From Burkholderiales bacterium (GTDB lineage: Bacteria > Pseudomonadota > Gammaproteobacteria > Burkholderiales > Burkholderiaceae_C): a stretch of 64,000 nucleotides of DNA. The first letter of the stretch is position 1. Each line of letters opens with the position of its first letter. The notes under the pieces were generated by a model. It did no database searches. It was not told where the DNA came from and saw nothing but the letters and a program-made list of their open reading frames with translations. The stretch spans positions 1 to 64,000 of the forward strand of contig JAGWTU010000006.1 of assembly GCA_028868825.1 (NCBI GenBank). The letters are read 5' to 3'. Of this stretch, positions 1 through 64,000 are shown in pieces. The translations under genes and the position numbers were made by a program.

Positions 1-428
1 ACGTGCTGCTCGTGATCCTCAACGTGCCGATGATCGGCGTCTGGGTCAAGATGCTGCGCGTTCCGTACAAGTACCTGTACCCGGCGGCGCTGTTCTTCAT
101 CTGCGTCGGCGTCTACAGCACCAAGAGCAGCCTGTTCGATGTCGGCGAGGTGGCGGTGTTCGGCATCCTCGGCGCCGTCTTCCTGAGCCTGGACTTCCCG
201 GTCTCGCCGATCGTGCTGGGCTTCGTGCTCGGGCCGATGCTGGAGGAGAACTTCCGCCGCGCGATGCTGCTGTCGGGCGGCGACCTGTCGGTGTTCGTCA
301 CGAGGCCGATCAGCGCCTGGTTCATCGGCGCGAGCTCGCTGCTCATCCTGGCCCAGCTCATCGCCTATGCGCGCAAGCGGCTGCGCGCGGCCGAGACGAT
401 GCCGGTGCGGGAGTTGGCGGGCGAGTAG
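1..428 (+). CDS. Tripartite tricarboxylate transporter permease, TctA family (3' end only)
   Basis: C-terminal 141 residues of a TctA-type large permease subunit, cut by the left edge; the frame is open to base 1. Hydrophobic segments alternate with the family-like stretch PIVLGFVLGPMLEENFRRAM at about residues 66-85 and SGGDLSVFVTRPIS just after it, which I recognise from TctA C-termini. In this family the large permease works with a small TctB subunit and a periplasmic TctC binding protein to take up carboxylates by secondary transport. Neither partner lies inside the window, so they would have to be upstream or elsewhere. The gene ends 34 bases before the next start, on the same strand. 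Confidence 0.88.
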   Translation, partial: VLLVILNVPMIGVWVKMLRVPYKYLYPAALFFICVGVYSTKSSLFDVGEVAVFGILGAVFLSLDFPVSPIVLGFVLGPMLEENFRRAMLLSGGDLSVFVTRPISAWFIGASSLLILAQLIAYARKRLRAAETMPVRELAGE

Positions 429-462
429 GGGCGAACGGCCGGCCGCATTGGATCATTCATCG

Positions 463-1668
463 ATGCTGTTCGAAGCCGACCGCCACGAGGCGCCCTCCGG
501 CGCCCCCTGGGAAGCGCAGGTCGTGGCGCGGGCGATCCGCGGCCTGGGCGACGATTTCGAAAGCGCGCTCGACGCCGGTGGCCATTGGCCGGCGCATGCG
601 CTCGATCTCGAAGGCGAGCAGGCCAGGCCTTTCCACAGCCTGTACCTCGGCGCCGCCGGCGTGCTGTGGGCGCTGTGGCACCTGGAACGAGCAGGCGCCG
701 TCGAATTGCGCATCGCGCCCGACGCGCTCATCCGGCGCGCCTACGACGACTACCTTGCGGCACCCGATACCGGTGCGGTCGTGCCGTCCTACTACCTCGG
801 CGAGGTCGGCATCCTGCTCGTGCGGTGGCGCTTGACGGGCGATGCCGCTGCCGCCGAGCGCCTGTACACGCTGATCCGCGACAACATCCCCAATCCGACC
901 AACGAAGCGCTGTGGGCGGCGCCGGGCACGATGGTCGGCGCGCTGCACATGCTCGAATGGACCGGCGACGAGCGCTGGCGCAGCCTCTTCCTGGACAACG
1001 TCGAGCAGCTCTGGAAGACCTGGCTGCCGAGTCCGTATCTCGACGGCCATCTCTGGACCCAGGACCTTTACGGCAGCATCGTCCAACTGCTCGGCGCCGG
1101 TCACGGCTATGCCGGCAATGTCTATCCCTTGTTGCGCGGCGCGGCACTGATGCCGGCCGAAAGGCGGGACGCGCTGCTGCAGCGCTGCGCCGACCTGCTG
1201 GGCAGGACGGCGCTGCGCGACGGCGATGGCGTCAACTGGCCGCCAGGCGTGGGCCCGACCCGACCGGGCCGCGCGTCGGTGCTCGTGCAGTGGTGCCACG
1301 GTGCCCCGGGCATCGTCACGGCGACGGCCGATTTCCCGCGCGGCGTCTCGGCCGCGATGGATCGCCTGCTGCTGGATGCCGGTGCGACGATCTGGCGCGC
1401 CGGGCCGCTCGTCAAGGGCTACGGGCTTTGCCACGGCACGGCCGGCAACGGCTATGCGTTCCTGAAGCTGTATCGGCGCACGGGCGACGCGAACTGGCTC
1501 GCGCGGGCGCGCGCCTTCGCGATGCACGCGCTCGGCCAGCGCGAGCGCATGCGGGCGCGATACGGTGTCGGACGCTACAGCCTGTGGACCGGCGACGCCG
1601 GGCTGGCGGTGTACCTGCAAGACTGCATCGACGGCACCGACCGCATGCCCGGCCTGGATCGGCTCTGA
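463..1668 (+). CDS. Stand-alone LanC-like protein
   Basis: A 401-residue protein with the LanC alpha/alpha-barrel signature. It has GHGYAGN (His214), WCHGAPG (Cys278-His279) and LCHGTAGNG (Cys323-His324); the two cysteines and a histidine are the zinc ligands in lanthipeptide cyclases and eukaryotic LANCL proteins. No lantibiotic dehydratase, LanM or precursor peptide gene is visible nearby, so a role in lanthipeptide maturation is not supported by context. An alternative is a LANCL-like activity, such as adding thiols to dehydrated residues, but that is inference. The ATG at 463 is chosen because the longer frame would overlap the upstream permease gene; no clear ribosome binding site is seen. 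It converges on the response regulator gene with a 10-base gap. Confidence 0.85.
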   Translation: MLFEADRHEAPSGAPWEAQVVARAIRGLGDDFESALDAGGHWPAHALDLEGEQARPFHSLYLGAAGVLWALWHLERAGAVELRIAPDALIRRAYDDYLAAPDTGAVVPSYYLGEVGILLVRWRLTGDAAAAERLYTLIRDNIPNPTNEALWAAPGTMVGALHMLEWTGDERWRSLFLDNVEQLWKTWLPSPYLDGHLWTQDLYGSIVQLLGAGHGYAGNVYPLLRGAALMPAERRDALLQRCADLLGRTALRDGDGVNWPPGVGPTRPGRASVLVQWCHGAPGIVTATADFPRGVSAAMDRLLLDAGATIWRAGPLVKGYGLCHGTAGNGYAFLKLYRRTGDANWLARARAFAMHALGQRERMRARYGVGRYSLWTGDAGLAVYLQDCIDGTDRMPGLDRL

Positions 1669-1678
1669 GCCCGCGCCG

Positions 1679-3042
<1,364 letters not shown>

Positions 3043-3046
<4 letters not shown>

Positions 3047-4914
3047 GCGCGCGCTCCCATCGCGCTGCGGCGCCGGCGCGGCAGGCGCAGCGTGAAGGCC
3101 GAGCCGCCACGCGGCCCGCGCGCGACGCCGACGCGCCCGCCATGCGCCAGCACGACCTGCTGCACGACGGCCAGCCCGAGGCCGATGCCGCCCTCGCGCC
3201 GGGTCACGAAGGGGTCGAAGATGCGCTCGGCGATCTCGGGCGCGATGCCCGGGCCGTCGTCGTCGCAGACCACCGTCAGCACGTCGCCGTCGGCGGCCGT
3301 CGCCAGCCGCACGCGACCCTGCGCGCCGGCGCTCTGGGTCGCGTTCTGCAGCAGGTTGAAGACCGCCTGCATCAATTGTTCGGGGTCGGCCTCGAGCCGC
3401 GGATCGGCCGCCGCGAGTTCGAGCTCGATCCCCGCCGCCGGCGCGCCGCCCGGGCGCAGCGCCTGCATCTGCGCGCAGCGGCCGAGCAGTTCATGCAGGT
3501 CGCAGGCGCTGAAATTCGGCCGCCGCGGACGCGCCGTGTCGAGCATCGCCGAGACGAGCCGGTTCAGCCGCTCGGTCTCCGATTCGATGAAGCCCATCAA
3601 TTCGCGTCCCTCCGCACCCAGGCCCGGGTCGCGGCGCAGCATCTGCGCCGACGAACGCAGGATACCCAAGGGCGTGCGCACCTCGTGCGCCAGCACCGCG
3701 CCGACCTCGCCCAGCATCGCCAGCTTCGATGCGCGCACGAGTTCCTGGCGCGATTGCTGGACGGCGCCGATCATCTCGGCCTGCGCCTGCTCGAGTTCGG
3801 CCAGTTCGGCGATGAACCAGGACCTGGCCGGCGCCGCCGGCGGCGTGCCGTCGAGCTGGAAGCGGCGCGCGGTGGCGATGAGGGCCGCGATCGGCCGCGC
3901 GATGACGCGCGCGAACAGCGGCGCGGCCACCAGCGACGCCAGCAGCACCGTCGCCAGCAGGCCAGCGAAGATGACGGCGATGTGCCGCACCGGCGCCAGC
4001 GCCTCGTCCAGCGGCTCGAGCACGACCGTCGTCCAGCCCGATCCGGCAAAGCCGTTCTCGGGCTGCGAGCGGCCGATGCCGACGATCGCCGGCGCCGCCA
4101 GCCAGGGCGCGCCCGCGCGCACGGGGCCGCTGGTGGCGTCGGCGATGAACGCCAGCCCCGCGCGGCGCAGCGCGGCGTCGGGCAGCTCGCGGCCGCGCAG
4201 CCCCTGCGAGCCGGCGACCCAGCGGCCCTGCGCGTCGATGACGGCGATCAGCTGGCCGCGCGTGGCATAGCGGTCGAGCAGCCGGCTGACGCGACCGGCG
4301 TCGAATTCGAGGTGCAGGCGGGCGATCGTCGCGCCGGCGCCGAATGCCGAATGGATCGGCGTCTCGATGACCAGCGGCAGGCCGTCGGCCAGTCGCTGCG
4401 CTGCCGGCAGCATCAACCGCGCGTCGCCGGCGTCGAGCCGGGCGTCGATCGACACCGGCGCCGCCGCGTCGAGTGCGGCGCGGCGGCCGATCGCATCGAC
4501 GCGGCTGCTGGCGACGACGAGGCCGTCGTCCAGCCGGCAATCGAGCTCGCGGTAGACACCGCCATAGCCGCGCGCGAGGTCGACGAGATAATGCGAGACC
4601 CGCTTGTCGACATCGCCCACGCGCAGGTCCTGCATCAGCTCCGAGCGGCTCCAGACGAAGGCGTTCTGCAGACGCTCGAAGATCATGCGGTCGATGTCGG
4701 CCTGCAGCGTCGACGCCTCGACGTCGATGCTGCGCGCGATCTGCTGCGTCATGGCCTGGCGCGTGCGGCTGAAGCTCAGCCAGGTGATCGCGATGCAGGG
4801 CAGCAGGCCGAGCAGCACGAAGGCGAACATGAGGGCGCGACGGAGGGTCACGGCGGAACCGGAAGTTGGAGGAGAACGGCCGACCGGTGCGAGGCACGGG
4901 TCTTGCGCCGACAC
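3043..4914 (-). CDS. Membrane sensor histidine kinase, partner of the sigma-54 regulator
   Basis: Up to 623 residues. A transmembrane helix lies at about 27-47, followed by a periplasmic sensor region of roughly 250 residues that looks Cache-like. A second helix and HAMP-like linker follow (about 300-350). The HisKA phospho-accepting His sits in HEVRTPLG at about 409. HATPase boxes are NLLQNATQS, DDGPGI and GIGLGLAV near the C-terminus. The start is uncertain: a GTG at 4851 or an ATG at 4830 would remove up to 28 residues lacking obvious structure. It is transcribed with the overlapping regulator gene and divergently from the barrel protein at 4938, from which the longest version is separated by only 23 bases. 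The ligand is unknown. Confidence 0.94.
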
Positions 4915-4937
4915 CGCCGTCGCACCGCCCGAACACC

Positions 4938-6095
4938 ATGACTAGCAATGCACATGCCCACCGCGGCCCGCGCCCAAGCCGCGCACGCCGCCTGCGATCC
5001 GCCTCATTGTGCCTCGCGCTGGCGGCCGCCGGGCCCGTGCTGGGCGCGGCGCCATTGCCACTGTCGACCCCAGGCGGCGACCTGACGCTGGGCGCCTGGG
5101 CGACGCTGCAGCTGGAGGTCCCGCGCGGGCCTTCACCACCGCCGCCGACGGTGGGCGGGTCGCAGACGAACACCGCTGCCGGCAGCGCCCACGGCGAGGA
5201 CTACAGCCTGGACAACGCGCAGTACACGCGGCGCACGCGACTGAGCATCAGCCACCTCGCCGCGCTCGCCTGGTGGGAACCGAGCCCGAGCTGGCAATGG
5301 CTGGCCGAAGTCGACGGCCTGAATGCCGCGCAATGGCCCCGTTTCGACGGCGGCGAGGACAGCCCGAACTCGGATTTCAGCCTCTCGCTCGAGCGCCTGT
5401 ATGTCGACTATCGGCCCGGCGACGCCTGGAACCTGCGGCTGGGCAAATTCCTCACGCCGGTCGGGCGCTGGAATGCGAACCATGCCGACCCCCTGACCTG
5501 GACGACGACGCGCCCGCTGATCTCGCAGGCGGCGTTCCCGACCAACCTCGTCGGCGCGATGGCCTACGGCAATCTGCCGCTGGGCTCGCAGGGGCTCGAC
5601 TACCGGTTCTACGCCGCCGGCCGGCAACATTGGGACGGCACGGCCCCGGGGTCGGCGATCACCCGGGCCGCCGGCGTGCGGCTGGCGGTGCCCGCGGGCT
5701 TCGGGCTGCAGGTCGGTGTCTCGGCCCTGGCCTTCGCCCAGCTGAAGTCCTCGCCCGACCACAGCCGGCTCGTCGGTGCCGATTTCGTCTGGCATCGCGG
5801 TCGCGCCGAATTCTCCGGCGAGGCGCTGCGGCGCATCGGCAGCGACGCCGGCGACGGCGGCGAACGAGGCTGGTTCGTCCAGGGCGCGCTGCCGCTGGCC
5901 GAGCGCTGGTGGCTGACGACGCGCTGGGAGTCGTACAAGCGCGTGGCCGACGCGAACGCGACGCGCTCGGCGCTCGTCGGGCTGGTGTTTCGCAGCGGCG
6001 GGCATTGGGTGGCGAAGGTCGAATGGGTGCGGCCGACGACGGCCGCGCCGGGCATGCCGCAGGGCCTGCTGGCGTCGTTGACGGCGCTGTTCTGA
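4938..6095 (+). CDS. Outer-membrane beta-barrel (porin-like) protein
   Basis: A 385-residue protein with a cleavable signal peptide (basic start, hydrophobic core, GAAP at about 37-40). It is followed by many alternating amphipathic strands rich in aromatic residues and ends in Leu-Phe, as outer-membrane barrels do. Segments such as RLYVDYRPGDAWNLRLGKF and TPVGRWN recall phosphate-selective or alginate-type porins, but I cannot assign a substrate. The ATG at 4938 puts the signal peptide at the N-terminus. The next gene, for a small periplasmic binding-like protein, starts five bases after its stop. The two probably form one transcript divergent from the sensor kinase, which may respond to the same ligand (inference). 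Confidence 0.8.
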   Translation: MTSNAHAHRGPRPSRARRLRSASLCLALAAAGPVLGAAPLPLSTPGGDLTLGAWATLQLEVPRGPSPPPPTVGGSQTNTAAGSAHGEDYSLDNAQYTRRTRLSISHLAALAWWEPSPSWQWLAEVDGLNAAQWPRFDGGEDSPNSDFSLSLERLYVDYRPGDAWNLRLGKFLTPVGRWNANHADPLTWTTTRPLISQAAFPTNLVGAMAYGNLPLGSQGLDYRFYAAGRQHWDGTAPGSAITRAAGVRLAVPAGFGLQVGVSALAFAQLKSSPDHSRLVGADFVWHRGRAEFSGEALRRIGSDAGDGGERGWFVQGALPLAERWWLTTRWESYKRVADANATRSALVGLVFRSGGHWVAKVEWVRPTTAAPGMPQGLLASLTALF

Positions 6096-6099
6096 GGCG

Positions 6100-6594
6100 A
6101 TGACCGATCACGTTCTCGCCCGACGAGGGCTCGGCCGGGTGCGTCGCGTCGCGTTGGCGCTGCTGTGGCTGGCGGCGCTCGGCTCCTCGGCGCCGCCGTC
6201 GCGCGGCGCCGAGCCGGCGCTGGCCGTGATCGTCGCCGCCGGCCGCGCGCCCGCGGCCGCCGTGTCGACGGCGATGCTGGCCAACATCTTCACGCGCAAG
6301 CGCCTGCGCTGGCCCGACGGCAGCCCCGCCGTGCCGGTCAATCTGCCGGCGCAGCAGCCGCTGCGGCGCGCATTCTCGCTGTGGATGTTCGGCCGCAGCC
6401 CCGAGGACATGCAGCCGTTCTGGGACGACCAGTACTACCACGGCGTGCTGCCGCCGCCGGTGCTGGCCTCGGAGGAGGCGGTGCTGCGCTTCGTCGCCGA
6501 GACACCGGGCGCGGTCGGCTATGTCTCGGTCTGCGCGGCCGATCGCCGCGTCCAGGTGCTGGCGACCAGCGGTGGCGCCACCTGCACTCATTGA
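6100..6594 (+). CDS. Small periplasmic PstS-like binding-domain protein
   Basis: A 164-residue exported protein. After a signal peptide (cleavage near RGAEP, about residue 37) comes a compact PstS-like domain. It carries the typical run IFTRKRLRWPDG, then PVNLP, RRAFS, FWDDQYYHGVLPPP and the closing PGAVGYVSVC. Family members of this short type lack a cognate permease and often sit beside two-component systems or barrel proteins, as here. The gene starts five bases after the barrel gene, with GAGG upstream of its ATG. Possible roles are a periplasmic accessory to the sensor kinase or delivery to the barrel; the ligand is not predictable from sequence alone. Confidence 0.75.
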   Translation: MTDHVLARRGLGRVRRVALALLWLAALGSSAPPSRGAEPALAVIVAAGRAPAAAVSTAMLANIFTRKRLRWPDGSPAVPVNLPAQQPLRRAFSLWMFGRSPEDMQPFWDDQYYHGVLPPPVLASEEAVLRFVAETPGAVGYVSVCAADRRVQVLATSGGATCTH

Positions 6595-6662
6595 GCACTC
6601 GCTGAGCAGTCACTGAGCAGCCGCCGGACGAGGTGCCGACGGCGCCGGCCGGCGTGCGCCGG

Positions 6663-6704
6663 TTCTTGCGCACCGCGCAGCCCACCACGCCGATTCTTGC
6701 GCAC
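6663..6704. promoter_or_regulatory. Tandem 11-bp repeats, candidate enhancer sites for a sigma-54 activator
   Basis: TTCTTGCGCAC occurs twice without mismatch, at 6663-6673 and 6694-6704. The copies are 31 bp apart, close to three helical turns, which places them on the same DNA face. They lie about 75-115 bp upstream of the expected start of the sigma-54 promoter at 6755-6770, the usual distance for NtrC-type upstream activator sequences. Each contains the palindrome TGCGCA. Binding by the regulator encoded at 1679-3046 is inferred. Confidence 0.55.
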
Positions 6705-6754
6705 GGCAGGCACCCGCAGCCGGTACGGGGCCGCGGCGCCCGCCGCCCGCGATC

Positions 6755-6770
6755 TGGCCCGAAGCTTGCG
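6755..6770 (+). promoter_or_regulatory. Sigma-54 (-24/-12) promoter
   Basis: TGGCCCGAAGCTTGCG matches the sigma-54 consensus TGGCACG-N4-TTGCW at all but two positions. GG and GC are separated by exactly ten bases, as required. Transcription would start near 6781, leaving a leader of about 60 bases before the ABC transporter ATG at 6843. No sigma-70 promoter of comparable quality was noticed in 6595-6842. Confidence 0.65.
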
Positions 6771-6842
6771 ACCCGGCAACGCGTGAGCGAGCCGCCACCA
6801 GCGCGCGCTGTTTCGCCCGCCCCCACCCCATGGCCCACCCGC

Positions 6843-7613
6843 ATGAACAACGCGCAAACGCTGAAGATCGACCCGGGACCGCGCTCCGGCTCCGGCGACC
6901 CGAGACCCGACCTGCGCGGCCAGCGGCTCGATGCCCCGCCGTCGGCGCTGCCGCTGATGCGCGCGGAGGATCTGTCCCTGGTCTACGACAGCGGCCGCAC
7001 GCGCGCGCTGGACCGCGTGTCCTTCGAATTGAAAGCGCGCGAATTCGTCGCCATCACCGGCCCCAGCGGCTGCGGCAAGACCAGCCTGCTGAACCTCATC
7101 GGCGCGCTCGATGCGCCGACCCACGGCCGCCTGTTCCTCGGCGCCGAGCGCTATCCCGATCTCGGCTCGGCAGCGGCCTTCAGGCGCCGCCATTTCGGCT
7201 ACATCTTCCAGTCCTTCCACCTCATGCCGACGCTGACCGCGCTGGAGAACGTGCTCGTCGCCACGGCGGACCCGGGCGCCGGCGAGAGCGGCAGCGCGCT
7301 GCGCGAGCGCGCCCGCGCACTGCTCGCCCATCTGGGCCTGCTGGGCCACGAGAAGCGTCGCCCGGCGCAGATGTCGGGCGGCGAGCGCCAGCGCCTGGCC
7401 ATCGCCCGCGCCCTCATCAACCGCCCGGCCGTGCTGCTGGCCGACGAGCCCACCGGCAGCCTCGACACGGCCAATGCGCTGCAGGTGCTGGACCTCATCG
7501 AGACGATCCGCCTGCGCGACGGCCTCACCGTCGTGCTCGTCACGCACGACCACCAGGTGTCGCGGCGCGCCGATCGCGTGCTGCGCATGCGCGACGGCAA
7601 GATCTTCTGGTGA
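6843..7613 (+). CDS. ABC transporter ATP-binding protein, LolD/MacB type
   Basis: A 256-residue ATPase with Walker A GPSGCGKTS, a Q-loop in FQSFHLMPTLTALENV, signature MSGGERQRLAIARAL, Walker B VLLADEPTGSLD and H-loop THD. These are the hallmarks of the MacB/LolD/FtsE subgroup that serves FtsX-type permeases. About 35 residues of low-complexity N-terminal sequence precede the domain; the ATG at 6843 is chosen because it follows the sigma-54 promoter with a normal leader. It is the first gene of a five-gene run in which every junction is within five bases or overlaps. The likely role is to power extrusion or relocation of a lipidic or envelope substrate by the permease that follows. Confidence 0.92.
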   Translation: MNNAQTLKIDPGPRSGSGDPRPDLRGQRLDAPPSALPLMRAEDLSLVYDSGRTRALDRVSFELKAREFVAITGPSGCGKTSLLNLIGALDAPTHGRLFLGAERYPDLGSAAAFRRRHFGYIFQSFHLMPTLTALENVLVATADPGAGESGSALRERARALLAHLGLLGHEKRRPAQMSGGERQRLAIARALINRPAVLLADEPTGSLDTANALQVLDLIETIRLRDGLTVVLVTHDHQVSRRADRVLRMRDGKIFW

Positions 7614-7618
7614 AGCCG

Positions 7619-8767
7619 ATGAACCTGCTCGACCTGGCCCTCAACAACCTGCGCCGGCGCCCCGGGCGATCGCTGCTGACGGCGGCCGCGATCGCGCTGG
7701 GCATCTGCGCCGTCGTCGCGCTGACCGGCATCGCCTGGGGCTTCGAGGCCAGCTGGCAGCAGGCCAACGACGACCGCGGCACCGACCTCATCCTGACGCG
7801 CGGCGGCAGCGAGAACGCGATGCCCGTCGCCTTCGTCGGCGAGCCCTGGTCCACGCGGCTGCGCGCCCTGCCCCAAGTGCACGAGGTCGCCGGGCTGCTC
7901 AGCGAAATGCTCGGCGTCGACGACGGCAGCTCCCCGGTCTTCGTCTTCGGCTGGCAGCGCGGCAGCTATCTCTGGACGCATCTGCAACTCGTCGACGGCC
8001 GCTGGCCCGAGGCGTCGGATGCGGACGCCGGCGCCAGGGCCGACGAGCTCGTCATCGGCAGCATCGCGGCCGACCTGCTGCACAAGAGCACGGGCGACCT
8101 CGTCGACATCGAAGGCCGATCGATGCGCATCGTCGGCACTTTCGAGAGCCCCGCGATGGTCGAGAACGGGGCCCTGGTGATGAACCTGGACCGCATGCAG
8201 CGCCTGACCGACAAGCCCGGCAAGGTCAATGTGCTGAACCTGAAGCTGGCGCCCGGCGCCGGTGCCGCCGAACTGGCGGCGATCAAGCGCGAGGTCGCGG
8301 CGACGATGCCGGGCTTCGTCGCCATCACCTCGGGCGAACTGGTGCGGCGCAACGCCATCGTGCGCATCGCCAAGGCCATGGGGCAGGCGACGACGCTGAT
8401 CGCGAGCCTCGTCGGTGCGCTGGTGGTCTTCAATTCGATGCTGATGAGCGTGCACGAGCGCACGCGCGAGATCGGCCTGCTGCAGGCGCTGGGCTGGGCG
8501 CGGCGCCGCGTCGTCGCCCTCGTCGTCACCGAAGCGACGCTGCTCGCGCTGGCCGGTGGCGTCGCCGGCATCGGGCTGGGCATCGCGGCGACGGTCGGAC
8601 TCGAACACATGGACCTGATGCGGGGCAAGATCGACGCCGTCTACTCGACGCCCTTCTATGTCGGCGTCACCGCCCTGTGCGTGCTGATCGGCGTCATCGG
8701 CGGCCTGGCGCCGGCGCTGAAGGCGGCGCGCATGCGCCCGGCTGCGGCGCTGCGGCGCGAATGCTGA
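7619..8767 (+). CDS. FtsX/MacB-type ABC permease
   Basis: A 382-residue permease with one N-terminal membrane helix (about 15-40), a periplasmic MacB-like core domain (about 45-255) and three C-terminal helices of the FtsX fold. The segment VHERTREIGLLQALGW is the standard FtsX/LolC cytoplasmic motif. A GTG at 7610 overlapping the ATPase stop (GTGA) is an alternative start. With the upstream ATPase it forms a type VII mechanotransmission-type transporter. The next gene, a LolA-like protein, suggests envelope lipid or lipoprotein handling. The specific substrate is not known. Confidence 0.9.
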   Translation: MNLLDLALNNLRRRPGRSLLTAAAIALGICAVVALTGIAWGFEASWQQANDDRGTDLILTRGGSENAMPVAFVGEPWSTRLRALPQVHEVAGLLSEMLGVDDGSSPVFVFGWQRGSYLWTHLQLVDGRWPEASDADAGARADELVIGSIAADLLHKSTGDLVDIEGRSMRIVGTFESPAMVENGALVMNLDRMQRLTDKPGKVNVLNLKLAPGAGAAELAAIKREVAATMPGFVAITSGELVRRNAIVRIAKAMGQATTLIASLVGALVVFNSMLMSVHERTREIGLLQALGWARRRVVALVVTEATLLALAGGVAGIGLGIAATVGLEHMDLMRGKIDAVYSTPFYVGVTALCVLIGVIGGLAPALKAARMRPAAALRREC

Positions 8768-9504
8768 CAACGCTGGCCGCGACGGCGGTCGCCATCGCCC
8801 AGGCCGCCGCCCCGGCCACTGCGGCCAGCGCGCCCGACGGCGCCGCGCTTGCCGCGGCGATGCGCCGGGCGATGCAGTCGGACGGTTTCGAGCTGCGCCT
8901 GACGCTGCGCGACCCGGCGGACGGCTCGAGCACGCCGCAGCGCATCGCCATCGTCGGCGAATTCGGCGCGCAGCGGCGGCGCATCGCGCTGCGCGGCATC
9001 GCCCCGGCGAACATCGCGAATCGGCGCTATCGCGCCGAACTCGGCGCCGACGCCCGCGTGCGCCTGCTCGAACCCGCGCTCGCCGATGTCCAGGCGCCGG
9101 TCTGGGGCAGCGCGCTCGTCCCGTGGGACCTGCTGGGCGCCTGGTGGGACTGGCCGGTGCAGGAGCTCGGCGGCGCCGACCAGGCCGCCGGCCATGCCTG
9201 CCGCTGGCTGCATTCGCGCCCGCCCGCAGCGGCCGCGGGCGGCGGCGTGACCGCGGTCGACAGCTGCATCGACGCCGCCGACGGCGTGGCCCTCGTCACC
9301 CGCTGCTGGGGCCCGCGGCATCGGCTGCTGCGCAGCATCGAGGTCACGCGATTGCTGCGCAAGTCCTCCGGTCTGGCGGCGGCGAAGTCGGCGCTGATCC
9401 GCGCCGCCGACGGCACGACGACGGCCATCGAGGTCTACGACGGCGACGAGCACCACGCCATCGTCGCCGATGATTTCGATGCACCGACCGGAGCCAGGCG
9501 ATGA
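8761..9504 (+). CDS. Periplasmic LolA-like (outer-membrane lipoprotein-sorting-like) protein
   Basis: A 247-residue protein with an N-terminal signal peptide (Ala-rich, about 1-23), beginning seven bases before the permease stop. The body resembles LolA-like carriers paired with LolCDE/MacB-like transporters: an MRRAMQSDGFELRL opening, paired basic strands and a WDLLGAWWDWPVQEL hinge. The similarity is recognised by pattern and context and is weak by motif. Two central cysteines (in HACRW and DSCID) and one in TRCWG are present. It would act in the periplasm as a carrier for the product of the ABC pair. Confidence 0.6.
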   Translation: MLTTLAATAVAIAQAAAPATAASAPDGAALAAAMRRAMQSDGFELRLTLRDPADGSSTPQRIAIVGEFGAQRRRIALRGIAPANIANRRYRAELGADARVRLLEPALADVQAPVWGSALVPWDLLGAWWDWPVQELGGADQAAGHACRWLHSRPPAAAAGGGVTAVDSCIDAADGVALVTRCWGPRHRLLRSIEVTRLLRKSSGLAAAKSALIRAADGTTTAIEVYDGDEHHAIVADDFDAPTGARR

Positions 9505-10145
9505 AGGCACTCGGGACGATGCATCCGAGCGCGCAGCTCGGCGGCGCCTGGTGCGATTCGAACCTGCTGCTGTCGAGCCTGCTCGAGGCCACCAGCTTCG
9601 TGACGCCGGTGCTCGAACGCTATTTCGTACGCACCGTCGCGCGCGTCGCGCTGGCGATCGAGCCGGCCGATGCCGAGGCCCGCGCGCGCGCCCGCGCCTT
9701 CGTGATCGAGGAATCGCGCCATGCCGTCGCGCACCAGCGCTTGAATCGAGCCCTGCTGGTGCACCTCGGCGCCGCGCCGCCCGGCCTGGCCTGGGTGCAG
9801 CGCCTGGCCGAGGCCGCGGAACGCCGGCTCGACCTCGCGATGCGACTGGCGACGGTCGAAATCATGGAGCGTGCCTCGGCCCGCATCGCCAGGCGCTACC
9901 TGGCACGCGAACAAGGCTGGACCTTCGGCTGCGACTATGCTCGTCGCCTGTTCGCCCAGCATGCGCGCGAGGAACTCGCCCATGCGGACGTCATCGCGGC
10001 GTTGCAATCCACGACCCGTCGCGTCGACGCGCGCTGGATCGTGGCGCCGATGCTGGCGGCCGCGATGGCCCTCTACCTCGCGATCGCCGTACCCTGGATC
10101 GCCGCGCGCAAGCGGGGCCATCAACGACAGCCGATTCGAACATGA
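9501..10145 (+). CDS. Predicted metal-dependent hydrolase (COG3687/PF10118-like)
   Basis: A 214-residue, mainly helical protein. It has acidic/histidine clusters typical of the ferritin-like COG3687 family: EESRHAVAHQRLN at about 74-86, a central VEIMERAS helix, and HAREELAHADVI at about 154-165. These could bind a di-metal centre. A hydrophobic C-terminal helix (about 182-200) followed by basic residues suggests membrane association. Its ATG overlaps the upstream stop (ATGA) and its own stop overlaps the next start, so it is firmly part of the operon. The enzymatic reaction is unknown for the family. Confidence 0.7.
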   Translation: MKALGTMHPSAQLGGAWCDSNLLLSSLLEATSFVTPVLERYFVRTVARVALAIEPADAEARARARAFVIEESRHAVAHQRLNRALLVHLGAAPPGLAWVQRLAEAAERRLDLAMRLATVEIMERASARIARRYLAREQGWTFGCDYARRLFAQHAREELAHADVIAALQSTTRRVDARWIVAPMLAAAMALYLAIAVPWIAARKRGHQRQPIRT

Positions 10146-10864
10146 CGATCACTCGACGCACTGCTTCTCGACTCCTGTGGGCCTTCGCGCTGGCCGGATG
10201 CGCCGCTGCGCCGCCACCGCCGGCGACGCCGCCCGCCGCGGCCGCGCAGGCACGGCCGCTGGCGGCGACCTACGCCGAGCTCGCACGCGCGGGCGGCCGC
10301 GTCATGCGACTCTCGCCCGCCGAGTCGAGCCTGCGCATCCTCGTCTTCCGCGCCGGCCGCGCAGCGCGCCTCGGTCACAACCATGTGCTGACGGCGCCGC
10401 GCTTCACGGGCTATTTCCACCTGCCCGACGACGGCCCGGCGCGCGCCACCTTCGATCTCGAATTCAGGCTCGACGAACTCCAGATCGACGACCCGGCCCA
10501 GCGCGCCGCGCTGGGCAGCGCCTGGGCGAGCGTGATCTCGCAGCCGATGATCGACGGCACGCGCGACCACATGCTGAGCGCGTCGAACATGGACGCCCAG
10601 CACTATCCCTATGTGCGCGTGCATGCGCTGGAGATCAGCGGCGAGGCACCTCATTTCGCGGCCCGGGTGGCATTCGAGATGCACGGGCAAGTCCGGGAAT
10701 TCTGGCTGCCGCTGAAGGTGTCGGGACTGCCCGAGCGCGTCGAGGTCGAGGGCAGCGTCGTGCTGCGGCAGACCGATTTCGGCGTCCGGCCCTATTCGGT
10801 CGGCGCCGGCCTGCTGGCGGTGAAGGACGAGGTCATCGTCGAGTTCAGGCTCGTGGGACACTGA
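10142..10864 (+). CDS. YceI-like lipoprotein
   Basis: A 240-residue protein with a lipoprotein signal peptide (lipobox LAGC, Cys20), a Pro/Ala linker, then a YceI-like lipocalin-type barrel. Typical elements are ESSLRILVFRAGRAARLGHNHVL, the short helix segment around HMLSASNMDAQHYPYVRV, and closing VRPYSVGAGLLAVKDEV. YceI proteins bind isoprenoid or amphiphilic ligands in the periplasm, which fits a lipid-related ABC operon. It is the last gene of the run, coupled to the previous one by ATGA. Its final 73 bases overlap in antisense the end of the SRPBCC gene on the other strand. Confidence 0.8.
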   Translation: MTITRRTASRLLWAFALAGCAAAPPPPATPPAAAAQARPLAATYAELARAGGRVMRLSPAESSLRILVFRAGRAARLGHNHVLTAPRFTGYFHLPDDGPARATFDLEFRLDELQIDDPAQRAALGSAWASVISQPMIDGTRDHMLSASNMDAQHYPYVRVHALEISGEAPHFAARVAFEMHGQVREFWLPLKVSGLPERVEVEGSVVLRQTDFGVRPYSVGAGLLAVKDEVIVEFRLVGH

Positions 10865-11268
10865 CCCCGGCGCGCCACATGGCGCGCGAAATTGTCCAGG
10901 ATGGCCTGCCAGCCGGCGCGTTGCTGCTCCTGCGGGTGCGTCGATTCGCTGTCGAAGGTCACCGTCACCGTGACGCCGGCGGGCGAGTCGGCGAATTCGA
11001 CGCGGCCGGTGCGATCGCCGAATTGGTACTCCAGCAGCGTCATCGGCACGACCCGCGTGTACTCGCCGGCGAAGTCGAAACCGAAGGAGCCGTCCTTGGC
11101 CTCCATGCGGGAAGAGAACCGGCCGCCGACGCGCAGATCGACGCTGGATGCCGTCGTGTGCCAGTCGGGCGACGCCGTGTTCCAGACCTTGATGTCCTCG
11201 GGCGAGTTGTAGGCGCGCCAGACCTCGGCGATGGGCGCTGCGACGATGGTGGATACGCTGATCTTCAC
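10792..11268 (-). CDS. SRPBCC/AHSA1-family protein
   Basis: A 158-residue START-like protein. The opening KISVSTIVAAPIAEVWRAY, the central DWHTTASSVDLRVGGRF and the closing GWQAILDNFARHV are the standard landmarks of the Aha1-C/SRPBCC fold, a hydrophobic ligand cavity. The GTG at 11268 is preferred because GGAGG lies just upstream and the family motif begins immediately. The roughly 30 residues after NFARHV look unlike the family and run into the antisense 3' end of the YceI-like gene, so the stop may have been displaced. It sits 28 bases downstream of the glucan synthase gene on the same strand. Function unknown. Confidence 0.85.
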   Translation of the reverse strand: MKISVSTIVAAPIAEVWRAYNSPEDIKVWNTASPDWHTTASSVDLRVGGRFSSRMEAKDGSFGFDFAGEYTRVVPMTLLEYQFGDRTGRVEFADSPAGVTVTVTFDSESTHPQEQQRAGWQAILDNFARHVARRGQCPTSLNSTMTSSFTASRPAPTE

Positions 11269-11296
11269 GGAGCCTCCGAAGGAATGCGCGTCGAAT

Positions 11297-14200
11297 CTAC
11301 AGCACGACGCGTACCGCGTGCACCTGGCCATCGTCGACGAGCGCGATGCCGCCGCCCCGCCGCGCCTGGCCATCCACCGTGACGGCAGGTGCCGCGCCAC
11401 CGGCGCATTCGATGTCGATGCGATAGCTCGTGCCGCGGTAGCGGTAGTCGACCTGGTAGCCGGTCCACGCCGCGGGCAGGCAGGGCCGGATCAGCAGCCG
11501 CGCGCCCTCGTCGTCGACCTGCAGCGTCAGGCCGAGCAGCGATTCGACGATCAGCCGGTACATCCACCCGGCCGATCCCGTGTACCAGCTCCAGCCGCCG
11601 CGCCCCACATGCGGTGCCACGCTGTAGACATCGGCAGCGGCGACATAGGGCTCGACCTTGTAGACGGCGACGGCGGCCGCGCTGTCGCCGTGGCGCAGCG
11701 GATTGATCAAATCCATGACCTGCCAGGCGCGCGCTGCATCGCCGAGCGCGGCGTAGGCCATCGCCGCCCAGACGGCGCTGTGCGTGTACTGGCCGCCGTT
11801 TTCGCGCACGCCGGGCACGTAGCCGGCGATGTAGCCCGGATTGGGTCCGAGGCGGTCGAAGGGCGGATCGAGCAATTGCACGAGGCCGGCGTCGGCACGC
11901 ACGAGGTGCGTCGCCACGGCATCCATCGCGCGGCGCGTGCGCTCCTCGCTGCCGACGCCCGAGAGCACGGCCCAGCTCTGCGCGATGGCGTCGATGCGGC
12001 ATTCCGTGTTCGCGGCCGAGCCGAGCGGCGTGCCGTCGTCGAAATAGGCGCGGCGATACCAGTCGCCGTCCCATCCGGTCTGCTCGAGGCGTTGCGCGAG
12101 GCCCCTTCGTTCGTCGTCGCAACGTCGGGCGAACGCGGCGTCGCCGCAGCGGCGCGCCAGCGGCGCGAATTCGCGCAGCACTTCGCAGAGGAAGAAGCCG
12201 AGCCAGACGCTTTCGCCCCGACCTGCCGAGCCGACGCGGTTCATGCCGTCGTTCCAGTCGCCGGCGCCGATCAGCGGCAGGCCGTGGGCGCCCCAGCGCA
12301 GGCCATGCTGCACCGCTCGCCGCGCATGCTCGTAGATGCTGGCCGTCTCGTTCGCGTGTCCCGGCATGTCGAACCACGACTCCTCGTGCGGCGCCACCGG
12401 CGGGCCGGCGAGGAAGCCCACGGCCTCGGCCAGCAGGCCGCTGTCGTGCGTCGCCTGCACGTAGCGCGCGAGCGCCAGCGGCAGCCACAGGTAGTCGTCG
12501 GAGATCTGCGTGCGCACGCCGCGCCCACCCGGCGGATGCCACCAATGCTGGACATCGCCTTCGACGAACTGCCGGCCGGCCGCCCGCAGCAATTGCTCGC
12601 GCAGCAGGCCGGGGCGGGTGTGGACGAGCGCCATCGCGTCCTGCAACTGGTCGCGGAAACCGTAGGCGCCGCCCGACTGGTAATAGCCGCTGCGCGCCCA
12701 CATCCGGCAGGCGATGGTCTGGTAGATCAGCCAGCCGTTGGCCAGCAGGTCGAGCATCGGATCGGGCGTGCGCACCTGCACGGCGCCGAGCGTGTCGCGC
12801 CAATGAGCCTGCACGGCCGCCAGCGCGGCGGCAGCAGCGGCGCTGCCGCGATGGCGCTGCACGAGTTCGCCGGCCTCGTCGGCGCTGCGGCCCATGCCAA
12901 GGCGGAAGACGATCTCGCGCGACTGCCCGGGCGCGAGCTCGACGACGACCTGGATCGCCGCGCAGGGGTCGAGCCCGGCGCCGGTGCGGCCCGATAGCCC
13001 GACGCGACGCAGCGCGGCCGGGCGCCGCAGCGAACCGTTGCGGCCGATGAATTCGTCGCGATCGGCGGTCACCGAACCGCCGACGCGGTCGCCGGGGTCG
13101 ACGTCGAAGAAGCCGATCCAGTCACCGAAATCGTTGCTGTAGCGGTTGCGGGCATACAGCGCGCCGCTGTCCGCGGCGATCTCGGTATGCACATGCGGCG
13201 CATGCTTCTCGCGCAGGTCGCCAAGCACCCATTCGACATAGCCCGTCGCCGACAGGCGCCGGCGGCGCGCGCCGTCGTTGCGCAGGATCAGGCGCGAGAA
13301 CTTCACCGCATCGTCCGTGGCGACGAACACCGTCAGCTCGCTGTGCACGGCCGCCTCGTCGTGCTCGAACACGCTGTAGCCGAAGCCGTGACGCACGCGG
13401 TAGGGCGTCGCGGCGCCGGGCTCGCCGGACTCGCGCAAATCGCGCGGGTCGCCCGTGGCCTGCTGCGAGGTCGGCGACCAGACCTGGCCGCTGTCCTCGT
13501 CGCGCAGGAAGAGGGCCTCGCCGCCGCTGTCGGACACGGGGTCGTTGTGCCAGGGCGTCAGGCGCAGCTCATGCGCGTTCTCGCACCAGGTGTAGGCGCT
13601 GCCGGCCTCGGACACGATGGTGCCGAAGCGGGGATTGGCGATCACATTCACCCAGGGTGCCGGCGGTCGCCGCGCGCCGGCGGTCGTGATGACGTACTCG
13701 CGCCCGTCGGCGCTGAAGCCGCCATGCCCGTTGAAATACGCGAGTGCGGCCGCGTCCGGGCGCGGCGGCGCCGGGCTCGTCAGCGACGGCTCGTGCGGCC
13801 GCATCGGCACGAGCATCGGCGGCCGGCGCTCGGCCAGGCGCTTGGCGCCCACCTGCTGCTCGAGCGTGCCCAGGCGGTCGCTGACGATGGCGCGCGCCAC
13901 GGCCTGCAGCAGCACGCGGTCCTCGTCGGCGATGTGCTCGGCGTGGCGCACGAAGATGCCGCCCGGGCGGTCGACCACATGCGATTCGATGCTGCTCGCG
14001 ATGAGGCCGAGGATCTGCTCCTGCAGCCGCTGGCGATAGACATCGCGCTCCTCGTTCCAGATCACGAGGTCGACGGCCAGGCCCTTGAGCCGCCACCAGG
14101 CATGGGCCTGCACGAGCTGGCGCACGAGGTCGATGCTCGCGGCATCGCTGATCTGCAGCAGCACGATCGGCAGATCGCCCGAGATCGCGTAGCCCCACAG

Positions 14201-17200
14201 CCCCGACTGGCCGCGCCGGTTGCGCACCAGCAGGCCGGCATCGGCGCGCAGCGTCGGTTGCGAATAGACGACGGTGTTGGCCAGCCGCGCATAGGTCTGC
14301 GCATCGGCCTCGCTGGCGTTGAGCTGGCGCAGGATGACCTGGCTGTGGGTCCAGGTGAGCTCGAACACGCGATCGGCCAGGCGCCGGTCCATCATCTTGT
14401 GTGCCAGCGCCAGGCAGGCCTCGCGGCTGTCGGCAGCGCCGTAGATGATGTCGACGAGCACCGTCTGCTCGGGCTCGAGCGTGATGACGCGGCGCGTCGC
14501 CGCCACCGGGTCGAGCACTGAACCCGCGGTGCCGGACAGCGGCCCCGTGCCCTGCAGCGCCGACGGCGCATGAACGCCGCGGCCGCGGCCAATGAAGCGC
14601 GCGCGGTCGGTCTCGTGCGACACCGGCCCGCCCCGTGCACCGTGCACGGCGACGAGATGGAACATCCACGGCGCCTGCTCGTCGGCCGAGCGCGGGCGGC
14701 GCGTGGCGAGGATCAGCGGCGGCTGCTCGAGCACCTCGGTCTGCACGAAGAGCTTGCTGAACGCCGGGTGCGCGGCGTCGGCCGCCGCCGGCGCGAGCAC
14801 GATCTCGGCGTAGGTCGTGATCTCGATGCGGCGGCGCGTGCGGCCGAGGTTCGTCAATCGCAGCCGGCGCAATTCGACATCGTCCTCGGGCGAGACGACG
14901 ATCTCGGTGTAGGCGTCGATGCCCTGGTCGCGGCGGCGGAACTCGCCGCGGCCCTCGCTGAAGACGGCCTCGAACTGGTCCGCGCGCCAGGGCGTCGGCT
15001 GCGGCGTCGTCGACCAGAACGTGCCGGTCTCGATGTCGCGCAGATAGCAATAGCTGCCCCAGGCGTCGGTCGTGCCGTCCTCGCGCCAGCGCGTGATCGC
15101 CACGTCCTTCCAGCGGCTGTAGCCGGCGCCGCTGTTCGTGAGCATCACGTGATAGCGCCCGTTGGACAGCAGCTGCACCTCGGGCGACGGCGTGTCGGGC
15201 GTCGCGATGACGCGCAGCGGGGCCTCGGTGCCGGGCTGTCCGCTGCGGAAATCGACGCGCTCGGCCATCTCCGGATGGAAAGGCACGGCGCGCGGCACGC
15301 GTTCCTGCAGCAGCAGCAGCGTCGCCTGCAGCGCGGGGTCGGCGACGAAGCGCCGCTGCATCGGCCGCTCGAGCAACGCGTAGGCCAGGGCCAGCAGGCT
15401 CATGCCCTGGTGATGGACCATGTAGGAATGCACGACGGCGCTCTTCTCGCCGCGCGGCAGGCGCGCCGGCGTGTAGTCGATCGCCTCGCGGTAGCCGTAA
15501 TGGCCGGCCAGGCCCTCGTCGGCCAGGCGCTGCAGGTTCGCGACGGCCGCCTGCGGGTCGACCATCAGCGCCATCACGCTCGCATAGGGCGCGACGACGA
15601 GATCGGCCGCGAGCCCGCGCTTGAGGCCCAGCCCCGGCACGCCGAAGGCCCGGTACTGGTAGTTGAGCTGCGCGTCGGTGGCGTTGTAGCCCGATTCGGA
15701 GATGCCCCAGGGCACGCCGCGCTGGCGGCCGTAGCGCTGCTGGCGCTCGACCGCGCCGCGCATCGTCTCGTCGAGCAGCGTGTTCTCGTAGCTCGGCATC
15801 ACGAGCATCGGCATCAGGTACTCGAACATCGAGCCGGTCCACGACAGCAGCACCGTCTTGCCTTCGAGCGTCGCGAGCTGGCGGCCGAGCGCGAACCAGC
15901 TCGCCTGCGGGATCTGGCCCTGGGCGATGGCGACGAAACTCGCCAGCCGCACCTCGGACGCCAGCAGGTCGTAGCGCCCGGCGTCGAGGCGGCGGTCGTC
16001 GACGTTGTAGCCGATCGCGAGCAGGTCGCGCGCGGGGTCGTAGAGGAAGCCGAAGTCCATTTCGGCGAGCTTGCCGATGCGCTCGGCGAGCTCACGCAAT
16101 TCGTCGGACTGCACCTGCAATGCGTCGGTCGACGTCGCCGTCGGCATCGAGAGCGCCTGCAACTCGTGGACCGCGGCCAGACATTGCCGCTGCATCGCCA
16201 GCGCCCAGTACCGCGCCTCGGCGGCTGGCACCGCGTCGGAGGCCGGCGACGGCAAGCCGGCGAGCAGGCGCTCGGCTCGCTGCGTCAAGGCCAGCCAGGC
16301 GGCGAGGCGTGCGTCGGGCGTGGGCGCCGCGCCGTCGCGCAGTTCGGCCAGCAAGGCCCAGGCGCGATCGAGGGGCGCGCGGTCGTCGCCGCTGCCCAGC
16401 GCCTGCTCCAGCAACTGCAGCGTGTCCCCGAGGCCGGCGAACAGCGCGTCGCCCGGCGGCGGCGCATCGGCCAGGCGCGCGAGACCGGCGCGCAGCGTTA
16501 GCAGATGGCCGGCGAGGTTGCCGCTGTCCACCGTCGAGACGTAGGCCGGGCGCAGCGGCTGCAGCGTCTCGGTGTCGTACCAGTTCAACCAGTGGCCGCG
16601 GTGGCGCTCCAGGCGCACCATCGTGTCCAGCGTCGCGCGGGTGCGCGCGATCAGCTCGGCGGTGGTGATCCAGCCGAAGTCGTGCGCGCTGAGCGTGGCC
16701 AGCAGCGAGAGGCCGATATTCGTCGGCGACGTCCGGTGCGCCACGCGCTCGGCCGGATGTTCCTGCACGTTGTCGGGCGGCAGGTGGTGGTCGGCCGGTC
16801 CGACGTAGGCCTCGAAGAAGGCCCAGATGCGGCGCGCCAGGCCGCGCAGTTGCTGCGCCTGCGCCGCGCTGACCGTCGTCTGGCGCCGCGCGGTTGGCTG
16901 GTTCAGCCACCAGACGGTGACCGGCGCCGCGGCCCACAGCAGCAGCACCGGCCACGCGGACACGAGTGCCCCTGGCCGCTCGACCGTGAGGCCGGCGAAC
17001 GCCGACAACGCCAGCAAGGGCGCGACGGCCATGCGCCGGTAGGTCGCCGCCAGATCGGCCAACGGCGTCAGCGCCTGCGTCACCGACGCATCGGCAGAGG
17101 TCTGCCATTCGAGCAGCCCGCGGTGCGAAACATGCAAGCGCCACAGCGTGCGCACGATGGCGTCGAGGCTGTACGCAGCCTCGTAGGGCAGCGTCGCCAG

Positions 17201-20026
17201 CGTGACCAGCGCCAGCGCGATCTGGCGCCCGGTGCTCACGGCGACCACCTGCAGATGCGTGCGCCAGGCCAGCACATCGGGACGTCGCAGCAGGTCACCG
17301 GCGAGGCCGATCAAGGCTGGCACGAAATACACCGCCATGGCGGCCAGCGTCCATGCCGCCGGCCGCTTCAACAGGAACCAGCCCAGCCCCAACAGCAGCG
17401 TCAACGCCGCCGGCACGAGGCTGCGCCGCAGGTTGTCGAGGATCTTCGCACGCGACAGCGCCGAGAGCGGATTGGCATCGCGCGCGCCGCGCTGGCGTTC
17501 GTCACCCGCTTCCTGCGGCGCCGGCGCACTCGGCACGCGCGGCAGCAGCCAGGCCGCGATCTGCCAGTCGCCGCGCAGCCAGCGGTGGCGGCGCTTGACG
17601 TCGGCCTCGTAGCGCGCCGGCGATTCCTCGACCAGCTCGACATCGCTGATCAGCCCGCTGCGCGCGTAGCCGCCTTCGAGCAGGTCGTGGCTGAGCACGC
17701 GGTTGTCGGGCAGGCGATGGCCGAGCACCTGCTCGAAGGCGTCGACGTCGTAGATGCCCTTGCCGATGAACGAACCCTCGCCGAACAGGTCCTCGTAGAC
17801 ATCGCTGACGGCGCGCGTGTAGGGGTCGATGCCGGCATCGCCGCCGTAGAGCCTGGCGTAGCGCGTGCGGTTCGCCGCCGCCAGGCTGATGCCGACGCGC
17901 GGCTGCAGGATGCCGTGGCCGCCGACGACGCGCGGCGCCTGCGGCCGCCCGCCCAGGCGCGGGCGGTTGAGCGGATGATCCATCGTCGCGACGAACTTGC
18001 GAGCCGAATCGCGCGGCAGTTGCGTGTCGGTGTCCAGCGTGATGACGTAGCGCACGCCGGCCAGCACCGACGTGTCGCCGACGACGAGCGCGAACGGCGC
18101 ATGGCCGCCACCGCGCAGCAGCGCGTTGAGGTCGCCGAGCTTGCCGCGCTTGCGCTCGTAGCCCATCCACAGGCCATCGGCGGCGTTCCAGCGCCGCGGG
18201 CGGTGGAAGAGGAAGAAGCGGTCGCCGAGCGGCTGCGCATCGGCATCGGCGTAGCGGCGGTTCAGCGCCTCGATGGCGTCGCGCGCATGGTCGAGCAGCG
18301 CGGCGTCGCCGGGCAGCGTCTCGCTGGTCGCGTCGAGGCAGTCGGTCAGCAGCGCGTAATGCAGATGCGCGTCGCGGTTGGCGAGGAAGCGCACTTCCAG
18401 CGCCTCGGCCAGCGCGTCGATGCCCGCGTCACTCGTGAGCATCGTCGGCACCACGACCAGCGTGCGCGAATCGCCCGGGATGCCGAGCGAATAGTCCATG
18501 CGCGGCAGCGCGCGCGGTGGCGCCAGCAACGGCACGCCGAAAATGACGATGGCCACGGCGAGCTGGCTCATCGCCAGCAGCAGCAGCCCGACCGCCAGCG
18601 CCTCGACCCCGTCGACCCAGATGCCCGCCGACAAACCCGCCGAACCCAGCGCCAGCGGCGCGACGAAGCCCTGCGAGACGAGCGCCAGCGGCACCAGCGC
18701 GAGCAGCCCCGTGGTGCCGAAGATCGCACCCGCGAACCACGCGAATGGACGCCGCGCCACCGCGGCGCGCAGCCGGTGCGCGAGCGTGGCCCGCATCGCG
18801 ACCGTGCGCTCCAGCTGCACCCGTCCTGCGTCGACGAGGTAGTAGCCGACATGCGCGAGATGCACCTCGGGCCGCGGCAGCGCCGCCGCCGCGCGCGCCA
18901 ACTGCACGGCGGCGCCCGCCACCTCGGCCTCGCTGCAATCGCTGTGGCGCGCGATGCGCTCGACGGCATGGCGATAGGCGTCGCGCGTCGCGAATTCCAT
19001 GCTCGGATAGACGGCGGCCGGATCCTCGCGCAGCGCCGCGTCGACCTTCGAGAGTTCCTCGACGAAATCGCGCCAGTCCATCGAGGCGAGCAGGCGCAGG
19101 CTGCCGATGCTGTTGCTCACCGAGACCTGCGCCGCGGCCTGCGACTGGACCTCCAGTTTCACCAGCTGCTCGATCGTCTGGTGGCTTTCGGCGAGGTGTT
19201 GCTCGACCCAGGTCAGCGGCAGCGCCAGCGCCGTGCTGCGGCCGTGCAGCTGGCGCGACAGCTCGGCGACGAAGGACGCCGTCATCGGCGGCTCCGAGCG
19301 CGCCATGTCGGCGACGAGCAGGATCAGGTTCTTGGGCTCGCGTTCGGCGACGTCGAGCATGCGGTCGGCCCACAGGCTCGCGAGGTCGCGCTCGACCAGG
19401 CTGGCCACCACGCGCGCCGCGACGCGCCGCAGGTTCTCGATCAGCGCCAGCCGCAACATGATGGGCACGGCCCACAGCTCGCCGAGCTGCAGCGTCTTCA
19501 CCGTCTGGTACGAGGCGATGAAGCGCGTCAGCGTGCCGCGGCCGAGCCGGCTGTCGCCATGCGCCACCGCGTGCAACGCGAGGTCGTAGACGCGCGGCAG
19601 GCCGGCGTTCTCGCCGCTGGCCATGCGCGGCAGCTCGCGGCTGTAGCCGGGCGGCAGATGCCGCCGCGCCATGCGCACTTCCTCCTCGATGAGGTAGAAG
19701 TTGTCGAGCAGCCATTCGCCGGCGGGCGTGATGCGGCGTTGCTGGTCGGCGCTGCGGGCCAGCAGCTTGCAGGCGTCGGTCAGCACGAATTCGTTGTCGC
19801 CGAGCCGGCGCAGCAGCCGGTCGCGCGTGCCTGCGCGCGCCAGATCGTGGCCGGCGGCGAGGTGCCGGCCATGCTGCTCCATCTCGTCGGCGGTGAACAG
19901 TTGCGCGCGCAGCGGCGCCTCGTCGGCGCTCATGGATGTGCCGGCGGGCGGCAAACGTCTGTGGAGGTGCAGCCACGTTCGCAGCCGCGCAGTGAACCTG
20001 TCGTCGAAACCGTCCGTCGCGTTCAC
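11297..20026 (-). CDS. ndvB: Cyclic beta-1,2-glucan synthase (NdvB/ChvB-like)
   Basis: A giant 2909-residue membrane enzyme, within the usual 2,800-2,900 range. N-terminal soluble region with the family stretch [20 protein letters not shown], membrane helices near 430-510, and a GT84 glycosyltransferase domain from about 515 ([24 protein letters not shown]). More helices follow near 870-960, then a glucoamylase-like region, and a GH94-type C-terminal half with [16 protein letters not shown] (about 2495) and [13 protein letters not shown] (about 2595). The protein makes, elongates and cyclises periplasmic osmoregulated beta-1,2-glucan, important in osmotic adaptation and host contact in other bacteria. 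GTG start preceded by AAGGA. No NdvA-type exporter is adjacent. Confidence 0.97.
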
Positions 20027-20251
20027 CCGATCCTTGGTCGAACCCCCGCTTGCAAGGCAGCCATCACGGCTGGAAGAGCCCGAGTGTAGTCAGCGCGGCG
20101 CAGCGCTGCCTCGGCCGGGTGCATGGCCGTGCCTCGGCCAGCGGATTCGGCGCTGCGCAGGCGACGGTGCGCAACTCAGCGCATGATCGGCGCACGCCGC
20201 TGCGTCTACTGCAGTCTGGGCGCGACCCCCAACCAAGAGAAGGCATCGACC

Positions 20252-20380
20252 ATGACCAAGGGAAAGCACGGCAACAAGGAAGCGAAGAAGCCCAGGAAGG
20301 TTCATGTCCCGAATGCACCCGGCCTGCCGGCAAACCTCGCGCCGACGCTGGCGAGCACGTTGCGGCCGAAGAAGCGGTAA
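20252..20380 (+). CDS. Small basic conserved-type protein (42 residues)
   Basis: A short frame encoding a Lys/Pro-rich peptide that begins MTKGKHGNKEAKKPRK and ends in LRPKKR. Peptides starting with the same GKHGNKEAKKP pattern are familiar from other proteobacterial genomes as hypothetical proteins of 40-60 residues. AAGAGAAGG lies 9-17 bases before the ATG and serves as a ribosome binding site. It is divergent from ndvB and followed within 20 bases by two strong hairpins, so it appears to be a monocistronic unit. Charge suggests nucleic-acid or ribosome association, but no function is known. Confidence 0.7.
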   Translation: MTKGKHGNKEAKKPRKVHVPNAPGLPANLAPTLASTLRPKKR

Positions 20381-20399
20381 TCAGTAGCCGGAAGAAAGA

Positions 20400-20421
20400 C
20401 ACCCGCAGCCGGCTGCGGGTG
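20400..20421. terminator. Inverted repeat, bidirectional terminator between convergent genes
   Basis: A perfect 22-base palindrome with CACCCGCAGCC as its left arm. It forms a GC-rich hairpin 20 bases after the 42-residue gene stop and about 50 bases after the cytochrome stop on the other strand. No U-tract follows, so termination efficiency is uncertain. Confidence 0.55.
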
Positions 20422-20435
20422 CGCTGGCCCCGTCA

Positions 20436-20455
20436 CCGGCGCCGTCGGGCGCCGG
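20436..20455. terminator. Second GC-rich hairpin between convergent genes
   Basis: CCGGCGCC and GGCGCCGG form an 8-bp stem around the loop GTCG. It is stacked 14 bases from the palindrome at 20400-20421 and 17 bases from the cytochrome stop. The pair probably separates the two convergent transcripts. Confidence 0.45.
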
Positions 20456-20472
20456 CCGGGTTCAGGCGGTCT

Positions 20473-23223
20473 TCACTGGCCTACGCCATGGACGACCTTG
20501 GTGTCGGCGATCGCGCCGGCCTGGTGGCAGACGGTGCATTGCTCGACCGTCGCCACCGCCGTGGCGCGCGGGGCGTAGATCGAACCGCCGTTGGAGCGCA
20601 TGTGGGCGAGCGCGATCGCGTCGGCGTGGCAGGCGAAGCAGGCGCCGGCGATCGGCGAATTCACCAGGTTCGTCGGGTCGGTGACGACGCGTCCCGTCGT
20701 CAGCGATGCGGTCGGACTGGCCGGAGCGGCGCCGAAGTTGACGTCGCGCGGCAGCAGGCTGGCCGACGGATACCACGGCGCCGCCGCCGCGGTCGAAGAG
20801 GCCGTGCCGCTGGCGACCACCGGATAGAGCATGTTCGCCACCGAATTGACATCGAAGGTCGCCGCGGTCGGCGTCGCCGAATCGCTGGCCTTCGTGTAGA
20901 CGTTGCCGAAGTTGTAGGTGTTCGGCAGGTGGCATTGCTCGCAGTTCTGCAACACGCCCGGATAGGTGACCTTCGACGGGTCGAAGGTCGGGCCGCCATG
21001 CCAGTAGTAAGGGTTGGCGGCGCCGCGCATCCCCGCGGCGTGGATGCCGTGGACGATGCTGCGCGAGTCGGCGGTCCAGAAGGCGTCGCCGCTGTTGCCG
21101 CCCGTCACCGGGTTGTGGCACAGATTGCAATTGCTGCCGTCGTTGCGCTGCCCGGCGTGGAAACCTTCCTTCGTGAAGATGCCGAGCTTGTAATGGCAGT
21201 CGTTGCAACGCGCGTTGTCGACGATCGCGCGGCGCGGCGTGTAGCCCATCGCCACCTTCCAGACGACCGGCGCGGCGACGATCAGCCCGCCTGCCTTGTT
21301 GACGGCGTTGTAGGGGTAGGCCGCGAGGTTGATCTGCGTCAGCGGCGGCGTGCTGGCGATCGGGGCGTAGAGGTAGCCCACGCCCACCGTCACCATCGTC
21401 GCCTTGGCGGGGATCGTGACGCCGGTAAGTTTCACCGTGTAATAGCCGTTCGCGTCGGGCCCGCTCAGCGCGCCCGCATTCACGCCCTTGCCGCTGCCGT
21501 TCCAGATGCCCTTGAGCGGGATGTCGAAGTGCATATTGAAATCGACCGGCGCGCTGGCGTTGTCCTGCGGCACGGCGAACGCGAGCTCGATCGCCGGCGT
21601 GCCGACGAAGTTGTCGATCATCTCGGTCTTGCCCGCCGCGCTGTAGACGTTGAGCGCCACCGGGACGCCGTCCTTGATGATCTGGAATTGCGCCGACGCG
21701 ATGCCGTTGGTGACCGCCACCGCACCCAGCGCGTACCTCATCTTCGAGGCGCCCGCCGGCAGATTGTCCTGGTTGGAGGTCATCCAGGCGGCATTCGTGT
21801 AGGTCTCCAGCCCGTCGCCGGTGATCGGGTTGTGCGGGCTCGGCGGCGCCACCGGGATGTGATAGACCGGCGTCGTCGTCTCGTCGTGACACAGCGTGCA
21901 CAGCGAGTCGTTGGCTTGCGCACCGCCGACGTGGCCGATGCTCCTGCCGTCCAGCGTCGTGCCCTGCCCGGTCGCGAAGTTGATGCCGTCGTGGCAGGAA
22001 CCGCAGGCCAGCCGGCTCGGCACATTCAGGAAGTTGTTGCCCTGCGGCGTCACGTAGGCGTTGGTCGTGCCGTCGGGGTTGGTCGCCGAACCGTTGTGGC
22101 ACTTCGTGCAATTGCGCTGGTCCTGCGGGTAGGTCGTCTCGTTGTAGAGGACGCCGAACTGGTTGTAGCCCTGGTAATAGAGGTTCTCGCCCGAATGGAT
22201 CTTGTGGATCATGTTCGGGAAATTGGCCAGGGCCCGGCCCATCAGTTTCTGCGTGCTGCCGTAATAGCCGTTGGCCAGCAGCGTCGTGCCCGTGGCCGGC
22301 AGCGAATCGCCGCTGGCGTATTTCAGCTGCTCGGTGTGGCAGACCACGCACAGCTTCGTGTCCTGGATGGCCGGGAAGAAATCGGCGTGCATCGACAGCT
22401 TGCTGTGGCAGGTGTTGCAGGCCGCCCCGGCGACGATCAAACGCTGCGGGTCGGTTGCCGCGACCGACTCGCCCGTGGCCGGGATGAAGTCGTAGCTGAG
22501 GTTCGCGCTGGTCTTGGCCACCGCGCCCGTCGCGGCCTGGTTGCCGCCGACGGTGATGATGAGCCGGTGCGGCAACGTCGCGACGTAGCTGAGGTCGTCG
22601 AGGTCGGCTGCGACATGCGCCGCGTCGTAGACCGTCGCGGCGTCGGCGTAGGCCTTGGCCTTCGTGATGTCGAGAGCGAAGGTGTACGTGTAGGTGCCGT
22701 CGAGGTTGTCCTTGAGCTTGCCGTCCTTCTCGGGGTCGGGGAATCCGGGCACCGCGGTCTTGCCGGCGGCCGGCGTCGCGACGACGCCGTAATTCACCCA
22801 GCGGCTCGGACTCTTGGTCGTCGCGTCGCCCGGCACGAGCTTGGCGATGGCGAAGCCGAAATTCGGATAGCTGCCGTCGCTGGCCGCCTGGGCCAGCCCG
22901 GTCACCGGCGTGCCATGGCTGTCGGTGACGGCGAAGGTCACGATGGGCGTGCCCTTGCTCATGTCGACGCTGCTGATCGAGCCCGAGAGCGACAGCGCGC
23001 TCCATTGCGCCGAAGTCAGCTGATCGGCCTTGACCGTCACGGCGGGTGTGGCGCCGGCCGGACCCGCGGGTCCCGTCGCACCGGTTGCGCCCGTGGCGCC
23101 CGTCGCGCCCGTCGCGCCTGTCGGCCCGGCGGCCCCGTCAGAGCCGCCGCAGCCGGAGATGGTTGCTGCCAGGATCCCTGCAGCCAAGCAGCCCAGCCAC
23201 CGATTTCGAGCATTCCTGTCCAT
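20473..23223 (-). CDS. Decaheme c-type cytochrome lipoprotein, OmcA/MtrC family, with collagen-like stalk
   Basis: A 916-residue secreted lipoprotein (lipobox ISGC, Cys25). It contains exactly ten CXXCH heme motifs between about residues 268 and 900: CNTCH, CVVCH, CTKCH, CGSCH, CTLCH, CNDCH, CNLCH, CEQCH, CFACH and CTVCH. They are arranged as two pentaheme blocks separated by a beta-rich domain, the layout of OmcA/MtrC surface cytochromes that pass electrons to minerals or other extracellular acceptors. Residues 30-59 are Gly-X-Y collagen-like repeats directly after the lipid anchor, which would raise the heme domains above the membrane. No MtrA or MtrB homologue is in the window. An FNR-like box lies about 145 bases upstream. 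Confidence 0.93.
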   Translation of the reverse strand: MDRNARNRWLGCLAAGILAATISGCGGSDGAAGPTGATGATGATGATGATGPAGPAGATPAVTVKADQLTSAQWSALSLSGSISSVDMSKGTPIVTFAVTDSHGTPVTGLAQAASDGSYPNFGFAIAKLVPGDATTKSPSRWVNYGVVATPAAGKTAVPGFPDPEKDGKLKDNLDGTYTYTFALDITKAKAYADAATVYDAAHVAADLDDLSYVATLPHRLIITVGGNQAATGAVAKTSANLSYDFIPATGESVAATDPQRLIVAGAACNTCHSKLSMHADFFPAIQDTKLCVVCHTEQLKYASGDSLPATGTTLLANGYYGSTQKLMGRALANFPNMIHKIHSGENLYYQGYNQFGVLYNETTYPQDQRNCTKCHNGSATNPDGTTNAYVTPQGNNFLNVPSRLACGSCHDGINFATGQGTTLDGRSIGHVGGAQANDSLCTLCHDETTTPVYHIPVAPPSPHNPITGDGLETYTNAAWMTSNQDNLPAGASKMRYALGAVAVTNGIASAQFQIIKDGVPVALNVYSAAGKTEMIDNFVGTPAIELAFAVPQDNASAPVDFNMHFDIPLKGIWNGSGKGVNAGALSGPDANGYYTVKLTGVTIPAKATMVTVGVGYLYAPIASTPPLTQINLAAYPYNAVNKAGGLIVAAPVVWKVAMGYTPRRAIVDNARCNDCHYKLGIFTKEGFHAGQRNDGSNCNLCHNPVTGGNSGDAFWTADSRSIVHGIHAAGMRGAANPYYWHGGPTFDPSKVTYPGVLQNCEQCHLPNTYNFGNVYTKASDSATPTAATFDVNSVANMLYPVVASGTASSTAAAAPWYPSASLLPRDVNFGAAPASPTASLTTGRVVTDPTNLVNSPIAGACFACHADAIALAHMRSNGGSIYAPRATAVATVEQCTVCHQAGAIADTKVVHGVGQ
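23047..23136 (-). repeat. 9-bp tandem repeats encoding Gly-Ala-Thr collagen-like triplets
   Basis: Ten consecutive Gly-X-Y triplets (GAT, GPT, GPA) are encoded by near-identical 9-bp units of the type GGCGCGACG read on the minus strand. Such repeats can change copy number by slippage, always in frame because the unit is a multiple of three. This would change stalk length without breaking the cytochrome. Confidence 0.8.
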
Positions 23224-23364
23224 CGCACCTCCTGTTGATAGTGCACGGCATGGAATGCGGCCAGACGAATCTGGGCAGTGTCAGTGAAAAGAGCAGGCTA
23301 TCGGCAATCCACGTCGCGTTTTCTTAACTCCCGCTGCACTCTATTCGCGGTGGCGCCGAGAATA

Positions 23365-23378
23365 TTGAGGTACATCAG
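23365..23378. promoter_or_regulatory. FNR/Anr-like box upstream of the decaheme cytochrome
   Basis: TTGAGGTACATCAG matches the FNR consensus TTGAT-N4-ATCAA at 8 of 10 positions. It lies about 145-155 bases before the cytochrome start in the 243-base gap between that gene and the DUF3617-like gene. Oxygen-limited expression would fit the cytochrome's role. Not tested against a background model. Confidence 0.4.
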
Positions 23379-23466
23379 TGCAGGCGTCGGGCGGGCCGGG
23401 TCGATGGCGCCGGTGCGAAAGCCCCTTGCGCCTGCGCCTTGACCGCTCACGAGATGGCGCCGGACC

Positions 23467-24030
23467 TCAGGGACGGCCGGCGGCGGCCATCGGCTTGACC
23501 TTGCCGCAGTCGCTCTTGACGTAACGCATTTCCGATTCGCTCTGGATGTGGTGCGTCTGGCCATGGTCGACGACCGTCAGATCGCTGCGATTCGTCATGC
23601 TGTCGCCGTTCAGCGTCGACTCGCCGCTGCCCGTCGTCTTCGTGCCGCCGGACACGCAGTTGAATTCGTAGCTCATGCGGTTGCCGCTGCGACGGACGTT
23701 CGTCGGCGCGCAGGAACCATTCTTGTCGGCCACGGGTGCATCGCGCTTGGCCATCTCGGGCGTGATGCACAGCTGCATGTCGCCGCCCGCCGACACGCCC
23801 ATGCCGTGCTGGCCCATCATCGCGGCCATCTGCGCCCGCTGCTCGGGCGTCAGTTTGGCCATCTGTTCCTTCATCTTGTCGCTCATGCCGGCCATCTGCG
23901 CCGCCATGTCGCGGCCGTCGACGACGTTCTTCGCGATGTGCATTTCCCAGAGTCCCGGCTTCATGCCCGAATCGGCACAGGCGGCGCCGGCCAGGGTGAC
24001 CAGGGCGATCATCGACAGCATTCTCTTCAT
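23467..24030 (-). CDS. DUF3617-like secreted protein
   Basis: A 187-residue exported protein. A signal peptide (MKRMLSMIALVTLAGAACAD) is followed by the family opening MKPGLWEM, then a Met/Gln-rich helical insert (about residues 38-75). A conserved-type C-terminal half follows, with LCITPEMAKRD, SCAPTNVRRSGNRMSYEFNC and paired cysteines. This pattern is that of DUF3617 proteins, whose function is unknown. GGAGG seven bases before the ATG at 24030 fixes the start; an upstream in-frame start would add 14 residues without a signal-peptide logic. It lies between the HD-GYP gene and the cytochrome gene on the same strand. Confidence 0.85.
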   Translation of the reverse strand: MKRMLSMIALVTLAGAACADSGMKPGLWEMHIAKNVVDGRDMAAQMAGMSDKMKEQMAKLTPEQRAQMAAMMGQHGMGVSAGGDMQLCITPEMAKRDAPVADKNGSCAPTNVRRSGNRMSYEFNCVSGGTKTTGSGESTLNGDSMTNRSDLTVVDHGQTHHIQSESEMRYVKSDCGKVKPMAAAGRP

Positions 24031-24099
24031 TTCATTCCTCCACGATGGCATTGGAATCGTGGATTTCACCATACCCTGCCCGCGCCGACCTGCCCGGGC

Positions 24100-25365
24100 T
24101 CAGGCAGCCGCGGACTTCAGGCTGATGCAGAACAGCGCCAGCCGCTGCGCGTCGTCCAGCGGCAGTTCGCCGGCGCGCAGCATCGTCGCGCGCACGATCG
24201 TGCGCAGGCGGAAGTTCAGCTCATGCTCGATCGCCTCGACCTCGGGCGCGTCCTGCGCCGCGAGCCCCTCGCGGCCCCACAGGCCGCTGGCGATGCAGCC
24301 GGTGCGCAACCGCGCCAGCAGATGGTCGGCGAGCGCGAAGGCGGCCTTCAGCGCCGGCGATTCGGCGCTCGTCGTCAGCGCATCGACGCTGCGCTGCGTC
24401 GATTGCAGCGCGGCCTCGAGCCGGGTCTGGCGCTGGCCCACCTCGACGGCATCGGCCTGGGCGCGCAGCGGCGGCTGCGCGCGCGCGGCCTCGGCGATGG
24501 CGCCGACCCAGGTGAGATCGAATTCGCTGGGCACGACGCGCAACGCGACACTGGCATGCGCCAGCTGGGTGCCGGGCGCGCGAAGCGTGCCCAGCGCCGC
24601 CTCGGTGACGGCGAGCAGCCGGCCCAGCGGCGACACCGCCTCGCGCTCGAGCGCATGCGGGTAACCCGAGCCGTCGAGCCGCTCGTGGTGCTCGGCGATG
24701 GCGCGCGCGAGCACCTTCGGGTAGTCGGTGAGCTGGTTCAGCAGCAGCTGGCCGACATGGGGGTGGACGACGAGCTGCTGGTAGCTCTTGAAATCGAGCG
24801 TGCGGTCGGCATCGGCCTCGCCGTGGCGCGGGTCGATGTACATCTCGCCGAGGTCGTGCAGCAGGCCACCGAGCATCGCCAGGCGCTGGTCGGCGACGGT
24901 GCCGCCGTGGACGATCATCAAGGCGCCGGCCACCGCCATGGCCTGGATCGCATGGTCGAACGCACCCGGGCGCGAGGCCTGGCCGGCCGTCAGCAGCAGT
25001 TGCGCCACCGAATGCAGCGGCAGCCGCGCCGCCTCGTGGACGAGGCGCGCGCCATGCGGGCGCAGCAGCGCGGCCAGCGGGCCGTCGTCGGCGAGCAGCC
25101 GCTCGGTGGCGTCGACGAGCGACTTCGCCGTCACGCCGTCCTCGGCCATCAGGCAGCTTTCGAGCGGGTTGCGCAGCTGGCGGTCGAGCAGCTTGCGCTG
25201 CAGCGCGCCCGACACCGGCATGTCGCGCGCCCAGAGCTTGATGCCGGCAATGTCGAAGATGTCGCGCGAGGCGATGATGCTGCGCGTCTCGCTGGCCTCG
25301 AGGATCGTCGCCAGCGCATGCGGGTTGGCGGTCGAGAATTGGGTGCTGGGTGCCGGCAGGCTCAT
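24100..25365 (-). CDS. HD-GYP domain protein, probable cyclic-di-GMP phosphodiesterase
   Basis: A 421-residue cytoplasmic protein with no membrane helix. The HD-GYP core is recognisable: HDLGEMYIDP (His170-Asp171) and HHERLDGSGYP (226-236), with further metal-ligand histidines in VVHPHVGQ. The usual HDxGK is HDLGE here, so the Lys is replaced by Glu; catalytic consequences are uncertain. The N-terminal 130 residues and the C-terminal helical region do not match a sensor domain I recognise. In the family, HD-GYP enzymes hydrolyse cyclic-di-GMP and so affect motility and surface attachment. Its start lies about 100 bases from the end of the peptide transporter operon, on the same strand. Confidence 0.85.
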   Translation of the reverse strand: MSLPAPSTQFSTANPHALATILEASETRSIIASRDIFDIAGIKLWARDMPVSGALQRKLLDRQLRNPLESCLMAEDGVTAKSLVDATERLLADDGPLAALLRPHGARLVHEAARLPLHSVAQLLLTAGQASRPGAFDHAIQAMAVAGALMIVHGGTVADQRLAMLGGLLHDLGEMYIDPRHGEADADRTLDFKSYQQLVVHPHVGQLLLNQLTDYPKVLARAIAEHHERLDGSGYPHALEREAVSPLGRLLAVTEAALGTLRAPGTQLAHASVALRVVPSEFDLTWVGAIAEAARAQPPLRAQADAVEVGQRQTRLEAALQSTQRSVDALTTSAESPALKAAFALADHLLARLRTGCIASGLWGREGLAAQDAPEVEAIEHELNFRLRTIVRATMLRAGELPLDDAQRLALFCISLKSAAA

Positions 25366-25464
25366 GGCGCGTCCCCGAAAACGGAAGGTGGTCCCCCGAT
25401 ATCGGTGCGCCGGCGCCGGTCTTGATGGCGCAGAAGTAACCGGATTTGTACGCGTGCCTGCCGG

Positions 25465-26247
25465 CTAGCCCGGCCGCACGTAGCCGGCCGAGGCGCGCAT
25501 CAGCTCGCGCGTGTAGTCGGCCTGCACGCGGCTGGCGGCGAGGTCGGTGGCGGCCAGCAGTTCGACGGCGCGCCCGCCGCGCATCACCAGCAGCCGCTGG
25601 CACAGGTGGGTGACGACGGCGAGGTCGTGGCTGACCATCACGAAGGTCAGGCCGCGGCGCGCCCGCAGCGCCTCGAGCAGGTTCAGCACCTCGGCCTGCA
25701 CCGAGGCGTCGAGCGCCGAGGTCGGCTCGTCGAGCAGCAGCAGCGGCGGCTCGAGGATCAGCGCGCGCGCGATCGCCACGCGCTGGCGCTGGCCGCCCGA
25801 GAGCTGGTGCGGGTAGCGGTAGCGGAAGGCGCTGCCGAGGCCGACCTCGGCCAGCGCGCGCTCGATGCGCGCGCCGGCATCGGCGATGCGGTGGATGCGC
25901 AGCGGCTCGGCGAGGATGCGGTCGACGGTCTGGCGCGGATGCAGCGAGCCGTAGGGGTCCTGGAAGACCATCTGGACCTGGCGCGCGGTCATGCCTGGGT
26001 CGGCGCTCGCGACGGGCTTGCCGCCCTCCCCCGCCGCACCAGTGAATTCGACCGTCCCGAAGCGGCGCGGCGCCAGCCCGCAGACGGCGCGCAGCACCGT
26101 GCTCTTGCCCGAACCCGATTCGCCGACGATGCCGAAGCTCTCGCCCGGCGCGACCTCGAACGAGAGGTCGTCGACGGCCAGATGCGCGCCGTAGGCGACC
26201 TGCAGGCCCTGCACGCGCAGGCCGACGGCGGCGACGGCGGGGCTCAT
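25465..26247 (-). CDS. Dipeptide/oligopeptide-type ABC transporter ATP-binding protein (DppF-like)
   Basis: A 260-residue ATPase with Walker A GESGSGKST, signature LSGGQRQRVAIARAL, Walker B LLLLDEPTSALD and H-loop VSHD. The Q-loop FQDPYGSLHPRQTV is the DppF/OppF form. The ATG at 26247 overlaps the stop of the preceding ATPase (ATGA); an upstream ATG at 26259 is possible but would lengthen that overlap. It is the last gene of a five-gene operon (binding protein, two permeases, two ATPases) and energises import with its DppD-like partner. The specific peptide, opine or metal-complex substrate cannot be read from sequence. Confidence 0.93.
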   Translation of the reverse strand: MSPAVAAVGLRVQGLQVAYGAHLAVDDLSFEVAPGESFGIVGESGSGKSTVLRAVCGLAPRRFGTVEFTGAAGEGGKPVASADPGMTARQVQMVFQDPYGSLHPRQTVDRILAEPLRIHRIADAGARIERALAEVGLGSAFRYRYPHQLSGGQRQRVAIARALILEPPLLLLDEPTSALDASVQAEVLNLLEALRARRGLTFVMVSHDLAVVTHLCQRLLVMRGGRAVELLAATDLAASRVQADYTRELMRASAGYVRPG

Positions 26248-27098
26248 TCGTGCAGCCATTCGGGTCGACGGTCGAGCGTGGGCAGCGGATGCCGCGCCTG
26301 GTCCAGCCGCGGCAGGCAGGCGAGCAGGCCGCGCGTATACGGGTGGCGCGCCTGCGCGAGGTCGGCGGCGGCGATGGCTTCGACGACGCGACCGCCGTAC
26401 ATCACGAGCACGCGGTCGCAGAACGAGGCGACGAGGCGCAGATCGTGCGAGACGAAGATCAGCCCCATGCCGCGATCGGCGACGAGGCGGTCGAGGACGG
26501 CCAGCACCTGCAGCTGCACCGTGACGTCGAGCGCCGAGGTCGGCTCGTCGGCGATCAGCAGCTCGGGCCCGGCGATCAGCATCATCGCGATCATCGCCCG
26601 CTGGCCCATGCCGCCCGAGACCTCGTGCGGGTACAGGCGGGCGACGCGCTCGGGGTCGCGGATGCCGACGGCCTCGAGTGACTCATGCATCGCGCGCAGC
26701 GCCTCGCGCGCCGGCGCCGGGCGGTGCGCCTGCAGCGTCTCGACGATCTGCGCGCCTATCGTCATCACCGGGTCGAGAGAGTATTTCGGGTCCTGCAGCA
26801 CCATCGCGATGCGGCCGCCGCGCAGCGCGCGACGCTGGCGCGGCGGGCAGTGCAGCAGATCGATGCCGGCGAATTCGAGCCGCCGCGCGCTGACTTGGCC
26901 GCCGGGCGCCGTGAGGCCGAGGATGGCGCGACCGGTCTGGCTCTTGCCCGAACCCGATTCGCCGACGATGCCCAGCCGCTCGCGGCCGAGCGTGAACGAG
27001 ACGCCGCGCACGACCTCGGTGACGCCGCCGCCGCGCGCCGGGTAGGCGACGCGCAGGTCGTCGACGTGCAGCAGCGGCTCGGTGCTTGCAGTCATCAT
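26244..27098 (-). CDS. Dipeptide/oligopeptide-type ABC transporter ATP-binding protein (DppD-like)
   Basis: A 284-residue ATPase with Walker A GESGSGKSQ, Q-loop LQDPKYSLDPVMTIG, signature VSGGMGQRAMIAMML, Walker B LLIADEPTSALDVTVQ and H-loop VSHD. This is the DppD/OppD form, including the C-terminal region where related proteins carry a peptide-transporter Fe-S motif. That region is short here and lacks the cysteines. Start ATG 27098 overlaps the permease stop (ATGA). Confidence 0.94.
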   Translation of the reverse strand: MMTASTEPLLHVDDLRVAYPARGGGVTEVVRGVSFTLGRERLGIVGESGSGKSQTGRAILGLTAPGGQVSARRLEFAGIDLLHCPPRQRRALRGGRIAMVLQDPKYSLDPVMTIGAQIVETLQAHRPAPAREALRAMHESLEAVGIRDPERVARLYPHEVSGGMGQRAMIAMMLIAGPELLIADEPTSALDVTVQLQVLAVLDRLVADRGMGLIFVSHDLRLVASFCDRVLVMYGGRVVEAIAAADLAQARHPYTRGLLACLPRLDQARHPLPTLDRRPEWLHE

Positions 27099-28009
27099 GC
27101 AGTCGATTTCGGATCGAGCGCGTCGCGCAGCCCGTCGCCCAGCAGGTTGAAGCCGAGGCTGACGACGAAGATCGCCGCCCCCGGCGCAGCGGCGATCCAC
27201 CATTGGTCGAGCACGTAGGCGCGCGCGCCGGCGATCATCGCGCCCCATTCGGGGCTCGGCGGTTGCGCGCCGAGGCCGAGGAAGCCCAGCCCCGCGGCCG
27301 TGAGGATGATGCCGGCCATGTCCAGCGTCACGCGCACGATGACGCTCGACAGGCACAGCGGCATGATGTGGCGCAGCACGATGCGCGCCGGCCGCGCGCC
27401 GAGCAGGCGCACGGCGCTGATGTAGTCGGCCTGGCGCAGCGTCAGCGTCTCGGCGCGGGCGATGCGCGCATACGGCGGCCACGAGGTGATGGCGATCGCG
27501 ATCACGGCGTTGACGATGCCGGGGCCGAGAGCGGCGACGAAGGCCAGCGCCAGCACCAGGCGCGGGAAGGCGAGGAAGATGTCGGTGATGCGCATCAGCA
27601 CCGCGTCGACCCAGCCGCCGGCGTAGCCGGCCGTCGTGCCGACGAGCAGCCCCAGCGGCGCCGCCAGCACGGCCACGAGCGCGACGACCTCGAGCGTGAT
27701 GCGCGAGCCCCAGAGCAGCCGGCTCCAGATGTCGCGCCCCTGGTCGTCGGTGCCGAGCCAATGCGCGGCGCTGGGTGCGAGCAGCCTCGAGCCGCCGAGA
27801 TCGCCGGTGATCGGCGAGTAGGGCGCGATCAGTGGCGCCAGCAGCGCCAGCGCGACGAGCGCGACGACGATGACGAGGCCGATCAGCGCCAGCCGGTTCG
27901 CCGCGAAGCGCCGCCAGCCCGCATAGAGCCGGCCGAGCGCCGCCTGGCGCGGCGTGCGCGGGCTCTCGTCGAGCAGCCAGGCGCCGAGATCGCCGATGCC
28001 ACTGCTCAT
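27095..28009 (-). CDS. Peptide-type ABC transporter permease (DppC-like)
   Basis: A 304-residue inner-membrane protein with an N-terminal cytoplasmic segment, about six helices and the DppC landmark HWLGTDDQGRDIWSRLLWG (about 90-108). The EAA loop SAVRLLGARPARIVLRHIMP contacts the ATPases. Its ATG overlaps the stop of the DppB-like gene (ATGA) and its own stop is overlapped by the DppD-like start. Confidence 0.94.
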   Translation of the reverse strand: MSSGIGDLGAWLLDESPRTPRQAALGRLYAGWRRFAANRLALIGLVIVVALVALALLAPLIAPYSPITGDLGGSRLLAPSAAHWLGTDDQGRDIWSRLLWGSRITLEVVALVAVLAAPLGLLVGTTAGYAGGWVDAVLMRITDIFLAFPRLVLALAFVAALGPGIVNAVIAIAITSWPPYARIARAETLTLRQADYISAVRLLGARPARIVLRHIMPLCLSSVIVRVTLDMAGIILTAAGLGFLGLGAQPPSPEWGAMIAGARAYVLDQWWIAAAPGAAIFVVSLGFNLLGDGLRDALDPKSTA

Positions 28010-29028
28010 CGCGTGTCCTTCGTGCGCGGGTCGAGCAACCGGTACAGCGCGTCGCTGGCGAGATTCAGTGCGATGAACACGCTGCCCACCACCAGCGTGC
28101 CGCCGAGCACCGCGTTCATGTCGGCGTTCTGCAGCGAATTCGTGATGTACAGCCCGAGCCCCGGCCAGCCGAACACCGTCTCGGTGAGCACACTGCCTTC
28201 GAGCAGGCCGGCATACGACAGCACCACGACGGTGAGCAGTGGCACGAGCGCGTTGCGCAGCGCATGGCGCCAGACGATGCGCGCTTCCGACAGCCCTTTG
28301 GCGCGCGCCGCGACGACATATTCCGAAGCCAGCTCGCCGAGCATGAAGCTGCGCGTCATGCGGCTGATGTAGGCCAGCGAGAAATAGCCGAGCAGCGCCG
28401 CCGGCAGCACGAGATGCGAGATCGCATTGCCGAAAGCGTCCCAGCGCCCGGCCAGCGCCGCATCGACCAGCATCAGCCCCGTGGGCCGCGCGAATTCGTA
28501 GAGATAGCCGACGTCGATGCGCCCCGGCCCGCCGACCCAGCCCAGCCGCGCGTAGAACAGCACCAGCCCCATCAGCCCAAGCCAGAAGATAGGCACCGAA
28601 TAGCCGACGAGGCCCATCAGCCGCACGCCATGGTCGACGAGCCCGCCGCGCCGCACCGCCGCCCAGACACCGAACGGGATGCCGAGCCCGGCGCCGAGCA
28701 GGATGCCGCAGGTCGCGAGTTCGAGCGTCGCCGGGAAGGTGCGCGCGATGTCCTCGGTGACCGGGTTCGTCGTCAGCACCGAGACGCCGAGGTCGCCACG
28801 CAGCACCTGCGCGACGTAGCGCGCGAACTGCTGCGGCAGCGGCTTGTTCAGCCCGATTGCCTCGCGCGCGCGCTGCAGTTGCGCCTCGCTCGCGCGCTCG
28901 CCGGCCACCGCCAGTGCCGGGTCGACCGGGATCACGCGGCCGATGAAGAAGGTCACCGCGAGCAGGCCCAGATAGGTCAGCGCGACGGCCGCCAGGGTGC
29001 GCGCGATGGACAGCGGCAGGCGCTTCAA
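28006..29028 (-). CDS. Peptide-type ABC transporter permease (DppB-like), TTG start
   Basis: A 340-residue permease with six predicted helices. It has the DppB N-terminal loop with LNKPLPQQFARYV, and the EAA motif VVAARAKGLSEARIVWRHALRNALVP. There is no ATG at the start of the homologous region; the TTG at 29028 overlaps the binding-protein stop as TTGA, mirroring the ATGA couplings elsewhere in this operon. It forms the membrane channel together with the DppC-like subunit. Confidence 0.92.
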   Translation of the reverse strand: MKRLPLSIARTLAAVALTYLGLLAVTFFIGRVIPVDPALAVAGERASEAQLQRAREAIGLNKPLPQQFARYVAQVLRGDLGVSVLTTNPVTEDIARTFPATLELATCGILLGAGLGIPFGVWAAVRRGGLVDHGVRLMGLVGYSVPIFWLGLMGLVLFYARLGWVGGPGRIDVGYLYEFARPTGLMLVDAALAGRWDAFGNAISHLVLPAALLGYFSLAYISRMTRSFMLGELASEYVVAARAKGLSEARIVWRHALRNALVPLLTVVVLSYAGLLEGSVLTETVFGWPGLGLYITNSLQNADMNAVLGGTLVVGSVFIALNLASDALYRLLDPRTKDTR

Positions 29029-30635
29029 GTCTTGCCCGCCTTGTAGACGTAGTTCGTGTCGGCCGTCGGGCCGAGCCTGAAGCCCTCGACGTTCGAGCGA
29101 TAGGCTGCTACCTCGGTCTGCTGGTAGAGCATCACGAAGGGGCTGCTGCGCCTGAATTCGGCCTGGATCGCCTCGTACATCCGCGCGCGCCGCACCGGGT
29201 CGCGTTCGAGCGCGGCGGCGTCGGACTGCTTGGTCAGCAGCGGGATGTCCCAGGCGTTGCGCCAGGCCAGCGGGCGGTCCTTGGCCTGGTCGCCGTTGTC
29301 GGGGTTGCGCGCGAAGGTGTCGGCATTGCTGTGCGGGTCCCAGTAATCGGCCGCCCATTGGCCGATGTACATGTCGTGGGCGCGGTTGCGGTAGCGCGTC
29401 AGCGTCTGCTTGCCGTCGCCGGGGAGGATCTGCATGCGGATGCCGACGCGCGCCAGCGTCTGCTGATAGGCCTCGGTGAGTCCCTGCACCGGCTGCGACG
29501 AGCGCATGTCGACGGTGACCTTGAAGCCGTCGGGCACGCCGGCGCGCGCCAGCAGCGAGCGCGCGCGCGGGATGTCGAGCCTGAACGGGTTCTCGGCCAC
29601 CGCGCCGAGCATGCCCAGCGGGATGAAGTTCTGGTGGATGACGCCGATGTGGCGGATCAGCGTGCGGCCGATGGCGTCGTAGTCGACCAGCCATTTGAAG
29701 GCCTCGCGCACCTCGGGCCGCGACAGGATCGGGTGCTTCTGGTTGAGGCTGAAATAGAACACCGTGCCCTGCGGCGTCGCGGTGATGCGGATGGCGGGGT
29801 TGGCGGCCAGCGCGTCGAGATCCTGCGGCGTGAGGTTGCGGGCGACGTCGACATCGCCGCGCAGCAATTGCAGCCGCTGCGAAGCCGGCTCCTTGACATG
29901 GGTGTAGATGACGCGCAGCAGCCGCGTCTTCGCGCCGTGGAAATTCTCGTTGCGCTCGAGCGTGACGATCTCGTTGGCGCGCCATTCGCGGATGCGCATC
30001 GGCCCCGAACCGGCGCCATGGTTGCGCAGCCAGCCGGCACCGAGATCGCCGTCGCGCTCGTGCGAGAGCACCAGCGCGCGGTCGACGACGGCGGCAACGT
30101 TGGCCGTGAGGCAGTTGTAGACGAGCGACGGCGCGTAGGCCTTGTCGGTTTCCAGGGTCAGCGTCAGCGGCCCGGCGGCCCGCACGCGAGACGCGACGTT
30201 GGCCTTCGTGAGGCCGAACTGCGTCAGGATGAAGGCCGGGCTCTTGTCGATGCGCACGGCGCGCTGCAGCGAGAAGGCGACATCGTCGGCCGTCAGCGGA
30301 TTGCCCGACGCGAAGCGCACCCCCGGCCGCAGCTCGAAGCGATAGTGGCGGCCATCGTCGGCGACGCTCCAGGCCTGCGCGAGTTCGGGCACGAGCCGCG
30401 TCGGGTCGTCGATGTCGTAGCGCAGCAGCCGCTCGTAGCAATTGCCCATCAGCTCGCCGGTCGAGATCTCGAAGGCCTCGGCCGGGTCGAGCGTGATGAT
30501 GTCGTCGAAGGCCATCGCGATGACCAGCGTGTCCCTGGGCGGCGGCGCCGCGCGCAACGGCAGCGCCGCGGCGGCCGCCAGCGCGGCGGCCCGGCGGGCG
30601 AGGTCGCGGCGCGTGCAGCGGGGGTCCCAGGTCAT
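29025..30635 (-). CDS. Peptide-type ABC transporter substrate-binding protein (SBP family 5)
   Basis: A 536-residue periplasmic binding protein. The N-terminus has CTRRDLARR followed by an Ala-rich hydrophobic core, which fits a twin-arginine signal as well as a Sec signal. The mature part has family-5 landmarks: ITLDPAEAFEISTGELMGNCYERL, ELRPGVRFASGNPLTADDVAFSL, and FYFSLNQKHPILSRPEVREAFKWLVD. It captures the ligand for the DppBCDF-like transporter encoded downstream in the same operon. The start ATG at 30635 places the signal at the extreme N-terminus. It is divergent from the methyltransferase gene. Confidence 0.93.
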   Translation of the reverse strand: MTWDPRCTRRDLARRAAALAAAAALPLRAAPPPRDTLVIAMAFDDIITLDPAEAFEISTGELMGNCYERLLRYDIDDPTRLVPELAQAWSVADDGRHYRFELRPGVRFASGNPLTADDVAFSLQRAVRIDKSPAFILTQFGLTKANVASRVRAAGPLTLTLETDKAYAPSLVYNCLTANVAAVVDRALVLSHERDGDLGAGWLRNHGAGSGPMRIREWRANEIVTLERNENFHGAKTRLLRVIYTHVKEPASQRLQLLRGDVDVARNLTPQDLDALAANPAIRITATPQGTVFYFSLNQKHPILSRPEVREAFKWLVDYDAIGRTLIRHIGVIHQNFIPLGMLGAVAENPFRLDIPRARSLLARAGVPDGFKVTVDMRSSQPVQGLTEAYQQTLARVGIRMQILPGDGKQTLTRYRNRAHDMYIGQWAADYWDPHSNADTFARNPDNGDQAKDRPLAWRNAWDIPLLTKQSDAAALERDPVRRARMYEAIQAEFRRSSPFVMLYQQTEVAAYRSNVEGFRLGPTADTNYVYKAGKT

Positions 30636-30716
30636 CGGCCGATTGTGGCAGCGGCCCCGCGTCCCCCTATGATGCGCGCCGCCGCCGGCGCACCGAACCC
30701 AGCCGCCGCGGCATGC

Positions 30717-31556
30717 ATGCCTCCACCCATGGTCTACGACTCGAATCCCGGCGCGACGCCGAGCGGCGACGCCGCCTGGCGCGCGCTGCACGCCGCGGCC
30801 TGCGCGCCCTACCGGCGGGTGCCGCATTTCTGGCGCCGCGTCAACGCGCATTGGGCCTGGTTCTGGGCCCGCGGCAAGCTGCAGCGCGACCCGGTGTTTC
30901 GCGGCCTCATCGAGCGCGGCGACCTCCCGCCCCGGGCCCGCGTCGTCGACATCGGCTGCGGCCAGGGCCTGATGGCGGCGCTGCTGCAGGCGTGCGCCGA
31001 GCTCGCGGCCGCCGGCCGCTGGCCCGCCGGCTGGCCGGCCGCCCCTTCGGCAAGCGCCTACACCGGGATCGAGCTGATGCAGCGCGATGTCGACCGCGCC
31101 GACGCCGCGCTGCGCACGCTGCCGTCGGCGCCGCGGCTGGTCTGCGCCGACATGCGCAACGCGCCGCTGCCGCCCTGCGACCTCGTCGTGATCCTCGATG
31201 TCCTGCATTACGTCGACCACGCGGCACAACTCGAGGTGCTGCAGCGCGTGCGCGTAGCGCTCGCCGCCGGCCAGGCGCGGCGGTCCGGCCCGGGACGCCT
31301 CGTGCTGCGCGTCGGCGACGCCGCGCAATCACAGGGCTACGCCGCCAGCCAATGGGTCGACCGCCTCGTGACCGGCGTCCGCGGCCATCGCGCGGCGCCG
31401 ACCTGGGGTCGGACGCTCTCCGAATGGAGGGAGTTGTTGCGGCAACAGGGCTACACGGTGCGCAGCGTGCCGATGAGTCGGGGCACGCCCTTCGCCAATG
31501 TGCTGCTGGTGGCCGATCTGGAGGGGATTCGTGAATCGACCGGGGCCCATCGATAG
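30717..31556 (+). CDS. Class I SAM-dependent methyltransferase
   Basis: A 279-residue protein with the SAM-binding motif I VVDIGCGQGLMAALLQ, an acidic motif II in YTGIELMQRDVDRAD, and post-I/III motifs LVCADMRNAPLPPCDLVVILDVLHYVDH. Several in-frame ATGs exist (30669, 30717, 30729); none has a clear ribosome binding site, so the start is uncertain. The substrate is unknown; the type is often found near lipid or polyketide genes. Its stop codon is followed directly, in the same frame, by the sequence of the truncated lipoprotein-like gene, which suggests a deletion junction just after this gene. Confidence 0.82.
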   Translation: MPPPMVYDSNPGATPSGDAAWRALHAAACAPYRRVPHFWRRVNAHWAWFWARGKLQRDPVFRGLIERGDLPPRARVVDIGCGQGLMAALLQACAELAAAGRWPAGWPAAPSASAYTGIELMQRDVDRADAALRTLPSAPRLVCADMRNAPLPPCDLVVILDVLHYVDHAAQLEVLQRVRVALAAGQARRSGPGRLVLRVGDAAQSQGYAASQWVDRLVTGVRGHRAAPTWGRTLSEWRELLRQQGYTVRSVPMSRGTPFANVLLVADLEGIRESTGAHR

Positions 31557-31991
31557 ACCGTTTCCGAAACCACCACCGCTTCGACCAGCGCGCCCGCCGG
31601 TCCCAAGATCGGCCCGGGCATGAACGCCAACGGCGAAGTCGTCGATTCGAAACTCGTCGAATCCGGCTACGGCCAGAAGGTCAAGGGCAAGGACGACTGG
31701 GAAGGCGAGATCACCGGCAAGCCGGCACCCGGCAGCAAGTTCACCCGATTGAAGATCGGCATGTCGGCCACCGAGGTGCGCAGCATGCTCGGCGAGCCCA
31801 GCGACCAGGGCGTGCACCCCACCGGCAAGGCCTGGATCCCCTTCTATTTCGGCTCCGACAAGTACCGCTACGAGACCGTCTACAAGGGCCAGGGCCGGCT
31901 GCTGTTCGCCAGCAGCGCGGGCATGAGCTGGGATCCCAATATGCACCTGATCTGGATCATCCACAGCGCCCACGAAGGGACGACGCGCTGA
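31557..31991 (+). pseudogene. 5'-truncated BamE/SmpA-like lipoprotein gene
   Basis: From the codon after the methyltransferase stop, one frame reads a Thr/Ser/Pro-rich linker (TVSETTTASTSAPAGPKIGPG) and then a 123-residue domain from the ATG at 31620. That domain has FTRLKIGMSATEVRSMLGEP, the beta-alpha start of BamE-like folds, then GKAWIPFYFG and YKGQGRLLFASS. Such proteins normally begin with a lipoprotein signal peptide ahead of the linker. None is present, and a stop codon sits where it should be. The ATG at 31620 could still give a cytoplasmic product, but no ribosome binding site is seen. I favour a truncated remnant. Confidence 0.6.
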
Positions 31992-32063
31992 TCGACCGCC
32001 GGCCGGGGGCAGCGGACCACTGCGCCGCGATCGCCTCGAGGCGTACCGCCGGCTCGGCCTCGG

Positions 32064-32501
32064 TCAGGTCGACCTCGAACCGAGGTGGCCGGCCTGTGCG
32101 GCATCGCGACGCGCGATGTCCAGCCGCACGCCGCCGCGCCGCGTGAACTGGCCGCGCTCGAGCTTCGCGAGGTCGAGGATGTCGTTGACGAGCAGCAGCA
32201 GCGTCTGCGCCGAACCCTGCATCAGCTTGGCGTAGCGCTGCTGCGTCGGGTCCAGCCCCGGCATCATCAGCAGCGAGGCCATGCCCATCACGCCGCCGAT
32301 GGGCGTGCGCAGTTCGTGCACCACATGGGCGATGAAGGGCGGTAGGCGGGCGGCGGCGGCAGGCGCTTCGGCGCCGGGTAGCGCACGCGGCTCGAGATCC
32401 GCACGACGGGCAGGCAGGCCGGCGCGGCGCACTGTGCGGTTTCCCGCGCCGGACGCCGGCGCGGGTGGCGATTTCCATCCCGGGGACTTGATCCAGCGCA
32501 A
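32064..32501 (-). pseudogene. Remnant of a sensor histidine kinase (HisKA region)
   Basis: Within the 632-base gap between the truncated lipoprotein gene and narK, the minus strand encodes a convincing HisKA segment of about 70 residues. It contains FIAHVVHELRTPIGGVMGMA and LLLLVNDILDLAKLERGQF. The residues before and after it are low-complexity Arg/Ala sequence with no HATPase boxes, receiver or membrane part. Another frame just downstream (about 31990-32090) reads RFEVDLTEAEPAVRLEAIAAQW, possibly a further displaced piece. The active His is still present, so decay is by truncation and frameshift. Nothing else is recognisable between 32502 and 32623 apart from the narK upstream region. Confidence 0.7.
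32488..32501. promoter_or_regulatory. FNR/Anr-like box upstream of the nar operon
   Basis: TTGATCCAGCGCAA matches TTGAT-N4-ATCAA at 8 of 10 positions with one perfect half-site. It is centred about 130 bases before the first narK start. Anaerobic activation of nar genes by FNR-type regulators is standard. No NarL heptamers were identified with confidence. Confidence 0.45.
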
Positions 32502-32623
32502 GCGCGCAGGCGAAAGCGACGGCGCTAGTCATTCCGAACGATGGCGACACCGCCGCCATCCCTCCAACGCAGCCGGCGCAGCGACCGAGCGGCGGATGTT
32601 CGCGCCGGCACCGGCGACCGACG

Positions 32624-33937
32624 ATGGCGCCCGTCACAGCCGCCATCCCAGCCATGCCCTCCGTCACCGCTCCGCTTACGCGCCAGGCCTGGTCGGTGCT
32701 GATCGTCAGCACCCTCGCCTTCACCGTGTGCTTCATGGTGTGGATGATGTTCGGCGTCATCGGCATCCCGCTGAAGAAGACGCTGGCGCTCAACGCCACC
32801 GAGTTCGGGCTGCTGACCGCGATGCCGGTGCTCACCGGCTCGCTCATCCGGGTGCCGCTGGGGCTGTGGACCGACCGCTACGGCGGCCGCATCGTGATGG
32901 CCGTGCTGATGCTCGCCTGCGTGCCGGCGATCTGGCTCATGGCCTACGCGACGGCCTATTGGCAGTTCCTCGTGCTCGGGCTCTTCGTCGGCCTGGCCGG
33001 CGGTTCGTTCTCGGTCGGCACGCCCTATGTCGCGCGCTGGTTCCCGAAGAACCGCCAGGGCATGGCGATGGGCGTCTACGGCGCCGGCAATTCGGGCGCG
33101 GCGGTGAACAAGTTCGTCGCGCCGGCGCTGCTGCTGCTGTTCGGCTGGACGATGGTGCCCAAGGTCTACGCGGCGGTGATGCTGGGCACGGCCTTCGTCT
33201 TCTGGCTCGGCAGCGCGAGCGATCCGCGCCACCTCGTGCCGCCGACGACGAAGCTCGCCGACCAGTTGCGCGCGCTCAAGGACCCGCGCGTGCTCAAGTA
33301 CTGCCAGTACTACAGCATTGTCTTCGGCGGCTATGTCGCGCTGTCGCTGTGGATGGTGCAGTACTACGTCGGCGAATACGGCCTCGACATCCGCAGCGCG
33401 GCGCTGCTCGCCGCCTGCTTCTCGCTGCCCGGCGGCGTGCTGCGCGCCTTCGGCGGGCTGTTGTCGGACCGCTACGGCGCCCACAGCGTCACCTGGTGGG
33501 TGATGTGGCTGTCGTGGATCTGCCTGTTCCTGCTGTCGTACCCGCAGACCGACATGACGGTGCAGACGGTGGCCGGCCCGCGCAGCTTCCACGTCGGCCT
33601 CGGCGTCGTGCCCTTCACCGTGCTGCTCTTCCTGCTGGGCATCTGCTTCGCCTTCGGCAAGGCCAGCGTGTTCAAGTACATCAGCGACGACTACGGCGGC
33701 AACATCGGCGCCGTCAGCGGCATCGTCGGCCTGGCCGGCGGCCTCGGCGGTTTCGTGCTGCCCATCCTCTTCGGCGCGCTGATGGACCTCACCGGCCTGC
33801 GCTCCAGCGCCTTCATGCTGATGTACGGCGTCGTCTGGGTCTCGCTGATCTGGATGTACTGGACCGAGGTGCGCCGCACCGAACTGATGGGCCGCCATGC
33901 CGCGCCGACGCCGCTTTCGCGCAGCTACGCGCGCTGA
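32624..33937 (+). CDS. narK1: Nitrate/nitrite transporter, NarK1 type (MFS)
   Basis: A 437-residue major facilitator with 12 predicted helices. It has the nitrate-signature segments GLAGGSFSVGTPYVARWFPKN and GNSGAAVNKF in the first half and GKASVFKYISDDYGGNIGAVSG in the second. The conserved nitrate-binding arginine is in SLIRVPLGLWTDRYGG. Type-I NarK proteins act as nitrate/proton symporters. An internal ATG at 32654 is an equally possible start; neither has a strong ribosome binding site. First gene of the nar operon, 24 bases before narK2. Confidence 0.95.
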   Translation: MAPVTAAIPAMPSVTAPLTRQAWSVLIVSTLAFTVCFMVWMMFGVIGIPLKKTLALNATEFGLLTAMPVLTGSLIRVPLGLWTDRYGGRIVMAVLMLACVPAIWLMAYATAYWQFLVLGLFVGLAGGSFSVGTPYVARWFPKNRQGMAMGVYGAGNSGAAVNKFVAPALLLLFGWTMVPKVYAAVMLGTAFVFWLGSASDPRHLVPPTTKLADQLRALKDPRVLKYCQYYSIVFGGYVALSLWMVQYYVGEYGLDIRSAALLAACFSLPGGVLRAFGGLLSDRYGAHSVTWWVMWLSWICLFLLSYPQTDMTVQTVAGPRSFHVGLGVVPFTVLLFLLGICFAFGKASVFKYISDDYGGNIGAVSGIVGLAGGLGGFVLPILFGALMDLTGLRSSAFMLMYGVVWVSLIWMYWTEVRRTELMGRHAAPTPLSRSYAR

Positions 33938-33961
33938 ATCAGCAACCCCCGTGGGAACAAC

Positions 33962-35374
33962 ATGAACAGCCGCACATTGCCCGCCCATGCCAAAGGGCGC
34001 ACGCTGCAGATCTGGACGCCCGAGGACAAGGCCTTCTGGGCCCAGGAGGGCGAGGCCATCGCCAAGATCAACCTCTGGATCTCGGTGCCGGCGCTGTTCC
34101 TGGCCTTCGCCATCTGGCAGGTCTGGAGCGTCGTCGCGGTGACGCTGCCGTCGCTGGGTTTCAAGTACTCGACGAACCAGCTGTTCTGGCTTGCCGCGGC
34201 ACCGGCGCTCAGCGGCGCGACGCTGCGCATCTTCTATTCCTTCATCGTACCGCTGGTCGGCGGGCGGCGCTGGACGGCGATCTCGACGGCCTCGCTGCTG
34301 ATCCCGGCGCTGGGCATCGGCTACGCCGTGCAGGACAACACCACGAGCTACCCGACGATGCTGATCCTGGCGCTGTTGTGCGGCCTGGGCGGCGGCAATT
34401 TCAGCTCGAGCATGGCCAACATCAGCTACTTCTTCCCGAAGGAGCGCAAGGGCTCGGCGCTGGGCGTGAATGCGGGGCTGGGCAACCTCGGCGTCTCGGT
34501 CGTGCAGTTCCTCAGCCCGCTGGTCGTCACCGTCGGCGTGTTCGGCATCTTCGGCGGCGATCCCCAGCATGTGATCAGGAACGGCGATCAGGTAGCCGTC
34601 TGGACGCAGAACGCGGCCTTCATCTGGGTGCCGTGGATCGCCATCGCGTCGGTCGTCGCCTGGTTCGGCATGAACGACCTCGCGGAGGCGCGCGCCTCGT
34701 TCGCCGAGCAGGCCGTGATCTTCCGCCGCCGCGACAACTGGCTGATGTGCGTGCTCTACCTCGGCACCTTCGGCTCGTTCATCGGTTATGCGGCCGGCTT
34801 CCCGCTGCTCATCAAGAACGAATTCCCGGGCGTCAATCCGCTGGCCTACGCCTGGCTCGGGCCGCTCGTCGGCGCCATCGTGCGGCCCTTCGGCGGCTGG
34901 CTCGCCGACCTCATGGGCGGCGCGCGCGTCACGCTGTGGAATTTCGTCGCGATGGCGCTGGGCGTCGTCGGCGTGCTCTGCTTCCTGCCCGGCCACGGCA
35001 GCGCCGGCAACTTCACCGGCTTCTTCCTGTGCTTCCTCGTGCTGTTCCTGACCACCGGCATCGGCAACGGCTCGACCTTCCGCATGATCCCGGTGATCTT
35101 CCAGACGCTGCAGATGCGCAGCGTCGACCGCAACGACGCCAGCGCGGTGGCGCAGGCGACCAAGGAAGGCAATACCGAGGCCGCGGCGACGCTGGGCTTC
35201 TCGGCCGCGATGGCGGCCTACGGCGGCTTCTTCATCCCCAAGAGCTACGGCAGCTCGATCGCCCTCACCGGCGGACCCGAGGCCGCGCTCTACGTCTTCA
35301 TCGTCTTCTACCTCGTCTGCATCGCGCTGACCTGGTGGAACTACGCGCGCCGCAATGCCCGCATCGTCTGCTGA
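33962..35374 (+). CDS. narK2: Nitrate/nitrite antiporter, NarK2 type (MFS)
   Basis: A 470-residue MFS transporter with the second type of NarK signature: CGLGGGNFSSSMANISYFFP in the first half and FLTTGIGNGSTFRMIPVIF in the second. Type-II NarK proteins are associated with nitrate/nitrite exchange. The pairing of a NarK1 and a NarK2 gene ahead of narGHJI is common in beta- and gammaproteobacteria that respire nitrate: one imports nitrate at the start, the other couples uptake to nitrite export. It ends nine bases before narG. Confidence 0.95.
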   Translation: MNSRTLPAHAKGRTLQIWTPEDKAFWAQEGEAIAKINLWISVPALFLAFAIWQVWSVVAVTLPSLGFKYSTNQLFWLAAAPALSGATLRIFYSFIVPLVGGRRWTAISTASLLIPALGIGYAVQDNTTSYPTMLILALLCGLGGGNFSSSMANISYFFPKERKGSALGVNAGLGNLGVSVVQFLSPLVVTVGVFGIFGGDPQHVIRNGDQVAVWTQNAAFIWVPWIAIASVVAWFGMNDLAEARASFAEQAVIFRRRDNWLMCVLYLGTFGSFIGYAAGFPLLIKNEFPGVNPLAYAWLGPLVGAIVRPFGGWLADLMGGARVTLWNFVAMALGVVGVLCFLPGHGSAGNFTGFFLCFLVLFLTTGIGNGSTFRMIPVIFQTLQMRSVDRNDASAVAQATKEGNTEAAATLGFSAAMAAYGGFFIPKSYGSSIALTGGPEAALYVFIVFYLVCIALTWWNYARRNARIVC

Positions 35375-35383
35375 GGCCTCCCC

Positions 35384-38300
35384 ATGAGCCATTTCCTCGA
35401 TCGACTGACCTACTTCAAATTGCCGCGCGAGAGCTTCGCCGACGGCCACGGCGTCACCACCGGCGAAGACCGCACCTGGGAGGACGCCTACCGCAACCGC
35501 TGGGCGCACGACAAGATCGTGCGCAGCACGCATGGCGTGAACTGCACCGGTTCGTGCTCGTGGAAGATCTACGTCAAGGGCGGCATCGTCACCTGGGAGA
35601 CGCAGCAGACCGATTACCCGCGCACGCGCTGGGACATGCCCAACCACGAGCCGCGTGGCTGCGCCCGCGGCGCCTCGTACAGCTGGTACCTCTACAGCGC
35701 CAACCGCGTCAAATACCCGATGGTGCGCGGCCGCCTGCTCGAGCGCTGGCGCGCCGCGCTGGCCCAAACGCCGGACCCGGTGGCGGCCTGGGCGAGCATC
35801 GTGGAGGACGATGCCGCACGGCGCGACTACCAGCAGCTGCGCGGACTCGGCGGCTTCGTGCGCAGCAGCTGGGACGAGGTCAACCAACTCGTGGCCGCGG
35901 CGAATGTCTACACGATCAAGACGCATGGCCCGGACCGTGTCGTCGGCTTCTCGCCGATACCGGCGATGAGCATGGTCAGCTACGCCGCCGGCGCGCGCTA
36001 CCTGAACCTGATCGGCGGCGTCTGTCTGAGCTTCTACGACTGGTATTGCGACCTGCCGCCGTCGAGCCCGCAGGTCTGGGGCGAGCAGACCGACGTGCCC
36101 GAATCGGCCGATTGGTACAACAGCACCTACATCATCGCCTGGGGCTCGAACGTGCCGCAGACGCGCACGCCCGACGCCCATTTCTTCACCGAGGTGCGCT
36201 ACAAGGGCGCGAAGACGGTGGCGGTGACGCCCGATTACAGCGAGGTCGCCAAGCTCGCCGACCTCTGGCTGCATCCGCAGCAGGGCACCGACGCGGCGCT
36301 GGCGATGGCGCTCGGCCATGTCGTGTTGCGGGAGTTCTATTTCGAACACCGCAGCGCCTATTTCGACGACTACGCGCGCCGCTACACCGACCTGCCGCTG
36401 CTCGTGCTGCTCGAGGAGCGAGAACTCGCCGACGGCCGCAGGACGCTGGTCCCCGGCCGCTATCTGCGCGCCAGCGACTTCAACGGCCGCCTCGGCCAGG
36501 ACAACAACCCCGAGTGGAAGACGATCGCCTTCGACGAGAACGGCCGCGCCGTGCTGCCGCAGGGCTCGATCGGCTTCCGCTGGGGCCCCGAGGGCCGCAG
36601 CGACGCCGGCCGCTGGAACCTCGAGAACAAGGAAGCGCGCCATGGCGCCGAGGTGAAACTGAAACTCTCGGTGCTCGAGGACGGCGCGTCGGGACAGCCG
36701 CAGGCGCATGAAATCGTCGATGTCGCTCTGCCGTATTTCGGCGGCGCGGCGACGCCGCATTTCAAGACCAACGCGCAGGCCGGCGAGATCAACGCCGTGC
36801 GCGTGCCGGCCGTGCGGCTGCGGCTGGGCAAGGCGGGCGAGCATCACGAGGCGCTCGTGGCCACCGTGTTCGACCTGCAGGCGGCGCAATACGGCATCGA
36901 CCGCGGCCTGGGCAGCGGCGCGGCGGGCTACGACAGCGACGCCGCCTACACCCCCGCCTGGGCCGAGAGCATCACCGGTGTGCCGCGCTCGCAGATCGTC
37001 ACCGTGGCGCGCGAATTCGCCGCCAACGCCGACAAGACCCGAGGCAAGTCGATGGTCATCATCGGCGCGGCGATGAACCATTGGTACCACTGCGACATGA
37101 ATTACCGCGGCGTCATCAACCTGCTGATGATGTGCGGCTGCGTCGGCCAGAGCGGCGGCGGCTGGTCGCATTACGTCGGCCAGGAAAAGCTGCGGCCGCA
37201 GACCGGCTGGACGGCGCTCGCATTCGCACTCGACTGGATACGCCCGCCGCGGCAGATGAACGGCACGAGCTTCTTCTACGCCCACACCGACCAGTGGCGC
37301 TACGAGAAACTCGGCATGGACGAGATCGCCTCGCCGACGCTGGGCGCCGTCGAACGGTCGAAATTCGGCGGCGCGATGATCGATTTCAATGTGCGCGCCG
37401 AACGCATGGGCTGGCTGCCGAGCGCGCCGCAGTTGAAGACGAATCCGATCCAGGTCGTCAAGGACGCGGCGGCCGCCGGCGTCGAGGCCAAGGACTACGT
37501 CGTGCGCGGCTTGCGCGACGGCAGCCTGCAGATGAGCTGCGAGGACCCCGACGCGCCGCAGAACTGGCCGCGCAACCTGTTCGTCTGGCGCAGCAATCTG
37601 CTGGGCTCGTCGGGCAAGGGTCACGAGTATTTCCTCAAGCATCTGCTCGGCACCGAGAACGGCGTCCAGGGCAAGGACCTCGGCAAGGATGATGCGAAGC
37701 CGGCCGAAGTCGTCTGGCACGACGAGGCCCCGCGCGGCAAGCTCGACCTGCTGGTGACGCTCGATTTCCGCCTCAGCACGACCTGCCTGTATTCCGACAT
37801 CGTGCTGCCCACCGCGAGCTGGTACGAGAAGAACGACCTCAACACGAGCGATATGCACCCCTTCATCCACCCGCTGTCGGCCGCGGTGGACCCGGTGTGG
37901 CATTCGCGCAGCGACTGGGAGATCTACAAGGGCTTCGCGAAAGCCTTCAGCGAGGTCTGCGCCGGCCACCTCGGCGTCGAGCGCGAGGTCGTGCTGACGC
38001 CGCTGATGCACGACACGCCGGCCGAGCTGGCCCAGCCCTTCGGTGTTGCCGAATGGAAGAAGGGCGAATGCGAGCTGATCCCGGGGAAGACCGCGCCGCA
38101 GATCCAGGTCGTCGAGCGCGATTACCCGAACGTCTACAAGCGCTTCATCGCCCTCGGACCGTTGATGGAGACGATCGGCAATGGCGGCAAGGGCATCGGC
38201 TGGAAGACCGGCACCGAGGTCGAGCAGCTCGGCCAGCTGAACGGCCTCACGCTGGAGCCCGGCGCGACGCAGGGCCTGCCGCGCATCGTCACCGACATCG

Positions 38301-39211
38301 ATGCCTGCGAGACGATCCTGCAGCTCGCGCCCGAGACCAACGGCCATGTCGCGGTGAAGGCCTGGGAAGCGCTGGAGAAATTCACCGGCCGCGAGCACAA
38401 GCATCTGGCGCTGTACCGCGAGGACGAGAAGATCCGCTTTCGCGACATCCAGGCGCAGCCGCGCAAGATCATCAGCAGCCCGACCTGGAGCGGCATCGAG
38501 AGCGAGACCGTCAGCTACAACGCCGGCTACACGAACGTCCACGAGCTGATCCCCTGGCGCACGCTCACCGGCCGTCAGCAGTTCTACCAGGACCATCCCT
38601 GGATGATCGCCTTCGGCGAGGGCTTCAGCAGCTACCGCCCGCCGGTGGACCTGAAGGCCACCGCCGGCATCCACAACGTGAAGCCCAACGGCCAGCCCGA
38701 GATCCTGCTGAACTTCATCACGCCGCACCAGAAATGGGGCATCCACAGCACCTACACCGACAACCTGCTGATGCTGACGCTGAGCCGCGGCGGACCCATC
38801 GTCTGGCTGAGCGAGGACGATGCGAAGCGCGCGGGCATCGAGGACAACGACTGGGTGGAGGTCTTCAACATCAATGGCGCCATCGCGGCGCGCGCCGTCG
38901 TCAGCCAGCGCATCAAGCCGGGCATCCTGATGATGTACCACGCGCAGGAAAAGATCGTCAACACGCCGGGCAGCCAGATCACCGGCACGCGCGGCGGCAT
39001 CCACAACTCGGTGACGCGCATCGTGCTCAAGCCCACGCACATGATCGGCGGCTATGCGCAGCTGAGCTACGGCTTCAATTACTACGGAACGATAGGCACG
39101 AACCGCGACGAATTCGTCGTCGTGCGCAAGATGACCGAGGTCGACTGGCTCGACACGCCGCGCGGCGACGAACTCGCCCGCGCCTTCCAATCGCAAGGAG
39201 AAAACCCTTGA
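35384..39211 (+). CDS. narG: Respiratory nitrate reductase alpha subunit
   Basis: A 1275-residue molybdenum enzyme that reduces nitrate to nitrite at the cytoplasmic face. The FS0 4Fe-4S ligands HxxxCxxxC...C are His50, Cys54, Cys58 and Cys93, at the same positions as in E. coli NarG. The molybdenum ligand is Asp219 in FYDWYCDLPPSSP. Other landmarks include YIIAWGSNVPQTRTPDAHFF and the bis-MGD binding region near GKGHEYFLKHLLGTENG. It lacks an N-terminal export signal, as expected for the Nar type. The stop overlaps the narH start (TTGA). Full length; no anomalies seen. Confidence 0.99.
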   Translation: MSHFLDRLTYFKLPRESFADGHGVTTGEDRTWEDAYRNRWAHDKIVRSTHGVNCTGSCSWKIYVKGGIVTWETQQTDYPRTRWDMPNHEPRGCARGASYSWYLYSANRVKYPMVRGRLLERWRAALAQTPDPVAAWASIVEDDAARRDYQQLRGLGGFVRSSWDEVNQLVAAANVYTIKTHGPDRVVGFSPIPAMSMVSYAAGARYLNLIGGVCLSFYDWYCDLPPSSPQVWGEQTDVPESADWYNSTYIIAWGSNVPQTRTPDAHFFTEVRYKGAKTVAVTPDYSEVAKLADLWLHPQQGTDAALAMALGHVVLREFYFEHRSAYFDDYARRYTDLPLLVLLEERELADGRRTLVPGRYLRASDFNGRLGQDNNPEWKTIAFDENGRAVLPQGSIGFRWGPEGRSDAGRWNLENKEARHGAEVKLKLSVLEDGASGQPQAHEIVDVALPYFGGAATPHFKTNAQAGEINAVRVPAVRLRLGKAGEHHEALVATVFDLQAAQYGIDRGLGSGAAGYDSDAAYTPAWAESITGVPRSQIVTVAREFAANADKTRGKSMVIIGAAMNHWYHCDMNYRGVINLLMMCGCVGQSGGGWSHYVGQEKLRPQTGWTALAFALDWIRPPRQMNGTSFFYAHTDQWRYEKLGMDEIASPTLGAVERSKFGGAMIDFNVRAERMGWLPSAPQLKTNPIQVVKDAAAAGVEAKDYVVRGLRDGSLQMSCEDPDAPQNWPRNLFVWRSNLLGSSGKGHEYFLKHLLGTENGVQGKDLGKDDAKPAEVVWHDEAPRGKLDLLVTLDFRLSTTCLYSDIVLPTASWYEKNDLNTSDMHPFIHPLSAAVDPVWHSRSDWEIYKGFAKAFSEVCAGHLGVEREVVLTPLMHDTPAELAQPFGVAEWKKGECELIPGKTAPQIQVVERDYPNVYKRFIALGPLMETIGNGGKGIGWKTGTEVEQLGQLNGLTLEPGATQGLPRIVTDIDACETILQLAPETNGHVAVKAWEALEKFTGREHKHLALYREDEKIRFRDIQAQPRKIISSPTWSGIESETVSYNAGYTNVHELIPWRTLTGRQQFYQDHPWMIAFGEGFSSYRPPVDLKATAGIHNVKPNGQPEILLNFITPHQKWGIHSTYTDNLLMLTLSRGGPIVWLSEDDAKRAGIEDNDWVEVFNINGAIAARAVVSQRIKPGILMMYHAQEKIVNTPGSQITGTRGGIHNSVTRIVLKPTHMIGGYAQLSYGFNYYGTIGTNRDEFVVVRKMTEVDWLDTPRGDELARAFQSQGENP

Positions 39212-40731
39212 AAGTCCGCGCCCAGATCGGCATGGTGCTCAACCTCGACAAGTGCATCGGTTGCCACACCTGCAGCGTCACCTGCAAGAACGTCTGGACG
39301 AGCCGGCCGGGCGTCGAATACGCCTGGTTCAACAACGTCGAGACGAAGCCCGGCATCGGTTACCCCAAGGAATGGGAGAACCAGGACAAGTGGAACGGCG
39401 GCTGGACGCGCCATGCCGACGGCTCGATCACGCCGCGCCAGGGTGGCAAGTGGAAGCTGCTGATGCGCATCTTCGCCAATCCGAACCTGCCGCAGATCGA
39501 CGACTATTACGAGCCGTTCACCTTCGATTACGAGCACCTGCATTCGGCGCCCGAGATGAAGGCGGCGCCGACGGCGCGTCCGCGCAGCCTGATCACGGGC
39601 CAGCGCATGGACAAGATCGTCTGGGGTCCGAACTGGGAGGAGATCCTCGGCGGCGAATTCGCCAAACGCAGCCAGGACCGCAATTTCGACGATATCCAGA
39701 AGGACATCTACGGCCAGTTCGAGAACACCTTCATGATGTACCTGCCCAGGCTCTGCGAGCATTGCCTGAACCCGGCCTGCGTCGCGTCCTGCCCCTCGGG
39801 CAGCATCTACAAGCGCGAGGAGGACGGCATCGTCCTCATCGACCAGGACAAGTGCCGCGGCTGGCGCATGTGCGTATCGGGTTGCCCCTACAAGAAGATC
39901 TATTACAACTGGAAGAGCGGCAAGGCCGAGAAATGCGTGTTCTGCTATCCGCGCATCGAGGCCGGCCAGCCGACGGTGTGCAGCGAGACCTGCGTCGGCC
40001 GCATCCGCTATCTCGGCGTGCTGCTCTACGACGCCGATCGCATCGAGGCGGCCGCCAGCGTCGAAAAGGACAAGGACCTGTACCAGGCACAGCTCGACAT
40101 CTTCCTCGACCCGCATGACCCGCAGGTGCAGGCGCAGGCGCGCCGCGACGGCATCCCCGAGAACTGGATCGAGGCCGCAAAGTCGAGCCCGGTCTACAAG
40201 ATGGCGGTCGACTGGAAGGTCGCGCTGCCGCTGCACCCCGAGTACCGCACCTTGCCGATGGTCTGGTACGTGCCGCCGCTCTCGCCGATCACCGGCGCGG
40301 CGCAGGCCGGCCATGTCGGCGCCAACGGCGAGATCCCCGATGTCAACCAGCTGCGCATCCCCGTCAAATACCTCGCCAACCTGCTCACCGCGGGCGACAC
40401 CGCGCCGGTGGTGCGCGCGCTCGAACGCATGCTGGCGATGCGCGCCTATCAGCGCGGCAAGCATGTCGACGGTGCGGCGAACCAGGCGGCGATCGACCAG
40501 GTCGGCCTGGCCGCGGCGCAGGTCGACGAGATGTACCGCGTGATGGCGATCGCCAATTACGAGGACCGTTTCGTGATCCCGACGACGCACCGCGAATACG
40601 CCGAGAACGCCTTCAACGTGCGCGGCGGCTGCGGCTTCAGTTTCGGCAACGGCTGCAGCGAGGGCGTGACCGAGACGAGCCTGTTCGGCAGCGAGAAGAA
40701 GCGGACGATCCCGATCAAGGCGCAGGTCTGA
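39208..40731 (+). CDS. narH: Respiratory nitrate reductase beta subunit, TTG start
   Basis: A 507-residue iron-sulfur protein that carries electrons from NarI to NarG. Cysteine clusters are intact: CIGCHTCSVTC near the N-terminus, CEHCLNPACVASCP, CRGWRMCVSGCP (the Trp marks the 3Fe-4S cluster) and CVFCYPRIEAG...CSETC. Start TTG at 39208, overlapping the narG stop, with AAGGAG ten bases upstream. No ATG lies at the homologous position, so the unusual start is well supported. Confidence 0.98.
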   Translation: MKVRAQIGMVLNLDKCIGCHTCSVTCKNVWTSRPGVEYAWFNNVETKPGIGYPKEWENQDKWNGGWTRHADGSITPRQGGKWKLLMRIFANPNLPQIDDYYEPFTFDYEHLHSAPEMKAAPTARPRSLITGQRMDKIVWGPNWEEILGGEFAKRSQDRNFDDIQKDIYGQFENTFMMYLPRLCEHCLNPACVASCPSGSIYKREEDGIVLIDQDKCRGWRMCVSGCPYKKIYYNWKSGKAEKCVFCYPRIEAGQPTVCSETCVGRIRYLGVLLYDADRIEAAASVEKDKDLYQAQLDIFLDPHDPQVQAQARRDGIPENWIEAAKSSPVYKMAVDWKVALPLHPEYRTLPMVWYVPPLSPITGAAQAGHVGANGEIPDVNQLRIPVKYLANLLTAGDTAPVVRALERMLAMRAYQRGKHVDGAANQAAIDQVGLAAAQVDEMYRVMAIANYEDRFVIPTTHREYAENAFNVRGGCGFSFGNGCSEGVTETSLFGSEKKRTIPIKAQV

Positions 40732-40739
40732 AAGGCGGC

Positions 40740-41441
40740 ATGACCATGAGCCTCGTCAAACCCCTGCCCATTGCGCACACGCTGCGCGCCCTGGCCTGGC
40801 TGCTCGCCTACCCCGACGCCGATCACCGCGCCGCCCTGCCCGCGCTGCGCGACGCGCTGCACGCCGAGCGCGCGCTGACCTTCGGCCGTCTGGCCGAGAT
40901 CGATCGCCTCATCGACCATCTCATGGATCGATCGCAGGGCGGCGCGCCGCTCGCCGTCGAGGCCGAGTACGTCGAACTCTTCGACCGCGGCCGCGCCACC
41001 GCGCTGCATCTGTTCGAGCATGTGCACGGCGATTCGCGTGACCGCGGACCGGCGATGGTCGACCTCGAACGCAGCTATCTCGAGGCCGGACTGCTGCTCG
41101 CCGACGGCGAATTGCCCGACCACCTGGGCGTCGTGCTCGAATACGCGAGCACGCAGCCGCCGGCCGCGGCGCGCGAATTCCTGCGCGAATTCGCCCATAT
41201 CCTGCAGAACCTCTTCAGCGCCCTGCTGCAGCGCGAGAGCATCCACGCGAGCGCTTATGCCGGCGTGATGGCCGCGCTGCTCGACCTCGCCGGCGAGAAG
41301 GCCTGCGCCGTGGCGCTGCCGGCGCAGCCGGGGATCGACGAGACCTGGAGCGAACCGGCGGCCTTCGGCGGCTGTTCCAGCGCCGGCCAGGCGCAGCCGA
41401 TCCGCCTCCAACGCCGCCCGCCGCAAGGAGCCCGCGCATGA
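40740..41441 (+). CDS. narJ: Nitrate reductase molybdenum cofactor assembly chaperone
   Basis: A 233-residue helical protein of the NarJ/DMSO-reductase chaperone family. Landmarks are LAWLLAYPDA near the N-terminus, YVELFDRGRATALHLFEHVHGDSRDRG at about 76-102 (the core motif), and LPDHLGVVLEYAS. It binds apo-NarG and holds it until the Mo cofactor is inserted and NarI is joined; it is not part of the final enzyme. The ATG at 40740 follows narH by eight bases; a second ATG is two codons later. The stop overlaps narI by four bases. Confidence 0.97.
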   Translation: MTMSLVKPLPIAHTLRALAWLLAYPDADHRAALPALRDALHAERALTFGRLAEIDRLIDHLMDRSQGGAPLAVEAEYVELFDRGRATALHLFEHVHGDSRDRGPAMVDLERSYLEAGLLLADGELPDHLGVVLEYASTQPPAAAREFLREFAHILQNLFSALLQRESIHASAYAGVMAALLDLAGEKACAVALPAQPGIDETWSEPAAFGGCSSAGQAQPIRLQRRPPQGARA

Positions 41442-42154
41442 ACGACTTCCTCTTCACCGTCTACCCGTATCTGTGCGGCGCCGTCTTCCTGATGGGCAGC
41501 CTGGCGCGCTTCGACCGCGACCAGTACACCTGGAAGAGCGATTCCTCGCAACTGCTGCGCGCCGGTCAATTGCGCTGGGGCAGCAACCTGTTCCACGTCG
41601 GCATCCTGTTCCTGTTCTTCGGCCATACGGTGGGGCTGCTGACGCCGCACTGGGTCTACGAGCCCTTCATCTCGGCGCCGCACAAGCAGATGATGGCGGT
41701 GATCTCGGGCGGCATCGCCGGCGCCGCCTGCTTCGTCGGCATCACGCTGCTGCTGCACCGGCGGCTGTTCGACCCGCGCATCCGCCTCACCAGCCACCGC
41801 ACCGACCTCGCGATCCTCTTCATCCTCTGGATCCAGCTCTGCCTGGGACTGTTGACGCTGCCTTTCTCCTACGCCCAGCGCGCCGACGCGCACGAGATGC
41901 TCGTGCTCGCCGAATACCTGCAGCACATGGCGACGTTCCGACCGAATGCCGATCTGCTCGCCACCGTCGCCTGGCCGTTCAAGGTGCACATGGTGCTGGG
42001 GATGACGATCTTCCTGCTCTTCCCGTTCAGCCGCCTCGTCCATGTCTGGAGCGGCTTCGGCTCGCTCGCCTACCTCGCGCGGCCGTACCAGATCGTGCGC
42101 TCGCGCCGGCTGAACGTGCCGCACGACCACAACCAGCCCAAGCCCTCGCGCTGA
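41438..42154 (+). CDS. narI: Respiratory nitrate reductase gamma subunit (cytochrome b)
   Basis: A 238-residue membrane protein with five helices that oxidises quinol at the periplasmic side and passes electrons through two b hemes to NarH. The four axial histidines are present: His53 and His63 (FHVG and FGHTVG) and His184 and His202 (KVHMVLG and LVHVWSG), spaced as in E. coli NarI. ATG overlaps the narJ stop. Last core gene of the reductase; the parvulin gene follows after 11 bases. Confidence 0.98.
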   Translation: MNDFLFTVYPYLCGAVFLMGSLARFDRDQYTWKSDSSQLLRAGQLRWGSNLFHVGILFLFFGHTVGLLTPHWVYEPFISAPHKQMMAVISGGIAGAACFVGITLLLHRRLFDPRIRLTSHRTDLAILFILWIQLCLGLLTLPFSYAQRADAHEMLVLAEYLQHMATFRPNADLLATVAWPFKVHMVLGMTIFLLFPFSRLVHVWSGFGSLAYLARPYQIVRSRRLNVPHDHNQPKPSR

Positions 42155-42165
42155 AGGAGGCCCCG

Positions 42166-42936
42166 ATGGACGACTGCACGACCACCCTGCCCCGCATAGC
42201 CGGCATCGCGCTCGTCGAGCCCCGCGAGACGCCGGGCGCCGAGGAACTGCGCCAGCGCGCCTGCAGCGAACTGCTGCGCCAGGCCGCGATCGCCGCCGGT
42301 CTGCTGGCCGCGGACGACCCGCCGCCGCAGCGCGGCGCGATGAGCGAGGCGGCGGCGGCGGCGATCGAGGCGCTGCTCGATCGCGATCTGCCCCTGACCG
42401 AACCCGACGAAGAATCCTGCCGCCGCTGGCATGCGGCGCATGCGGCGCGCTACGCCCAGGGCGAGCGAGTGCGCGCGCGCCATGTGCTGTTCGCCGTCAC
42501 CCCGGGCGTCGACATCGCCGCGCTGCGCGGCCGCGCCGAGGCCTGCCTGCTCGATCTGCGCAGCCGCAGCGACGAAGCCGCCTTCGCGCGCGCCGCGGCC
42601 GAATGCTCGAACTGCCCGAGCGCGCAGCTCGGCGGCGAACTCGGCTGGCTGCAGGCCGGCGACTGCGCACCCGAGTTCGCGCGCGAACTCTTCGGCGCCG
42701 CCGAGGTCGGTGTGCTCGCGCGCCTCGTGCACAGCCGCTACGGACTGCACGTGGTCGAAGTGCTGGAACGCGAACCGGGCCGGCCGCAGTCCTACGAGTC
42801 GGTCCGCGCCGCGGTCGCGCAGACGCTGCGCCAACAGGCCTTTGCGACGGCGCTGCGGCAGTATCTACAGGCGCTGGCCGAGGGCTCGCGCATCGAGGGC
42901 ATCGATCTCGAGGCCGCGACGCCATCGATGCCATAG
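42166..42936 (+). CDS. Parvulin-type peptidyl-prolyl isomerase (NifM/PpiC-like) of the nar operon
   Basis: A 256-residue protein without a signal peptide. A helical N-terminal region of about 100 residues is followed by a rotamase domain: VRARHVLFAV, FARAAAECSNCPSAQLGGELGWL, and LVHSRYGLHVVEVLE. This resembles NifM and the NarJ-linked PpiC proteins found at the end of nar operons in related bacteria. It probably assists folding or maturation of the reductase in the cytoplasm. A strong AAGGAGG lies six bases before the ATG. The Cys pair in CSNC is notable but may be chance. Confidence 0.9.
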   Translation: MDDCTTTLPRIAGIALVEPRETPGAEELRQRACSELLRQAAIAAGLLAADDPPPQRGAMSEAAAAAIEALLDRDLPLTEPDEESCRRWHAAHAARYAQGERVRARHVLFAVTPGVDIAALRGRAEACLLDLRSRSDEAAFARAAAECSNCPSAQLGGELGWLQAGDCAPEFARELFGAAEVGVLARLVHSRYGLHVVEVLEREPGRPQSYESVRAAVAQTLRQQAFATALRQYLQALAEGSRIEGIDLEAATPSMP

Positions 42937-43008
42937 GCGAGGCGATGGCGGGCCCGGCTGCATGAACGGCACATGCCCAACGAGCCGCCGAACCCGTAAA
43001 GTGCAGGT

Positions 43009-44889
43009 ATGCGCCGCCCCTGGACCCTTTCCGCCAAACTCGGCGCCATCGGCGGCGCGCTGCTGCTGACGGCGCTGGTCTCGATCGGCCTCACGCTGTG
43101 GGTCACCTGGCAGCTCGAGGGCGGCGCGGCGGCGGTCAACGAGGCCGGGCGCATGCGCATGCAGACCTGGCGCCTGGCGCAGACGCTGGCCGCCGGCGAC
43201 CGCGCGAAGGTGCGTGCGCTCGTCGCCCAGTTCGACCAGAGCGTCGAGCTGCTGCGCAGCGGCGACCCGGCGCGGCCGCTGTCGGTGCCGCTGGACGCGG
43301 CCTCGCAATCGAGGTTCGCCGACGTGCGCGAGGTCTGGGGCGCGCTGCGCTCGCATTGGTCCACGCCGCCGTATCCGACGGCCGCCGACGCGGCGCGCGA
43401 GGCCGACGCCTTCGTCGAGCGCATCGACGCCTTCGTCTCGGCGATCGAGACCCAGCTCTCGCGCCTGACGGCCGTGCTCAACGCCTTCCAGTTCATCCTC
43501 ATGGCGCTGGCCATCGCCAGCGCGGTGGCGCTGCTGTACTCGGCCTATCTCTTCGTCTTCGCGCCGCTGTCGGGGCTGCAGTCGGGGCTGGCGCGGGTCG
43601 GCGCCGGCGACCTCGCGGCGCGCATCGAGGTCAGCTCGGGCGACGAGTTCGGCGCCGTCGCGCTCGGCTTCAACCGCATGGCGCACACGTTGGAGGACCT
43701 CTACCAGAACCTCGAAGCGAAGGTGCAGGACAAGACGCTGCACCTCGAGGCCCAGCGCGCGCGCCTGGCCGCGCTGTACGAGGCCGCGGCCTTCGTCGCC
43801 GGCGCCGGTTCGCTGGCCGAGCTGGCGCAGGGTTTCGCGCCGCAGATCCGGCGCGCCGCGCGCGCCGACGCCGCCGCCGTGCGCTGGAGCGACGAGCTCA
43901 ACCGGCGCTACGTGATGCTCGCCGCCGACGGCCTGCCGCCTTCGCTCGTCGAAGGCGAGCATTGCATCCCGACCGGCGAATGCCTGTGCGGCGCCGCGCA
44001 GACCGACACGCGCGTGATCCCGATCCGCCGCGACGGCGCGAGCCCGCTGCTGGCGCGCTGCCTGGGCGCCGGGTTCCGCACCGTCGTCAACGTGCCGCTG
44101 CGCCTGCAGGAACGCTTGATCGGCGAGCTGAACCTGTTCTACCTCGGCGAGCCGGCGCTCGCCGCCGACGATCGCGCGCTGCTCGAGACCATGGCCAGCC
44201 ATCTCGCCGGCGCCATCGAGGGCCTGCGACTGGCCTCGCTCGAGCGCGAATCGGCGGTCGCCGACGAGCGCGGCCTGCTGGCCGGCGAACTGCACGACTC
44301 GATCGCGCAGAGCCTGGCCTTCCTGAAGATCCAGGCCGGCTTGCTGCGCGGCGCCCTCGACCGCGGCGACCCCGCGCAGGCCGCGAGCACGCTGGCCGAA
44401 CTCGACGCCGGCATCCACGAGAGCCTGACCGACGTGCGCGAGCTGCTGCTGCATTTCCGCACCCGTACGAACGCCGAGGACCTGGCACCGGCGCTGCACG
44501 CGACGCTGCAGAAGTTCGAACACCAGACGGGTCTGAGGACGCATCTGACGATCGACGGCCAGGGCCTGCCGCTGGCCTCCGACGTGCAGGTGCAGGTGCT
44601 GCATGTCGTGCAGGAGGCGCTGTCGAACGTGCGCAAGCATGCGCGCGCCCGCGAGGTCTGGGTCGAGGTCCAGCAATCGCCCAGCTGGCGCGTCGAGGTG
44701 CGCGACGACGGCTGCGGCTTCGAGGCCGGCGCAGGCGCCGGCGCCGACCACGACACCCATGTCGGCCTGCGCATCATGCGCGAGCGGGCGCGGCGCATCG
44801 GCGCCGCGGTCGAGGTCGATTCGGTGCCCGGCTCGGGCACCTGCATCGTGCTCACGCTGGCGCCCACGCAGCAGGCGGCCACGGCATGA
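43009..44889 (+). CDS. narX: Nitrate/nitrite sensor histidine kinase NarX
   Basis: A 626-residue inner-membrane sensor. Helix at about 10-33, then the nitrate-binding P-box region with AAAVNEAGRMRMQTWRLAQ, a second helix near 160-185, and a HAMP domain (LARVGAGDLAARIEV). A GAF-like domain with a Cys-containing segment follows (GECLCGAA). The HisKA_3 box is ELHDSIAQSLAFLK at about 428 and the HATPase has DDGCGF and HVGLRIMRERA. It phosphorylates NarL in response to nitrate or nitrite. The narL start overlaps its stop (ATGA). It lies 72 bases after the ppiC-like gene and could share its transcript or have its own promoter. Confidence 0.96.
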   Translation: MRRPWTLSAKLGAIGGALLLTALVSIGLTLWVTWQLEGGAAAVNEAGRMRMQTWRLAQTLAAGDRAKVRALVAQFDQSVELLRSGDPARPLSVPLDAASQSRFADVREVWGALRSHWSTPPYPTAADAAREADAFVERIDAFVSAIETQLSRLTAVLNAFQFILMALAIASAVALLYSAYLFVFAPLSGLQSGLARVGAGDLAARIEVSSGDEFGAVALGFNRMAHTLEDLYQNLEAKVQDKTLHLEAQRARLAALYEAAAFVAGAGSLAELAQGFAPQIRRAARADAAAVRWSDELNRRYVMLAADGLPPSLVEGEHCIPTGECLCGAAQTDTRVIPIRRDGASPLLARCLGAGFRTVVNVPLRLQERLIGELNLFYLGEPALAADDRALLETMASHLAGAIEGLRLASLERESAVADERGLLAGELHDSIAQSLAFLKIQAGLLRGALDRGDPAQAASTLAELDAGIHESLTDVRELLLHFRTRTNAEDLAPALHATLQKFEHQTGLRTHLTIDGQGLPLASDVQVQVLHVVQEALSNVRKHARAREVWVEVQQSPSWRVEVRDDGCGFEAGAGAGADHDTHVGLRIMRERARRIGAAVEVDSVPGSGTCIVLTLAPTQQAATA

Positions 44890-45560
44890 CGACGACGGCG
44901 CCGGTGCGCATCCTCGTCGTCGACGACCACACGCTGTTCCGGCGCGGGCTGATCGCGCTGCTCGCCGGCGAGACCCGTTTCGCCGTCGTCGCCGAGGCCG
45001 GCGACGCCGGCGAGGCGATGCGCCGCGCCGCCGAGACGCGGCCCGACCTCATCCTGCTCGACAACCACCTGCCCGGCGTCAGCGGCGTCGATGCGCTGGC
45101 CGGCCTGCGCGAGGTGGCGCCGGAGGCTCGCGTCATCATGCTCACCGTGAGCGAGGACGAGCGCGACCTGGCCGCCGCGCTGCGCGGCGGCGCCCGCGGC
45201 TATCTGCTCAAGACCGTCGACAGCGACGTCCTCGCCGCCGCGATCCTGCGCACGATGGCCGGCGACTCGGTCGTCAGTCCGGAGATGACGAGCAAGCTCG
45301 TCGCCGCCTTCCAGTCGCTGCAGCCCCAGCGCGCCGAGCCGCCCGCGGCGGCGCCGCCGGCCGATCCCTACCAGACGCTGTCGCCGCGCGAGCAGGAGAT
45401 CCTCGCGCACATCGCGCGCGGCGCCAGCAACAAGGAGATCGCGCGCGCGCTGGACATCGCCGAGACGACGGTGAAGATCCATGTCCAGCATATCCTGCGC
45501 AAATTGAATCTCAATTCGCGCGTGCAGGCGGCGGTGTACGCGGCCGGGCGGACGGGCTGA
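44886..45560 (+). CDS. narL: Nitrate/nitrite response regulator NarL
   Basis: A 224-residue NarL/FixJ regulator. The receiver has VDDHTLFRRG and phospho-acceptor Asp in LILLDNHLPG (about 59). An Ala/Pro linker leads to a LuxR-type helix-turn-helix (LSPREQEILAHIARGASNKE, ETTVKIHVQHILRKLNL). The motif NHLPG and VKIHVQHIL are close to NarL and NarP. With NarX it should activate the nar operon when nitrate is present, alongside FNR. Confidence 0.97.
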   Translation: MTTTAPVRILVVDDHTLFRRGLIALLAGETRFAVVAEAGDAGEAMRRAAETRPDLILLDNHLPGVSGVDALAGLREVAPEARVIMLTVSEDERDLAAALRGGARGYLLKTVDSDVLAAAILRTMAGDSVVSPEMTSKLVAAFQSLQPQRAEPPAAAPPADPYQTLSPREQEILAHIARGASNKEIARALDIAETTVKIHVQHILRKLNLNSRVQAAVYAAGRTG

Positions 45561-45607
45561 TCTCGAGCTGCGCGCGGCCGCCGGCGCCGACTGTCACAAT
45601 CGCGCCC

Positions 45608-46537
45608 GTGTCGAAGCTGCCGTTCCGTATCCCGTTGCGCCCGCTGTGCTGGCTGGCCCTCGTTCTGGGGGCCTCGATCGCATTCCCCGCCGCCGCGCAG
45701 GACTCGCCGGCGCTGCGCAAGATCCGCGACGCCGGCGTCATCACGCTGGGCTACCGCGTCGAATCGGTGCCGTTCTCCTACCTCGACGACAAGCGGCGAC
45801 CGATCGGCTACACGATGGACATCTGCGAGCGCGTCGTCGACGCCGTGCGCCAGCGCCTGGCGCTGCCCGATCTCGAGGTGCGGCTGATGCCGGTGAGCTC
45901 GGCCACGCGGCTGCCGCTGGTTGCCAACGGCACCGTCGATCTCGAATGCGGCGTCACCACCAACACCGCCGAGCGCGCCAAGCAGGTCGCCTTCTCGGTC
46001 ACGACCTTCGTCGCCGCGAGCCGCCTGATCTTCAAGAAGGACGCCGAGATCCGCGGCATCGACGACCTGCGCGGCAAGCCGGTGGCGTCGACGCTGGCGA
46101 CGACCAGCATCGAGTACCTGCACCGCATCAACGAGACGCGGCATCTGGACATGCAGATCCTCGCCGGGCTCGACGACGTCGAATCGTTCCGCCTCGTCGG
46201 CATGGGCCGCGCCGTGGCCTATGCGATGGACGACGTGCTGCTGCGCAGCCTGCTGGCGAATGCGCCCGATGCCGCCGACTACCGCATCTCCGACGAGGCG
46301 CTGACGCTCGAGCCCTATGCCATCGGGCTCAAGCGCGACGACCCGGTGTTCAAGCGCCTCGTCGACGACGTCATCGTCGACCTCTATCGACGCGGCGACA
46401 TCGAGGGTCTGTACCGCAAGTGGTTCCAGTCACCCATCCCGCCGCGCGGCATCAACCTGAAGCTGCCGATGAGCGAGGCGCTGCGCCGCGTCATCGAACA
46501 TCCCACCGACGCCAGCGACCCGCGCCTGTACCGCTGA
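45608..46537 (+). CDS. Amino-acid ABC transporter substrate-binding protein (GltI-like), orphan
   Basis: A 309-residue periplasmic protein with a signal peptide (cleavage after FPAAAQ, about residue 31). It has a family-3 binding fold: LRKIRDAGVITLGYRVESVPFSYLDD, MDICERVVDAV, VDLECGVTTNTAERAKQVAFS, and VAYAMDDVLLRSLLA. This is the glutamate/aspartate (GltI) subgroup. GTG start at 45608. No cognate permease or ATPase lies beside it. It converges, with a 16-base gap, on the DctD-like regulator gene, so it may serve a transporter elsewhere or act as a ligand-presenting partner of the adjacent sensor kinase (inference). Confidence 0.88.
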   Translation: MSKLPFRIPLRPLCWLALVLGASIAFPAAAQDSPALRKIRDAGVITLGYRVESVPFSYLDDKRRPIGYTMDICERVVDAVRQRLALPDLEVRLMPVSSATRLPLVANGTVDLECGVTTNTAERAKQVAFSVTTFVAASRLIFKKDAEIRGIDDLRGKPVASTLATTSIEYLHRINETRHLDMQILAGLDDVESFRLVGMGRAVAYAMDDVLLRSLLANAPDAADYRISDEALTLEPYAIGLKRDDPVFKRLVDDVIVDLYRRGDIEGLYRKWFQSPIPPRGINLKLPMSEALRRVIEHPTDASDPRLYR

Positions 46538-46553
46538 GCCCTGGCGTGGCGCT

Positions 46554-47894
46554 TCAGCGGAAGCGCTCGGGGTCGATGGCGTGGCGGTGCAGCTTGTCGT
46601 AGAGCGTCTTCTTGGCGATGCCCAGCGTCTGCATGACCTCGGGCATGCGGCCCTGGCAGCGCCGCAGCGCCTGCTCGATCAGCGCCTTCTCGACGAGTTC
46701 CATCTGCTGCGCCAGGCTCGCCGCTGCGGCAGCTGCCGGCGGCGTCACCGGGCCCTCGCCGCCCTGCTCGAGCACGTAGCGGTCGGCCGCGTTGCGGATC
46801 TCGCGCACGTTGCCGGGCCAGGCATGGGCCATCAGTTCGCGCAGATGCCCGGGCGTGACCTCGGGCACCGGCAGGCCATAGCGCGTACCGGCCAGGCCGA
46901 GGAAATGCTCGAACAGCAGCGGGATGTCCTCGCGCCGGTCGCGCAGCGGCGGCAGCCGCAGCACGGCGACGTTGAGCCGGTAATACAGGTCGGCCCTGAA
47001 TTTCCGTTCCTCGGCCAGCGCCAGCAGGTCGTACTTGGTGGCCGCGACGACGCGCACGTTCACCGGCACTTCGGCGTTCGACCCCAGGCGCTCGATCTTG
47101 CGTTCCTGCAGGATGCGCAGCAGCTTGATCTGCATCCCCATCGGCATCGACTCGATCTCGTCGAGCAGCAGCGTGCCGCCGTTGGCATGCTCGATCTTGC
47201 CGATGCGGCGCTTGGCCGCCGAGGTGAAGGCGCCGGGCTCGTGGCCGAACAGTTCACTCTCGAACAGGGCCTCGGGCAGGCCACCGCAATTGATGGCGAC
47301 GAAATGACGGTCGCGTCGCTCGCTGTGGTCGTGCAGGCAGCGCGCCACGACCTCCTTGCCGGTGCCGGTCTCGCCGTGGATCATCACGTCGGCCGAGGTC
47401 GCGGCCAGGCGCAGGATCATGCGCCGCACCTCCTGCATCGTCGCCGACTGGCCCAGCAGCACCGATTCGATGCCGCTGCGCTGCGCCAGCTGCGCGCGCA
47501 GGTTCTCGACCGTCTCGCGCAGCACGCGCTTGTCGAGCGCGCGACGCGCGGTGTCGACGAAGCGCTCGGGCCCGAAGGGCTTCTCGATGAAGTCGTAGGC
47601 GCCGGCGCGCATCGCCCGCACGGCCATCGAGATGTCGCCATGCGCGGTGACGACGATCACCGGGATGCCGGCGTCGATCGCATGGACGCGGTCGAGCAGC
47701 GCCAGCCCGTCCATCTCCGGCAGCCGCACGTCGGTGATGACGACGACGGGCGCACCGGCGCCGATGTGCGGCAAGGCCGCCTCGGCCGAACCGAAGGCCT
47801 GGACCTCGATGCCGGCGAGCTCCAGCGTCTGCACCAGGCTCGTCCGCACCGGCGGGTCGTCCTCGATGAACAGGACCTTGTATCCCTCAAACAT
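46554..47894 (-). CDS. Sigma-54-dependent response regulator, DctD-like
   Basis: A 446-residue activator. Receiver with phospho-acceptor Asp55 (VVITDVRLPEMDG) and an intact KPF lysine. AAA+ domain with Walker A GETGTGKE at 174-181. A variant sigma-54 contact loop GAFTSA occupies 221-226 where most family members have GAFTGA. The C-terminal Fis-type helix-turn-helix has GRMPEVMQTLGIAKKTLYDKL. Its start overlaps the end of the kinase gene by eight bases. Likely target: the sigma-54 promoter at 50044-50059, ahead of the liv operon on the other side of the kinase gene (inference from position). Confidence 0.94.
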   Translation of the reverse strand: MFEGYKVLFIEDDPPVRTSLVQTLELAGIEVQAFGSAEAALPHIGAGAPVVVITDVRLPEMDGLALLDRVHAIDAGIPVIVVTAHGDISMAVRAMRAGAYDFIEKPFGPERFVDTARRALDKRVLRETVENLRAQLAQRSGIESVLLGQSATMQEVRRMILRLAATSADVMIHGETGTGKEVVARCLHDHSERRDRHFVAINCGGLPEALFESELFGHEPGAFTSAAKRRIGKIEHANGGTLLLDEIESMPMGMQIKLLRILQERKIERLGSNAEVPVNVRVVAATKYDLLALAEERKFRADLYYRLNVAVLRLPPLRDRREDIPLLFEHFLGLAGTRYGLPVPEVTPGHLRELMAHAWPGNVREIRNAADRYVLEQGGEGPVTPPAAAAAASLAQQMELVEKALIEQALRRCQGRMPEVMQTLGIAKKTLYDKLHRHAIDPERFR

Positions 47895-49743
47895 CCGCGT
47901 CTCCGATGGCTTCCAGATCGAACTCGAACCGCATGCCGGCGGCCAGCCGCTCGGCGCGCAGATGGCCGCCGAATTCGCCGACGATCTTCGACGAGATCAT
48001 CAGCCCCAGCCCCAGGCCCTGACCGACCGGCTTGGTCGTGAAGAAGGGCTCGAACAGCCGCGCCATCTGCGCCTCGTCCATGCCGGGTCCGCTGTCGTCG
48101 ACCCGCACGAGCACGCGCTCGCCGCGCGGCACCGCCGTCAGGACGAGCCGCCGCTGCGCCGTGCCTATCATCGCATCGAGCGCGTTGCCCACGAGATTGA
48201 GCAGCACCTGCTCGAGCCGGTTGCGGTCGGCACGCACCTCGAGATGCTCGGGGATCTCGATCAGCAGCTGCACCGGTTCGGTCTGCAGCCGGTGGTCGAG
48301 CATCAGCAGCACGTTGTGCACGGCACCCAGCAGCGCCACCGGATGCAGCGACAGGCCGTCGCGGCGCGCATAGGACTTGAGCTGGTTGACGACGCGACCC
48401 ATGCGCTCGGCCATCTCGTCGATGTGGCGCAGATTGCCCGCGACATCGGCCGTGCGGCCGGCGTCGAGCAGCCGCATCGCGTTGCTCGAGAGCGCGCGCA
48501 GCGCCGTCAGCGGCTGGTTGATCTCGTGCGAAATGCCGGCCGACATCTGGCCTAAAGCGGCGAGCTTGCCGGCCTGCACGACCTCGTCCTCGGCCTGCCG
48601 GCGCTGCGCGATCTCGCGCTTCAATTCCTCGTTCGTGCGCTGCAGCTCGCGCGTGCGCGCGTCGACCTGGCGCTCGAGCTCGTCGTGCGCGCCCTGCAGC
48701 GCCTTGCGGCCGAGGAAGAATTCCTGCAGCACGCGGCGCCGGTGCAGCAGGTACAGCAGCAGCAGGCCGACGAGGGTGCCGCCGGCGGCCCCGCCCCAGG
48801 CGGCGTTGCGCGCGTCGCGGCGCACGAGCGAGGGGTCCGACAGCGCGATCAGGCGCGCGGCCTGCGGCACCAGCGCGCGCTCCTGCGCCATGAACAGCCG
48901 CGCAGGGCCGCCGTCCACGGGCGGCGTCTTCACCATCGTCACGCCCGGCTCGACCGTCTGCTGCAGCGCCAGTTCCAGCGGCGCCAGCGAGGCCGCCGCA
49001 TAGCGGCCCGAATGCCCATGCGGCATCGCACGGCCGATGCGACGGTATTTCCAGCCCGGGATCGACGACATCACGACGACGTCGTTCTCATCGACGACGA
49101 GCAGCCGCTCGCTCTGGCTGCGCAGGCCCAGGTCGACCCAGGTCGCCTCCAGCGGCGCCAGGCTGACCTTGACGATCACGTGGCCGATCACGCGGCCGGC
49201 GCGGCGCACCGAATGGACGAAGTAGTAGTCGGTGCTGCCGTCGGATTCGTTGGCGGCGAAGAATTCGGCGGCGCCGTCGGCCAGCGCATAGGCGATGCCG
49301 GGGAATTGCCGCTGCAGATCGCGCGGCGCATCGGCCGGCTGACGCGCGCTGTCGCTGCTGGCGAGCAGGCGCTGGTCGGCCGAGGTCACGACGACCAGGC
49401 TGGCGCCCGCGCGCACGCCGATGCGCGCCAGCGTGCGGCTGGCCGCGGCGCGCAGGGCCGCATCGGGCGCCTCGTTCAGGACGGCCTGCACATCGGGCTC
49501 GGCGGCCACCAGGCTGGGCAGGAAGGCGTCGCGCGCGAGTTCCGATGCGAGCGCCGAGGCGTAGAGCTCGAGTCGCTCGTTGGCGACGACGGCCAGTTGC
49601 GACAGCCCGGACTTCTCGCTCACGCGATAGCCCATCCACAGGCCGAGCGCCATCGGCACGAGCAGCAGCAGCGCGACGACCCGGCGGCGCAAGCCGCGCG
49701 AGACCGGCCGGATCGGGAATGACGGGGCGAACATCGACGGCAT
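47887..49743 (-). CDS. Sensor histidine kinase, DctB-like
   Basis: A 618-residue kinase from the ATG at 49743 (a second ATG is three codons later). A longer frame upstream reads Arg-rich sequence and is rejected. Helix at about 20-39, a large periplasmic double-Cache-like sensor (about 40-285), a second helix near 300-320 (LVGLLLLYLL), and a coiled coil. HisKA has GISHEINQPLTALRALSS, and HATPase boxes NLVGNALDAM, DDSGPGMDE and GQGLGLGL. DctB-type kinases sense C4-dicarboxylates or acidic amino acids; proximity to a GltI-like protein and a liv operon suggests an amino-acid or related ligand here. Confidence 0.93.
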   Translation of the reverse strand: MPSMFAPSFPIRPVSRGLRRRVVALLLLVPMALGLWMGYRVSEKSGLSQLAVVANERLELYASALASELARDAFLPSLVAAEPDVQAVLNEAPDAALRAAASRTLARIGVRAGASLVVVTSADQRLLASSDSARQPADAPRDLQRQFPGIAYALADGAAEFFAANESDGSTDYYFVHSVRRAGRVIGHVIVKVSLAPLEATWVDLGLRSQSERLLVVDENDVVVMSSIPGWKYRRIGRAMPHGHSGRYAAASLAPLELALQQTVEPGVTMVKTPPVDGGPARLFMAQERALVPQAARLIALSDPSLVRRDARNAAWGGAAGGTLVGLLLLYLLHRRRVLQEFFLGRKALQGAHDELERQVDARTRELQRTNEELKREIAQRRQAEDEVVQAGKLAALGQMSAGISHEINQPLTALRALSSNAMRLLDAGRTADVAGNLRHIDEMAERMGRVVNQLKSYARRDGLSLHPVALLGAVHNVLLMLDHRLQTEPVQLLIEIPEHLEVRADRNRLEQVLLNLVGNALDAMIGTAQRRLVLTAVPRGERVLVRVDDSGPGMDEAQMARLFEPFFTTKPVGQGLGLGLMISSKIVGEFGGHLRAERLAAGMRFEFDLEAIGDADV

Positions 49744-49937
49744 GGGGTGCGTAGTGTGCCCAAGGATGCGGGATCTCGTCGCCGCCATGCGAACGTTTTT
49801 TCGATTGCCGGCGCGGCGTGTGCAGCGTCGAGTTCGGGGTCGAGTGCGGAACGCCACACTCGCTCGGTTAGCGCCCGTATGGATTTCCGCCCGATCGCCC
49901 ACGCGGCGGCGTCATCGACGCCATCGGCGGCGGCCCG

Positions 49938-49974
49938 CAGGCCACCAAAAGGTCGTCAACAGGCCACCGAAAGG
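49938..49974. promoter_or_regulatory. 15-bp direct repeats, candidate enhancer sites of the liv operon
   Basis: CAGGCCACCAAAAGG (49938-49952) and CAGGCCACCGAAAGG (49960-49974) differ at one position and are 22 bp apart, two helical turns. They lie about 95-130 bp upstream of the expected start from the sigma-54 promoter at 50044-50059, the usual place for an enhancer-binding protein. The 371-base gap 49744-50114 holds no gene; besides these elements only a short GGGCTT/AAGCCC inverted repeat at 50008-50024 was seen. Confidence 0.5.
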
Positions 49975-50043
49975 CCGCCGATCGCGTTCGAAGGCCCGCG
50001 AATTTAGGGGCTTTCCCGAAGCCCGGCGCATTCGGCGTGCATT

Positions 50044-50059
50044 TGGCACGACGCGTGCG
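50044..50059 (+). promoter_or_regulatory. Sigma-54 (-24/-12) promoter of the liv operon
   Basis: TGGCACGACGCGTGCG has the perfect TGGCACG -24 element and a GC dinucleotide exactly ten bases after GG. The -12 element is GTGCG instead of TTGCW. Start of transcription would be near 50070, about 45 bases before the permease ATG at 50115. Confidence 0.65.
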
Positions 50060-50114
50060 TTCGCTGGGCCATCCGCCCCACGGCGCCATGTCTTCCGACG
50101 AGGTCTAGCAGCTC

Positions 50115-51044
50115 ATGGACACCTTCATACAGCAGATCATCAACGGTCTTGTACTGGGGAGCATGTACGCCCTCGTCGCGCTCGGCTACACGATGGTCTA
50201 TGGCATCGTCTCGCTGATCAATTTCGCCCATGGCGAGGTGCTGATGGTCGGCGCGATGGTCTCGTGGACCGTCGTCACGGCGCTGCAGGACACCGGGCTG
50301 CCGGGCTGGGCGCTGCTGCTGATCTCGCTCGTCGCCGCCATCGTCGTCTGCTCGGCGCTGAATTTCGCGATCGAGAAGATCGCCTACCGGCCGCTGCGCA
50401 ATGCGCCGCGGCTGGCGCCGCTGATCACCGCGATGGGCATGAGCCTGCTGCTGCAGACGCTGGCGATGATCATCTGGAAGCCGAATCCGCACAGCTATCC
50501 GCAACTGCTGCCGATCGACGCCCTGTCGCTGTGGCTCGACGGTCCGGTCATCACCGTGGCGCAGATCCTGATCCTGGGCACCACGGTCGTCGTGCTCAGC
50601 GCGCTGCTCTGGCTCGTCAACCGCACCAAGCTGGGCCGCGCGATGCGGGCCACGGCCGAGAACCCGCGCGTGGCCTCGCTGATGGGCGTGAAGCCCGATT
50701 TCGTGATCTCGATGACCTTCGTCATCGGCGCCGCGCTGGCCGCCATCGCCGGCGTCATGTGGGCGCTGAATTACGGCACCGTGCAGCACACGATGGGCTT
50801 CATGCCGGGGCTGAAGGCCTTCACCGCGGCCGTCTTCGGCGGCATCGGCAACCTCACCGGCGCCGTCGTCGGCGGCGTGCTGCTGGGATTGATCGAGGCC
50901 GTCGGCGCGGGCTATCTGGGCGACCTCACGGGCGGCATCTTCGGCAGCCAGTATGTCGAGATCTTCGCCTTCCTCGTCCTCATCCTCGTGCTCACGCTGC
51001 GGCCCTCGGGGCTGATGGGCGAGCGCGTCGCCGACCGCGCCTGA
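50115..51044 (+). CDS. livH: Branched-chain amino acid-type ABC transporter permease LivH
   Basis: A 309-residue permease with eight predicted helices. LivH landmarks are YALVALGYTMVYGIVSLINFAHGE-like sequence near residues 20-40, GRAMRATAENPRVASLMGV (the ATPase contact loop), and GLKAFTAAVFGGIGNLTGAVVGG. First gene of a five-gene HAAT-type importer. HAAT importers move leucine, isoleucine and valine, but also amides, urea and aromatic acids, so the ligand is not certain. Confidence 0.96.
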   Translation: MDTFIQQIINGLVLGSMYALVALGYTMVYGIVSLINFAHGEVLMVGAMVSWTVVTALQDTGLPGWALLLISLVAAIVVCSALNFAIEKIAYRPLRNAPRLAPLITAMGMSLLLQTLAMIIWKPNPHSYPQLLPIDALSLWLDGPVITVAQILILGTTVVVLSALLWLVNRTKLGRAMRATAENPRVASLMGVKPDFVISMTFVIGAALAAIAGVMWALNYGTVQHTMGFMPGLKAFTAAVFGGIGNLTGAVVGGVLLGLIEAVGAGYLGDLTGGIFGSQYVEIFAFLVLILVLTLRPSGLMGERVADRA

Positions 51045-51061
51045 GCGCTCCGGGACCTGCC

Positions 51062-52162
51062 ATGCAAGACCTGAACAAGTCCACCAAGATCGCCCTCTTC
51101 GTCCTCGCCGGCGCCTTCCTGCTCGTCCTGCCGGTATTCGCCGCGCAATTCGGGCAGGGCTGGGTGCGCATCATGGCGCTGTCGCTGCTCTACGTGCTGC
51201 TGGCGCTGGGGCTGAACATCGTCGTCGGCTACGCCGGCCTGCTCGACCTGGGCTATGTCGCGTTCTACGCCGTCGGCGCCTACATGTACGCGCTGCTGGC
51301 GAGCCCGCAGCTGACCGACAACATCGCCTGGATCAAGGCCGCATTCCCGAACGGGCTGCACACGCCGATCTGGATCATCGTGCCGCTGGCCGCCTGCGCG
51401 GCCGGCCTGGCCGGGGTCATCCTGGGCACGCCGACGTTGAAGCTGCGCGGCGACTATCTGGCCATCGTCACGCTCGGCTTCGGCGAGATCATCCGGGTGT
51501 TCATGAACAACCTGGAATATCCGATCAACATCACGAACGGCCCGCGCGGCATCAGCGACATCGACCCGATCAGCATCGGCGAGCTCGATTTCAGCAAGCC
51601 CTTGCATGTCCTGGGCATCACGCTGCCCGAGGTCACGATGTACTACTACCTCTTCCTGGCGCTGGTCATCGTGTCGGTCGTGATCTGCCTGCGGCTGGCC
51701 GATTCGCGCATCGGCCGCGCCTGGATGGCGATCCGCGAGGACGAGACGGCGGCCAAGGCGATGGGGTTGAACACGCGCAATCTCAAGCTGCTGGCGTTCG
51801 GCATGGGCGCCACGTTCGGTGGCGTCTCGGGCGCGATGTTCGCATCGTTCCAGCAATTCGTTTCGCCCGAATCGTTCACGCTGATGGAGTCGGTGATGAT
51901 CGTCGCGATGGTCGTGCTCGGCGGCATCGGCCATATCCCGGGCGTGATCCTCGGCGCGCTGCTGCTGTCGGCACTGCCCGAGGTGCTGCGCTACGTCGCC
52001 GGCCCGCTGCAGGAGCTCACCGGCGGACGGCTCGACGCGGCCATCCTGCGTCAGTTGCTGGTCGCGCTGGCGATGATCTGCGTGATGCTGCTGCGGCCCA
52101 AGGGCCTGTGGCCCACGCCCGAGCGCCGCAAGGCCGCGCCGCAGCCCGTGCAGGCCGTTTGA
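51062..52162 (+). CDS. livM: Branched-chain amino acid-type ABC transporter permease LivM
   Basis: A 366-residue permease. Typical LivM segments: LALGLNIVVGYAGLLDLGYVAFYAVGAY split over helices 2-3, LRGDYLAIVTLGFGEIIR, TNGPRGIS, and the contact loop IREDETAAKAMGLNTRNLKL. A C-terminal tail after LLRPKGLWPTPERR is hydrophilic. It pairs with LivH; the gene starts 17 bases after livH and ends ten bases before livG. Confidence 0.96.
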   Translation: MQDLNKSTKIALFVLAGAFLLVLPVFAAQFGQGWVRIMALSLLYVLLALGLNIVVGYAGLLDLGYVAFYAVGAYMYALLASPQLTDNIAWIKAAFPNGLHTPIWIIVPLAACAAGLAGVILGTPTLKLRGDYLAIVTLGFGEIIRVFMNNLEYPINITNGPRGISDIDPISIGELDFSKPLHVLGITLPEVTMYYYLFLALVIVSVVICLRLADSRIGRAWMAIREDETAAKAMGLNTRNLKLLAFGMGATFGGVSGAMFASFQQFVSPESFTLMESVMIVAMVVLGGIGHIPGVILGALLLSALPEVLRYVAGPLQELTGGRLDAAILRQLLVALAMICVMLLRPKGLWPTPERRKAAPQPVQAV

Positions 52163-52172
52163 GGAGGACACC

Positions 52173-52946
52173 ATGACCGAAGTCTTCAAGGTCCAGGGTG
52201 CGACGAAGCGGTTCGGCGGCCTGCTGGCGCTGACCGATGTCAGCATGCGCATCGCCCAGGGTCAGGTCTACGGCCTGATCGGCCCCAACGGCGCCGGCAA
52301 GACGACGTTCTTCAACGTCATCACCGGCCTGTACACGCCCGACGGCGGCAGTTTCGAGCTCGGCGGCGCGCCCTACAAGCCGAGCACCGTGCACGAGGTG
52401 GCGCGCGCCGGCATCGCGCGCACCTTCCAGAACATCCGCCTGTTCGCGGAAATGACGGCGCTGGAGAACGTCATGGTCGGGCGCCATGTGCGCACGCATT
52501 CGGGACTCTTCGGCGCGGTGTTCCGCAGCGCCTCGTTCAAGGCCGAGGAGGCGGCGATCCGCCGCCGCGCGCAGGAGCTGCTGGATTACGTCGGCATCGG
52601 CAAATACGCCGAATTCAAGGCCCGCACGCTGAGTTACGGCGATCAGCGGCGGCTCGAGATCGCGCGCGCGCTGGCCACCGAACCGAAACTCATCGCGCTG
52701 GACGAACCGGCCGCCGGCATGAACGCCACCGAAAAAGTCGTGCTCAGGGAACTCATAGACCGCATCCGCAAGGACGGCCGCACGATCCTGCTGATCGAGC
52801 ACGACGTCAAGCTCGTGATGGGACTGTGCGACCGCGTCACGGTGCTGGACTACGGCAAGCAGATCGCCGAAGGCACGCCGGCCGAGGTGCAGCGCAACGA
52901 AAAGGTGATCGAGGCCTATCTGGGCGCCGGTCACCAGCACCATTGA
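52173..52946 (+). CDS. livG: Branched-chain amino acid-type ABC transporter ATPase LivG
   Basis: A 257-residue ATPase with Walker A GPNGAGKTT, the LivG-specific ARTFQNIRLFAEMTALENVMVG Q-loop region, signature LSYGDQRRLEIARAL, Walker B LIALDEPAAGMN and H-loop IEHD. The long helical insert after the Q-loop is normal for LivG. AGGAGGA precedes the ATG. The stop overlaps an in-frame ATG of livF (TGATG). Confidence 0.96.
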   Translation: MTEVFKVQGATKRFGGLLALTDVSMRIAQGQVYGLIGPNGAGKTTFFNVITGLYTPDGGSFELGGAPYKPSTVHEVARAGIARTFQNIRLFAEMTALENVMVGRHVRTHSGLFGAVFRSASFKAEEAAIRRRAQELLDYVGIGKYAEFKARTLSYGDQRRLEIARALATEPKLIALDEPAAGMNATEKVVLRELIDRIRKDGRTILLIEHDVKLVMGLCDRVTVLDYGKQIAEGTPAEVQRNEKVIEAYLGAGHQHH

Positions 52947-52966
52947 TGTCGGCCACGGAAGCGATC

Positions 52967-53689
52967 ATGAACACAGCACAGACCCCGATGCTCAAGGTCA
53001 GCGGATTGAAGGTCGCCTACGGCGGCATCCACGCCGTCAAGGGCGTCGATTTCGAGGTCCGCGCCGGCGAGCTCGTGAGCCTGATCGGCGCCAACGGCGC
53101 CGGCAAGACGACGACGCTGAAGGCCATCACCGGCACCCAGGCGCCGGCCGCAGGCCACATCGAATTCATGGGCCGCAGCATCGACGGCCAGGGCCCCTGG
53201 GATCTCGTGCGCCAGGGCCTGGTGATGGTGCCCGAAGGCCGCGGCACCTTCACCCGCATGACGATCACCGAGAACCTGCTGATGGGCGCCTATGTGCGCG
53301 ACGACGACGAGATCGACGCCGACATGGAGGCGGTCTTCAAGCGTTTCCCGCGCCTGGCCGAACGCCGCAACCAGCTCGCCGGCACGATGAGCGGCGGCGA
53401 GCAGCAGATGCTGGCGATGGGCCGCGCGCTGATGGCGCGCCCCAAGGTGCTGCTGCTCGACGAGCCCAGCATGGGCCTGAGTCCGATCATGGTCGACAAG
53501 ATCTTCGAGGTCATCGCCGACGTCCACGGCCGCGGCACCACGGTGCTGCTCGTCGAGCAGAACGCCAGCCGCGCGCTCGGCCTGGCCGATCGCGGCTACG
53601 TCATGGAGTCGGGCGAGGTGACGATGAGCGGCCCCGCGAAGACGCTCCTCGACGACCCGCGCGTGCGCGCCGCCTACCTCGGCGAATGA
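52967..53689 (+). CDS. livF: Branched-chain amino acid-type ABC transporter ATPase LivF
   Basis: A 240-residue ATPase with Walker A GANGAGKTTT, signature MSGGEQQMLAMGRAL, Walker B VLLLDEPSMGLSP and H-loop VEQN. The Asn in place of the usual His is normal for LivF. The start at 52967 has GGAAG just upstream; the ATG at 52946, overlapping the livG stop, would add seven residues and may be used by coupling. Confidence 0.96.
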   Translation: MNTAQTPMLKVSGLKVAYGGIHAVKGVDFEVRAGELVSLIGANGAGKTTTLKAITGTQAPAAGHIEFMGRSIDGQGPWDLVRQGLVMVPEGRGTFTRMTITENLLMGAYVRDDDEIDADMEAVFKRFPRLAERRNQLAGTMSGGEQQMLAMGRALMARPKVLLLDEPSMGLSPIMVDKIFEVIADVHGRGTTVLLVEQNASRALGLADRGYVMESGEVTMSGPAKTLLDDPRVRAAYLGE

Positions 53690-53793
53690 GGCATCGACAA
53701 CCCATCGGGCACCCACCCCAGCGAGCGACAGGTGCCGGCCCGGGCACCTTCGAACCGGATCGCTCGCAATCTCATGAAACTGGAGACCAGCAG

Positions 53794-54945
53794 ATGAATT
53801 TCAAGCTTCAAACCGTCGTCGGCGCCGTGGCGCTGTCATTGGCCGGCTATGCCGCCGCGGGCGACCTCGTCGTGAAGATCGGTCATGTGGGTCCCACCAG
53901 CGGCTCGATCGCCCACCTGGGCAAGGACAACGAGAACGGCGCGCGCATGGCGATCGACGAGCTCAATGCCAAGGGCGTGACGATCGGCGGCCAGAAGGCC
54001 CATTTCGAGCTGATGGCCGAGGACGATGCCGGCGATCCCAAGCAGGGCACGGCGGCGGCGCAGAAGCTCGTCGACGAGAAGGTCAACGGCGTCATCGGCC
54101 ACCTGAATTCCGGCACCACGATTCCGGCGTCGAAGATCTACAGCGACGCCGGCATCCCGCAGATCAGCCCCTCGGCGACCAATCCCAAGTACACGCGCCA
54201 GGGCTTCAAGACGGCGTTCCGCGTCGTCGCCGACGACGTCCATCTCGGCGGCACGCTGGGCAAGTACGCGGTGACCACCTTGCATGGCAAGCGCATCGCC
54301 GTCATCGACGACCGCACGGCCTACGGCCAGGGCGTGGCCGACGAATTCGAGAAGGGTGCGAAGGCCACCGGTGCGGCCATCGTCGGGCGCGAATTCACGA
54401 ACGACAAGGCGACCGACTTCTCCGCCATCCTGACCAGCCTGAAGTCGAAGAAACCCGATGTCATCTTCTTCGGCGGCATGGACTCGGTGGCCGGTCCGAT
54501 GCTGCGCCAGATGAAGCAGCTGGGCATCAATGCCAAGTTCATGGGCGGCGACGGCATCTGCACCGGCGAGCTGCCCAAGCTGGCCGCGGGCGCGATGGCC
54601 GACGACCAGGTCGTCTGCGCCGAGGCCGGCGGCATCGACCCCAAGGACACGGCCGCCGTCAAGGGCATGGAGGCCTTCCGCGCCAAGTTCAAGCAGAAGT
54701 TCAATGCCGACGTGCAGATCTACGCGCCTTATGTCTACGACTCGGTCAACGTGATGGTGGCGGCGATGGTCAAGGCCGGATCGGCCGAGCCGGCCAAGTA
54801 CCTGCCGGTGCTGGCCAAGACCAGCGGCTACCCCGGCGTGACCGGCACGATCTCCTTCGACGAGCGCGGCGACATCAAGAACGGCGCCCTCACGCTGCAC
54901 ACGTACAAGGGCGGCAAGGAAGTGACGATCGGCGTCGTGCGCTGA
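53794..54945 (+). CDS. livJ: Branched-chain amino acid-type ABC transporter substrate-binding protein
   Basis: A 383-residue periplasmic binding protein. Signal peptide ends near GYAAAG (about residue 22). The mature protein has the family opening VKIGHVGPTSGSIAHLGKDNENGARMA, NGVIGHLNSGTTIPAS, and ISPSATNPKYTRQG, with DDRTAYGQGVADEF in the second lobe. It delivers ligand to LivHMGF; likely partners are leucine-type amino acids. GGAG lies 11 bases before the ATG. A hairpin at 54956-54977 follows the gene. Confidence 0.95.
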   Translation: MNFKLQTVVGAVALSLAGYAAAGDLVVKIGHVGPTSGSIAHLGKDNENGARMAIDELNAKGVTIGGQKAHFELMAEDDAGDPKQGTAAAQKLVDEKVNGVIGHLNSGTTIPASKIYSDAGIPQISPSATNPKYTRQGFKTAFRVVADDVHLGGTLGKYAVTTLHGKRIAVIDDRTAYGQGVADEFEKGAKATGAAIVGREFTNDKATDFSAILTSLKSKKPDVIFFGGMDSVAGPMLRQMKQLGINAKFMGGDGICTGELPKLAAGAMADDQVVCAEAGGIDPKDTAAVKGMEAFRAKFKQKFNADVQIYAPYVYDSVNVMVAAMVKAGSAEPAKYLPVLAKTSGYPGVTGTISFDERGDIKNGALTLHTYKGGKEVTIGVVR

Positions 54946-54955
54946 TCGACCGCGC

Positions 54956-54977
54956 GGACCCGGGCACGCCCGGGTCC
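54956..54977 (+). terminator. Hairpin after the liv operon
   Basis: GGACCCGGG and CCCGGGTCC form a perfect 9-bp stem around CACG, starting 11 bases after the livJ stop. There is no U-tract (TGAAACAAAG follows), so it may be a weak terminator or mainly protect the 3' end while some transcription continues into the porin gene. Confidence 0.6.
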
Positions 54978-55064
54978 TGAAACAAAGCTGAAGTCCCGCG
55001 GCCCCGCACGCCGGGGTCGGGGCTGAATTCGTCCATTCATTCCATCAACCAAGAGTCGAACATC

Positions 55065-56102
55065 ATGCACATCAAGACCATTGCCGCAGGCCTCTTCACG
55101 ACGGCCCTGCTCTCGGCACCCGCCATGGCCCAGTCGAGCATCACGCTGTACGGCGTGGCCGATCTGTACGCCCAATACGGCAAGGGCGACCGCAACGAAC
55201 TGTCGCTCGAGTCGGGCGGCTATTCGGGTTCGCGCCTGGGCTTCAAGGGCAGCAAGGTCCTCGTCGACAGCCTGACCGCCGTGTTCCAGCTCGAGGCCGG
55301 CATCGCCATCGACAAGGGCGTTTCCAACCAGGGCGGACGGCTGTTTGGCCGCCAGGCCTACGCCGGCGTTTCCGACACCTGGGGCACGCTGACCGCTGGC
55401 CGCCAGTACACGCCCGAATTCCTCGGCATCGACAACGCCGACCCGATGAGCACCGGCGTGGGCAGCGCCGCCAACAGCGGCGTGCTGTCGCTGCTCGTCG
55501 TGCGCGCCGACAACTCGATCGTCTACGCGGCGCCCAAGATGGGCAATGTGTCGATGAGCGCGATGGTCTCGCTGGGCGAGGCCTCGAGCGGCTCGACGGC
55601 CAACGGCAACCTCTATGCGGCGAATGTCGAATACGCCGCCGGCCCGCTCGACCTCAACGTCGTGCTGACCTCGCAGAACCGCGCCACCGACGCCGGCGTC
55701 AACGCCAGCATCGCGCTCGTCACCGGCAGCTACGACCTCGGCAGCGTCAAGCTGATGGGCGGCGTGCAGGGCGTGCGCAAGCCCTCGCGCGTGGCCGGCG
55801 CCAACGATGACCGCAACGAGGTCTTCGCCGGCGTGCAGATCCCCGTCGGCAAGGACCTGATCGCGCTGGCCGGCTATTCGTCACGTGCCCGCAACAGCGG
55901 CAGCGGCATGACGGCCTCGCAGGTCAGCGCCGAGTACATCCACAACGTCACGAAAGAGCTGCTGACCTATTTCACGGTGACCGACATCAAGAACGGCTCG
56001 GCGACGAATTACACGACCGACGGCGCGACGGGTTCGGGTCCTGCCGTCTCGGCGGGCAGGAAGGCGAGCGCGCTGCAGGTGGGATTCCGCTACAAGTTCT
56101 GA
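55065..56102 (+). CDS. General porin, Burkholderiales (gram-negative porin 4) type
   Basis: A 345-residue outer-membrane trimeric-porin protein. Signal peptide ends at AMAQ (about residue 23). The mature start SSITLYGVADLYAQY, then GGYSGSRLGFKGSK, VFQLEAG, GRQAYAGVSDTWGTLTAGRQ, and the C-terminal QVGFRYKF with terminal Phe are hallmarks of the OmpC-like porins of Neisseria and Burkholderia. Its position after the liv genes suggests joint expression to bring amino acids across the outer membrane. It ends before a strong convergent terminator. Confidence 0.96.
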   Translation: MHIKTIAAGLFTTALLSAPAMAQSSITLYGVADLYAQYGKGDRNELSLESGGYSGSRLGFKGSKVLVDSLTAVFQLEAGIAIDKGVSNQGGRLFGRQAYAGVSDTWGTLTAGRQYTPEFLGIDNADPMSTGVGSAANSGVLSLLVVRADNSIVYAAPKMGNVSMSAMVSLGEASSGSTANGNLYAANVEYAAGPLDLNVVLTSQNRATDAGVNASIALVTGSYDLGSVKLMGGVQGVRKPSRVAGANDDRNEVFAGVQIPVGKDLIALAGYSSRARNSGSGMTASQVSAEYIHNVTKELLTYFTVTDIKNGSATNYTTDGATGSGPAVSAGRKASALQVGFRYKF

Positions 56103-56141
56103 CGTCTCGCTTCGGGGCGTGCGGCCGCGCCGCCGCCCCTG

Positions 56142-56172
56142 GGCCGTCCCCGTCACGCTCCCGGGGACGGCC
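56142..56172. terminator. Bidirectional terminator between porin and Lrp-type regulator
   Basis: GGCCGTCCCC (56142-56151) and GGGGACGGCC (56163-56172) form a perfect 10-bp stem with an 11-base loop, centred between two convergent stops (56102 and 56180). No U-tract on either side. Confidence 0.65.
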
Positions 56173-56179
56173 GGCCCGG

Positions 56180-56659
56180 TCATTCATGCATGACATGGCC
56201 CGGCAGCGCACGGTGGACGACATCGCGCAACGCGAAGCTCGACTGGATGCGCGCCACATGCGGCAGCCTCGAGAGCTGCGTCTTGTGCACGCGCTCGAAA
56301 TCCACCAGATCGCGCACCAGCAGGATCAGCAGATAGTCGTCGCGGCCTGACATCAACCAGCAGCGCAGCACGCTGTCGCACAGTCCGACGGCGGTTTCGA
56401 ATTCGATCAGATCCGCCTCGCTCTGCCCCTTGAGCGTGACCTGCACGATCACGGTCGTCTGCAGGCCGAAGGCCGCCGGGTCGATATCGGCGCGGTAGCC
56501 GCGCACGACGCCGGCCTCTTCCAGCGCGCGCTGCCGGCGCGCCACTGCGCTGGGCGACAAGTGCACGGCCTGCGCCAGTTCGACGTGGCTGGCACGGCCC
56601 TGGCGGCTCAATTCCAGCAGCAGCGAACGATCGATCCGGTCGAATGGAGCATCCTGCAT
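56180..56659 (-). CDS. Lrp/AsnC-family transcriptional regulator
   Basis: A 159-residue regulator. N-terminal winged helix-turn-helix (IDRSLLLELSRQGRASHVELAQ, LSPSAVARRQRALEEAGVV) and a C-terminal RAM ligand-sensing domain (SVLRCWLMSGRDDYLLILLVRDLVDFERV). It is divergent from alanine dehydrogenase, with 135 bases between the two starts. Lrp-type regulators next to ald (AldR-like) typically activate it in response to alanine or leucine. Ribosome binding site not obvious. Confidence 0.95.
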   Translation of the reverse strand: MQDAPFDRIDRSLLLELSRQGRASHVELAQAVHLSPSAVARRQRALEEAGVVRGYRADIDPAAFGLQTTVIVQVTLKGQSEADLIEFETAVGLCDSVLRCWLMSGRDDYLLILLVRDLVDFERVHKTQLSRLPHVARIQSSFALRDVVHRALPGHVMHE

Positions 56660-56794
56660 GAGACTGGAGATGGAGGCCGTCGAGACGCTCGTTTATAGCG
56701 CAAGACCTCGTTAAGCACTGTGGAGATTGCTCACAAATCGCTGGCGGTGTGATTCAAACTGGCAGTCTCAAAACAACCCCCCCGGAGACCCATC

Positions 56795-57910
56795 ATGCTG
56801 GTCGGCGTACCCAAAGAGATCAAGGTTCAGGAACACCGCGTCGGTCTGACGCCGATGGCCGTGCGCGAATACACCGCGGCCGGCCACCAGGTGCTGGTGC
56901 AAAGCGGCGCGGGCGGCGGCATCGGCGCCGATGACGCGGCCTACAGGGCCGCCGGGGCGGAGATCGTCTCCGGTGCGGCCGAGGTGTACGCGCGGGCCGG
57001 GATGATCGTCAAGGTCAAGGAGCCGCAGGCGGTGGAGTGGAAGATGCTGCGCCCCGGGCAGATCCTCTTCACCTATCTGCATCTGGCGCCGGATGCGGCA
57101 CAGGCGCGCGGCCTCATCGAATCGGGCTGCATCGCCGTGGCCTATGAAACCGTCACCGACGATCGCGGTGGCCTGCCCTTGCTGGCCCCGATGAGCGAAG
57201 TGGCCGGCCGCCTGGCCATCGAGGCCGCGGCGTTCTCGCTGCGCAAGCCGGCCGGCGGCAAGGGGCTGCTGATGGGCGGCGTGCCCGGCGTGCCGGCGGC
57301 GCGGGTGGTCGTGGTCGGCGGCGGCGTGGTCGGCACGCACGCCGCCCGCATGGCCGCGGGGCTGGGCGCCGAGGTGACGATCCTGGAGCGCAGCCTGCCG
57401 CGGCTGCGCCAATTGGACGAATTGTTCCAGGCCCGCGTGCGCACGCGTTTTTCCAGCGCCGCGAACATCGAGGAGGAAGTGCTGGCCGCCGACGTCGTGG
57501 TCGGCGCGGTGCTGATCCCCGGCGCCAGCGCCCCCCATGTCGTGACGCGCGCCATGCTGCGGCACATGAAGCCCCGCAGCGTCCTCGTGGACGTGTCCAT
57601 CGACCAGGGCGGCTGTTTCGAGACCTCGCGCGCGACCACGCACGACACGCCCACCTACGAGGTCGACGACATCATCCACTACTGCGTGGCCAATATGCCC
57701 GGCGCGGTACCCATGACCTCCAGCCACGCGCTGAACCACGCCACGCTGCCATTCGGCCTGGCGCTGGCGGCGCAGGGAGAACAGGCCCTCGTGCGCGACG
57801 AGCATCTGCGCCGGGGTCTGAACATCCACCGCGGCCGCGTGACCTGCGCACCGGTGGCGCAGGCCCTGGGGCTCGATGCGGTCAGCGCTGAAGCGGCGCT
57901 GGGGATGTAG
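56795..57910 (+). CDS. ald: Alanine dehydrogenase
   Basis: A 371-residue enzyme that reversibly deaminates L-alanine to pyruvate and ammonia with NAD. Substrate residues Arg15 (EHRVG), Lys75 (VKVKEPQ) and His96 (TYLHLAPD) are at the canonical positions, and the Rossmann motif VVVVGGGVVGTHAA lies near 170. Late motifs VDVSIDQGGCFETS and HYCVANMPGAVP are intact. CGGAG precedes the ATG. The Lrp-type gene opposite is the probable regulator; GAGACTG and CAGTCTC half-sites flank the shared intergenic region at 56660 and about 56763. Confidence 0.97.
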   Translation: MLVGVPKEIKVQEHRVGLTPMAVREYTAAGHQVLVQSGAGGGIGADDAAYRAAGAEIVSGAAEVYARAGMIVKVKEPQAVEWKMLRPGQILFTYLHLAPDAAQARGLIESGCIAVAYETVTDDRGGLPLLAPMSEVAGRLAIEAAAFSLRKPAGGKGLLMGGVPGVPAARVVVVGGGVVGTHAARMAAGLGAEVTILERSLPRLRQLDELFQARVRTRFSSAANIEEEVLAADVVVGAVLIPGASAPHVVTRAMLRHMKPRSVLVDVSIDQGGCFETSRATTHDTPTYEVDDIIHYCVANMPGAVPMTSSHALNHATLPFGLALAAQGEQALVRDEHLRRGLNIHRGRVTCAPVAQALGLDAVSAEAALGM

Positions 57911-57959
57911 TCCGGGCGAGACTTGATGGGCGGTCATGCATCGTCGTGACCGACCTCCA

Positions 57960-58332
57960 CACTGCGCAATTCGGTGACGGTGTTCTCGACCGTCGATCTG
58001 CGGGTCATCGCGACCCTGCCGACTCCCGGCGGCGAGAACCCCGATTTCATCGCCTACGACGCCGCCACGCAGCTCGTGCTGGCCTTCAACGGCAAGACCC
58101 GCAATGCGACCGGCCCGTCGCGACCTGGCCGCTGGCCGACTGCGACGAGCCCTCGGCGCTCGCCACCGAGCGCGCGCATCACCGGCTCTTCGCCGGGTGC
58201 CGCGACCGAACGATGGCCGTCGTCGACGGCGGCGACGGTCGCGTGGTTGCCCGTCCGCGGATCGGCGAGGGCGTCGAAGCCAGCGTGCACGACGCCGGTG
58301 ATTTCCGTTGTCGGCGGCGCCCGACGAACTAG
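57960..58332 (+). pseudogene. Broken YncE/YVTN-type beta-propeller gene
   Basis: Two pieces of one propeller protein lie in different frames. The first (from about 57974) reads VFSTVDLRVIATLPTPGGEN and then PDFIAYDAATQLVLAFNGKT. The second (from about 58111) reads VATWPLADCDEPSALATERA and continues HHRLFAGCRDRTMAVVDGGD up to a stop near 58330. Between these motifs intact YncE-like proteins have roughly a further blade, so the join near 58110 is a deletion with frameshift. The N-terminus with its signal peptide and the C-terminal blades are also missing. Ordinary gene decay; no mobile element is visible at the borders. Confidence 0.65.
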
Positions 58333-58362
58333 GGATACGCGGGTCCAGCTCCCGGCTTGCGA

Positions 58363-58392
58363 TTGACACTGACTTCCGTTCCTGTGCATAGT
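58363..58392 (+). promoter_or_regulatory. Sigma-70-type promoter of the PEP-CTERM/lipase/dockerin operon
   Basis: A perfect TTGACA (58363-58368) is followed after 18 bases by CATAGT (58387-58392, 4 of 6 matches to TATAAT), in a locally AT-richer stretch. Transcription would begin near 58399, leaving a leader of about 285 bases before the first large gene. Confidence 0.5.
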
Positions 58393-58408
58393 TAGCCATA
58401 GTCAGAAC

Positions 58409-58558
58409 GCACCCGAGAGGTGCACGTAGCGAAATTGGCGCCGATTCGCTGCCATGGGCACGGTCAGCCCAAAGGCCGCAATAAACGCTGATTCCTGGGG
58501 AGAGAGGGAACCATGTCCGAACCGCCGAACTCGGCGCCATCCTGAATCGGCGGCGCCG
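58409..58558 (+). promoter_or_regulatory. Structured 5' leader with three hairpins
   Basis: Three potential hairpins follow the promoter. The first is GCACC/GGTGC around CGAGA (58409-58423). The second is AGCGAA/TTCGCT (58428-58450). The third is CGGCGCC/GGCGCCG (58532-58558), followed by TCTTT. The third overlaps the stop codon of a short leader frame (58513-58545), an attenuator-like layout. I do not recognise a known riboswitch consensus. Confidence 0.4.
58513..58545 (+). CDS. Possible 10-residue leader peptide
   Basis: ATG followed by nine codons and TGA encodes MSEPPNSAPS. A purine-rich GGGGAGAGAGGGAACC directly precedes the ATG, a better ribosome binding site than that of many full genes here. 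The stop lies inside the loop of the hairpin at 58532-58558. Pro and Ser codons (three each) dominate. It could couple translation to read-through of the hairpin, or be coincidental. Confidence 0.35.
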   Translation: MSEPPNSAPS

Positions 58559-58685
58559 TCTTTCGGGCTCGCTCGCTTGCGTGTCCGGGGCTGTCGCCTT
58601 CCTGCCCGACCTTTGCACCGGTGCGCCTTGCGATCGGGGTGGCGTTGGCGCGCCTGTCGTCTTCATTCGAATTCGGAGCCCATAC

Positions 58686-59624
58686 ATGTCGTACATCGAG
58701 AAGTTCGGTCCGTCGCTGCGCCGGGCAGCGCTGGGTCTGTTGCTGGCGGGTGGTTGCGGTGCGGTCGCCCAGGCCGCTACGGTGAATGTCAGCGCCGTGC
58801 CGACTTCGGTGACGCTGGGCAGCAAGGTGTCGGTCTTCTTCGATGTCTCCCAACTCGCTGCCGACGCGTTGTCGTTGTTCTCGTTCGAGATCCACTACGA
58901 CAGCGCCGTGCTCGGCCTGAGCGGCTTCAGCTTCGTCGATCCGCTCAGTCTGCGCAATGAACTCGACCTGCCCGATCCGGCCTCGCTCGGATTCGCCGGC
59001 GACGTCTCGGCCCAGCCCGGCGGCATCCTCGACGTCTTCGGCCTGTCGGGCAATGCGGCGGCAGTGCTCGACAGCGACCAGGCCGATGCCTTTCGCTTCC
59101 TGACCCTGACGTTCGACACGCTCGCCGTGGCGACGGCCACCACGGTCGACTTGCAGATCGCGACGAGCCTTTTCGGCGACTCGATGGGCAACGCCTTGAA
59201 TGTCGGCTTCAATGCCACGCAGGCGCAGATCGAGATCACTTCCGCGGGCCAGCCAGTGCCCGAGCCGGGCGCGCTGGCGCTGTCGCTGCTGGCGCTGCTC
59301 GCGTCGGCGGCGGTGTCGAGCCGGCGGCGGCTGGCGGCCGCTCTCGCCGGCACCTGCTGCCTGCTGTCCGGTGTCGCCTGGTCGCAGCAGCCACCGCCGC
59401 AGGCCGCGCAGGCCACCACGCCGGCCGTCATGGCCATCGATGCGGTCGTCGTCAAGGTGCAGGGCATGCGCGTGCAGTTGCGCGGCGCCGATGGGCGCGA
59501 ATTCTGGATCTCGACCCGCTCGCAGGTCGATCCTGCCATGGTGGGCAAACGGCTGACCGGGCAGGCCGTCCCGCGCGGCGACACCCTCGTGGTGTCCAGC
59601 CCCGCCTACGCCGCCGCTCCCTGA
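58686..59624 (+). CDS. PEP-CTERM protein with cohesin-like domain and unusual C-terminal extension
   Basis: A 312-residue exported protein. Signal peptide ends at AQAA (about residue 31). Residues 32-185 form a cohesin-like beta domain (VTLGSKVSVFFDVSQL, FSFEIHYDSAVLGLSGF). A PEP-CTERM sorting signal follows: PVPEP at 190-194, a hydrophobic helix and SSRRR at about 211-215. In ordinary PEP-CTERM proteins the chain ends there. Here the frame continues for about 97 residues, first with a second hydrophobic stretch ending VAWSQQ, then a small domain (AIDAVVVKVQGMRVQLRGAD). A GTG at 59313 inside the frame could start a separate secreted protein. The lipase gene follows after 19 bases. Confidence 0.75.
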   Translation: MSYIEKFGPSLRRAALGLLLAGGCGAVAQAATVNVSAVPTSVTLGSKVSVFFDVSQLAADALSLFSFEIHYDSAVLGLSGFSFVDPLSLRNELDLPDPASLGFAGDVSAQPGGILDVFGLSGNAAAVLDSDQADAFRFLTLTFDTLAVATATTVDLQIATSLFGDSMGNALNVGFNATQAQIEITSAGQPVPEPGALALSLLALLASAAVSSRRRLAAALAGTCCLLSGVAWSQQPPPQAAQATTPAVMAIDAVVVKVQGMRVQLRGADGREFWISTRSQVDPAMVGKRLTGQAVPRGDTLVVSSPAYAAAP

Positions 59625-59643
59625 AATACACCGAGGGTCGAAC

Positions 59644-61173
59644 ATGATCGAAAAGCTGCTGTTGCGCTGTGGCGCCGCGCTCGCGCTCGTCGCATGCCCG
59701 TCGTGGTCCGCGGCGCAGACCTCGTCGCCGTTTCCGCCGCCGGCCCAGGACATGGGCAAATACGTGATCAATTCGGGTTCGGGCCTCGACACCGGTTGCA
59801 CGTTCCGCAGCGGCGGGCCGCTGCTCATCCGCTTCGCGGTGCCGTCGCCGGTGAACGAAACCCAGCTGAATGCCGACGGCACGCTCAAGGACCCCGGCGG
59901 CATGGTCGCGGCCAAGGTCGTCGGCCAGCGCGCCAAGATCTCCTTTCCGGTCTACGACGTCGACGACAAGGCGGTCACCGACGGCACCTACGCGCCCGAG
60001 ATCGACTACCTGTCGTGGAACGGGCAGTACATCAAGACGCTGGCCGGTTTCAACAACACCTGGGTCAATGATTCGTTCGAAGTCGATATCAGCCAGGTCA
60101 AGTTCTACGTGCCCGGCAAGACGAATGTCGTCAACGAATTCCGCGTCGACATCGACCAGGGCAATATCGGCAATGGCGAATACTGGTGCACGGCCATCGA
60201 CTGGGTCGGCATCGAGTACGACGCCGCCTTCCCGTTCGTGCTGGCGCACGGCATCAGCGCCGGCGCGACGACCTGGGACCCCGCCGACTCGCCGGGTGTG
60301 CTCGACGAGCTCAACAAGCGCGGCGTCGTCTACACCCGCTTCTCGACGCCCGACCCGAACGGTTCGGTGGCGGCCAATGCGGCCTATCTGAAGGGGCAGA
60401 TCCAGGCCTTCCTGGACCCCTACAAGGCCAAGAAGGTGAACCTGATCGCCCACAGCAAGGGCGGCCTCGACTCGCAGATGCTCGCGGCGCTGGCGCCGCC
60501 GGACTTCGAGGTGCTGTCGCTGGGCACGCTGTCGACGCCGCATCGCGGCTCCGTGGTCGCCGACCTGACGCTGCTGCAGCGCGCGGTGGCCGACATCTAC
60601 ATCAACAACGGCAGCGATCCGAACGGCTACGCGCAACAGTTCGTCACCAGCACGCTGGCCGGCTTCTCGGGCGGATTCGGCCTCGGACCGCAGCCGCCCG
60701 GCATCTACGACCTGACGACGCAGAACTCGAACGCGGCGATCATCGCCGGGGTGCGCGGCAACGTCGACAACACGAACACGATCGGGGCCGACGCCGGACC
60801 GAACTGCTCGCGGGCGCCGACCAACGCCGAGATCGACCCGATGAATCCGGCCTCGAGCGTGCCGCTGCTGGGCACCTATGTCTACAACCGGCTGCGGCTG
60901 GCGTATCAATCGATCTGCAGCTATTCGTCGGGCGTGCAGGTCAGCTTCCAGGTCCTGCCGTCGCTCGACCCGACGCTGCCGCCGACCACGGTCATGACCT
61001 ACGCCACGGTGCAGAACGCCGCGGCCAATCCGAACGACATCGTCGTCGGCGTGCGCAGCGCCAACCCGGGCTACGGCACGCCGCTGGGCGACAGCGCGTC
61101 GACCAATCACACCACGGTCAAGAGCTCGGGCAATGTGCACAAGCTGCTCGACAAATCCATTCCGCTGCGCTGA
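59644..61173 (+). CDS. Secreted alpha/beta-hydrolase, lipase-like
   Basis: A 509-residue exported protein with a signal peptide (cleavage near SAAQT, about residue 25). A beta-rich N-terminal region of about 170 residues is followed by a lipase-type core: FPFVLAHGISAGATTWD (oxyanion region), and VNLIAHSKGGLDSQM with the nucleophile Ser in AHSKGG. The catalytic His is probably in the C-terminal NHTTVKSSGNVHKLL. It resembles triacylglycerol lipases and PGAP1-like esterases; the substrate is unknown. It sits between the cohesin-like and the dockerin gene, so it may function on or near the cell surface with them. Confidence 0.8.
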   Translation: MIEKLLLRCGAALALVACPSWSAAQTSSPFPPPAQDMGKYVINSGSGLDTGCTFRSGGPLLIRFAVPSPVNETQLNADGTLKDPGGMVAAKVVGQRAKISFPVYDVDDKAVTDGTYAPEIDYLSWNGQYIKTLAGFNNTWVNDSFEVDISQVKFYVPGKTNVVNEFRVDIDQGNIGNGEYWCTAIDWVGIEYDAAFPFVLAHGISAGATTWDPADSPGVLDELNKRGVVYTRFSTPDPNGSVAANAAYLKGQIQAFLDPYKAKKVNLIAHSKGGLDSQMLAALAPPDFEVLSLGTLSTPHRGSVVADLTLLQRAVADIYINNGSDPNGYAQQFVTSTLAGFSGGFGLGPQPPGIYDLTTQNSNAAIIAGVRGNVDNTNTIGADAGPNCSRAPTNAEIDPMNPASSVPLLGTYVYNRLRLAYQSICSYSSGVQVSFQVLPSLDPTLPPTTVMTYATVQNAAANPNDIVVGVRSANPGYGTPLGDSASTNHTTVKSSGNVHKLLDKSIPLR

Positions 61174-61188
61174 GTCCGGAGGCGAGCC

Positions 61189-62901
61189 GTGAAATTGAAC
61201 CTGTTGAAGAATCTGACCGCCCGCGGTGGCTGGCGTCGTCTGGGCACGGCGCTGGCGCTGACCGCGATGCTCGCGCTGCAGCCCGAGGCGCAGGCCGCCA
61301 GCGGCTGGGTCAACACCGGCGCGGGAACCACCCTCGTCGGTCGCATCGATGTCGGACAGACCCAGGTCGACGTGCCTATTGCCGTGTCCGCGATGAACAG
61401 CCTGCAACTGCAGGCCATCGTGCCGGTGCCGGGCGCGACGATCACGCTGCTGGATCCGAACGGCGCCACCGTCGTCGCGCCGAACGACCCCGGGCTGTCC
61501 TACGCCGACGGGCAATCGCTGTCGCCGCCGCTGCCCGGCGGCGCGTACATCACCCCCGTGGTGACCAACCCGGTCGACGGCAACTGGGTGCTGCGCGCCC
61601 GTTTCCCGGCGGCACCGACGAAGACGATCGCGCTCGTCACCGTGCAGGCGGCCAGTGCGTACCAGGTCGGACTCGTGCAGACGGGCCAGACCTACTATGT
61701 CGGCCAGCCGGTGCCGCTGGGCCTGCTGGCGGTGCACAACGGCGCGCCGATCAGCGGCCTGCAGCCGACCGCCGTGATCTCCAAGGACGGCGCCGCGCTG
61801 GTCAACGTCGACCTCGTCGACGACGGCCGAGCCGACGGCTACGACGGCCTCGCCAACGACGGCATCTACAGCACCGGCGTGAAGTTCAACAGCACCGGCC
61901 GCTACCTGATCGAGGCCCGCGTGACGATCCCCGTGGCCGGCGGTTCGATCACCCGCACCGCGGCCGGCTTCGTCGACGTGGTGCCGCGCAATTACGCGCT
62001 GAACGCGGTGACCGGCGGATTCAGCACCGGCGCCGGCGGCTGCATCGCGCAATTGAACGTGAACGCGAACGCCACCGTCCAGCGCGCCGGCACCTACAGC
62101 ACGGCGGCGACGCTGCGCGGACCCGACGGCCACACGCTGGTCAAGCGTACGAACAATCTGCTGGCGTCGCCGGGCACCTTCGACGCCACGGTCGCCTTCA
62201 CGAGCAGGGAGGTGCGCAGCCATTTCGTCCAGGGCGGCGCGTTCACGATCGATCCGCTGGAGGTCGTCTCCGTGGCGAACGACATCTCGATGCTCGAGGT
62301 GCGCAGCCATTCGGCCTATATCTTCCCGAATTTCGCGCTCGCGCAATTCTGCGTCGACCCGATCGAGGTCGGCCTGTCGGCATCGGTAGTGCCGGTGCTG
62401 CGCGCGCCCTTCATCGGCCAGCTCAATTTCGCGCTGCCGATCAGCGTCACGGCATCCGGCAACTACCAGATCTCGTTCAAGATCACCGACGCGCTCGGCC
62501 AGCAGGTCGGCCAGTTCGCGGTCAACCAGTTCCTGTCGGCGGGCAATGTCAACACCATCGCCGCGCAGGTGCCGGCCGCGATGCTGCAGGTCTCCGACGG
62601 TCCGTTCAACGTCGAGTCGGTGCTGGTGGTCGGGGCGGGGAATTCGGCGCAGGCCTCGCGGGTTCCCGTGGCCGCCAGCGGCTATTCCCGCTGGCAGTTC
62701 TTCCCGACGATCACCGGCGACCTCAACGGCGACGGCAGCGTCGATGCCGCCGACCGCGACATCCTGCTGTCGTTCCGCAATGCGCAGCCGATGGTGCCGG
62801 GCGACCGCCGCGATCTCAACGGCGACGGCAAGATCGACCTGCTCGACGCGCGGCTGATCGTGCTGCGCGCCTGCAAGAGCCCGAACTGCCCGCGCAACTG
62901 A
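61189..62901 (+). CDS. Secreted multidomain protein with C-terminal type I dockerin
   Basis: A 570-residue exported protein. Signal peptide ends near PEAQAA (about 37). Several beta-sandwich domains follow (IDVGQTQVDVPIAVS, ATITLLDPNGATV, DGRADGYDGLANDGIYS), resembling the 'choice-of-anchor'/adhesion-type repeats. The C-terminal 60 residues form a dockerin with two calcium loops, DLNGDGSVDAADRD and DLNGDGKIDLLDAR. GTG start with GGAGG eight bases upstream. Dockerins bind cohesins, and a cohesin-like protein is encoded two genes upstream in the same operon. The N-terminal half is paralogous to the convergent gene that follows. Confidence 0.85.
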   Translation: MKLNLLKNLTARGGWRRLGTALALTAMLALQPEAQAASGWVNTGAGTTLVGRIDVGQTQVDVPIAVSAMNSLQLQAIVPVPGATITLLDPNGATVVAPNDPGLSYADGQSLSPPLPGGAYITPVVTNPVDGNWVLRARFPAAPTKTIALVTVQAASAYQVGLVQTGQTYYVGQPVPLGLLAVHNGAPISGLQPTAVISKDGAALVNVDLVDDGRADGYDGLANDGIYSTGVKFNSTGRYLIEARVTIPVAGGSITRTAAGFVDVVPRNYALNAVTGGFSTGAGGCIAQLNVNANATVQRAGTYSTAATLRGPDGHTLVKRTNNLLASPGTFDATVAFTSREVRSHFVQGGAFTIDPLEVVSVANDISMLEVRSHSAYIFPNFALAQFCVDPIEVGLSASVVPVLRAPFIGQLNFALPISVTASGNYQISFKITDALGQQVGQFAVNQFLSAGNVNTIAAQVPAAMLQVSDGPFNVESVLVVGAGNSAQASRVPVAASGYSRWQFFPTITGDLNGDGSVDAADRDILLSFRNAQPMVPGDRRDLNGDGKIDLLDARLIVLRACKSPNCPRN

Positions 62902-62917
62902 TCGATGCGGCCCGCGC

Positions 62918-64000
62918 TCAGCGGCAGAGCGCGGCGCCGTCGATCGGGTGGTCGGCCAGGGTGAGGTCCTCGATGTCGGCCAGCAGTTTGTAGCCCTGCT
63001 CGTCGATGCGCAGCAGCGTCACCCGCGCCAGTCGCGCCGGCGCGCCGGCGGCGCGCCATTTCTCGGCGCTGACGACGACATCGATGGTGCCATGGCCGGC
63101 GGCCAGCGGCGCCGAGCCGCTGGCGCGCGGCGCCACCGGCGCGCCGGCGAGCAGCAGCAGATTGCAGACGTAGTTGCCGGGCTCGGCGACATCGACGTCG
63201 AAGCGGAATCGCAGCCCGCGGGCACAACCGTTCGAAGTTGCACCGTCGGGCTGCACCGAGGCCAGCCGCAACGCGCCGCCGCGGCGCCCGACGTTCAGCT
63301 CGATCGAGGCGCTGCGCGTCGTCAGCCGCGGCGCCTGGCCGAAGACCTGGCTCGCCTGCAGCCGGTAGACACCAGGCTGCGGCAACGCCAGCCTGGCGAT
63401 ATAGGCGCCCGGTTCGCTGCTCACGGCGATGCCCTCGGGGGACCGCGCGTTCTCCAGCGCCTGCACATGCCCGGTCGTCGCGCCGCGTGCATCGGCCCAG
63501 CTCAACACGATGGCCTTCAGGCCCCGCAATTCGACACCGTAGTCCAGTGGTCGCAGCGTGACGAGCAGCGTCTGGCCCGCGGCCACTTCGGTCGCGCTGG
63601 CCTGCATCAGCAGTTCATAGCGCGGCAGCACCTGCCAGGCGAGCCGCAACTGGCCGGCACCCGCGCGCGCCGGAGCGCGCTCGATCAGCAGGGTCCAGCG
63701 ACCCGCGGCGGCGTTGCGGATCTCGGGCAGCACGATCGCGTCGCCCCAGTCGGGACGCCCGGTCTGGTCGCGCGGCGTCCAGCCGAGGTCGACCGGCGTG
63801 CGCCGCCACAGCTGCCGCTGCGCGGGGTCGATCAGCGCGATCGTGTCGATCGCCGCGGTGCTGCGCAGCGCGCCGAACACGACGCGGTTCTCGCCGCGCG
63901 TTTCGCCGTCGGTGCGGACCTCGAACGGCAGGCCATGGCTGGGCAACGCCGGCAGCCGCGCCTGCAGCAGCTGCGTCGCCGGGCCAGCCACGGCCTGGGC
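62918..64000 (-). CDS. Paralogue of the dockerin protein's N-terminal half (5' end outside the window)
   Basis: At least 357 residues, truncated by the right edge; the frame is open to the boundary, and the GTG at 63991 is not a convincing start. The protein alternates beta-sandwich segments like those of the convergent dockerin protein: FGALRSTAAIDTIALIDPAQ, AAGRWTLLIERAPARAGAGQ, VLPRYELLMQASATEVAAGQ and GVYRLQASQVFG. It has no dockerin, and ends with a different domain with two cysteines. Stops of the two convergent genes are 16 bases apart. Function unknown; likely exported, but the N-terminus is not visible. Confidence 0.7.
   Translation of the reverse strand, partial: AQAVAGPATQLLQARLPALPSHGLPFEVRTDGETRGENRVVFGALRSTAAIDTIALIDPAQRQLWRRTPVDLGWTPRDQTGRPDWGDAIVLPEIRNAAAGRWTLLIERAPARAGAGQLRLAWQVLPRYELLMQASATEVAAGQTLLVTLRPLDYGVELRGLKAIVLSWADARGATTGHVQALENARSPEGIAVSSEPGAYIARLALPQPGVYRLQASQVFGQAPRLTTRSASIELNVGRRGGALRLASVQPDGATSNGCARGLRFRFDVDVAEPGNYVCNLLLLAGAPVAPRASGSAPLAAGHGTIDVVVSAEKWRAAGAPARLARVTLLRIDEQGYKLLADIEDLTLADHPIDGAALCR

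Follow-up and report, generated by a model that had tools for sequence, protein, structure and literature searches.

Three adjoining genes of a bacterium related to Roseateles probably form a module for surface display that relies on one cohesin-dockerin pair, in which a PEP-CTERM-sorted cohesin would hold a dockerin-bearing protein and keep a lipase at the cell. We assign this reading a probability of about 0.65. The genes, which we call A, B and C, lie on one strand of the window, that is, the whole 64,000-nucleotide stretch of DNA that was analyzed. In the mechanism that we propose, each of the three products would leave the cytoplasm through its own signal peptide, an exosortase would recognize the PEP-CTERM motif of the gene A product and bring its cohesin to the outer surface or the exopolysaccharide, and the dockerin of the gene C product would clip onto that cohesin with calcium. 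The gene C product, whose body is fused to such a lipase in other phyla, would hold or organize lipase B at the surface, so that the hydrolysis of lipids or esters would stay at the cell. Within the trio, we infer binding, its calcium dependence, sorting and cleavage.

The gene trio and its conservation

Gene A (58686..59624, plus strand, 312 amino acids) encodes an exported cohesin protein with an internal PEP-CTERM motif, a second signal-peptide-like segment and a C-terminal domain. It is followed by gene B (59644..61173, plus strand, 509 amino acids), which encodes a secreted lipase-like alpha/beta hydrolase, and by gene C (61189..62901, plus strand, 570 amino acids, GTG start), whose product is of the choice-of-anchor X type, has a DUF4785-like model and ends in a dockerin. 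The initial annotation, made from the sequence alone, had described one compact operon with gaps below 20 bases and a signal peptide on every product; the intergenic gaps are indeed 19 bases between A and B and 15 bases between B and C, and all three N-termini look signal-peptide-like by eye. A sigma-54 promoter for the trio was considered and rejected, as the top site (5 of 11) was matched by 294 of 300 shuffles.

The trio is conserved, being complete in six further genomes: all five close loci from named genomes, and G472, whose lipase is 49% identical to gene B. The genes follow each other as A-B-C in the window and in each of the six other trios, and the spacing between B and C ranges from 7 to 16 bases in the six loci measured. 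Gene D (62918..64000, minus strand), which extends beyond the window to contig position 64096, has homologues near the trio in all five named loci. Its participation in the cohesin-dockerin-lipase system is uncertain, and we kept it out of the core because its strand varies across the five named trios.

Cohesin and dockerin domains

Residues 31-190 of gene A (58776..59255, plus strand) are predicted to adopt a cohesin fold, in agreement with the cohesin-like domain first proposed there. The AlphaFold2 model, built from a six-ortholog alignment and no templates, has a modest pLDDT of 68.1. When it was searched with Foldseek, 49 of the 50 matches listed (87 had E ≤ 0.001) carried cohesin, cohesin-dockerin or scaffoldin titles, and the remaining one was 3kcp, a multimodular complex of C. 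thermocellum. The top match had an E-value of 4.3e-9 and TM scores of 0.68/0.75. At the sequence level, PF00963 scored 15.8 bits on the whole protein and 18.4 bits on the domain alone, below its cut-off of 24.1, which the related cohesins of L092, L097 and C56 pass; three of eight cohesin domains had no Pfam match at all at E ≤ 1. A profile made only of the orthologs matched no PDB sequence, and a wider profile, to which the stronger cohesins of C56 and C79 contribute, returned scaffoldin cohesins in 11 of 12 rows. We rejected a chance likeness to cohesins in view of the Foldseek matches and of the dockerin genes found beside related cohesins.

The third protein ends in a two-loop dockerin, as had been claimed. 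The domain (62707..62898, plus strand) closes with the cysteine tail CKSPNC and scores 23.3 bits against PF00404, above the cut-off of 22.9 (27.1 bits in the genome search). In the sequence and the alignment, the first calcium loop, DLNGDGSVDAAD, occupies residues 511-522 (62719..62754, plus strand) and the second, DLNGDGKIDLLD, residues 542-553 (62812..62847, plus strand). All six gene C orthologs have a dockerin match at E ≤ 1, the best at 6.8e-9. In the ortholog alignment, loop positions 1, 5 and 12 are invariant in both loops, position 3 departs from N in a single case, S in L034, and the first loop has D, N or G at position 9.

The lipase and its proposed tie to the docked protein

Gene B matches 27 PDB sequences at E ≤ 1, mostly lipases by name, with the best at 1e-9, and the motif HSKGG is present in all ten aligned homologues. 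The secreted lipase-like hydrolase of the initial annotation thus holds at the level of sequence: gene B appears to be an alpha/beta hydrolase with a nucleophile-elbow serine and putative lipase activity. The acid and the histidine of the putative catalytic triad could be placed with confidence only in the Burkholderiales copies. The body of gene C matched no enzyme family at E ≤ 1 in whole-protein family scans. Its model places the DUF4785 protein 4kh9 at ranks 2 and 4 of the fold matches (TM 0.32/0.45), which is only suggestive of a DUF4785-like body, and the dockerin region is modelled poorly (37-53 per block of ten).

The lipase had also been associated with the cohesin-dockerin assembly. 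The conserved trio and the fused modules found elsewhere speak for this part of the claim, but the Pfam scan places no dockerin on gene B, and the dockerin of the trio belongs to gene C. The lipase could therefore be merely co-transcribed with a functional cohesin-dockerin pair, freely secreted and unattached to the surface, in line with the 12 of 15 cohesin-dockerin loci from relatives (described below) that have no lipase between the two genes. We consider this rather unlikely, since a lipase of the gene B type shares one open reading frame with gene C-type modules in Oligosphaeraceae and Calditrichaceae bins, in the latter with choice-of-anchor X and DUF4785, and since the constant A-B-C order and short B-C spacing described above also argue against it. 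The tie between the lipase and the docked protein, for which we draw on gene fusion elsewhere and on operon context, would accordingly run through gene C.

An internal PEP-CTERM motif followed by a second signal-like segment

The PEP-CTERM motif of gene A (residues 191-215; 59256..59330, plus strand) scores 19.1 bits against TIGR02595 in the genome search, where the cut-off is 16, and falls below the cut-off in two whole-protein scans (17.9 against 20.7, and 15.4 against 16). It sits 97 residues ahead of the stop codon rather than at the extreme C-terminus. It is overlapped by a second, internal signal-peptide-like segment (59316..59384, plus strand), in which the basic SSRRR leads into a hydrophobic stretch, and then comes an ortholog-conserved C-terminal part (59385..59621, plus strand) whose SH3-like matches are weak and sub-threshold. 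This internal layout is common to all seven gene A orthologs: the hydrophobic peak and the basic loop of the second segment are present in each, as are a signal-peptidase-like end, judged by eye, and the small conserved domain that follows.

We rejected an assembly artifact or a lost stop codon as the origin of the internal motif. The same layout recurs in seven of seven orthologs, a metagenome-assembled label is absent from four of the five named records, and the segments after the motif have an omega of 0.16-0.22 in the two closest pairs (0.42-0.68 in more distant pairs). Specifically, omega in the two closest pairs is 0.16 and 0.18 for the C-terminal part, and 0.16 and 0.22 for the segment that joins the motif and the second signal. 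Because a second signal-like segment and a conserved domain follow the motif in every ortholog, gene A has the look of a polyprotein with two products, which exosortase and signal peptidase I would probably cut apart as separate mature proteins.

The host genome has candidates for the exosortase that such sorting would use. It contains two exosortase (TIGR02602) matches, of 256.8 and 150.3 bits, and 39 of the 43 PEP-CTERM matches listed exceed the cut-off; the presence of an exosortase had been named as a point to verify. Among the 41 of these 43 matches that were examined, four host PEP-CTERM proteins carry a second signal-like segment. Five others have tails of 51-509 residues with no second signal by eye, three of them without a full PEP motif. 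The examination also covered 44 PEP-CTERM matches from 12 other genomes, selected partly for long frames. Simple anchoring of the cohesin by PEP-CTERM, as initially proposed, is thus only partly supported: the genome has exosortase matches, but the motif, with scores on both sides of the cut-offs, is internal, and behind it come the second signal-like segment and the conserved domain.

These features could also mean that the motif is a relic and that the two hydrophobic stretches pair up as a hairpin in the membrane; the cohesin would then stay at the inner membrane, facing the periplasm, and would still bind the gene C dockerin from there. In its available part, Haft 2006 (PMC1569441) suggests that PEP-CTERM motifs with far longer tails may lack a function, the whole-protein scores lie under the cut-offs, the G472 motif reads VSEP, and omega rises to 0.62 and 0.68 for the motif-plus-second-signal segment in more distant pairs. 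We nevertheless judge a relic unlikely: VPEP is present in the other six of the seven orthologs and invariant in six alignment rows, the same segment is constrained in the two closest pairs, and the signal-peptidase-like end follows the motif throughout. Elsewhere, the motif is C-terminal in 11 of the 15 partner cohesins, reading SEP or AEP in two; as a point against the proposed sorting, the exact PEP is absent from some anchors, with VSEP in G472 and SEP or AEP in L210 and L211. The conserved internal motif with its second signal-like segment argues against the suggestion of non-function, as far as it is set out in that part of PMC1569441.

Cohesin and dockerin genes occur together

We searched 299 genomes with gene A and took, among the matches listed, the 15 loci outside the host genome whose match started at or before profile position 17; later-starting matches such as G427:C1 (62-223) were left out, and the sampled set also included one locus without a cohesin. 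According to a dockerin profile built from 15 dockerins of this analysis, L031 among them, a dockerin gene lies beside the cohesin gene in all 15 loci, two of which (L200 and L201) are on contigs as long as those of L032 and L031 and are re-finds of these. One of the loci is divergently arranged. In G532, at L212:4003-8508 on the minus strand, cohesin, PEP-CTERM, second signal-like segment and dockerin form a natural fusion in one open reading frame (cohesin 28.6 bits with our custom profile and no Pfam match; dockerin 44.5 bits). Cohesin and dockerin distances are correlated (r = 0.76, 23 pairs, none of 5,000 permutations as high), a relationship confounded by shared ancestry.

A second pair of adjacent cohesin and dockerin genes, C79, is present in the host genome. 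Its cohesin is sub-threshold (20.3 bits), its dockerin scores 23 bits in the genome search and a sub-threshold 20.3 as a whole protein, and it has no enzyme family match. The dockerins of the window and of C79 are the two matches over the cut-off in this genome, where one cohesin match was obtained at E ≤ 0.001, a search that sub-threshold cohesins escape. Dockerins are absent from 82 of 83 PEP-CTERM control windows, and these 82 have no cohesin either; some of the 83 overlap, most extend only about 1.5 kb past the motif, and the sole match is C79 itself. The neighbourhood survey of dockerins covered 29 of the 30 matches outside the host genome and two additional loci. Among the 29, five have a canonical PEP-CTERM neighbour and two a variant one, and many of the other dockerins lie inside giant repeat proteins or have different neighbours.

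It is quite unlikely that the two domains do not bind each other here, with a cohesin-like fold that serves in adhesion or glycan binding and a dockerin-like tail that acts as a calcium-stabilized cap: likeness of fold is by itself no proof of binding, and the C56 cohesin/PEP-CTERM/RCC1 protein of the host has no dockerin within the 9-kb stretch searched (the contig ends 1.6 kb after that protein), but the adjacency in 15 of 15 loci, the G532 fusion and the correlated distances all point to partnership.

Relation to known systems

The proposed display module resembles the cellulosomal pairs of Clostridium, Acetivibrio and Ruminococcus in its cohesin fold and two-loop dockerin, and in that a cell-bound cohesin would hold secreted dockerin-bearing proteins. 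It differs in that each anchor has a single cohesin, the trio lacks a scaffoldin and a cellulase, a PEP-CTERM motif is present and the host is Gram-negative; for Gram-positive anchors, means other than PEP-CTERM are known. The trio does not qualify as a cellulosome: no multi-cohesin scaffoldin was found, the proteins of the window, C79 and C56 having one cohesin each, and neither in gene C nor in C79 is the dockerin on a plant-polysaccharide hydrolase. Non-cellulosomal cohesin and dockerin modules were reportedly described by Peer in 2009.

As regards the idea of a new type of surface complex, the available parts of PMC5244752 (ANME archaea) and PMC6461901 already place cohesin and dockerin modules outside cellulosomes, the former stating that their role there is not known. 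Compared with the ANME modules as covered there, the trio has adjacent partner genes, one of them with an exosortase signal. The hypothetical planctosome of freshwater Planctomycetes, in the accessible text of PMC6461901, is likewise a proposed outer-membrane cohesin-dockerin complex holding hydrolases; there, a lamin-tail domain is the suggested anchor and peptidases are the cargo. In the open-access literature, PEP-CTERM was not found paired with dockerin, cohesin or "internal signal peptide", and dockerin together with exosortase was found only for ANME archaea; five papers bring up dockerin and cohesin along with Betaproteobacteria, PMC6461901 among them.

Gene A appears to share with other PEP-CTERM/exosortase proteins a signal peptide and, at scores on both sides of the cut-offs, the PEP motif with its hydrophobic stretch and basic residues, and departs from them in the internal position of the motif and in what follows it. 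Here cohesin-dockerin and PEP-CTERM come together in just two adjacent genes, whose cargo varies and which recur in Burkholderiales including named Roseateles strains, and function is therefore directly testable for both. The internal motif of gene A offers a clean test case for exosortase cleavage, and a small Gram-negative display clamp would serve engineering.

We tentatively extend this to a broader possibility, in which some bacteria may encode surface clamps as polyproteins: an exported cohesin would be followed by a PEP-CTERM inside the chain, whose basic residues would also belong to a second signal peptide that serves the export of another protein. The joint action of exosortase and signal peptidase I would then release a sorted anchor and a separate secreted product, which in G532 would be the dockerin partner. 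A dockerin paired with an exosortase-sorted cohesin might thereby be a means of anchoring that can be exchanged for a type IX sorting domain. In the Calditrichaceae metagenome-assembled genome (L036), the lipase fusion is a single protein with the same lipase and DUF4785-type modules, and a T9SS sorting domain takes the place that the dockerin has in the Burkholderiales version.

Organization of the gene trio and architecture of the cohesin protein

Genes A, B and C lie on the forward strand of contig C72, within a draft genome of 5.84 Mb. They encode an exported cohesin/PEP-CTERM protein (gene A, 58686-59624), a lipase-like hydrolase (gene B, 59644-61173) and a dockerin protein (gene C, 61189-62901). 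Gene A ends 19 bases before gene B and gene B 15 bases before gene C, in agreement with the initial annotation, which described an operon with gaps below 20 bases. The Pfam Cohesin model aligns with residues 31-190 of gene A at 18.4 bits, below its cut-off of 24.1. When we searched Foldseek with an AlphaFold2 model of gene A built from six orthologs (pLDDT 68), 49 of the 50 matches listed were cohesin, cohesin-dockerin or scaffoldin proteins by title (best E-value 4.3e-9). The predicted model and its structural matches thus support the cohesin fold proposed for the first domain.

The PEP-CTERM motif assigned to the cohesin protein lies at residues 191-215, but it is internal rather than terminal, with 97 residues downstream. 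Among these, a second hydrophobic segment has, by eye, a signal-peptide-like end and precedes a small conserved domain. All seven orthologs share this arrangement, and the anchor motif reads VSEP in the ortholog from genome G472 and VPEP in the other six. For the PEP/second-signal segment, omega is 0.16 and 0.22 in the two closest pairs of orthologs, and 0.68 and 0.62 in two more distant ones. The last domain gives 0.16 and 0.18 in the closest pairs, and 0.66 and 0.42 in the distant ones. We take these findings as evidence that the part beyond PEP-CTERM is translated and under selection as protein.

In the genome that contains the window, 4 of the 41 PEP-CTERM matches examined continue into a second signal-like segment and then another domain: in the window, on contig C56, and at C74:8795 (L005) and C55:141537 (L053), the last two with a large domain after the segment. 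Among 12 other genomes, 1 of 44 PEP-CTERM matches has this layout (G409, with a subtilase). In the ORF at L158:664-3273, a second signal-peptide-like segment comes after an internal PEP-CTERM and leads into a large domain, a subtilase. In the genome G532, a single ORF (L212:4003-8508) combines a cohesin-like region, PEP-CTERM, a second signal-peptide-like segment and a C-terminal dockerin. The cohesin scores 28.6 bits with the sequence profile built in this analysis, with no Pfam cohesin match in the ORF, and the dockerin, at the end of the post-junction part, scores 44.5 bits. Haft (2006) suggested that PEP-CTERM motifs might not be functional where the tail is dramatically longer (PMC1569441). 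Since the second signal-like segment is conserved, we infer instead that gene A may encode a polyprotein, whose cleavage would fall to exosortase and signal peptidase I.

The lipase, the dockerin protein and conservation of the trio

Gene B has 27 matches to PDB sequences at E <= 1, the best of which (approximately 1e-9, residues 195-309) are, going by their names, alpha/beta hydrolases or triacylglycerol hydrolases; some of them are Burkholderia and Chromobacterium lipases. The HSKGG motif is found in all ten homologues aligned with gene B. Gene C matches choice-of-anchor X at 25.3 bits, against a cut-off of 25. The predicted model of its body resembles a DUF4785 protein, and its dockerin, with two calcium loops, passes its own cut-off (23.3 bits, cut-off 22.9). 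Past the second loop, 21 of 23 aligned dockerins carry two cysteines separated by around four residues (62872-62889 in the window), which may form a disulfide.

Scanning genome contigs with the lipase returned nine loci. Five of them, from Roseateles, Paucibacter and Pelomonas, have the three genes in the same order, and G472, recovered via gene A, has the full trio in that order, with 49% lipase identity. The spacing between genes B and C ranges over 7-16 bases when the window is taken together with the five named loci. The trio is conserved at these six loci, a check that the initial annotation had suggested. At the remaining four loci, from Calditrichaceae, Oligosphaeraceae and Lentisphaerae-type bins, the lipase is part of a single ORF of 1,159-1,232 residues. 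The two that we scanned (L036 and L037) include choice-of-anchor X and DUF4785, both over cut-off, and the end of the L036 ORF is a sorting domain of T9SS type A, which scores 32 bits against a cut-off of 23. We read the fused version as the same lipase machine with the anchor exchanged. The Lentisphaerae-type lipase proteins L037:1591-5193 and L038:6476-10045 show, by eye, a C-terminal region with a single dockerin-like loop (DLNQDxLIDDWEIL).

Association of dockerin and cohesin genes

Dockerin_1 passes the cut-off twice in the genome, in the window and on contig C79, where the dockerin gene is immediately upstream of a cohesin-like PEP-CTERM gene. In this pair (L021:6814-9216), dockerin and cohesin score 20.3 bits each as whole proteins, sub-threshold, and by eye the dockerin has a degenerate second calcium loop. 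Approximately 207 bases before the chosen start there is a sigma-54-like box that fits at 10 of 11 positions and is equalled by 1 of 300 shuffles. Across 83 windows around PEP-CTERM genes, no dockerin was found except at C79. An exception among the cohesin genes is C56, which hosts the strongest Pfam cohesin of the genome (L020:5109-7415, 39 bits) in an ORF that continues with an internal PEP-CTERM, a lipobox-like segment, and PKD-like and RCC1 repeats. There, no dockerin was found within the 9-kb stretch, and the contig ends 1.6 kb past the ORF.

The gene A profile matches 79 of 299 genomes of the family and, among the matches listed, most span the PEP-CTERM region only. From these we fetched 15 loci outside the genome with a match starting at profile position 17 or earlier, that is, in the cohesin part (two are re-finds of L031 and L032), and one cohesin-free locus. 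In all 15 cohesin loci taken from the matches listed, a dockerin gene adjoins the cohesin gene: the lipase lies in between in three (L200-L202), ten are same-strand direct neighbours, one pair is divergent and one is the G532 fusion. Twelve of these loci carry PEP as their anchor motif, and the other three (L202, L210 and L211) have SEP or AEP. The cohesin-free locus has no dockerin.

Exosortases are present in the genome, in line with the PEP-CTERM-anchored cohesin-dockerin surface assembly with a lipase that the initial annotation envisaged. Most likely, exosortase would direct the exported cohesin of gene A to the surface or matrix, the cohesin would clip the gene C dockerin via calcium, and gene C would in turn retain the lipase at that place. 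What the computations show is the predicted fold, the motifs, the gene co-occurrence and the exosortases; sorting, cleavage, binding, the role of calcium and lipase retention are inferred. Cohesin-dockerin modules outside cellulosomes were reportedly described by Peer in 2009. Two other reports also show that non-cellulosomal modules are already known (PMC5244752, PMC6461901). What appears to be new, as far as we searched, is the exosortase-sorted cohesin with a neighbouring dockerin gene, a pairing not found in the open-access literature.

Dockerins across the order

A dockerin search of 399 genomes from the order gave matches (E <= 1e-4) in 22. The 29 dockerin loci fetched outside the genome have a canonical PEP-CTERM neighbour in five cases (L091, L092, L097, L118 and L119) and a variant one in two (L095 and L098). 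Two of these seven neighbours score above the cut-off for Pfam Cohesin, with 56.6 bits in L092 and 29.1 bits in L097, L091 is sub-threshold, and the other four have no Pfam cohesin match; L098 matches our own profile, which also identifies cohesin-like neighbours at two further loci (L120 and L121). The PEP-CTERM genes at L118:8253-8897 and L119:10461-11114, both without a Pfam cohesin match, lie 131 and 143 bases past giant ORFs with a dockerin match. Many other dockerin matches are within giant repeat proteins or next to unrelated genes, and hence not all dockerins of the order are part of the module described here. Two lipoprotein-like genes, L094:8122-9027, with no Pfam match, and L111:8530-10338, lie immediately 3' of dockerin genes and possibly represent a lipoprotein-type partner.

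Cohesin and dockerin distances are correlated over 23 pairs (r = 0.76, as high in none of 5,000 permutations), partly due to shared ancestry. The correlation is r = 0.71 over the 18 pairs with a single member of the gene A clade, again as high in none of 5,000 permutations.
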